Virus record (IMG/VR): IMGVR_UViG_3300046000_003971
Location: 1-28,208 of that record
DNA length: 28,208 bases
Source of the DNA: a virus
Strand: one strand, 5' to 3'
How positions within the stretch are numbered: position 1 is the stretch's first letter; every line of letters begins with the position of its first letter. Below, in pieces: positions 1 to 28,208 of the stretch. The notes under the pieces are model-generated. The model was not told the DNA's origin. It saw nothing but the letters and a program-made list of their open reading frames with translations, and made no database searches. The translations under genes were made by a program, and so were the position numbers.

Positions 1-2
1 TC

Positions 3-2798
3 TTCAATATCGAAGAGGATGCGTTTCTCGCCTATGACAATCCAGTTTCCGAGGATGAGCGATTCGCCTTCGAGAAACTCCGCTCGATGGTCGCAGGCGG
101 AATCATGACGGCGAACGAGGCGCGAATGCGCGAAGGACTTGAGCCAGTCGAAGATCCGATGGCCGACGCTCTTCTCGTGAACGGACAGCCTCTCGGCGGC
201 CCTGCTCCTGCCGCGCCTCTCGGAATGGCTTCGAGTGCGCCGGACGGCCTCACGGGGCCTCTAGATGCCTCAAACGAGATCGAGGAGCCTCCGATGCTTC
301 CGACACAGCCAGAGCAGAAGGACGCGCTCTCGGATTGCGTCTCGGAGAAGATCCCGAAACTGATCGCGGAAGGCTATCCGCAAGATCAGGCAGTCGCGAT
401 CGCGTACTCGATGTGCGCCGAAGGAAAGACGCTCGACGAGATCGAGACGAAGGCGATCGGCGACATCGACACTCGGCCTCCGCAGTCGGTAGCCGACAAT
501 GCTCGCCGCGCTCTTGAAGTTCGCGCTCGCAAGCCAGAGAGCGAGCGCGGAATGACGGCAGTCGGAATCGCTCGCGCTCGCGACTTGATGAATCGAGTTC
601 GTCTTTCTGAAGACACGATCCGCCGCATGGCCTCGTACTTCGAGCGTCACGAAGTCGACAAGCAAGGCTCCACTTGGGACGAGCAAGGTCGCGGATGGCA
701 GGCTTGGTACGGATGGGGCGGCGACGACGGCTTCGCTTGGGCCAAGCGGAAAATCGAGGAGTTCGATCGAGAACGCGAGCGCAACTCGGAGCGGAAGAAG
801 AAGTGCGCCTGCGGATGCGGATCGAAGAATGGCGGTGGCGATCCTCCGGCCACGCCATCGGAGCGCATCAGCGGAAGCGATCGCAACGAGGAAGGCTCCG
901 CGAGCGGATCGCGCGGCGGAATCGAGATCAGCGAAGCCACAGAGAAGGCTCTGCGATCGAAGGTCGACGAGCACAACGAGAAGCACGGAGACGAGAAGGG
1001 GAAGCGCGTCGATCTCGGAATGCTGAAGGCCGTCTATCGACGCGGCGCAGGCGCGTTCTCGACGAGCCATCGCACCGGAGTCGGTCGCGAGCAATGGGCC
1101 ATCGCGCGAGTGAATGCGTTCCTCACGCTCGTTCGTCGTGGCAAGCCAGAGGATGCGGACTACACGACCGACTACGATCTTCTTCCTGACGGCCATCCAA
1201 AGAAGAGCGATGCGAAGAAATCTGCCTGCGGTTGCGGATGCGACAGTGATCCATTCGAAGGCCTCTCGATCGACGACGCTTGGACGAAGGCACTCGAAGA
1301 CATCGCGGAAGAGATCGACTGCATCGAAGGAAAGAACTGCGGTGTCGGCTCTGAAGGATTCGAGGAAGGCAACACTTGCGGAGGATCGAGCGGCGGCGGC
1401 GGATCGAGCGAATCGTCTTCTGCTCCGAAGGAATCGAAGCCTTCGAGCGACAAGCCAAAGGCTCCGAAGAAGCCTCGCTCGTCAAAGCCTGCGAAGGGAT
1501 CTCCTCCGGCAGAAGGCATGGCAAAGCCGCAGTCGCACTCGGTGGAACTCCCTGCGAAGCCTTCGCGGATCACGATCGATGTCGCGGAGAATGCGTTCCG
1601 CGCGATGGGCTACCAGATGACAGCATGGAAGCCATCGGCGACTGGAACGACGGTCACGCTGAAGGACGACTCCGGCAAGGAATCGAAACTACCGATCTCT
1701 GATGCGGTGAATCTCATCTATGCGAATTCGAGCGATCCGAAGGCAAACGCTGCTCCGGCGATGAAGCCAAAGAAGTCTCTTCTTTCTGATCTCTGGACGA
1801 AGATGATCGAGGCCGACGATATCGAGCCTCCGCACGTTCTCACGAAGGATCTCGGCAAGGACGCGCTCAAGGAATTCGACAAGATCACGAAGCGCGAGGA
1901 TGAACTCGGAAAGAGTGTCGGTCGCATCTTTGATCGACAAGTCAAGGCCGTCCTCGAACGCATCGCGAAGCAGGACGCGCCAACGCAGGAACTCGCCGCA
2001 GAAGTGCAGTCTCTTCTCGAATCGAAGAAGTGGCGCAAGGACATCGTCGACGCGCTTCGACCATATCTCGAAGACTCGCTCGCCGCAGGAATCATCCTCG
2101 GGAAGACGACGCTTGAGAAGATGAAGGCTCTTCCGGTGAACTTCGACAAGCACGGCGAAGATCTCAAGGCATACGCTCGAACCGAGTCGATCCGTCTCGC
2201 AAATCGTGCGGCAGACTCGACGAACCGATGGACGGCAGTCAAGTTCTCGAAGGTCATCGGCGACGGAGTTGCGAACGGCGAGACGATTCCAGAGATCGCG
2301 GAGCGAGTGAAGACTTGGGCCGTGAAGGACGGAGACGCTGAACGTGCGACGACTCGCCGCGCTCTGACGATCGCTCGAACCGAAGCGCAACGCGCGAGCC
2401 GACGCGCTGAAGTCGAAGCGTGGAAGGCATCCGGAGTCGTGAGCGGGAAGACGTGGCTTCTCGCGCCTGATCCGTGCGAGTTCTGCGAGGCCGCGAGTGA
2501 TGCGTTCTCGAAGAACGCAGTCGGCCTCGAAGAGTCGTTCTACGGTGAAGGCTCCGAGATCATCGGCAAGGACGGAGGAATCATGGTCGCCGATTATGAA
2601 GCGATCGACGGTCCTCCTTTGCATCCGAACTGCCGCTGCGCTCTACAGCCTCGGCTCGATGACGAGTTCGAAGCAGAAATGCAGCAAGCAGAGCGCGAAC
2701 TCGCTGAAGCGGAAGCAGAGAATCTCCGCCAGATCATCGCGGAGAATGCAGAAGAAATTGCAGCGATTGACGCGCAAGTCGAAAGGATCATGCGATGA
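3..2798 (+). CDS. Portal / head-morphogenesis fusion protein, 3' part
   Basis: The frame is open from base 3, so the gene starts upstream; the first ATG in the window (87) is internal. Residues are counted from that ATG. The first 50 or so resemble the end of an HK97-type portal (GGIMTANEARMREGLEPVED, then LLVNGQPLGG). Blocks common in phage head proteins follow: a cysteine-flanked helical block with EGYPQDQAVAIAYSMC (82-115), a block with RMASYFERHEVDKQGSTWDE (about 133-222), a block with YRRGAGAFSTSHR (about 286-370), and a short GKNCGVGSEGF motif (415-425). Two CxCxC clusters (240-244, 381-385) mark linkers. The C-terminal 300 residues look like an SPP1 gp7/Mu F head-morphogenesis domain, with ARTEAQRASRRAE, CEFC and HPNCRC. 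Low-complexity S/K/P linkers separate the modules. The stop overlaps the protease start. Fusion order is seen; functions come from family resemblance. Confidence 0.85.
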   Translation, partial: FNIEEDAFLAYDNPVSEDERFAFEKLRSMVAGGIMTANEARMREGLEPVEDPMADALLVNGQPLGGPAPAAPLGMASSAPDGLTGPLDASNEIEEPPMLPTQPEQKDALSDCVSEKIPKLIAEGYPQDQAVAIAYSMCAEGKTLDEIETKAIGDIDTRPPQSVADNARRALEVRARKPESERGMTAVGIARARDLMNRVRLSEDTIRRMASYFERHEVDKQGSTWDEQGRGWQAWYGWGGDDGFAWAKRKIEEFDRERERNSERKKKCACGCGSKNGGGDPPATPSERISGSDRNEEGSASGSRGGIEISEATEKALRSKVDEHNEKHGDEKGKRVDLGMLKAVYRRGAGAFSTSHRTGVGREQWAIARVNAFLTLVRRGKPEDADYTTDYDLLPDGHPKKSDAKKSACGCGCDSDPFEGLSIDDAWTKALEDIAEEIDCIEGKNCGVGSEGFEEGNTCGGSSGGGGSSESSSAPKESKPSSDKPKAPKKPRSSKPAKGSPPAEGMAKPQSHSVELPAKPSRITIDVAENAFRAMGYQMTAWKPSATGTTVTLKDDSGKESKLPISDAVNLIYANSSDPKANAAPAMKPKKSLLSDLWTKMIEADDIEPPHVLTKDLGKDALKEFDKITKREDELGKSVGRIFDRQVKAVLERIAKQDAPTQELAAEVQSLLESKKWRKDIVDALRPYLEDSLAAGIILGKTTLEKMKALPVNFDKHGEDLKAYARTESIRLANRAADSTNRWTAVKFSKVIGDGVANGETIPEIAERVKTWAVKDGDAERATTRRALTIARTEAQRASRRAEVEAWKASGVVSGKTWLLAPDPCEFCEAASDAFSKNAVGLEESFYGEGSEIIGKDGGIMVADYEAIDGPPLHPNCRCALQPRLDDEFEAEMQQAERELAEAEAENLRQIIAENAEEIAAIDAQVERIMR

Positions 2799-3463
2799 AC
2801 GATCTCAAGCGGAAGGCACTTGGCGCGGAACTCACTTCGACGGCGAAGGGATTTACCGCAATCATCACGGCAGAGACGCTCGATCGCGACGGCGAGGTTC
2901 TGATTCCTGCGGGAATGAACTCGAAGGAGTTCGAGCAGAATCCGACGCTCTTCTGGAATCACGACTACGCCGAGCCAGTCGGAACGACGGTCGGACTCAA
3001 GCGTCGAGAGCGCGACATCGTCGGCGACTTCGTCTTCGCGAAGCGGCCTGACGGATACTCTGGCGACTTCTTTCCAGAGGTCGCCGCCGCTCTCGTCGGT
3101 CAAGGCATCGTTCGCGCAGTCTCGGTCGGATATGTGCCGGAGGCCGGAGGAGTGCGCCGCGCGACGGACATCGACAAGAAGAAATACGGCGAGGATGTGA
3201 AGACGATCTACTCGCGGTGGAAGTTGCTCGAAGTCTCGCTCGCTCCATTGCAGGCGAATCCAGAAGCACTCATCACGGCGGTGAAGAAAGGCATTTGCTC
3301 GCCTGCTTCCGCGCGGAAATGGTTTGGAATCGAGCCTCCGAAGCGCACGGTCGTTTCTATTTCGATTCCGGCGCACTCATCTACAAAGGCGGCGCGGTCG
3401 ATCATGCTTTCTGAAACCGTAGAGCGCGAAATTGCTCGCGCTCGCGGTCGACTCTGGCTCTGA
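2795..3463 (+). CDS. Prohead protease, HK97 family (peptidase U35-like)
   Basis: A 222-residue serine protease that would cleave the capsid protein scaffold region, and possibly the upstream fusion protein, during prohead maturation. The family pattern is clear: a beta-rich start with ITAETLDRDGEVLIPAGMNS, a WNHD motif giving the likely catalytic histidine (H56), RAVSVGY giving the likely nucleophile (S110), and LLEVSLAP giving the third acidic residue (E146). Order and spacing match HK97 gp4. The start overlaps the stop of the head fusion gene (ATGA), and the major capsid gene follows after an 87-base gap, the usual gene order. Confidence 0.95.
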   Translation: MNDLKRKALGAELTSTAKGFTAIITAETLDRDGEVLIPAGMNSKEFEQNPTLFWNHDYAEPVGTTVGLKRRERDIVGDFVFAKRPDGYSGDFFPEVAAALVGQGIVRAVSVGYVPEAGGVRRATDIDKKKYGEDVKTIYSRWKLLEVSLAPLQANPEALITAVKKGICSPASARKWFGIEPPKRTVVSISIPAHSSTKAARSIMLSETVEREIARARGRLWL

Positions 3464-3550
3464 CGTTCGGCAACGCTCACGGCACTTCGCTTGAAACGCG
3501 GCCTCGCTCGGAAGAGAAGAGTTGTTTCTTTGAATTCGAAAGGTACAGAC

Positions 3551-4915
3551 ATGAAGACGATGAATCTCGATCAGTTCAAGAACGCGCTTGAGAAGGCCGC
3601 TCGCATCAAGGGTGCTGACGGCGTGGCAATGCAAAAGAAACTCATCCTCGAAGGCTACATGATCACCGATGCCGAAGGCATGGCGGTTGATCCAGAGATG
3701 CTCGATGTGACCATCGCCGCCGCTGCTCCGGAGACTGACGCGATGAGCGATCAGGAGAAGGAACAGATCTCGAAGTCGATCCGTCGCGAAGTCGCTTCGC
3801 GTCTTGATGCGATGCCGCGCGGCCTCTCGGCAGTCGCCAACGTCGACGACAAGCCATGGGAACGCGCTCGCGTGTACAGCGCAGGCCGCAAGGCTTTCTC
3901 CTCGAAGGAGATGGCTTGGAAGTTCGGCACGTGGTGTCTCGCAACTCTCGGCCACAAGAAGTCGGTCGAGAATTGCAAGAACTTCGGTATCGCGATCAAG
4001 GCTCATACCGAAGGCGTGAACTCGCAAGGTGGCTTCCTCGTTCCTGACGAGATGGCCGCTGAACTCGTCACGCTTCGCGAGCAGTACGGTGTCTTCCGTC
4101 GCAACGCGAAGATCTACCGCATGACCTCGGACACGCTCCGCATCCCTCGCAAGAATACGGGCCTCACGGCGTTCTGGGTCGGCGAAGCGATCGCCGCGAC
4201 CGAGTCGACGATGGGCTTCGACAACGTGCAACTCGTCGCGAAGAAGTTGACCGCGCTGACGACCGTCTCGAATGAACTCCTCGAAGACTCGATCATCGAC
4301 CTCGCGAGCGATGTCGCGAATGAAATCGCGTACCAGTTCGCCTTCAAGGAAGACGACGCAGGCTTCAACGGCGACGGCACGTCGACATACGGCGGCGTGG
4401 TCGGCCTCGCAACTGCGCTCTCGAACGCGACCTATCAAGTCAGCGACTCCGGCGCGGCGACGAACTATTCAAACATCACGTCGGCTCAAGTTTCGACGGC
4501 GTTTGCATTGCTTCCTGCTTGGGCGTTCCAACGAAACAACGTGAAGATCTTCTGCAACAAGTCGACCTATCACGCGGTATTCGAGCGTCTCGCGTTTGCC
4601 GCAGGTGGCACGACCGCGAGCGAAATCGTGAATGGCATTGCGACTCCGAAGTTCTTCGGAACTCCAGTCGAATTCACCCAAGTCATTCCGTACACGCCAA
4701 CGACTGGCGATTCGGTCGTTGCCTACATCGGCGACCTCTCGCAAGCCTGCTACCTCGGCGATCGCCGCGCGACCTCGATCGCGTTCAGCGATTCGGCTCT
4801 CAACGCCTTCGAACAAGACGAGCGCGTCGTTCGTGGAACCGAGCGCGTCGACATCGTGTGCGCGAACGTCGGATCGTCGTCCGCAACTGGTGGCATCATC
4901 AAGTTCACCTTCTGA
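3551..4915 (+). CDS. Major capsid protein, HK97 fold
   Basis: A 454-residue capsid subunit. The first 110 or so residues are charged and helical, like the cleaved delta (scaffold) domain of HK97 gp5. The shell domain is announced by EGVNSQGGFLVPDE (about 155-166) and continues with TLRIPRKNTGLTAFWVGE, LTALTTVSNELLEDS and FNGDGTSTYGGVVGL, all typical of this fold. A longer reading from a TTG at 3491 exists. I prefer the ATG at 3551 because AAAGG lies 7 bases upstream and the residues before it (RKRR...) look non-coding. It lies directly downstream of the protease. Confidence 0.96.
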   Translation: MKTMNLDQFKNALEKAARIKGADGVAMQKKLILEGYMITDAEGMAVDPEMLDVTIAAAAPETDAMSDQEKEQISKSIRREVASRLDAMPRGLSAVANVDDKPWERARVYSAGRKAFSSKEMAWKFGTWCLATLGHKKSVENCKNFGIAIKAHTEGVNSQGGFLVPDEMAAELVTLREQYGVFRRNAKIYRMTSDTLRIPRKNTGLTAFWVGEAIAATESTMGFDNVQLVAKKLTALTTVSNELLEDSIIDLASDVANEIAYQFAFKEDDAGFNGDGTSTYGGVVGLATALSNATYQVSDSGAATNYSNITSAQVSTAFALLPAWAFQRNNVKIFCNKSTYHAVFERLAFAAGGTTASEIVNGIATPKFFGTPVEFTQVIPYTPTTGDSVVAYIGDLSQACYLGDRRATSIAFSDSALNAFEQDERVVRGTERVDIVCANVGSSSATGGIIKFTF

Positions 4916-4934
4916 TCCATAGGAGAAAGCACAC

Positions 4935-5372
4935 ATGAAAGCGAATTACAAGATCATTACCGTCGCAGGCGCGGCGACTGCCGCAGGCCTCTTGACCGCA
5001 GAATTCGACACGCTCGGATTCTCATACGCATCGATTGCCTTCGTCGACGGAACCTCTCCGACTACTCACGGCCTTTCGACCGTTCTCACGAATCAGTACA
5101 TTCAACACAGCGACACGGCAGGCTCCGGCCACGCTGCGATTTCTGGCTTCGTTCCTGGAACGGACTGGACTCCATCGAGCGCGGCAGTTGCGACCAACGT
5201 CGCGAAGGTCGTCTACAACGTCGACCTCCGAGGCCGCAAGCGATACCTGAAGGTTCAGGCATCGGCAGGCGGCGCGATGACGACGGGCGCACTCGTTTGC
5301 ACTCTCACGAATCCTGCAGATGGTCGCGTGACCGCTGCGGAAATCGGCGCAGGCGCAGTCGTTGCAAGTTGA
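4935..5372 (+). CDS. Capsid-associated small protein, paralogue 1 (possible decoration protein)
   Basis: A 145-residue Ala/Thr/Ser-rich, beta-type protein with no membrane segment. It starts 19 bases after the capsid gene with a good AGGAG site. It shares a motif near residue 98 (VYNVDLRGRKRYLKV) and its general layout with the next gene (VWDVNLAGRKRYLKA), so the two are paralogues. Genes directly after the capsid gene often encode capsid decoration or stabilising proteins, which is the basis for the suggested role; no catalytic motif is visible. A GC-rich hairpin follows the stop. Confidence 0.8.
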   Translation: MKANYKIITVAGAATAAGLLTAEFDTLGFSYASIAFVDGTSPTTHGLSTVLTNQYIQHSDTAGSGHAAISGFVPGTDWTPSSAAVATNVAKVVYNVDLRGRKRYLKVQASAGGAMTTGALVCTLTNPADGRVTAAEIGAGAVVAS

Positions 5373-5392
5373 TCGATGAACCGCTGATCCAT

Positions 5393-5418
5393 GAGAGGGG
5401 AGGGAAACCTCCCCTCTC
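5393..5418 (+). terminator. Perfect hairpin with GAAA loop between the capsid-associated genes
   Basis: An 11-bp perfect stem (GAGAGGGGAGG with CCTCCCCTCTC) closes a GAAA tetraloop and is followed by TCTTT. The stem is very stable but the T-tract is weak, so it could be a partial terminator, an mRNA-stabilising 3' end or a processing site. The Shine-Dalgarno GGAGG of the next gene lies 5 bases beyond it. Confidence 0.65.
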
Positions 5419-5432
5419 TCTTTGGAGGACAG

Positions 5433-5846
5433 ATGAAAAACTCTCAAAATATGCGCTCGGTCGTTCTTTCTGAGGCGAGCGCATCGACACTCACGGCATC
5501 AGTCGACACGCAAGGCTTCCGCTTTGCGCGTATCGCCTTTTCATCCTCATCGACTGGCGCACCGACGACGAACTGCAAACTTGAGCAGTCAGACGACAAT
5601 TCGACTTGGGAAGCGATTCGAGGCATCGTTCTCGCAACTGACTACACGCTCGCAACGACGACAAATCTCACGACTCGTCCGAAGGTCGTTTGGGATGTGA
5701 ATCTCGCAGGTCGAAAGCGATATCTCAAGGCCACGATCGAACACGCGACCTCTGGCCGAGGTCAACTCAACGCGATGCTTCTTGATCCGATCGACGGAAT
5801 CACGACCGTCGCTGAGACTGGCGCAGCGAACTACGTCATCTCCTGA
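5433..5846 (+). CDS. Capsid-associated small protein, paralogue 2 (possible decoration protein)
   Basis: A 137-residue beta-type protein related to its upstream neighbour through the GRKRYLK motif and the closing pattern (DPIDGITTVAETGAANYV here, NPADGRVTAAEIGAGAVV there). It contains STGAPTTNCKLEQSDDNSTW, a pattern I associate with phage structural proteins. The start at 5433 is chosen over an ATG at 5391 because GGAGG lies 5 bases upstream and the earlier ATG sits at the edge of the hairpin. Role in the capsid is inferred from position and duplication only. Confidence 0.8.
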   Translation: MKNSQNMRSVVLSEASASTLTASVDTQGFRFARIAFSSSSTGAPTTNCKLEQSDDNSTWEAIRGIVLATDYTLATTTNLTTRPKVVWDVNLAGRKRYLKATIEHATSGRGQLNAMLLDPIDGITTVAETGAANYVIS

Positions 5847-5869
5847 ACGAGCCTCTTTCTTTTTCCGGT

Positions 5870-5894
5870 GGGGAGGCGGCAAATCCGCCTCCCC
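5870..5894 (+). terminator. Perfect GC-rich hairpin after the capsid block
   Basis: A 10-bp stem (GGGGAGGCGG with CCGCCTCCCC) closes a CAAAT loop, followed by TCTATCATT. It has the same architecture and location after a gene as the hairpin at 5393 but a different stem and loop. It probably marks the end of the highly expressed capsid transcripts; without a long T-run it may act only partially. Confidence 0.65.
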
Positions 5895-5929
5895 TCTATC
5901 ATTCCAGAGCCTCACGGCAAGGAGACATC

Positions 5930-6979
5930 ATGGAAGAACTGAAGGACGGAGCCGACATCGGCTCGGGCTTGACGCAGATCCGCACAGAGGACGCGATTCC
6001 TTGGCTTCGCTCGATCGCATCGCAACTCAAAGACGGAGCAGAACTCCGGCTCGAAGTTCCTGATCTAGATGGAGTCTTGAAAGCCTACAACGAAGGCGAG
6101 CCAGAGACGGAAAAGATGCTGATCGGCGATGGCGCGAAGTCGCTTTGGAATCGCGAGAAACTCTCGCGCGTTCTGAATCTCGCAGGCTTCGAGATCTCGC
6201 GCGGCAAGAATGGTTGGGCTTGGAACGAGACGAAGACGAAGATTTCCGTCGTCGCTCGCAAGTACTCGCGGCCTAGTCCGTCTTTCCCGATGAAGGACAT
6301 CCATTGCATCATGTCGCTTCCTCGCGTTTGTTGGACGGACACGCAAAATGAATTGCATCAAGCGTCGGCCAAACTAGGATTCAACGTCTCGCGATCAACC
6401 GGAGTTTTCTGGGGTCAATGCCTCGAACGCTTGATTGATACTTGCCTCACGATGGAAGGCATCAAGTACGTTCTGACGGTCGACTACGATTCGATCTTTG
6501 ACGCGGAAGACATTATTCGTCTCTGGCAAGTGATGGAGACGCGACCTGATGTCGACGCGCTCTGTCCGCTTCAGATCGGACGAGATAAAGATCTTCCGCT
6601 CTTCTCGATCAAGAACGACGACGGAACGCTTCTCAGGGAGATGACGGAAGATCGGCTCTACACGGACGCGCTCGAAATGAACACGGGACATTTCGGTCTT
6701 ACGCTGATTAGACTCGATTCGCTTCGAGATCTCGCTCGTCCTCTCTTCCTCGGCGTTCCGAACAAAGAAGGCACTTGGGGAGAAGGCCGCGTCGATGACG
6801 ATATCTTCTTCTGGAATCGTCTCCGCGAAGCAGGAAAGAAGATCTGCCTCTGTCCGCGAGTTCGCATCGGTCATCTTCAGAACGTCGTGACGTGGCCTGC
6901 GGAAGACTGCCGCGCGATCACGCAATATCTCTCGAAATACCATGAAGACGGGAGACCGATCGAATGCATGACCTTCTAA
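5930..6979 (+). CDS. GT-A glycosyltransferase with N-terminal methyltransferase-like segment
   Basis: A 349-residue protein, start supported by AAGGAG. Residues 1-110 resemble only the C-terminal half of a class I methyltransferase (LRLEVPDLDGVLKAY, later LWNREKLSRVLNLAGFE); no SAM-binding glycine motif is visible, so this part may be a remnant or a binding domain. Residues 120-320 look like a GT-A glycosyltransferase: IHCIMSLPR start, a DxD-type motif in VLTVDYDSIF (185-188), an acidic VDDDIFFWNRLREAG segment (288-302) and a late histidine in RIGHL. It would transfer a sugar from a nucleotide-sugar donor. Its place between capsid and connector genes suggests a virion protein as acceptor, which is inference. 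Confidence 0.85.
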   Translation: MEELKDGADIGSGLTQIRTEDAIPWLRSIASQLKDGAELRLEVPDLDGVLKAYNEGEPETEKMLIGDGAKSLWNREKLSRVLNLAGFEISRGKNGWAWNETKTKISVVARKYSRPSPSFPMKDIHCIMSLPRVCWTDTQNELHQASAKLGFNVSRSTGVFWGQCLERLIDTCLTMEGIKYVLTVDYDSIFDAEDIIRLWQVMETRPDVDALCPLQIGRDKDLPLFSIKNDDGTLLREMTEDRLYTDALEMNTGHFGLTLIRLDSLRDLARPLFLGVPNKEGTWGEGRVDDDIFFWNRLREAGKKICLCPRVRIGHLQNVVTWPAEDCRAITQYLSKYHEDGRPIECMTF

Positions 6980-7293
6980 TCGTTCTCCGAAATTGCGCGA
7001 TTCACGTCGACGGCGTAGGCCGACGAGATCTTCGAGCGGGAACGATCGTCAACGTCTCGCACGAAGCAGCGAAGACTCTCGTCTCAAAGGGATACGCAAG
7101 ACACGCGATCGAGCCTGCTCCGCTCTTTGTGGATTCGACTCGACTGAATCAAACGCCGAAGAAGAAGGCAAGGAGAGCCGATGGCAGTAGCAACGAACTC
7201 GCTCACGACACTAGTCAGCCTGAAGGCATATCTCGGCGTGACGACGACGACCGACGATGCGCTGATGGAGAGTCTGATCGATCGAGCGAGTGA
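6964..7293 (+). CDS. Small head-region protein of unknown function, overlapping the connector gene
   Basis: A 109-residue frame that starts 16 bases inside the end of the glycosyltransferase gene and overlaps the next gene by 113 bases. The first 50 residues are protein-like (HVDGVGRRDLRAGTIVNVS, then EAAKTLVSKGYARHA), a small beta domain of the kind found beside head-tail connectors. The part overlapping the next gene is highly charged and may be tolerated rather than selected. GGGAGA lies 11 bases upstream. Function unknown. Confidence 0.6.
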   Translation: MHDLLIVLRNCAIHVDGVGRRDLRAGTIVNVSHEAAKTLVSKGYARHAIEPAPLFVDSTRLNQTPKKKARRADGSSNELAHDTSQPEGISRRDDDDRRCADGESDRSSE

Positions 7294-7996
7294 CTTCATT
7301 CAACGATACTGCGCTCGAAACTTTGTCTCGCAGCGGTACTACGAGTGGCACGATACATACGGAGCCGATCGAGTCGCGCTGAAGCACAATCCAGTCGAGA
7401 ACGTGCGCTTCGTCGGAGTCGGCGGCGACAACGTGCTTTCGGTCGTCTCGAATCTCGCGAGCGATATCGTCTCGACGATCTCGGTGAATGGAGAGCACAT
7501 CCATCTTTTCCGCGTGGCTTCGAACGGGCAGGAGCATTCGACGACGCTCGCATTCGGAAGCCATGATTCGGTATCTGAAATGGCTACGGCGATTTCCGGA
7601 ACGACTGGATTCGCTGCGACGACGATCGTCAACACGAAGTCGCACTATCTGCGGAAACTCGCAGGAATCGACCTCAAGAAACAGACCGCGATCCTTGAGG
7701 CTCCAAACGATGCGCTGACCGACTACGCCGTCGACTACGATCGAGGCATCATCTACGGGCCGACGCTGCATCGGTATCGAGGATTCCTTGTCGACTATAC
7801 CGGCGGATATGCGACGATTCCGTACGATCTTCAACAGACGACGATCGAGATGGCATCGAGGCTCTTCAACTCGCGGAAGCGCGATCCGAGCCTTCAGAGC
7901 GAATCGCTCGGCGGATACTCGTACTCGCTTCGATCTGTGTCGGATCTCGACTCGTCGACGAAGTTGGTTCTCGATTCGTATCGGAGGCTCCGTTGA
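7181..7996 (+). CDS. Head-tail connector protein, HK97 gp6-like
   Basis: A 271-residue protein. The N-terminus (TLVSLKAYLGVTTTTDDALM, then SLIDRASDFIQRYCARNF) is the characteristic start of gp6-type connectors, which form a ring under the portal. The C-terminal part (VDYTGGYATIPYDLQQTTIE, then ASRLFNSRKRDPSLQSESLG) fits too. Between them is an unusually long insert, about residues 75-170, with a beta-rich sequence; simple family members are much shorter. The start is supported by AAGGAGAG 5 bases upstream. Confidence 0.85.
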   Translation: MAVATNSLTTLVSLKAYLGVTTTTDDALMESLIDRASDFIQRYCARNFVSQRYYEWHDTYGADRVALKHNPVENVRFVGVGGDNVLSVVSNLASDIVSTISVNGEHIHLFRVASNGQEHSTTLAFGSHDSVSEMATAISGTTGFAATTIVNTKSHYLRKLAGIDLKKQTAILEAPNDALTDYAVDYDRGIIYGPTLHRYRGFLVDYTGGYATIPYDLQQTTIEMASRLFNSRKRDPSLQSESLGGYSYSLRSVSDLDSSTKLVLDSYRRLR

Positions 7997-8400
7997 GCAT
8001 CGAGACGCTTGTGAATCAGTTCGGAATGACGCTGTACATTCGTCTTCCGGCGTACACGGTTGAATCAGACGGATCGATCTCTCGTCAGTATGGCCGCGTC
8101 TTTACGGCGACTGGATTCATTCAGCCTTCGTCGCAAAGCGAGCCAGTCATTCAAGGCCGATACGAAGGCCGAACTTCCGCGACGATCTACTTCGTCGGAG
8201 CACTCTCGATCGGAATCGACTACGAGATTCACGACTCGGAAAGTTTGACAACTCGGCAATGGCGCGTAACTGGCGTAGTCAATCCTGCGGAACTCGGTCA
8301 GACTGGCGCACGTGCTGCTCTCAATATGACGGTCGTCGATTGCGTCGAAGTTGAGCCGAACGCAGAACTCGGCGGCGCACAAGGACAGGTCGAAGAATGA
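7993..8400 (+). CDS. Putative head-closure / head-tail adaptor protein
   Basis: A 135-residue beta-rich protein using a TTG start inside the stop of the connector gene (TTGA), with GGAGG 6 bases upstream. Sequence features are those of stopper proteins: a compact beta barrel pattern (VFTATGFIQPSSQSEPVIQG, IGIDYEIHDSESLTTRQWRV). Its position between gp6-like and gp10-like genes is where head-closure proteins are encoded. The assignment rests mainly on position. Confidence 0.65.
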   Translation: MSIETLVNQFGMTLYIRLPAYTVESDGSISRQYGRVFTATGFIQPSSQSEPVIQGRYEGRTSATIYFVGALSIGIDYEIHDSESLTTRQWRVTGVVNPAELGQTGARAALNMTVVDCVEVEPNAELGGAQGQVEE

Positions 8401-8882
8401 GCGGCGCGAAGTTCAACCACGACGCGATTCTCGAAACGATGCGAGTCGGTTTACGAGAAGGCATGAATGCGACGCTCGTCGGTTCTTCTCGTCTTGTTCG
8501 CCGTCAACTTTCGCGGCCCGGAATGGGTTTCCTCTATCGCGTCGCGAAGGGGAGCGCGAAAGGTCGGAATCTCCGAGCGCGTGGCTACCATCGCGCATCG
8601 CTTCCGGGACAACCTCCTGCGGTGAATACGAATCGCCTTCGTGCTTCGTGGAGCGTCGAGACAGTTGGAAATCGTCCAGACGGATTTGCGAATATCTTTG
8701 AAGATGGCCGATCGGTAGTTCTTCGATATGGAAGCAATGTTCCATATGCACCAATGCTCGAATTCGGAACTCGAAGAATGAAGCCTCGGCCTTACATCAA
8801 GCCTACGCTTCCGCAGATATCAAAGATCTCCGTGAGATTCTTCGAGATCGCGATCAAGAAGCAATTCGCGAGGACTCCATGA
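8397..8882 (+). CDS. Neck / tail-completion protein, HK97 gp10-like
   Basis: A 161-residue basic protein overlapping the previous gene by ATGA. The C-terminal motif VPYAPMLEFGTRRMKPRPYI (residues about 117-136) is typical of HK97 gp10 family proteins, which join the tail to the head. The middle contains GRNLRARGYHRASLPGQPP and TNRLRASW, also seen in this family. It is followed by the tail terminator gene, the standard order. Confidence 0.85.
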   Translation: MSGAKFNHDAILETMRVGLREGMNATLVGSSRLVRRQLSRPGMGFLYRVAKGSAKGRNLRARGYHRASLPGQPPAVNTNRLRASWSVETVGNRPDGFANIFEDGRSVVLRYGSNVPYAPMLEFGTRRMKPRPYIKPTLPQISKISVRFFEIAIKKQFARTP

Positions 8883-9271
8883 GCAAAGCAATCCTCGACG
8901 CGGTGAAGACTCGGCTCTATGCGACGACCTCGATCGCGACTGCGCTCGCGTCTCGGATCTACTACAACTCCGCGCCTGCAAACGCGAATCTTCCTCTTCT
9001 CGTCTATACGGCGACTGTGAGGACGACTCCATTCTTCGGCGCGATCACGCGGCACGAAGTGGAGATCGAGTTCGCGATTCAGTACGGCAACGAGAACGGA
9101 ATCGATGCGTACACAATCTCGGACGGCCTCGCGACGGCGTTCTCGACTCCGATCGCCGTATCTGGCTTCGACGCGCTTCGCGGAGTTCGCATCGAGCGCG
9201 GTGTGCCATCATTCGCGGATGATGGTTGGACGATGATTGAGCGGTGGCGATTCGTCGCGCACGACACATAA
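8879..9271 (+). CDS. Tail terminator protein (DUF3168-like)
   Basis: A 130-residue protein beginning inside the previous stop (ATGA). The pattern matches tail terminators: helix at the start (ILDAVKTRLYATTSIATALA), SRIYYNSAPANANLPLLVY, then alternating beta strands with EVEIEFAIQYGNE, and a late strand with MIERWRFVAHD. These proteins cap the tail tube and bind the neck. The gene lies just before the tube protein gene, as expected. Confidence 0.8.
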   Translation: MSKAILDAVKTRLYATTSIATALASRIYYNSAPANANLPLLVYTATVRTTPFFGAITRHEVEIEFAIQYGNENGIDAYTISDGLATAFSTPIAVSGFDALRGVRIERGVPSFADDGWTMIERWRFVAHDT

Positions 9272-9280
9272 GGAAACTTC

Positions 9281-9739
9281 ATGCCTATCGATACCTACCT
9301 CATCGGCAACGACGGAAACGTCTCCTACTCGATCGGAACGACGACGACCGTCCAGACCTTTTTCAAGGTGCAGAGTTTCGCCGCGACGCTCTCGCGGCCC
9401 GTTTCAACTCTGACCGCTTTCGGCGATACCGGACAGCGCAAGCGTCTCGGTATGCTTGATCTCACGGGATCGCTCAATGCGGTCGTCGGTGTCGATTCGT
9501 CGGCAGGCACTTCGACGAGTCACACGAATCTGATTCTCGTCTCGTCGCAGGACACGACAGCGACGCGGCCTACCTTGAGCCTCACGCTCTATGACAGCAC
9601 GAATGACGCGAAGATCACATCGAACTGCGTCTTCTCATCGTTCGCGTTCAATTCAAACAAGACTGGCGACACGACGATGACGGTCAACTTTGAGAACGCG
9701 GACGGCGCGGCTCCCGTCGTCACTTGGCTGATCTCATGA
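9281..9739 (+). CDS. Major tail tube protein (putative)
   Basis: A 152-residue Thr/Ser-rich beta protein with a good AAGGA site. The segment FFKVQSFAATLSRPVSTLTA followed by FGDTGQRKRLGMLDLTGSLN and the late TGDTTMTVNFENADG resemble tail tube subunits. It is small for a tube protein, but its position between tail terminator and assembly chaperones is exactly right. I see no alternative tube candidate in the window. Confidence 0.75.
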   Translation: MPIDTYLIGNDGNVSYSIGTTTTVQTFFKVQSFAATLSRPVSTLTAFGDTGQRKRLGMLDLTGSLNAVVGVDSSAGTSTSHTNLILVSSQDTTATRPTLSLTLYDSTNDAKITSNCVFSSFAFNSNKTGDTTMTVNFENADGAAPVVTWLIS

Positions 9740-10008
9740 GCATCTCTGCTACTGAAGTCATTCCTCTCTTCCGGCCTTCCGATGCAGACTGGATCGTGAC
9801 TCTCGTCACGAAGCAAGGCCGAACGATTTCGCGTCGAATCAGCGGAGGACGACTCGAAGAGGAAGCGGCAGTCCGAGTCGCGATGAACGCGAGCGAAGTC
9901 AGCCTCGCGGATCTCGATTCGTATACAGTTCGACGCGCATCCGATCGATCTCTCGTCGTCAACGGCGACGAGTTTCTCGCACATCTCAAAACGAAGAAGA
10001 AGGACTAA
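9736..10008 (+). CDS. Small tail-region protein of unknown function
   Basis: A 90-residue protein starting in the stop of the tube gene (ATGA); a TTG at 9724 is a less likely start. The sequence is mixed alpha/beta with a basic, lysine-rich end (HLKTKKKD). No family is recognised. Lying between tube protein and assembly chaperone genes, it may be a structural or assembly accessory protein. Its last base is the first base of the next start codon. Confidence 0.75.
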   Translation: MSISATEVIPLFRPSDADWIVTLVTKQGRTISRRISGGRLEEEAAVRVAMNASEVSLADLDSYTVRRASDRSLVVNGDEFLAHLKTKKKD

Positions 10009-10382
10009 TGGTTCACCCTTGGAACGAGACGCTTCCTGATGGTCGCGTCGTCGCGATTCGGCCTTTGACCGTTCGTCAGCGTATCGCGCTCACGAACGAA
10101 CTCGCAGACATTCGAGCAAGCGAAGCGAGGAAGGCGGCAGAGATTGCAGGCCTTCCCGTTTCGCTTCAGGCCGTCGAGAAGGCTCGCAGAGACGCTCTCG
10201 TCGCTTCGGCCCTAGTTCTGGACTGCTACACGCTCGCAGGCTCTCTGCGCGTTCTCTGCGCCGCGAGCGAGTTCGGCGAGTTGATCGCGGATTCTGTCGA
10301 CGCGAAGCGAGCCACGGAGATCGCGCTTCGTGCGCTCGGATTCGGCGGCGAAGATCGAGAAGAGAAGCCATCGGGAAACTGA
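10008..10382 (+). CDS. Tail assembly chaperone, short form (G-like)
   Basis: A 124-residue mostly helical protein located between tail tube and tape measure genes, where siphoviruses encode the chaperone that coats the tape measure protein. LTVRQRIALTNELADIRASE and ATEIALRALGFGGED are its recognisable helical segments. The last codons before the stop are GGA AAC TGA, part of a GGGAAAC slippery heptamer, so a fraction of ribosomes should shift into the -1 frame and make the longer product. The start overlaps the preceding stop by one base (TAATG). Confidence 0.8.
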   Translation: MVHPWNETLPDGRVVAIRPLTVRQRIALTNELADIRASEARKAAEIAGLPVSLQAVEKARRDALVASALVLDCYTLAGSLRVLCAASEFGELIADSVDAKRATEIALRALGFGGEDREEKPSGN

Positions 10383-10597
10383 CTGGGCCTCCGCGCGAGC
10401 CGATGCCTCGCGACTATCTCGCGGAGGCGCATCTCATCGCTCGAACTGCCGCAGGGCTTGGGAATCCGCTCGATCTGACGTGCGCCGAATTCGACCGACA
10501 TCTCATGCTTTGCTTGAAAGGCTACGAGTCGAGTCAGACTGCGTCGACTGATTCGCGCGACTGGGCGCGACGATATGTAGAGCGGAGCACCACATGA
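10008..10597 (+). CDS. Tail assembly chaperone, -1 frameshift product (GT-like)
   Basis: If ribosomes slip back one base on G-GGA-AAC (10373-10379), translation continues as CTG ACT GGG CCT CCG and on through an open -1 frame to the stop at 10595-10597. This gives 124 plus 72 residues, 196 in all. The extension (PRDYLAEAHLIARTAAGLGN, EFDRHLMLCLKGYE) is helical and looks genuine. The only ATG in the extension (10403) has no ribosome-binding site, which favours frameshifting over independent initiation. The stop overlaps the tape measure start (ATGA). Confidence 0.8.
10373..10379 (+). promoter_or_regulatory. Programmed -1 ribosomal frameshift site GGGAAAC
   Basis: The heptamer fits X XXY YYZ with zero-frame codons GGA and AAC, immediately followed by the zero-frame stop TGA. 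It sits between tube and tape measure genes, where lambda and many other phages use a similar G/GT slip (GGGAAAG in lambda). The following sequence is GC-rich and could form a stimulating structure; I did not fold it. Confidence 0.85.
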
Positions 10598-11673
10598 AGG
10601 GCGGCGACATTTACATTGACGTTCGCGCGAACTACTCCGCAATGGAGCGCGATCTCGTCGAGGCAGAGTCAAAGGCCGCAGCGTCCGCCGAAGGCGCAGC
10701 GAAACAGTACGAGTCGAAGTTCGGCGGATGGCTCCAGAAGAGCGCAGGAAGCGTCTCGAAGAAGATCGAAGGCTTTCTCAATCCGATCCAACTGCTCGAT
10801 CGAGTCGCGGATTTCGCGGAGCGAGCCGGAGAAGAAGGCATCGGCTCCGCGCTCGATGGCCTCGCAAAGTCGACTCCGATCATCGGCGCGGCCTACCGAA
10901 TCGGAACGGCAATCGGTCAGTCCGTGATGAATGCTTTTGGCGCGGAGACGAACGAGCAGTTTGCCGAGCGCGTCGAGCAGGAACTCGCAGACGCGCAGGC
11001 TCGCGCGGAGCGTCAACGCAAGATCGCGCAGGGACAAGAAGCAGAGGCTCGCCAGACGTTTGGGCTTGAGCAGGAGGCAGGCGCGGCAGAGTTCGAGGCT
11101 CAGATGCGCCAACTTGAGCGCACGGGCCAAGCGGAACGCGCGATCTTCCTTCGAGGCTTGAACGAAGAGGAGCGTCTCCAGACCGAAATGGAATTGCGAG
11201 TCGCCGATGCCGCCAACGAAGCGCAGGCTGACGCGATCCGTCGACTGTATGAAGCGAAGATCCAATCGAACGCCGACGAGACTCGCGACAAACTCGACAA
11301 GCAGAAGGCCGCAGACAAGGCCGCTGCCGATGCTCGAATTGAAGAAGAGAAACGCGCCGCAAATGAAATCGCGAAGAAAGAGACCGATGCCAACGAGAAG
11401 GCGCAGCGTGACAAGGAGAAGGCCGACGAGAAGACCGCTCGCATTCGCGAGAAGGCCGATGCAGAGCGCGTCAAAATGATGGAAGAGGTCGCGCGTATGG
11501 AAGAAGAGCGCATCTCTTCGCAGGCCGCAGGCATCAACGGCGCGAATACCGCGCTCGGAACTTTCCGATTCGATGCGTATCCAGATACAGACAAACGCCG
11601 AAATGATGAGCGCATGGTTCGAGGCATCGAGGCACTCGTCGCAAACTCTGGAACGAGTGGAGGATTCGTCTAA
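10594..11673 (+). CDS. Tape measure protein (short)
   Basis: A 359-residue protein. It opens with GDIYIDVRANYSAMERDLVE, a common tape measure N-terminus, followed by a Gly/Ala-rich stretch with hydrophobic helices (about 60-120: SALDGLAKSTPIIGAAYRIG). Residues 125-320 form a very long Glu/Lys/Ala/Arg coiled coil. If the usual rule of about 1.5 angstrom per residue holds, the tail would be only around 50 nm long. The gene follows the frameshifted chaperones and overlaps them by four bases. Confidence 0.85.
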   Translation: MKGGDIYIDVRANYSAMERDLVEAESKAAASAEGAAKQYESKFGGWLQKSAGSVSKKIEGFLNPIQLLDRVADFAERAGEEGIGSALDGLAKSTPIIGAAYRIGTAIGQSVMNAFGAETNEQFAERVEQELADAQARAERQRKIAQGQEAEARQTFGLEQEAGAAEFEAQMRQLERTGQAERAIFLRGLNEEERLQTEMELRVADAANEAQADAIRRLYEAKIQSNADETRDKLDKQKAADKAAADARIEEEKRAANEIAKKETDANEKAQRDKEKADEKTARIREKADAERVKMMEEVARMEEERISSQAAGINGANTALGTFRFDAYPDTDKRRNDERMVRGIEALVANSGTSGGFV

Positions 11674-12476
11674 TGGCTTTCGAGTTTGTTGAGTTGCAGG
11701 AGACGCGAGGATTCAGCGACAGCGGAGGCCGCGTCAGCGCGAGCCGAACTTTTCGTTGTTGGGATGATGCCGCGCCGATCACTTCGCCGAAGATGGTCAA
11801 GGATCATTTCGGAGTCGAGTTGCCTGACATCCGCGAAGAGTTCCCCGATGAGAAATTGATCTTCGCGACGGCGTTTTCGATCAAGCACATTCCCGAATCG
11901 CGCAACGTGTGGGAAGTGGAATTCACCTACGAGAACACAGAGCCGGGAGACAAACTTCCGAATGAGGAAGGCTATGTGCAGATCACGATCGACTACGCTT
12001 CTGAGTTTCGCGAAGCATGGCGCACAGGTCCAACAATTCCGTCAAACGGAACGCAGACTGGTCTTGATTGCGGAGGAACTCCGATCGACAAGTCCGGAGT
12101 GCCTCTTTCGATTCTCGTTCGCATGAGCGATATCACGATCACAGAAACCGTCTCTGCGGCGAGTTTCCCTGAGCGATCGCTCAAGATTCGACAGGCGCGA
12201 GGCCGTCGCAACTCGACAATCTTTCAAGGCGCACCGATCGGGCAAGTTCTGTATCTCGGCGCGAATGCTTCGAGGATCGGCCTTGAGAAGTTCTCGATCA
12301 CGCACAAGTTTCGACAGGATGAATTCCTGCACATGATCCAGAGTGCGAGGAGAAATCAACTCGGCCAAGTGGACACCGTTGCAGATCTTCAAGGCATATA
12401 CAGAGCGGGGAATGTCGATCTCGTTCAGCCTTTCCCAAACTTCGCTGATTTCAACGTTCTTTCGGAGAACTTCTAA
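11673..12476 (+). CDS. Tail protein of unknown family, after tape measure
   Basis: A 267-residue protein coupled to the tape measure gene by TAATG. It begins with FVELQETRGFSDSGGRVSAS and has several beta strands with aromatic residues (VWEVEFTYENTEPGDKLPNE). In this position siphoviruses encode the distal tail or baseplate hub protein, so a tail-tip role is likely. I do not recognise the family. It contains only two cysteines and no enzymatic motif. Confidence 0.8.
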   Translation: MAFEFVELQETRGFSDSGGRVSASRTFRCWDDAAPITSPKMVKDHFGVELPDIREEFPDEKLIFATAFSIKHIPESRNVWEVEFTYENTEPGDKLPNEEGYVQITIDYASEFREAWRTGPTIPSNGTQTGLDCGGTPIDKSGVPLSILVRMSDITITETVSAASFPERSLKIRQARGRRNSTIFQGAPIGQVLYLGANASRIGLEKFSITHKFRQDEFLHMIQSARRNQLGQVDTVADLQGIYRAGNVDLVQPFPNFADFNVLSENF

Positions 12477-12841
12477 TGGCTCGCGAGATCACGCTCAATC
12501 TCAAGATCTCAACTCTCAAGGGAGATCTCAACCACACCGAGAACGCCGGAACGCTCTTCGTCGATCTCACGGGAACGACGGCAGTCGGCGGCGCGGCGAC
12601 CGTAACGACAACTGCCGCCGCGCTCACGATGGGAAGCGTTTCATCCGCAGGCTATGCCTACTTCAAGAACACAGGGCCGACGAATTACGTCGAGATTGGA
12701 ACAGGTACAGGCGGCTCATTCGTCGCGTTCCTGAAGTTGAAAGCAGGAGAGGCCGCGATCTGTAGGCTCGGTACAAACACTCCGACCGCGCGAGCGAATA
12801 CTGCGAGCGTCGCGCTTCAATACTACATCTTGGCGGACTGA
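12476..12841 (+). CDS. Small tail structural protein of unknown function
   Basis: A 121-residue Thr/Ala-rich beta protein, coupled by TAATG to the gene before and TGATG to the gene after. Recognisable segments are GYAYFKNTGPTNYVEIGTG and FLKLKAGEAAICRL, a pattern found in small phage tail proteins with a jelly-roll-like strand order. It resembles in style the protein encoded at 13548. Function in the tail tip is inferred from position. Confidence 0.75.
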   Translation: MAREITLNLKISTLKGDLNHTENAGTLFVDLTGTTAVGGAATVTTTAAALTMGSVSSAGYAYFKNTGPTNYVEIGTGTGGSFVAFLKLKAGEAAICRLGTNTPTARANTASVALQYYILAD

Positions 12842-13551
12842 TGACGCTTCCAAAGTTCACCGCAGGCCAAGTCGGCAAACTCGAATTCCATCATCTCAAC
12901 GAGGCGTTCGAGCGCATCGAGAGACTGGACGGAAATCCTGCGCTCGTTACTGCCTCCGGTCCTGTACTCGGTCGAACGATTCTCGTTCGGATCACGGGAC
13001 AAAGCGGAACGGGAAACTCGATCAGAGGAAGTTTCGAAGAGGTCGCTCTTTCATCTGTCGGATCGAATACATACGTCGCCGTAGGCGGTGGCGTGAAGTC
13101 GACAGTATCTGGAGACGTATACGGAGCACCGATTGTCTTTCCATGCTCCGCAGTTGGATCGATTGTCCCAGTCCTTGGACATATCGCGGCGAATGGAAAA
13201 CTCTATTTCCGCGAATGCTCATCTCCGACTCTGATGCGCTTGGGAAGAATCAACGCGGCCGCACAGATCGGGTCATCTGGAAAATTCATCTACACGCTCG
13301 TAGAAGTTTCGATCGACAACTTCAATCAAGGAACTTTCGCGACGGTTGGATCTGGTCTGATCTTCTATGCGCTGAATGGTTGCGAACAGCCAGTTGATTT
13401 GAATCGAGAGATCGGAGTCGGCACGATCTATCCGCTCGGCGGAACGGCATATCGAAAGCCGATCAAGAACGGAACCGTCGTCTCGTGTATGCCTTCGGGC
13501 AGCGACTATGTCTTCTCCATTCCAAACGGATACGAGTTCGTCTGCCCATGA
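12841..13551 (+). CDS. Putative tail-tip structural protein
   Basis: A 236-residue protein starting inside the preceding stop (TGATG). The first 30 residues (PKFTAGQVGKLEFHHLNEAF, then ERIERLDG) look like a conserved attachment or oligomerisation helix; the remainder is beta-rich and Gly/Ser-rich. Codon usage drifts toward A/T in the second half. No known domain is recognised. Its place suggests a tail-tip or fibre component. Confidence 0.75.
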   Translation: MTLPKFTAGQVGKLEFHHLNEAFERIERLDGNPALVTASGPVLGRTILVRITGQSGTGNSIRGSFEEVALSSVGSNTYVAVGGGVKSTVSGDVYGAPIVFPCSAVGSIVPVLGHIAANGKLYFRECSSPTLMRLGRINAAAQIGSSGKFIYTLVEVSIDNFNQGTFATVGSGLIFYALNGCEQPVDLNREIGVGTIYPLGGTAYRKPIKNGTVVSCMPSGSDYVFSIPNGYEFVCP

Positions 13552-13910
13552 GTAGCCTTCCCTCATCAATCAACTCTCTTACGAGATTCAGCGCAAAGCG
13601 AAGAATCGTTGCATCGACCGCGAAGACAGCCTCTTCGATTGTCTACGAAGTTCCCGCGTCAAAGTCGCTGCGAATCGAATCTCTTTCGGTTTGCAACACG
13701 GCGGCGACGACCGTCACGTTTCGTATCTTCATCCTTGGCGCGAACGAATCGACGGCAGTCTCGAACGCGGTGTACTACGACAATCCGCTCCAAGGAAATG
13801 CGACGCTCCTCGATGACTCGATTCGATACTTGAACGCAGGCGATCGGATCGCGCTTCGAGCGGATACCGCGAGTTCTCTTTCGCTTCAGATTCACGGAGT
13901 CGAGGAGTGA
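13548..13910 (+). CDS. Small beta-rich tail protein
   Basis: A 120-residue protein whose start (ATGA) overlaps the preceding stop; a longer upstream reading would overlap the previous gene by 67 bases and is not preferred. The end of the protein (LNAGDRIALRADTASSLSLQ followed by IHGVEE) is typical of small phage tail or fibre-associated jelly-roll proteins. No enzyme motif is present. Confidence 0.75.
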   Translation: MSSLPSSINSLTRFSAKRRIVASTAKTASSIVYEVPASKSLRIESLSVCNTAATTVTFRIFILGANESTAVSNAVYYDNPLQGNATLLDDSIRYLNAGDRIALRADTASSLSLQIHGVEE

Positions 13911-14860
13911 GCGTCGACGCGGCGAGCCTTCTTTGTTGCTGCGCTCCGACTTTCCCGACGAGTTGCGTTGAGATCTGGCAATGCTCGATGCCGAAATTCC
14001 GGCTCGATTATGAACTCGGTCTAACGACGAAGATTGTGGGAACGACGAGCAATGGTCTTGTGACATTGAGCGAAGTTGTATGCACGATGACAGGCTTTGC
14101 GACCTATCAGAAAGCAGCAACCGCTCCTCCGTTGTTTGGTAGTGTTCCTACGTTGTATTTCCGCACAGGAGCGGCAGAATTCAATTTCTTGCAACGAAGG
14201 AGAACCAGAGCATTTTTCTCTTCTCCAAACTGCAATCCATGCGGCAGCACTTATCTATCATCTGAACAAACGATCACGGGATCTGGAGCGATTGCCGCAG
14301 GTAACAATTCGACTTTTTGGGGCTTCTTATCGGGTAGATGCTCTTCATGTGGATGCAACTCTCCGAACGATCCGAAGCACATGACTTTGCTCATAGGTGG
14401 CTACGGTAGTTTCACAGTCAACTCGACGACATACAACGAGCAAGGAAATTCGTTTTCATCCACTCCTCAAAACTTGACGCGCCACCTAAATCCACTTCTG
14501 TATCTGAAAGACGGTTGCGTTCAAGTGAACTCATTCCCTACCGCTGCATGGGAAACTCCTCCTGTTCTTGGATGGCTTAGTCTTCCAAATCCACAGCAGA
14601 GTTTCGGTCAAGCATTTCAGCCTCCATACTGCTCGGATATCAATCCGCCTTATAAGTGCCAAGATCCTTGCGATCCAGATAGCATTGGCCCGAACTACAA
14701 CGCGAGCGGATGCGCCGCGATCGACGGCGAGTTCTATCGAGAGTGCAATCAAGGAGCAGGATTCACTTGCGAATGCAATGGATCAAGTGCGACAGGATGC
14801 GTTCCAACGATCCAGAGTTATGAAAAATTCGGAATCTTCACAGCATCTCCCGTCTTGTAG
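13907..14860 (+). CDS. Cysteine-rich virion protein of unknown family
   Basis: A 317-residue protein starting at a GTG that overlaps the preceding stop (GTGA). It contains about 20 cysteines, many clustered (LLCCCAP at the start, CNPCGS, CSSCGC, and FTCECNG near the end), and many Asn, Pro and aromatic residues. There is no recognised domain. Codon usage is more A/T-rich than its neighbours (many TTT, TTG, GGT, TTA), a sign of separate origin. In the tail-tip region it may be an adhesin stabilised by disulfides or metal; that is inference. Its 3' end overlaps the next gene by 41 bases. Confidence 0.8.
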   Translation: MSVDAASLLCCCAPTFPTSCVEIWQCSMPKFRLDYELGLTTKIVGTTSNGLVTLSEVVCTMTGFATYQKAATAPPLFGSVPTLYFRTGAAEFNFLQRRRTRAFFSSPNCNPCGSTYLSSEQTITGSGAIAAGNNSTFWGFLSGRCSSCGCNSPNDPKHMTLLIGGYGSFTVNSTTYNEQGNSFSSTPQNLTRHLNPLLYLKDGCVQVNSFPTAAWETPPVLGWLSLPNPQQSFGQAFQPPYCSDINPPYKCQDPCDPDSIGPNYNASGCAAIDGEFYRECNQGAGFTCECNGSSATGCVPTIQSYEKFGIFTASPVL

Positions 14861-15110
14861 ATACGAGATCAATCCTCTCGAATGCTCTCATCCGGAGATC
14901 TTCGGCGCGACGAACGCGGAGAAGTGCGCGACTTGCTCGAAGTATCGAGGCAGGCCGAGAGGCCTTGGCGACGTAGTTCACTCGATCACGACGGCGACAG
15001 GCATCGCGAAGGCCGTCGATACTGTGACTGGCGGTTGTGGAGGATGCGCTCGAAGACGCGCCGCGCTGAATGCGGCAGTCCCGTTCTCCGATGAAGAATC
15101 GAAAGGCTGA
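14820..15110 (+). CDS. Small Cys-motif protein (CxxC and CGGC)
   Basis: A 96-residue protein with CATCSKYRGRPRGLGD (about 36-51) and TGGCGGCARRRAALNAAVPF (about 70-89). The CGGC-arginine-ALN-FP pattern recurs in small phage proteins of unknown function from the tail region and suggests a metal-binding knuckle. The ATG at 14820 lies within the previous gene. The frame is open further upstream, but that part is the shadow of the cysteine-rich gene. The next gene follows after three bases. Confidence 0.75.
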   Translation: MKNSESSQHLPSCRYEINPLECSHPEIFGATNAEKCATCSKYRGRPRGLGDVVHSITTATGIAKAVDTVTGGCGGCARRRAALNAAVPFSDEESKG

Positions 15111-15113
15111 ACT

Positions 15114-16499
15114 ATGGCTTTGACTTACACAGGCACGGACGGACTCTTCAATCGGCTCGGCGCACTCATCTACATGATGGACCAAGTTCGAGCGCATCAG
15201 AACAATCTGAAGACGCTCCTTGCGAATGTGCAGTTGGAGTACTCGTCGTCCGATGCTTGGATGATCGACGTTCTCTCCGGCAATATCGAAGCGCGAATCG
15301 CGGAAGCGGGAAACGTGCTGAACGACGTTCGCGCGGCGGCAGAGCGAACGATTGTTGAGATGTGCTTTGATGAGGCGACCGCAGTCGGCGCGACCAATAC
15401 GATGGTTCGCAAAGACATTCGCGACGCTCTCGTCTGGTTGATTCGAGACATGGACGCATCTCCGCAGTCGATCGACGGAACGACGATCACGAAATCGAGT
15501 CTCTCGGTTGGCGCATCGAACAGCGGAAACGGTAAGTTCTACTATCTGTTCGACGCTCCGAATGTGCTTCTCGGCTCGACTGCCGACTGGCCGAACATTC
15601 GCACGGAAGTTCTTGAAGCGCGATGCGTTCAAGATGGCACGACTGGCGCAATTTCGCGAGGATCGGAGATATTCGAGATTCGAGGACAGCCTGCGTATAC
15701 GGGCCTTGACTACCGATTCCCTGCCGGAAGCGGGACGCTCATGCGTCTCGCGACTGCTTGTGCGAGCGTAGACAACGGATCGCAGGGACAGAACATTCTC
15801 CACAATTCCGATCTCGAAGAGCAGACGAGCAATCTTCCCGATCGCTTCACCGTTTCGAGCGGAACGGCAGGCACAGAGTTTCTCACGGAGACGACGGCGG
15901 CGAATGTATTCCGAGGAACTCGATCGCTCAAACTCGCGGTGACGGGATCGACGTTCAATATCCGCCAGAGGCTCGCAGACTTCGACGGAACTCTCGGCAG
16001 GCTCACGCCGGATCGACCGTACATCCTCGCCGTCGCAATCAAGAAGAACACGACGGCAACCGGAACGCTTCGTCTCTCGGTGAAGGACGCATCTGGAAAT
16101 ATCATCGACGGCGGAAGTTTCTTGTTCTCGCAATCAATCGCGGCGACAACTACTTCGTTCGGAATCTATGCAACTCAGTTGCGCTCTCCGCGCATCGTGC
16201 CGAGCGAGTTGTACTTTCACATCGAGACAACGACGGCGATCGCGACGGATGCTGTCTACATCGACGAGATCATTCTCGCGGAGATGATGCCGATCGCGAA
16301 TGGTGGACCTGCGCTTGCGATCGTCGCAGGCTCAACGGACTGGGCGGCGGACGACAACGCTCGCTACACATTCACGAACAACGGCGAGGGAGCGTTTGCT
16401 ACGGCGTTCGATCGCCTGTTTGATATGTACGGGAAAGGCCTCAGCCTTCCTGCAAACTATTTCGGCACCGAGACGATCTCTGACTCTCTGATCGCTTGA
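15114..16499 (+). CDS. Virion protein with carbohydrate-binding-like domain
   Basis: A 461-residue protein, probably a tail fibre or tail-tip adhesin. Residues 1-120 are helical with an N-terminal MALTYTGTDGLFNRLGALIY. A segment from about 225 to 390 has the layout of a galactose-binding-like/CBM4-type domain: ILHNSDLEEQTSNLPDRF, RGTRSLKLAV, RPYILAVAIKKN and AVYIDEIILAEM. The domain would bind sugars on the host surface. AAAGG lies 7 bases before the ATG. This is the last gene of the first late block; the control region follows. Confidence 0.8.
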   Translation: MALTYTGTDGLFNRLGALIYMMDQVRAHQNNLKTLLANVQLEYSSSDAWMIDVLSGNIEARIAEAGNVLNDVRAAAERTIVEMCFDEATAVGATNTMVRKDIRDALVWLIRDMDASPQSIDGTTITKSSLSVGASNSGNGKFYYLFDAPNVLLGSTADWPNIRTEVLEARCVQDGTTGAISRGSEIFEIRGQPAYTGLDYRFPAGSGTLMRLATACASVDNGSQGQNILHNSDLEEQTSNLPDRFTVSSGTAGTEFLTETTAANVFRGTRSLKLAVTGSTFNIRQRLADFDGTLGRLTPDRPYILAVAIKKNTTATGTLRLSVKDASGNIIDGGSFLFSQSIAATTTSFGIYATQLRSPRIVPSELYFHIETTTAIATDAVYIDEIILAEMMPIANGGPALAIVAGSTDWAADDNARYTFTNNGEGAFATAFDRLFDMYGKGLSLPANYFGTETISDSLIA

Positions 16500-16746
16500 T
16501 CAGATCTCCGAGAATCGCGGCTCTCGCTTGCGCGACGAGGAAGCGAAGATCGTCTTCTTCGGCGAGATCGACGGCGAGCGTATACAGATCAAGCGTTTCC
16601 CAAGTTGGCGAGAGGATCGAGCGGCATCGGAGCGCGGCTCGATCGGAGTTGCCTCGCGTGACCGCGAAGGAAAGCACCGTCTCGACGTGTGCTTGGACGC
16701 GCCGAGATTCCAATTTGTGCAGGCCTCTCGAATTTTTTCTCGACAT
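16441..16746 (-). CDS. Possible divergent small gene beside the operator
   Basis: A 101-residue minus-strand frame whose ATG lies at the edge of the + strand promoter. The middle and end look like a genuine helical protein (VETVLSFAVTRG, ETLDLYTLAVDLAEEDDLRF, QARAAILGDLI) with preferred codons. Its last 20 residues are antisense to the end of the preceding gene. A divergent gene at an operator would suit a regulator, but no HTH motif is evident. A competing + strand frame with no good start (TTG 16528 to 16815) covers the same bases in register. Only one is likely real. Confidence 0.4.
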   Translation of the reverse strand: MSRKNSRGLHKLESRRVQAHVETVLSFAVTRGNSDRAALRCRSILSPTWETLDLYTLAVDLAEEDDLRFLVAQARAAILGDLIKRSESQRSSRCRNSLQEG

Positions 16747-16769
16747 CTCCTCGAATCTTCCGATATAGT
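16740..16769 (+). promoter_or_regulatory. Sigma70-like promoter for the early operon
   Basis: A -35 box TCGACA (16740-16745) and a -10 box TATAGT (16764-16769), each matching consensus at five of six positions, are separated by 18 bases. This is the best promoter I can find in the window. Transcription would begin near 16776, inside the operator, and lead into the annealing-protein gene at 16812. Confidence 0.7.
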
Positions 16770-16794
16770 GTCCGCAAGCGGACACGGTGTCCGC
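16768..16794. promoter_or_regulatory. Operator: perfect 18-bp palindrome plus third half-site
   Basis: GTGTCCGC-AA-GCGGACAC (16768-16785) is a perfect inverted repeat that begins inside the -10 box. A third identical half-site GTGTCCGC follows at 16787-16794 in direct orientation. This is the arrangement expected for a dimeric repressor that blocks the promoter at 16740-16769. The repressor is not identified in the window. Confidence 0.75.
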
Positions 16795-16811
16795 AGAAAC
16801 TGGAGACACAA

Positions 16812-17690
16812 ATGACAGCAATGATCGTATCGGAGGCCGCGAAGTCGGCCAGTTCTCAACTCGCCATTGCCGGAACAAAGGCCTTGGAGGCGTACATCGC
16901 CGCAGGCGACATCGGCAAACTCGGGCCGGAGCAACGGATCGCTTTGTATCGCGCAGTCTGCGATTCGATGGGGTTAAATCCCCTGACGCAACCGTTTCAG
17001 TATCTGACCCTGAGCGGGAAGACCGTGCTCTATGCAACCAAGAGTTGCACTGAGCAGTTGCGCTCGATTCATGGCGTTTCGGTCGTGCGCATGGAGCGCG
17101 AGATCATCGGCGACATCCTGACCGTCACGGTCGCCGTGACCGAGCGGACAGGCCGCGAAGATATCTCGACTGGCTCGGTCAGCCTCGCCGGATTGAAAGG
17201 CGAGAACTTGAGCAATGCTCACATGAAGGCCGAGACGAAGGCGAAGCGACGTGCCACGCTTTCGATCTGCGGTTTGGCCGTCCTCGATGAAACCGAGGTC
17301 GAGTCGATCGCAGGAGCGCAGGCCGTTCTAGTCGAGCAGTTCCACGCCGAGCCAAAGAAGACATCGAAGCCAACACGCGAGGAACGCCGGAAGGATCTCG
17401 ACGAACTCACGAATCCGAATCCGATCGCGGATCGAGTTCCCGAGGTCGTCGCCGAGGATTGCATCACTATCCTTGCTCGAAGCCCGATTGGCGTAGTCGA
17501 AGGCCGCAATGGCCGCCGCGTCTGGCGGATCGATCAAGAAGATCAGCCTCTCCCAATCGCCGTTCTCTCCGAGGAAATCGCCTCGGGACTGGAGGCGAAT
17601 CAGGCGTTCTCCGTCAACACTCGTGTCCGAGTCAAGGCGCGAGCCAACGGAGGATTCGAGGTCGTCGAGATCATCGGAGACGCGCCATGA
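16812..17690 (+). CDS. Putative RecT/Erf-type single-strand annealing protein
   Basis: A 292-residue protein, first gene after the promoter/operator, with GGAG 7 bases before the ATG (the frame is open upstream but those residues cross the promoter). The core (residues about 43-155) carries ALYRAVCDSMGLNPLTQPFQ, LSGKTVLYATKSCTEQLR, GLKGENLSNAHMKAETKAKR and ATLSICGLAVLDETEVE. This conserved pattern occurs in early phage proteins that I associate with RecT-like DNA annealing, but I could not check it. The C-terminal 100 residues are variable. It would act in phage recombination and replication. Confidence 0.7.
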   Translation: MTAMIVSEAAKSASSQLAIAGTKALEAYIAAGDIGKLGPEQRIALYRAVCDSMGLNPLTQPFQYLTLSGKTVLYATKSCTEQLRSIHGVSVVRMEREIIGDILTVTVAVTERTGREDISTGSVSLAGLKGENLSNAHMKAETKAKRRATLSICGLAVLDETEVESIAGAQAVLVEQFHAEPKKTSKPTREERRKDLDELTNPNPIADRVPEVVAEDCITILARSPIGVVEGRNGRRVWRIDQEDQPLPIAVLSEEIASGLEANQAFSVNTRVRVKARANGGFEVVEIIGDAP

Positions 17691-18046
17691 GTGGGGAGAT
17701 CGTCGGCTCGGCAAGCCTTCGATCGCAGATCGGGATCGCGGCGGAGGATCCGAGGATCTTCCGTCCGATCTCGGTCTCGGAGGCTCTGGATGTCGCGCGA
17801 ATCATCAAGGCGGATACCTCGATCGAGGAGGACATCCGCGACGTGATCGAGGTCGGGATTCCGCTTGATCTGATGCCTGCTCATCTCACGCCGAAGAAGG
17901 AGATTCTCGCCGAGGCTTTGCGCGTGAGCGTCCGGACGATCCGCAGGCGAGAACTTGCTTGGGAATTGTGCGATCAGCGCGTCCGATTCGATCTCGTCCA
18001 TCGAGCGAGTCGGCTTGTCTTCGCGAATCGCGGATCTCGACTTTGA
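17687..18046 (+). CDS. Small protein with possible helix-turn-helix
   Basis: A 119-residue protein coupled to the previous gene by ATGA. The first half (RPISVSEALDVARIIKADTS) is helical. The segment EILAEALRVSVRTIRRRELA (about 74-93) has the spacing of a helix-turn-helix, so it may bind DNA. It is the last gene before a strong terminator and could regulate the early operon or the operator at 16768. No family is recognised with confidence. Confidence 0.65.
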   Translation: MSGEIVGSASLRSQIGIAAEDPRIFRPISVSEALDVARIIKADTSIEEDIRDVIEVGIPLDLMPAHLTPKKEILAEALRVSVRTIRRRELAWELCDQRVRFDLVHRASRLVFANRGSRL

Positions 18047-18057
18047 TTCTACCTCTG

Positions 18058-18089
18058 GCCTGCCGTGCGAAGTTCGCGGCAGGCTTTTT
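18058..18089 (+). terminator. Rho-independent terminator
   Basis: GCCTGCCG (18058-18065) pairs with CGGCAGGC (18077-18084) and is followed at once by TTTTT. The 8-bp GC-rich stem and the T-run 11 bases after the preceding stop codon make a textbook terminator closing the two-gene operon from 16812. Confidence 0.9.
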
Positions 18090-18135
18090 CACAATCTTTC
18101 GAAATTTCCAAGTTTCACCCCTTTACAAATCGAAA

Positions 18136-18162
18136 CCCCTCCCCCCTAATAACCCCCCACCC
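18136..18162 (-). other. G-quadruplex motif on the minus strand
   Basis: The + strand has C-runs of 4, 6, 6 and 3 bases separated by T, TAATAA and A. The minus strand therefore carries four G-runs with loops of 1, 6 and 1 bases, which fits the standard quadruplex pattern. It lies in non-coding DNA between terminator and the next gene. Confidence 0.7.
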
Positions 18163-18237
18163 GAGCAAAGCGACACAAATACGCGCTCGGTGTTTCGGTT
18201 CGACTCCCTGAATCTAACTCCTTCTCTCTTCTCTTCT

Positions 18238-18273
18238 GTGAACCGGAAGCGGAGTACGTCGGACGTAGTTCAC
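18238..18273. repeat. Compound inverted repeat
   Basis: GTGAAC (18238-18243) pairs with GTTCAC (18268-18273). Inside it, TACGTC (18255-18260) and GACGTA (18262-18267) form a second palindrome around one central G, directly adjoining the outer right arm. It may be a protein-binding site or an RNA/cruciform structure. Confidence 0.5.
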
Positions 18274-18289
18274 GAGATAGGCCGCGAAA

Positions 18290-18307
18290 CTCTGGCAGGA
18301 GCCAGAG
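18290..18307 (+). promoter_or_regulatory. Hairpin with AGGA loop before the start at 18321
   Basis: CTCTGGC (18290-18296) pairs perfectly with GCCAGAG (18301-18307), leaving the loop AGGA. The weak ribosome-binding site GAGAG and the ATG follow 13 bases later. In place and in its GGA-containing loop it resembles the three ACGGA-loop hairpins downstream, with a one-base-shorter loop. Confidence 0.55.
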
Positions 18308-18320
18308 AAAGAGAGACGCA

Positions 18321-18938
18321 ATGGAACAAAAGAAGCAAGGCATGACGCGCGAGGAACTCGCCGGATTTACTGCGCGAGCGAATCGCTACTTCAAAGGCGA
18401 AACCGATCGCGAACTCTGGTCACTCGCGCTTCCGCGCATCGCAGAGGAATCCGCCGAAGTCGCGATGGCGGCACTTGAGAACTATTCGATTCAATGGGGG
18501 GGGCCGCGAGCGCGTTTCCTCCCTGCGAAATATTTCGAGTTCCTCGCCGATGTGAAAGTGCGCCGTCTCGAACTGACGCAGCGCGAGGCTCGCGAGCGCG
18601 AAGCGCGGATGCGCTCGATCTCTGCGAGCCGAGATGCGACAGTCTGCGAGGCAGACTGGCTCTCGCGCCGGCGCGAGATCGAGACAGCGAATCCGCTCGA
18701 AGTCGGCGAAGCGGTCGACTACCTGCGCTCGCTTGGTTGGGGTAATCCGCCGGAGTCGTTCGGCGCATGGAGCCGACCTTGGATTCTCGCCGTCTCGGAT
18801 CTCGTCTGCCGGAGGACGCTTGCCGGATACGATCGAGATCGGCAGGGATTCGAGGACGAAGGCCGGAATCCGCTCCGGCCAGTCTCGGCGGCGACTTTCT
18901 ACCGTGAGGCAGGAAAGGCCGCAGGACGGCTCTCCTAG
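18321..18938 (+). CDS. Possible replication protein (helicase-loader-like)
   Basis: A 205-residue charged, helical protein. The N-terminal 75 residues (TREELAGFTARANRYFKGET, DRELWSLALPRIAEESAEVA, AALENYSIQWGGPRARFLPA) recall the N-terminal domain of phage helicase loaders, where a short helical repeat is followed by a proline-bearing loop; the match is by pattern, not by motif. The rest is Arg/Glu-rich. It stands alone between two non-coding regions downstream of the candidate origin, which fits a replication role. Confidence 0.6.
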   Translation: MEQKKQGMTREELAGFTARANRYFKGETDRELWSLALPRIAEESAEVAMAALENYSIQWGGPRARFLPAKYFEFLADVKVRRLELTQREAREREARMRSISASRDATVCEADWLSRRREIETANPLEVGEAVDYLRSLGWGNPPESFGAWSRPWILAVSDLVCRRTLAGYDRDRQGFEDEGRNPLRPVSAATFYREAGKAAGRLS

Positions 18939-18983
18939 CCGCTTGGCCCGTCTGGAGGCCTTCCGAGGCCTGCCGCGCTCCGA

Positions 18984-18997
18984 GGCCCGTACGGGCC
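18984..18997. repeat. Perfect 14-bp palindrome in the gap after 18938
   Basis: GGCCCGTACGGGCC is self-complementary. It lies in a very GC-rich stretch after the stop of the gene at 18321, upstream of the possible promoter near 19035. No T-run follows, so it is not a clear terminator; it may be a binding site. Confidence 0.5.
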
Positions 18998-19009
18998 GTT
19001 TCCCGCGCT

Positions 19010-19040
19010 TTGGATATACAGAGTCCCGATAACCTAGAAT
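19010..19040 (+). promoter_or_regulatory. Possible promoter before the small-gene operon
   Basis: TAGAAT (19035-19040) matches the -10 consensus at five positions. TTGGAT (19010-19015) is a poor -35 box with a long 19-base spacer. A start near 19047 would place a large hairpin (19050-19091) at the very 5' end of the transcript, which gives some support. Confidence 0.35.
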
Positions 19041-19049
19041 CTTGAGGAA

Positions 19050-19091
19050 ATTTCGGAAATGCTCAAGCGATTCCTTGCCTTGAGCCGAAAT
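19050..19091 (+). promoter_or_regulatory. Leader RNA hairpin with internal bulge
   Basis: ATTTCGG (19050-19056) pairs with CCGAAAT (19085-19091), and CTCAAG (19062-19067) with CTTGAG (19079-19084), leaving a five-base bulge on one side and an 11-base loop. Thirteen base pairs in this non-coding leader are unlikely by chance. It is followed by the ACGGA-loop hairpin at 19110. Confidence 0.6.
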
Positions 19092-19109
19092 CTCTGCATA
19101 CTCATCGCA

Positions 19110-19128
19110 TCGAGGCACGGAGCCTCGA
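19110..19128 (+). promoter_or_regulatory. ACGGA-loop hairpin, copy 1
   Basis: TCGAGGC pairs with GCCTCGA around the loop ACGGA. The Shine-Dalgarno AAAGGAG begins six bases later, leading to the ATG at 19146. Confidence 0.7.
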
Positions 19129-19145
19129 AAACAAAGGAGACAGCC

Positions 19146-19352
19146 ATGAGCATCAAAAATATCGAATCCCTGAAGCGTCGCGATCGCGAGACTCTCGAGA
19201 AGTGGGGAGTCGATGCTTGCCGAGAAGCATGGAAAGTATCCGCGAATGGAGAGTCTCCGATCATCCAGTCGATCCGCTCTGGAATTCCAGTCCGATCAAC
19301 CGCTCCCGCAGTTAGAGCGTATCGAGAACTCCTTCGCGCTCAAAGCAAGTGA
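19146..19352 (+). CDS. Small early protein of unknown function (68 aa)
   Basis: A 68-residue basic, helical protein (ESLKRRDRETLEKWGVDACR, VSANGESPIIQSIRSGIPVR). The ATG at 19146 is chosen because of the strong AAAGGAGAC site 6 bases upstream; an earlier start at 19059 would run through the leader hairpins. It is the first of three small genes preceded by ACGGA-loop hairpins. No known family. Confidence 0.75.
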   Translation: MSIKNIESLKRRDRETLEKWGVDACREAWKVSANGESPIIQSIRSGIPVRSTAPAVRAYRELLRAQSK

Positions 19353-19407
19353 ACGACTCGGATCGGAGGAGCCTCTTCGGAGGCTCCTCGAATCTGCGCC
19401 GTGAGCC
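19351..19407 (+). repeat. Duplicated intercistronic RNA element, copy A
   Basis: A 57-base element starting at the stop codon of the 68-residue gene. The first 18 bases (GAACGACTCGGATCGGAG) are identical to copy B. A 10-bp perfect stem (GAGGAGCCTC with GAGGCTCCTC) closes a UUCG tetraloop at 19366-19389. CGAATCTGCGCCGT follows, differing from copy B at one base. It has no T-run, so it is not an ordinary terminator. Confidence 0.8.
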
Positions 19408-19410
19408 AGA

Positions 19411-19429
19411 CTCGCGAACGGATCGCGAG
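19411..19429 (+). promoter_or_regulatory. ACGGA-loop hairpin, copy 2
   Basis: CTCGCGA pairs perfectly with TCGCGAG around ACGGA. The stem sequence is unrelated to copy 1 but the loop is the same. ACAAAGGAGACA follows, then the ATG at 19449. Confidence 0.75.
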
Positions 19430-19448
19430 GAACAAAGGAGACACGCAA

Positions 19449-19772
19449 ATGACAACATTCAATCAAATTCTCGCAGACATTCGCCGATCACTCGCGACGA
19501 CCTATTTCGCAGATCGTGTCAATGCACTCGGATGCAAAATGACGATCGACGCAAATCGGAACATGATTAGCGTCTTCCTCATATCTCCTAGCGATTCGAC
19601 CTTCGAGTTGATCGCGGTCCATCATGGAGAGGATCGCTGGGGAATTCAATCGCGAATCATCAATCCAGAACTTCGCGTCTCGACATCGATGCGAATGCTC
19701 GAAAGAGACATCGCTCGCGAGATCGCCGCAGCATTCGGATCGAATCCGATTAAGGGAATCCTTCCAGAATGA
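19449..19772 (+). CDS. Small early protein of unknown function (107 aa)
   Basis: A 107-residue alpha/beta protein. A helix (FNQILADIRRSLATTYFADR) is followed by strands (CKMTIDANRNMISVFLIS, FELIAVHHGEDRWGIQSRII) and a C-terminal helix (MLERDIAREIAAAFGSNP). The start at 19449 is fixed by AAAGGAGAC. It lies between the two copies of the duplicated RNA element and behind the second ACGGA hairpin, so element and gene may have moved as a cassette. No family recognised. Confidence 0.75.
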   Translation: MTTFNQILADIRRSLATTYFADRVNALGCKMTIDANRNMISVFLISPSDSTFELIAVHHGEDRWGIQSRIINPELRVSTSMRMLERDIAREIAAAFGSNPIKGILPE

Positions 19773-19778
19773 TTCGCT

Positions 19779-19835
19779 GAACGACTCGGATCGGAGAGGC
19801 CTCGCGAGAGGCCTCTCGAATCCGCGCCGTAGGCC
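19779..19835 (+). repeat. Duplicated intercistronic RNA element, copy B
   Basis: Same 57-base length as copy A, with the identical 18-base left flank. Here the 10-bp stem is GAGAGGCCTC with GAGGCCTCTC and the loop is GCGA (19794-19817). Stem changes relative to copy A are compensated on both sides, which indicates selection for RNA structure. GATTCG at 19771-19776 could also pair with CGAATC at 19817-19822. Confidence 0.8.
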
Positions 19836-19839
19836 GGAG

Positions 19840-19856
19840 CCTCGCACGGAGCGAGG
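19840..19856 (+). promoter_or_regulatory. ACGGA-loop hairpin, copy 3
   Basis: CCTCGC pairs with GCGAGG around ACGGA, followed after a short spacer by ACAAGGAGACA and the ATG at 19876. Stem differs again from copies 1 and 2. Confidence 0.7.
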
Positions 19857-19875
19857 AGCAGACAAGGAGACAACC

Positions 19876-20127
19876 ATGCAAGAAGAAGACATCAAGGAAC
19901 TGACCGACCTCGAACTCGATCTCGCGATCTCCGCCATCAACGAACTCATCCGCGAGCCGTTCCGCTGCATTCACGGCGAGTATCCGATGCTCGATCGAGC
20001 CTGCTCTGGTTCTTGGATTCAGGAACTTGAGCAGACTGGCTCGATCGAGATTCCGGCGCACTACTCGCGAACCAAGCGTCTCGAGCAGATCAAGCGCGAA
20101 TCGCTCACGATCGGAGGCTCGCGGTGA
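19876..20127 (+). CDS. Small early protein of unknown function (83 aa)
   Basis: An 83-residue acidic, helical protein (EEDIKELTDLELDLAISAIN, then RLEQIKRESLTIGGSR). The start is set by the strong AAGGAGAC site. It is the third gene with an ACGGA-loop hairpin in its leader. Its stop overlaps the GTG start of the endolysin-like gene. Confidence 0.75.
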   Translation: MQEEDIKELTDLELDLAISAINELIREPFRCIHGEYPMLDRACSGSWIQELEQTGSIEIPAHYSRTKRLEQIKRESLTIGGSR

Positions 20128-20522
20128 CCTCGATCCTCCTCTCTCTGTTCCTGATCGCGCCGCCGAAAGGCACGGACACGCGAGCGATCCTCGACGCGAT
20201 TCGTACCGTCGAGACTGGCGGCGAGGCCGATCCAGATCGAGCGATCGGCGACAAAGGAAAGGCTCTCGGCGCGTACCAGATCCATTTCTCGTATTGGCTC
20301 GACGCGACGGAGAAAGATCCTGCGCTCCGCGCTCTCGGATACGAAAGCGTGACGAATCGCGAGATCGCCGAGCGTGTCGTCATCGCGTATCTGACTCGGT
20401 ATGCACCAGACTGGAAGATTGACACCGTCGCGCGAATCCACAACGGTGGGCCTCGCGGTCACAAGAAAGACAGTACGCTTGAATACGCTCGCAAGGCGCG
20501 AGCAGCAATGGAGACACAATGA
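20124..20522 (+). CDS. Lysozyme-like endolysin or muramidase with N-terminal export sequence
   Basis: A 132-residue protein with a GTG start coupled to the previous stop (GTGA) and GGAGG 6 bases upstream. The hydrophobic first 13 residues (MTSILLSLFLIAP) could be a signal or signal-arrest-release sequence. The catalytic-type glutamate is likely E30 in RTVETGG, followed by IGDKGKALGAYQIHFSYW (41-58) and HNGGPRG (106-112), a lysozyme-superfamily layout as in i-type or transglycosylase-like enzymes. It would cut peptidoglycan. It is encoded among early genes, away from the holin, which is unusual. Confidence 0.75.
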   Translation: MTSILLSLFLIAPPKGTDTRAILDAIRTVETGGEADPDRAIGDKGKALGAYQIHFSYWLDATEKDPALRALGYESVTNREIAERVVIAYLTRYAPDWKIDTVARIHNGGPRGHKKDSTLEYARKARAAMETQ

Positions 20523-21043
20523 ATCGAACCATCTATGACATCAGCGCGGATCTTGCCGCGCTCGAAACGATCCTCCATGAGAATGGCGGAGATCTCTCCG
20601 ATCCGCAGGCAGAGGCCGCGCTCGCAGAATGGGAACGCGAACTCGAATTGGATCTCTTCGGAAAGGTAGACAACTACTGCTCGCTCATCGCGGAACTCGA
20701 ATCGCGAGCGAAATCGCGGCAGGCGGAGGCCGACCGTCTCGCGGATCTCGCGAAGGCCGACGACAAGTCGGCACAAGGCTTGCGCGAGCGTCTGCGATTC
20801 GTTTGGGAGACGAGGAATCTCCCGAAGATCGAAACGTCGCGCTTCCGCGTCGCACTCACGCGAAACGGTGGCAAGGCTCCGCTCGATCTCCGCGTCGGGC
20901 CGGAGGAGTTGCCAGAGTGGGCTATCGAGCGAAAGACGGTCGTGACGGCAAACAAGGACGCGATTCGCGCTCGGCTCGAAGCAGGCGAGAATCTTCCGTT
21001 CGCAAACCTCATGGAACGAGGAACGAGGATCTCGATCAAATGA
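20519..21043 (+). CDS. Siphovirus Gp157-family protein
   Basis: A 174-residue protein matching the Gp157 layout: a helical start (YDISADLAALETILHENGGD), a coiled-coil middle (FGKVDNYCSLIAELESRAKS, QAEADRLADLAKADDKSAQG), then a beta part with KIETSRFRVALTRNGGK, EELPEWAIERKTVVTANKDA and IRARLEAGENLP. Members are common in early regions; some are linked to phage resistance, but a molecular role is not settled. Starts in the preceding stop (ATGA). Confidence 0.85.
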   Translation: MNRTIYDISADLAALETILHENGGDLSDPQAEAALAEWERELELDLFGKVDNYCSLIAELESRAKSRQAEADRLADLAKADDKSAQGLRERLRFVWETRNLPKIETSRFRVALTRNGGKAPLDLRVGPEELPEWAIERKTVVTANKDAIRARLEAGENLPFANLMERGTRISIK

Positions 21044-21261
21044 ATCGGCCCTATCTCTCGAAGCGAGCGCGACAAGGCCTCGAATCTCTCCTCTCGCGCT
21101 CGATTGCAACGACCGAGGAAGATCTCGTCGCGATGCAATGGATTCGCGGAATGCTCGACCGCGCTGCTATCATCGCCAGTCCGAAAGCGCAGGACGCGCC
21201 GTCTCCTCGGATGGGAGGGAGCAGCAATGCTCCCTCCCAAGGAGAGGAGGCCACCACATGA
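21040..21261 (+). CDS. Small early protein (73 aa) with hairpin in its 3' end
   Basis: A 73-residue protein coupled by ATGA on both sides. The first 45 residues are helical (KRARQGLESLLSRSIATTEE, LVAMQWIRGMLDRA). The last 20 are Ser/Gly/Pro-rich and encoded across a perfect hairpin (21212-21239), so the C-terminus may be shaped by RNA rather than protein needs. No family recognised. Confidence 0.7.
   Translation: MNRPYLSKRARQGLESLLSRSIATTEEDLVAMQWIRGMLDRAAIIASPKAQDAPSPRMGGSSNAPSQGEEATT
21212..21239 (+). promoter_or_regulatory. 12-bp hairpin with GCAA loop before the start at 21258
   Basis: TGGGAGGGAGCA pairs perfectly with TGCTCCCTCCCA around the GNRA-type loop GCAA. The Shine-Dalgarno AAGGAGAGGAGG starts at its edge. 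It has the build of the hairpin at 5393 (purine-rich left arm, GNRA loop) but lies within coding sequence, so it is more likely an mRNA processing or translation element than a terminator. Confidence 0.7.
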
Positions 21262-21461
21262 AACAACCGATCGACAAACCGTCGCACTTTGGCCGCGTCA
21301 TCCGGCAGGCCTACGAAGGCGATCGGATCTGGCTCATCGCCGAGAACGGAGACGATCTCGGATTCCTCGAAATGAAGCGCGTTCCCAAGGACGCGAAGAT
21401 CACAGTCGCGCTCTGCTTCGATCGCACGATTCGCATCGAGCGCAGAGAGGAGGAGCGATGA
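21258..21461 (+). CDS. Small early protein (67 aa), possible CsrA-like strand pattern
   Basis: A 67-residue protein with an excellent ribosome-binding site. The second half is beta-rich: GDRIWLIAENGDDLGFLEM, then KITVALCFDRTIRIERREE. This loosely follows CsrA (G-E/D-x-I at the start, a strand, then VRIGxxAPxxVxVxREE), but the invariant CsrA residues are not all present. I treat it as unrecognised with a weak CsrA-like similarity. It is coupled to the wHTH gene downstream (ATGA). Confidence 0.65.
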   Translation: MKQPIDKPSHFGRVIRQAYEGDRIWLIAENGDDLGFLEMKRVPKDAKITVALCFDRTIRIERREEER

Positions 21462-21811
21462 AGCACGATCCGATGATGCGAGCCGGAGACGCTCCTCCTC
21501 CGATCGGCTCTCTCTTCTCTCTCGGTATGCATCGAACCAACGATCGAGAGACATCGATCGAGGCCGCGAAGCGAGCCGCGCCGCGAGCAGGAAGCGGACG
21601 CGCTCTCGCGCTCGAAGCATTGCGAAACAATCCAGACGGCCTCACGGATGAGGAACTCGCGAGCGTAACCAAGCAATACATGAACTCGATCGGCAAACGC
21701 CGAACGGAACTCACACAGGCCGGATTCATCGAGGACAGCGGCATTCGGCGGATGTCGTCGAGAGGCTCGATGATGATCGTTTGGAGAATCAAGAAAGAGG
21801 CAACGACATGA
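21458..21811 (+). CDS. Winged helix-turn-helix phage protein
   Basis: A 117-residue protein. Residues 31-110 follow a common phage wHTH pattern: RETSIEAAKRAAPRAGSGRA, a helix LALEALRNNPDGLTDEELAS, a recognition-type helix with SIGKRRTELTQAGFIEDSGI, and a wing ending MMIVWRI. It would bind DNA; targets are unknown. It starts in the preceding stop (ATGA) with GAGGAG upstream. Confidence 0.8.
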   Translation: MKHDPMMRAGDAPPPIGSLFSLGMHRTNDRETSIEAAKRAAPRAGSGRALALEALRNNPDGLTDEELASVTKQYMNSIGKRRTELTQAGFIEDSGIRRMSSRGSMMIVWRIKKEATT

Positions 21812-22179
21812 CGGAATTCGAACGCATCGAGAAGCGGTTCAAACAACTTCGAGACTTCTTGACTGAACGTCAGGCCGAAGATCCAGACGCAGACCGACAC
21901 GACGAGGGCGACGGATACAACATTGCGCGAGTCGATCTCCATGAGATCAAACTCGCTTTCTTTGCTCTGGCGCAGGAGCGAGATCGACTTCGCGCCGAGA
22001 ACGACAAACTTTGCGTCGAGCGAGACTATGCGCGACAACTCTTTTGCATCTACGCTCGATGCGATCCGAGAGGATTGAATATCGTCGACCAGAAAGGGAT
22101 CGTGCATCTATTGACAGAGATCAGCGCGGAGGATGCCGCTCGCGCTCGCGGTTGGGACTGCTTCAAGGAGATCAAATGA
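21808..22179 (+). CDS. Coiled-coil early protein (123 aa)
   Basis: A 123-residue acidic protein with coiled-coil stretches (FERIEKRFKQLRDFLTERQA; FFALAQERDRLRAENDKLC). It ends RGWDCFKEIK, a C-terminal motif shared with the next gene (RGWECLKEASA). The codons for KE (AAG GAG) form the Shine-Dalgarno of the next gene, whose start overlaps by ATGA. No enzymatic motif. Confidence 0.75.
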   Translation: MTEFERIEKRFKQLRDFLTERQAEDPDADRHDEGDGYNIARVDLHEIKLAFFALAQERDRLRAENDKLCVERDYARQLFCIYARCDPRGLNIVDQKGIVHLLTEISAEDAARARGWDCFKEIK

Positions 22180-22409
22180 GCGACACCATTGACATCGTAG
22201 ATCGTCTGCGAATCAACTGGACATCGCTTACCGACCAGCAGAACGCCGAGCGAAATGAAGCCGCCGACGAGATCGAACGGCTCCGCGCGGAACGCGACGA
22301 GGTGCGGCGAGAAATCGTGTTGTTGTTGAATGGATGCTGTTCTTGGAGCAAACTGACGCAGGAGATCAAGAAGCGAGGTTGGGAATGTTTGAAGGAGGCG
22401 AGCGCGTGA
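22176..22409 (+). CDS. Coiled-coil early protein (77 aa), related to its upstream neighbour
   Basis: A 77-residue protein with a coiled coil (RNEAADEIERLRAERDEVRR) followed by a short Cys-containing part (LLLNGCCSWSKLTQEIKKRG) and the end RGWECLKEASA. It appears to be a shorter relative of the preceding gene. The KEA codons again supply AAGGAGG for the following gene. Confidence 0.75.
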   Translation: MSDTIDIVDRLRINWTSLTDQQNAERNEAADEIERLRAERDEVRREIVLLLNGCCSWSKLTQEIKKRGWECLKEASA

Positions 22410-22567
22410 CCGTCGTCAAACCGAAACCGTCGCATCCTTGGAACTCTCACATCTCGATCGAGACTCGCATCGCGAGAATCCGAGGAGAGATCGCGAAACT
22501 CCGCGAGGAGATCAAAGCGAAGACGGCGGAGATCCGCGAACTTCAGGCGCGGAGGATGAGGAAATGA
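22406..22567 (+). CDS. Small coiled-coil protein (53 aa)
   Basis: A 53-residue protein with a GTG start overlapping the previous stop (GTGA) and AAGGAGG at a good distance. An ATG 21 bases upstream in frame lacks this support. After a short proline-rich start (VKPKPSHPWNSH) it is a single Glu/Lys/Arg helix (ARIRGEIAKLREEIKAKTAE). Function unknown. Confidence 0.65.
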   Translation: MTVVKPKPSHPWNSHISIETRIARIRGEIAKLREEIKAKTAEIRELQARRMRK

Positions 22568-22857
22568 CGCACGAAGAATATATCGCGCAACTCGAAGCCA
22601 TCAGCGAGGCGCAACTCCCTTCGGCTCAAACGATGGAATGCCAACTCGCGCTCTCTTTCGTTATGTATCTCCAGAAATTCGAGGCATACGAAACAAGAAC
22701 GGCTCAAAGACTGATCCTCGACATTCTGGAGAAGAACAACGTCAGAATCGTTCGAGAAGTACCACCACATCCCGATGAGCCTTTGGCTTCCGTGTATCGC
22801 GTCAATCAAGAACTGAAGCGTCGCGGATGGATTCCAGAATCAAAGGAGGCCAGATGA
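22564..22857 (+). CDS. Small helical early protein (97 aa)
   Basis: A 97-residue protein (EEYIAQLEAISEAQLPSAQT, ALSFVMYLQKFEAYETRTAQ, LILDILEKNNVRIVREVPPH). It ends ELKRRGWIPESKEAR, again with RGW and a KE whose codons give AAAGGAGG for the next start. ATGA couplings on both sides. No known family. Confidence 0.75.
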   Translation: MTHEEYIAQLEAISEAQLPSAQTMECQLALSFVMYLQKFEAYETRTAQRLILDILEKNNVRIVREVPPHPDEPLASVYRVNQELKRRGWIPESKEAR

Positions 22858-23117
22858 GGACGCAAGCAACACTCTCCAGAGGACGACAGACCGATGGCAT
22901 GGAAAGCAAAGAAGACATCGAAGGCCTCATCCTCCAACTTGCCGAACTCCGGCGGCGCAACTTCACGCTCGTCCGCGAAGCGAATGTCCTCCGGCGCGAG
23001 GTTCACGCTTGGCGGAAATGGCGGGAGAACAACGACCCGAGCCTCTGGACGCAAGTCGTCCGCGCTCGCCGCGCAACCGACGCGGCAGGCGCGTTCCGAT
23101 GCGTCGATGACTCCTGA
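22854..23117 (+). CDS. Small leucine-zipper-like protein (87 aa)
   Basis: An 87-residue basic protein with a heptad-like stretch (IEGLILQLAELRRRNFTLVR, EANVLRREVHAWRKWR). Its start overlaps the preceding stop and has AAAGGAGG. The last 11 bases overlap the RusA-like gene. A longer alternative frame through this region (from 22894) is Ser/Lys-rich and less credible. Function unknown. Confidence 0.7.
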   Translation: MRTQATLSRGRQTDGMESKEDIEGLILQLAELRRRNFTLVREANVLRREVHAWRKWRENNDPSLWTQVVRARRATDAAGAFRCVDDS

Positions 23118-23472
23118 CGGGATGACGATCCGGATCGTCCTCCCGCTTCCCGCAAAGCAACTCTCGCCGAACGCTCGCGTTTGTTGGCAGGCGAAGGCGA
23201 GAGCCGTCAAGCAGTACCGCTCGATCTCCTTCTTTGTCTCGCAACGATTCCCGAGCCGATGGAAGGCCGCCGAGGTCGAGTCGACGTTCTTCTTCCGCGA
23301 TCGGCGACGGCGCGACCGAGACAATCTCCTTGCCTCGCTCAAGGCCGCATTCGATGGAATCGCCTCGGCAGGCATCGTCGACGACGACGCGAATCTCACG
23401 CATCTCCCCGTACGGCTCGAAGTCGACCGAGACGCGCCGAGAGTCGAGATTTCAATTCGGAGGACGGAATGA
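23107..23472 (+). CDS. rusA: RusA-type Holliday junction resolvase
   Basis: A 121-residue protein, close to the 120 residues of E. coli RusA. It has the beta start IRIVLPLPAKQLSPNARVCW, then RDRRRRDRDNLLASLKAAFD with aspartates at 70 and 72, and GIVDDDANLTHLPV with aspartates at 92-94. RusA uses D70, D72 and D91, so the active site is intact. The start at 23107 is chosen because it gives this register. It would resolve branched DNA during replication and packaging. The ribosome-binding site is weak and the gene overlaps its neighbour by 11 bases. Confidence 0.9.
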   Translation: MTPDGMTIRIVLPLPAKQLSPNARVCWQAKARAVKQYRSISFFVSQRFPSRWKAAEVESTFFFRDRRRRDRDNLLASLKAAFDGIASAGIVDDDANLTHLPVRLEVDRDAPRVEISIRRTE

Positions 23473-23606
23473 ACGACGGACTCGATGAAATGCACTCCGA
23501 CCGCGACAACTTCTTCCCGAATCTGAAGGAGGCGATCGCGGCCTTTACCCTCTGGCTGATCGTGATGATGCTGCTATCTTTTTCCCTTGCAGGATGCCTC
23601 TCGTAA
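23469..23606 (+). CDS. Tiny membrane protein ending in a lipobox-like motif (45 aa)
   Basis: A 45-residue protein coupled to rusA by ATGA. After 22 charged residues comes one hydrophobic segment (AIAAFTLWLIVMMLLSFSLA) ending AGCLS, which resembles a lipobox cysteine but with only two residues after it. It could be a small membrane protein of the lysis cluster. The long charged N-terminus is unusual for a lipoprotein. Confidence 0.65.
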   Translation: MNDGLDEMHSDRDNFFPNLKEAIAAFTLWLIVMMLLSFSLAGCLS

Positions 23607-23647
23607 ACAACTCCCGCGTCGATCCGCCTCTGGTCGACGTGTCCTCC

Positions 23648-23683
23648 GACTCGCCGTTCGCGCTGAACGGCGAGTCTCTTTTT
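23648..23683 (+). terminator. Rho-independent terminator before the lysis genes
   Basis: GACTCGCCGTT (23648-23658) pairs perfectly with AACGGCGAGTC (23666-23676) around a 7-base loop, followed by TCTTTTT. It probably ends the early small-gene transcript. A frame that reads through it (23594-23809) is rejected as a gene. Confidence 0.9.
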
Positions 23684-23742
23684 GATCGTGCAACAAAAGG
23701 AGCGGACGCGAGTCGAAACGCTCCGATGCCGATCTTCGAAGC

Positions 23743-24015
23743 ATGGCGGAAGGCTCACAACGGAACGTCCTCGCGACTGCGATCGGCATCGGCCAGATCG
23801 CGACGATGATTGTCGGATTTAGCGCACTCGTCTTTACGTTCGGCGCGAAATCCAAGGAACTCGAAGTCGCACGAACCGACATCGACAAACTCGCCGCGAC
23901 GGTCAACGATCTCGCGCGAGCGCAAGCTTCGGCGGCAGTCAACGACGCGAGCCATTCCAGAACACTCGAAGACATCCAAAGGCGACTAGAATCGCTCGAA
24001 AGGCGGATCAAATGA
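23743..24015 (+). CDS. Membrane protein with C-terminal coiled coil (lysis region)
   Basis: A 90-residue protein with one membrane segment (about 10-33: ATAIGIGQIATMIVGFSALV) followed by a coiled coil (LEVARTDIDKLAATVNDLAR, TLEDIQRRLESLERRIK). The layout resembles inner-membrane spanin or holin-accessory proteins. The ribosome-binding site is weak (CGAAG). It overlaps the holin start by ATGA, so the two are probably co-translated. Confidence 0.75.
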   Translation: MAEGSQRNVLATAIGIGQIATMIVGFSALVFTFGAKSKELEVARTDIDKLAATVNDLARAQASAAVNDASHSRTLEDIQRRLESLERRIK

Positions 24016-24215
24016 CGAAGGCTTCATGGCGCACAACGACGACGGGCATCCTCGCGATCGTGGTCGCGATCGCAGGCGCGGCCAAGGCTGAATTCGACGG
24101 CGATCCCGTGACGGTCGCGGACTGGGGCGCGGTCGCTGCCGCGATCATGGCAGGCATCGGCCTCATCCTCGCGCGGGACGCGAAGGTATCGAGTCAGCAA
24201 GAAGGCATCCGATGA
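24012..24215 (+). CDS. Holin (putative, small two-segment type)
   Basis: A 67-residue protein with two hydrophobic segments (TTTGILAIVVAIAGAAKA and AAAIMAGIGLILA) separated by a short acidic loop with DGDPVTVADWG. It starts TKASWRTTTTGI and ends ARDAKVSSQQEGIR, a pattern I recognise from small phage holin-like proteins. It would form the membrane lesion that releases the endolysin. ATGA couplings on both sides. Confidence 0.75.
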   Translation: MTKASWRTTTTGILAIVVAIAGAAKAEFDGDPVTVADWGAVAAAIMAGIGLILARDAKVSSQQEGIR

Positions 24216-24421
24216 TCGACCTTGAGCAGACGCTCGCCGTCGCGCTCGAATACCGAGAGAGGCTCGCTCGCGCGACTGACTCGCCGTCGCGACTCCGCGT
24301 CCTATCCGATGCTCCTCTCTTCTCTCTGTGGCACGAAGTGCGAAACGAACTGAAGAACGCCGCAGACGAGATCGAGTCGTTGAAGGCTCGCATCCGTGCT
24401 CTGGAAGGCGAAGATGCTTGA
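24212..24421 (+). CDS. Small helical protein in the lysis cluster (69 aa)
   Basis: A 69-residue acidic helical protein (DLEQTLAVALEYRERLARAT, EVRNELKNAADEIESLKARI) with no membrane segment. It lies between the holin and the next membrane protein, overlapping both. It may be a cytoplasmic regulator of lysis or simply a passenger; nothing in the sequence decides this. Confidence 0.7.
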   Translation: MIDLEQTLAVALEYRERLARATDSPSRLRVLSDAPLFSLWHEVRNELKNAADEIESLKARIRALEGEDA

Positions 24422-24581
24422 ATTCATCACGTCACTCATCGTCGCGATCCTCGTTTGGATTGAGAAGCGATTCGACAAAGGAAAGAAGGCTACCGATGCT
24501 CCGAAGGATCATGATTCTCTCCGTCGCGCCGGTTCTCGCATTCGCGAGCGGATGCGGACCGAGGACGGTCCTCGTTCCTGA
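24414..24581 (+). CDS. Small membrane-anchored protein (possible inner spanin)
   Basis: A 55-residue protein with GGAAGG before its ATG. An N-terminal hydrophobic anchor (MLEFITSLIVAILVWIE) is followed by a basic tail (KRFDKGKKATDAPKDHDSLR, then RIRERMR). The last 86 bases overlap, in another frame, the lipoprotein gene at 24496, as in Rz/Rz1 pairs. It is shorter than most Rz proteins, so the assignment is tentative. Confidence 0.6.
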   Translation: MLEFITSLIVAILVWIEKRFDKGKKATDAPKDHDSLRRAGSRIRERMRTEDGPRS

Positions 24582-24720
24582 ATCCTCGCCAGTTCGAATC
24601 GGGCCTAACGTGAAAGGCCGCGTCTACGTTCGCGAAGGCAACGAATGGACGCTCTCTGCGAACGATGTCGCAATTCCTGAAGGCTTCTATCTTGTGCCTC
24701 CCTCTTATGTCGACGAATAA
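24496..24720 (+). CDS. Small lipoprotein (possible outer spanin, Rz1-like role)
   Basis: A 74-residue protein with a lipoprotein signal peptide (MLRRIMILSVAPVLAFASGC, lipobox FASGC with Cys20). The mature part has a compact pattern (SSPVRIGPNVKGRVYV, then PEGFYLVPPSYVDE) that I recall from other small phage lipoproteins. GAAGG lies upstream. It starts inside the membrane-protein gene at 24414 in a different frame, an arrangement typical of spanin pairs. A lipoprotein destined for the outer membrane would suggest a Gram-negative-type host. Confidence 0.75.
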   Translation: MLRRIMILSVAPVLAFASGCGPRTVLVPESSPVRIGPNVKGRVYVREGNEWTLSANDVAIPEGFYLVPPSYVDE

Positions 24721-24955
24721 GGCGAAGAGCCGAATTCAACTTCCGAGCGATGGATCGCGAGAAACGATCTGGCTCACGACGGGCCAAGTCGCGGCGCGTC
24801 TCGGCGTAGCCTCGAAGACGATCGCGAAATGGATCGACAGCGGACGAATGCTCGGCGTAAGGCTTCCAGATTCAAAGGATCGGCGAGTGAGCCTCGATGC
24901 GCTTCTTGCATTCGAGCGAGACAACGGATTCGATCGAGCGCGAGGCAAGCAATGA
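24707..24955 (+). CDS. Excisionase/MerR-type helix-turn-helix protein
   Basis: An 82-residue DNA-binding protein. Residues 21-72 form an HTH_17-like domain: WLTTGQVAARLGVASKTIAK, WIDSGRMLGVRLPDSKDRR and the helix SLDALLAFERDNGF. Such proteins act as excisionases or small regulators. Start overlaps the lipoprotein end by 14 bases. Its place between lysis and fibre genes suggests a late-region regulator rather than an excisionase, as no integrase is seen. Confidence 0.85.
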   Translation: MSTNKAKSRIQLPSDGSRETIWLTTGQVAARLGVASKTIAKWIDSGRMLGVRLPDSKDRRVSLDALLAFERDNGFDRARGKQ

Positions 24956-25167
24956 AGAAGATCGTTCCTGAAGTCTTCGAGATTCCGATCGGCTCCGGCT
25001 TGATTTTCACTTCGGAGCCTGCGCTTGCAGCGAGTGTCGCGCTTTCCGATTTGACGAGCGTCAATCTTTCATCTGTCGCAGACAAGAACATTCTTCAATT
25101 CTCATCGGCAAGCAGTAAGTGGGTGAACGTGCCTCAAACTGATCTCGTCGACGGCGGAAACTTCTAG
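24952..25167 (+). CDS. Small fibre-related protein (71 aa)
   Basis: A 71-residue protein coupled by ATGA to the HTH gene. It has the Ser/Thr/Ala-rich composition of fibre proteins (ALSDLTSVNLSSVADKNILQ, FSSASSKWVNVPQ) and ends VDGGNF, like the ending VDGGTF of the next gene. It looks like a short fibre module, perhaps an accessory or chaperone part of the fibre set. Confidence 0.7.
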   Translation: MKKIVPEVFEIPIGSGLIFTSEPALAASVALSDLTSVNLSSVADKNILQFSSASSKWVNVPQTDLVDGGNF

Positions 25168-25175
25168 GGGAAGCA

Positions 25176-26456
25176 ATGGCAAACACAGTAAGAATCAAAC
25201 GTCGCGCTTCTGGTTCTCCCGGTGCGCCTTCCAGTCTCGCAAACGCCGAACTCGCATTCAATGAGGTCGACGATACGCTTTACTATGGAAAGGGAACTGG
25301 CGGCGCAGGAGGAACGGCGACGACGGTTGAAGCCATCGGCGGAATCGGCGCATTCGTCTCGTTGAGCGGAACGCAGACGATCACGGGAAACAAGACCTTC
25401 AGCGGGACCGTTTCGCTTGGCTCATCCGCGACGGCGACGACTCCAACGGCAGGCGACAACACGACGAAACTCGCGACGACTGCATTCGTGACGAGCGCAG
25501 TAAGCAGCGCAGGCGGCGGAACGGTAACGAGCGTCGCGCTCTCTCTACCGTCATTCATCACGGTCAGCGGTTCACCGGTCACATCAAGCGGAACGCTTAC
25601 GGGTACGCTCGCATCTCAAACGGCAAATACCGTCTTCGCTGCGCCGAACTCCTCATCGGGAACTCCGACCTTCCGCTCGCTTGTCTCTGCGGATATCCCC
25701 GATCTTTCTGCAACGTATCTTCCGCTTGCTGGCGGAACGATTTCCTCGAATCTCACGATCTCGGGGAATCTCACCGTCAACGGCACGACGACGAATATCA
25801 ACTCTACGAACATCGTCGTCGAGGATAAGAACATCGTTCTCGGCGATGTGGCATCGCCTACAGACACGACCGCAGACGGCGGCGGAATCACGCTCAAGGG
25901 AGCGACGGACAAGACGTTCAACTGGGTCGACTCGACCGACGCTTGGACTTCGAGCGAGCATCTCAATCTGCTCACAGGCAAAGCCTTCTATATCAACGGC
26001 TCTTCCGTATTGAGTTCGTCGACGCTTGGCTCTGGCGTGACGAGTTCAAGCCTGACGAGTGTCGGAACGATCGGCACAGGGACTTGGCAGGGAACGGTCG
26101 TCGGAGTTTCCTACGGTGGAACGGGCGCGAACAACGCAGGGACAGCGCGAACGAATCTCGGCCTTGCGATCGGAACAGACGTACAGGCCTACGATGCTGC
26201 TCTCGCGTCGATCGCAGGATTGACAACCGTCGCGGATCGCATGATCTACACGACGGCATCTGATACCTATGCAGTCACGACATTGACCTCTGCGGGTCGC
26301 GCAATTCTTGATGACGCAGACGCATCGGCGCAGCGAACGACTCTCGGCCTCGGCACGATTGCAACGCAGGCCGCGAACAGCGTATCCATCTCTGGCGGAA
26401 GCATTACAAATCTCACGACGTTTGATGGAATCACCGTCGACGGCGGAACTTTCTGA
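25176..26456 (+). CDS. Tail fibre protein 1
   Basis: A 426-residue Ser/Thr/Gly/Ala-rich protein with no long helices and a low proportion of charged residues, typical of trimeric beta fibres. The N-terminus (MANTVRIKRRASGSPGAPSS, ELAFNEVDDTLYYGKG) is a common attachment module in phage fibres. Repeats such as SLSGTQTITGNKTFSG and SYGGTGANNAGTARTNLGLA are frequent in fibre shafts. It ends with a module (DDADASAQRTTLGLGTI) shared with the next gene. It would bind the host surface. Confidence 0.9.
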   Translation: MANTVRIKRRASGSPGAPSSLANAELAFNEVDDTLYYGKGTGGAGGTATTVEAIGGIGAFVSLSGTQTITGNKTFSGTVSLGSSATATTPTAGDNTTKLATTAFVTSAVSSAGGGTVTSVALSLPSFITVSGSPVTSSGTLTGTLASQTANTVFAAPNSSSGTPTFRSLVSADIPDLSATYLPLAGGTISSNLTISGNLTVNGTTTNINSTNIVVEDKNIVLGDVASPTDTTADGGGITLKGATDKTFNWVDSTDAWTSSEHLNLLTGKAFYINGSSVLSSSTLGSGVTSSSLTSVGTIGTGTWQGTVVGVSYGGTGANNAGTARTNLGLAIGTDVQAYDAALASIAGLTTVADRMIYTTASDTYAVTTLTSAGRAILDDADASAQRTTLGLGTIATQAANSVSISGGSITNLTTFDGITVDGGTF

Positions 26457-27253
26457 TGGCTAACACAATTCGTCACAAGCGAAGCAGCACCGCGAGCGCG
26501 ACTCCATCGGCAGGAAGTCTCGTGGCCGGAGAGTTGGCGATCAACACGGCTGACGGCAAACTGTTTACAAAGAAAGACAATGGAACAGTTGTAGAGATCG
26601 GTGGCGGTGGCGCAGTCAGCGACGGCGATAAAGGCGACATAACAGTCTCCTCTTCTGGCGCAACTTGGACCATCGACAACTCGGTCGTGACGTACGCCAA
26701 GATACAGAACGTCAGTGCGACCGACCGCATACTCGGTCGATCAAGTGCTGGCGCAGGTGTTGTGCAGGAAATCACCTGCACTTCTGCTGGTCGCGCTCTG
26801 ATCGACGATGCAGACGCTTCCGCGCAGAGGACGACGCTAGGGCTAGGGACCATATCGACGCAGGCATCCAGCAATGTATCAATAACTGGCGGGACGATTT
26901 CATCGGTCAAGTTGACCGACTACACGGAACCAAAGACCGCTCCGACGATCTCCAGCGGAACGCTTACGCTCAATCTCAACGACGCGCAGTTATTCGACGT
27001 GTCCTTGAATGCGAATGTTACGACGCTGACGATCTCCAACGTGGATTCGACGAGCAACACGGTCAACGCCTTTACGCTGATCTTCACGATGGACGGAACG
27101 GCAAGGACCGTGACTTGGCCTGCGTCGGTGAAATGGGCAGGCGGAACGGCTCCTACCCTGACAAGCACGAACGCCAAAAAGGATGTGCTTGCGTTCATCT
27201 CGCCTGACAACGGAACGACGTGGCTTGGATTCGTCGGAGGACAAAACTTCTGA
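26456..27253 (+). CDS. Tail fibre protein 2
   Basis: A 265-residue relative of the preceding fibre. It shares the N-terminal module (MANTIRHKR, AGELAINTADGKLFTKKDNG) and the DDADASAQRTTLGLGTI module. After that it has its own C-terminal domain (APTISSGTLTLNLNDAQLFD, MDGTARTVTWPASVKWAGGT, SPDNGTTWLGFVGGQNF), probably the receptor-binding or capping part. Starts in the preceding stop (TGATG). Codon choice in the shared module differs from the first fibre gene, suggesting separate recent histories. Confidence 0.9.
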   Translation: MANTIRHKRSSTASATPSAGSLVAGELAINTADGKLFTKKDNGTVVEIGGGGAVSDGDKGDITVSSSGATWTIDNSVVTYAKIQNVSATDRILGRSSAGAGVVQEITCTSAGRALIDDADASAQRTTLGLGTISTQASSNVSITGGTISSVKLTDYTEPKTAPTISSGTLTLNLNDAQLFDVSLNANVTTLTISNVDSTSNTVNAFTLIFTMDGTARTVTWPASVKWAGGTAPTLTSTNAKKDVLAFISPDNGTTWLGFVGGQNF

Positions 27254-27660
27254 TGCTCTGCTCCATCGCATCCATGATCGTAATGAGAACAAAAAAGTCT
27301 ACAGCAGGAGGTTCTGACGTGTCTTGCACCACCGATTTCACGGAAAGCATTTCTGGATTTGGACCGCCATTTGAGACAGAGACCAAGACCATAGCCGGGA
27401 TTAACACGACGATCACTCTCAGGCTAAACATAACGACGACGAGTCAAGGTGAGGATCAGTACTACTATAAGAACGGAGGAAGCGCGGTCAACTTCTCTGA
27501 TGAGGACACGCTTACCGTCGTTAACGGCGATACCTTGTACTTCGGCGCGGGTTTGGACGTTGGTGGAGACTTTCTTGAGTTCCAAGTCATCAACCAAAGC
27601 GACTCAAACACGGTGCTCGGAACGATCTCGATGGAAAGATTCGGCGGCGGTGGCGGCTGA
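27253..27660 (+). CDS. Small beta-rich protein downstream of the fibres
   Basis: A 135-residue protein with a TGATG overlap and GGAGG 11 bases upstream. A short hydrophobic start (MLCSIASMIVM) precedes Thr/Asn/Gly-rich strands (TIAGINTTITLRLNITTTSQ, FGAGLDVGGDFLEFQVINQS) and a glycine tail. Codon usage is A/T-richer than the typical phage genes here. It may be a fibre accessory or tip protein; no family is recognised. Confidence 0.75.
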   Translation: MLCSIASMIVMRTKKSTAGGSDVSCTTDFTESISGFGPPFETETKTIAGINTTITLRLNITTTSQGEDQYYYKNGGSAVNFSDEDTLTVVNGDTLYFGAGLDVGGDFLEFQVINQSDSNTVLGTISMERFGGGGG

Positions 27661-27799
27661 AGCCGAAACGGATTCGCAGTTGACTCAGGCCGCGCACGAA
27701 ATCAACTCCGACGATCCGACGACGATCGCAGGCATGGGCTACCTCGTCTCGGCCTCAATCTTGACGCAGGCTCGCAGAGATGAGATCCTCGCCGTATAG
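27650..27799 (+). CDS. Small protein, GTG start (49 aa)
   Basis: A 49-residue frame starting at a GTG within the glycine tail of the preceding gene (VAAEAETDSQLTQAAHEINS, IAGMGYLVSASILTQARRDE). GGAAAG lies upstream at a rather long distance. The sequence is helical and protein-like, and the gap before the next gene would otherwise be 147 bases. Function unknown. Confidence 0.5.
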   Translation: MAAEAETDSQLTQAAHEINSDDPTTIAGMGYLVSASILTQARRDEILAV

Positions 27800-27807
27800 G
27801 AGACAAC

Positions 27808-28208
27808 ATGGAGCAGAAAGAAGAAGAAGGAACGGTTCTGCGAAACTTCTCGCAGGCAGGACAGGATCTATTCGTTGCGCTCGTGCTCGATGGACAGCAG
27901 GGAGGCAAGCAAGGAAGGCTCTTCGTCGACCTTGGCGCAGGACATCCGCAGAACTACTCGAACACGTTCGCGCTTGAGAAGTACGCCGGATGGCGCGGCA
28001 TCCTCGCAGACATCGAGACAGTCGAGCAGTTGAAGGCCGAGCGAGATCCGCGGAATCTCTTCTACGGAAACGCGCTCGATCCGAAACTGATGGAAGACAT
28101 CCTCACGCTCGCGGATGCGAACGAAGGAACGCTCGACTATCTCTCGCTTGATCTTGAACCGCCAGAGTCGACGCTCGCCGCGCTCTACGGTCTTCCGCTC
28201 GATCAAAT
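27808..28208 (+). CDS. FkbM-type methyltransferase, 5' part
   Basis: The frame is open to the window edge, giving the first 133 residues. The start has AGGAGA upstream. The methyltransferase pattern is clear: RLFVDLGAGHPQNYSNTFAL (37-56, SAM-binding motif I, then the SNT segment), EKYAGWRGILADIE (57-70), and YLSLDLEPPE (about 111-120). FkbM proteins methylate sugars or small molecules. Beside tail fibre genes and with a glycosyltransferase elsewhere in the genome, it may modify a virion glycan, or host surface sugars; that is inference. Confidence 0.85.
   Translation, partial: MEQKEEEGTVLRNFSQAGQDLFVALVLDGQQGGKQGRLFVDLGAGHPQNYSNTFALEKYAGWRGILADIETVEQLKAERDPRNLFYGNALDPKLMEDILTLADANEGTLDYLSLDLEPPESTLAALYGLPLDQ

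Follow-up and report, generated by a model that had tools for sequence, protein, structure and literature searches.

The target hairpins of CsrA/RsmE proteins (hcnA, RsmZ and RsmY) present A(N)GGA in the loop of a stem close to the Shine-Dalgarno (SD) sequence and have two GGA sites within bridging distance; the CsrA dimer bridges sites 10–63 nt apart (PMC7652899). Genes of the CsrA family also occur in phages, among them F116, phi297, Vibrio phages and PTXU04, and knock-down of csrA in PTXU04 gives smaller plaques (PMC11879866). The function of CsrA-type proteins carried by phages is described as unsettled, and most proposals have them act on the host (PMC7366521; PMC11879866). A different precedent comes from the SAS/ESAS elements of cluster K mycobacteriophages, repeats that lie directly before many gene starts, some of them with inverted repeats (PMC3203893).

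Here we analyzed a 28.2-kb virus record (hereafter the window, meaning the whole stretch of 28,208 nucleotides) in which portal, head and tail genes were found, and which has no close GenBank phage by DNA. The window carries a family of hairpins at gene starts that resemble CsrA/RsmE targets in two respects, a stem with an A(N)GGA loop close to the SD and a pair of GGA sites within bridging distance. They differ in being pentaloops on 5–7 bp stems, in forming an array in the early region of one phage and in being candidate targets; their stems are longer than those preferred by CsrA in SELEX, and their loops have 5 nt rather than 6. They share with SAS/ESAS the position directly before gene starts, but conservation in SAS/ESAS applies to the sequence itself, whereas in the present family a conserved loop sits on varying stems. 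SAS/ESAS have also not been tied to a Csr-like gene, and their conserved 13-bp GGGATAGGAGCCC before starts was not found in the window elements, which have ACAAAGGAGACA or a sequence near it after variable stems. An earlier sequence-only reading, which knew of no such array described in a phage, was therefore partly right, with the inverted-repeat SAS/ESAS as a precedent (PMC3203893).

That reading had placed four hairpins directly upstream of SD and ATG sites, and all four are present there; it had missed two further elements, before the gene at 16812 and before the Gp157 gene (Table 1). The four stems are perfect, as had been claimed for those at 19110, 19411 and 19840, but these three are not fully unrelated, as CTCGC is common to the stems at 19411 and 19840. 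The SD and ATG following the hairpins at 19110, 19411 and 19840 read AAACAAAGGAGACAGCCATG, GAACAAAGGAGACACGCAAATG and AGCAGACAAGGAGACAACCATG, and in these three ACGGA copies the loop GGA lies 17–18 nt from the SD GGA, within the 10–63 nt range of the CsrA dimer (PMC7652899). CsrA target sites are marked by A(N)GGA in the loop of a hairpin close to the SD, and four window elements show this, though not every element of the relatives does. The weakest of the six is the hairpin at 20487, which falls within the final part of the coding sequence ahead of it. RNA folding predicted each window hairpin, with its loop and SD largely unpaired, and Rfam gave no match of note.

Table 1. Start-site hairpins and associated features of the window.
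Position	Strand	Feature	Context
16764–16769	+	TATAGT	Upstream of the 16778 hairpin
16778–16794	+	Start-site hairpin, GCGGAC-ACGGU-GUCCGC	Upstream of gene 16812–17690
18290–18307	+	Start-site hairpin, loop AGGA, CTCTGGC-AGGA-GCCAGAG	Upstream of 205-aa gene 18321–18938
19097–19102	+	CATACT, possible –10 box (from sequence only), ends 7 nt before stem	TATACT in relatives
19110–19128	+	Start-site hairpin, loop ACGGA, TCGAGGC-ACGGA-GCCTCGA	Upstream of 68-aa gene 19146–19352
19366–19389	+	Strong hairpin, UUCG loop, after stop codon	Upstream of the 19411 element; like arrangement in G015
19411–19429	+	Start-site hairpin, loop ACGGA, CTCGCGA-ACGGA-TCGCGAG	Upstream of 107-aa gene 19449–19772
19794–19817	+	Strong hairpin, GCGA loop, after stop codon	Upstream of the 19840 element
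19840–19856	+	Start-site hairpin, loop ACGGA, CCTCGC-ACGGA-GCGAGG	Upstream of 83-aa gene 19876–20127
20487–20503	+	Hairpin, GCTCGC-AAGGC-GCGAGC	Upstream of Gp157 gene 20519–21043
21212–21239	+	12-bp hairpin, GCAA loop (different loop kind)	Directly upstream of csr-like gene
21258–21461	+	67-aa diverged Csr-like protein, proposed trans-acting factor	Relatives in five lineages

Chance did not reproduce this arrangement in simulation. A(N)GGA hairpins of at least 6 bp before an SD and ATG numbered four on the plus strand of the window and none on its minus strand, and none appeared in 400 simulated windows (first-order Markov sequences with the dinucleotide make-up of the window). Seven plus-strand window hairpins with loops of 4 or 5 nt precede an SD, and in six of them the loop is A(N)GG.

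A portal protein search produced 79 related loci, and we compared 36 stretches of relatives, in which distinct start-site hairpins had the loops ACGGA (21), AGGA (5), ATGGA (2) and AAGGA (1). Upstream regions were then picked by gene orthology, to avoid selection by pairing. In diverged phages, orthologous genes keep a 5–7 bp hairpin with the stem altered on both arms. For the 205-aa gene, the G013 orthologue has CTCTGGA-AGGA-TCCAGAG in the same place as the window hairpin, and the loops found there in other phages are AGGAC (G014), AGGAU (G017), ACGAU (G015), ACGGA (G020) and AUGAU (G026). The 19110 hairpin has the stem TCGAGGA/TCCTCGA and an unchanged loop in G004, and the 19840 hairpin has the loop ATGGA in G001. 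The gene at 16812, whose G015 counterpart belongs to the RecT family (hereafter the recombination gene), is preceded in the window and many relatives by loops of ACGGU, ACGGC, ACGAA, ACGGA or ACGAU; in G014, G016, G019, G020 and G026 a search immediately upstream of it revealed no hairpin of the family, and the Gp157 gene lacks one outside the near relatives of the window. Loops without GGA occur in the family (ACGAU, AAGAU, AUGAU and ACGGU).

Stems of 28 pentaloop elements were 96% paired, compared with 58% (maximum 70%) when the 3′ arms were shuffled, with several standard pair types at each stem position and a loop consensus of A-N-G-R-N in which A1 and G3 were present in 28 of 28, figures that are partly by construction since manual entry of the elements followed a register that had already been recognized, and elements were selected to fit a pentaloop. 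Placement by orthology and an enrichment test carry more weight. In seven phages positive for the csr-like gene described below, which include some close relatives and so are not independent, ANGR was the loop type of 26 of the 48 pentaloop hairpins that precede starts and of 44 of the 862 elsewhere (identical copies counted once; odds ratio 22, p = 7e-19); the csr-like-negative control group was weak, consisting mostly of fragmentary contigs without the early region. Because a MAFFT alignment of the upstream regions combined loops of 4 nt with loops of 5 nt, it was set aside. The hairpin family is real and conserved, and it is probably recognized through its loop. Compensating stems, orthologous placement and ANGR enrichment agree with the earlier proposal that a conserved loop, changing stems and a fixed position mark a recognized RNA element; in the relatives, pairing is kept and the loop follows A-N-G-R-N.

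A candidate for the recognizing factor lies in the phage genome itself. Searching the relatives with a CsrA profile gave a weak match to one ORF of G015 (E = 4.9e-5), whose sole Pfam match is CsrA at 18.7–19.6 bits, below the cut-off of 27. Relatives of the G015 protein are encoded by the 67-aa ORF of the window and by ORFs in G014, G017 and G020, and a profile built without G015 recovers the G015 protein (E = 9.4e-8). These csr-like genes lie near the Gp157 gene wherever gene order was inspected and were found in five lineages with hairpin arrays; none was found in the G026 and G019 fragments, though such hairpins are present there. The window protein has no Pfam CsrA match, and its link to CsrA is indirect, running only via the G015 relative in sequence comparisons. 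HHalign aligned G015 with CsrA over 46 columns (E = 0.0022), whereas the phage family gave non-significant values of 0.07 with G015 and 0.29 without it. With all five proteins the global score exceeded that of all 100 column shuffles but the local score was unremarkable, with 6 of 100 reaching it; without G015 nothing remained. We found no relative of the csr-like protein among GenBank phages, and the known phage csrA genes encode proteins close to bacterial CsrA, unlike this one.

Predicted models of the window and G015 proteins have five strands and no C-terminal helix, as does RsmN/RsmF, a CsrA-family variant of Pseudomonas (PMC3791407). The models lack the internal helix of RsmN, and sequence similarity to RsmN is weak. 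For the G015 model, the best fold match in the PDB was the CsrA-family protein RsmN (4krw), at a probability of 0.96 although with E = 0.44, and RsmF also came up, tied with other matches at Z 3.5; the window protein model gave no Csr match in the PDB with Foldseek or VIA. Its best VIA matches were to TRAP, with a score (Z 3.7) not above background, and PDB sequences searched with the phage family profile gave chance matches alone. All the phage proteins have the arginine found at position 62 of the window protein, which aligns with the essential Arg62 of RsmN and Arg44 of RsmA, and HHalign places the G015 arginine on the Arg44 position of CsrA (MREEI on HREEI). By analogy, the conserved arginine has a putative RNA-binding role. 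In the near relatives of the window, a hairpin with a GNRA loop (GCAA, or GAAA in relatives) abuts the SD of the csr-like gene itself, and it possibly serves that gene's own control.

Our leading, though unproven, reading is that the hairpins are RNA elements recognized by a protein and placed where early mRNAs or cistrons of the phage begin, in which A-N-G-R-N would be the recognition site and the stem would merely present the loop. The likeliest partner is the small Csr-like protein that the phage itself encodes, which we infer would bind the loop, often together with the SD GGA 17–18 nt downstream, and would thereby block or retime translation of early genes, the recombination gene included. 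We give an even chance to the hairpins being targets of a phage-borne Csr-like regulator at start sites. It is possible, but we hold this more tentatively, that the lineage has a complete private Csr system, with a diverged protein, a loop specificity that in some members has shifted from ANGGA to ANGAU, and a co-evolving regulon of early-gene start-site hairpins. Several observations count against pairing the array with a Csr protein: the most CsrA-like protein (G015) occurs with ACGAU loops, without GGA; the SD of the 18290 gene, AAAGAGAGACGCAATG, lacks GGA; the G026 and G019 fragments have hairpins of the family but yielded no csr-like gene; the sequence and fold links to CsrA are weak, as described above; and no array was found in five GenBank phages carrying genuine csrA. 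The sequence-only reading had favored a CsrA-type regulator, and the candidate protein in the phage genome bears this out in part, whereas the loops ACGAU, AAGAU, AUGAU and ACGGU fall outside the GGA rule of known CsrA/RsmE and would not be predicted by it. If the leading reading is right, the window phage offers a candidate target set for a Csr-like protein inside the phage genome itself, the natural series of loop variants provides material on how such a protein changes specificity, and this phage and its relatives may possess a private translation switch along with the sites on which it acts.

The hairpins could instead be general 5′-end stabilizers or ribosome standby structures, protecting against 5′ decay and keeping the SD open while no protein reads the loop. 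About one-third of the elements have a TATA(C/G)T box, or a sequence close to it, whose end lies 7–10 nt upstream of the stem, so that the hairpin is probably, judging from these boxes, the first structure of the mRNA; a stem starting at the mRNA 5′ end is what a stabilizer predicts, and the predicted open SD and loop also fit. Stability alone, however, does not explain why A1 and G3 are kept in all 28 loops while stems change, or why ANGR is enriched before starts, and we consider this explanation unlikely. N4-type hairpin promoters were set aside, as the position of the elements is tied to SD sites. Other elements lie downstream of a strong tetraloop hairpin that follows the preceding stop codon. 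The two such hairpins before the 19411 and 19840 elements have no T run and are followed by a conserved spacer (GAATCYGCGCCGT..GCCRGA) able to form its own small hairpin.

We think it distinctly unlikely that host CsrA, rather than a phage protein, reads the loops and lets the phage sense or exploit host physiology. Loops of ACGGA and AGGA obey the A(N)GGA rule for CsrA/RsmE, and RsmE binds AGGGA and AAGGA pentaloops (PMC4005645), but the non-GGA loops of relatives do not fit, and a candidate protein is available in the phage. No prophage relative turned up when 84,980 bacterial and archaeal genomes were searched with the portal protein and the csr-like protein, and no host is named for this reason.

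Another factor might use the loop, either a different phage RNA-binding protein or a ribonuclease of the RegB kind that acts on GGA upstream of starts, as T4 RegB cuts GGAG at early-gene SD sites (PMC3014915). This is less probable still: RNA secondary structure protects against RegB, and no RegB-like gene was noticed in passing. The units might, finally, act mainly as DNA linkers through which small genes are exchanged by recombination. The PeSL units of T4-type phages are stem-loop units of this kind between small exchangeable genes, but they consist of an early promoter and a terminator-like loop rather than an SD-adjacent loop. The 19411 hairpin and its flanks do stand upstream of different genes in G002, G004 and G013 (with the loop ATGGA in G013), but the stem changes from unit to unit, which reduces homology, whereas pairing and loop persist, and the place is always before an SD, making this the least probable of the alternatives, although DNA-level and RNA-level roles could coexist.

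In the early regions of four related loci (L113, L105, L106 and L108), small genes of unassigned function are swapped behind near-identical hairpin units, which suggests cassette shuffling. Two csrA-bearing Vibrio phages, L165 (25203, minus strand) and L166 (22758), have in common a CCGGGGC-GAGGAT-GCCCCGG hairpin, with a single GGA hexaloop, immediately upstream of the SD of one and the same gene (MTQFLRQWKYPSG...). Elsewhere in the window, other long perfect intergenic hairpins at 5393–5418, 5870–5894 and 23648–23676 are probably terminators or mRNA end structures.
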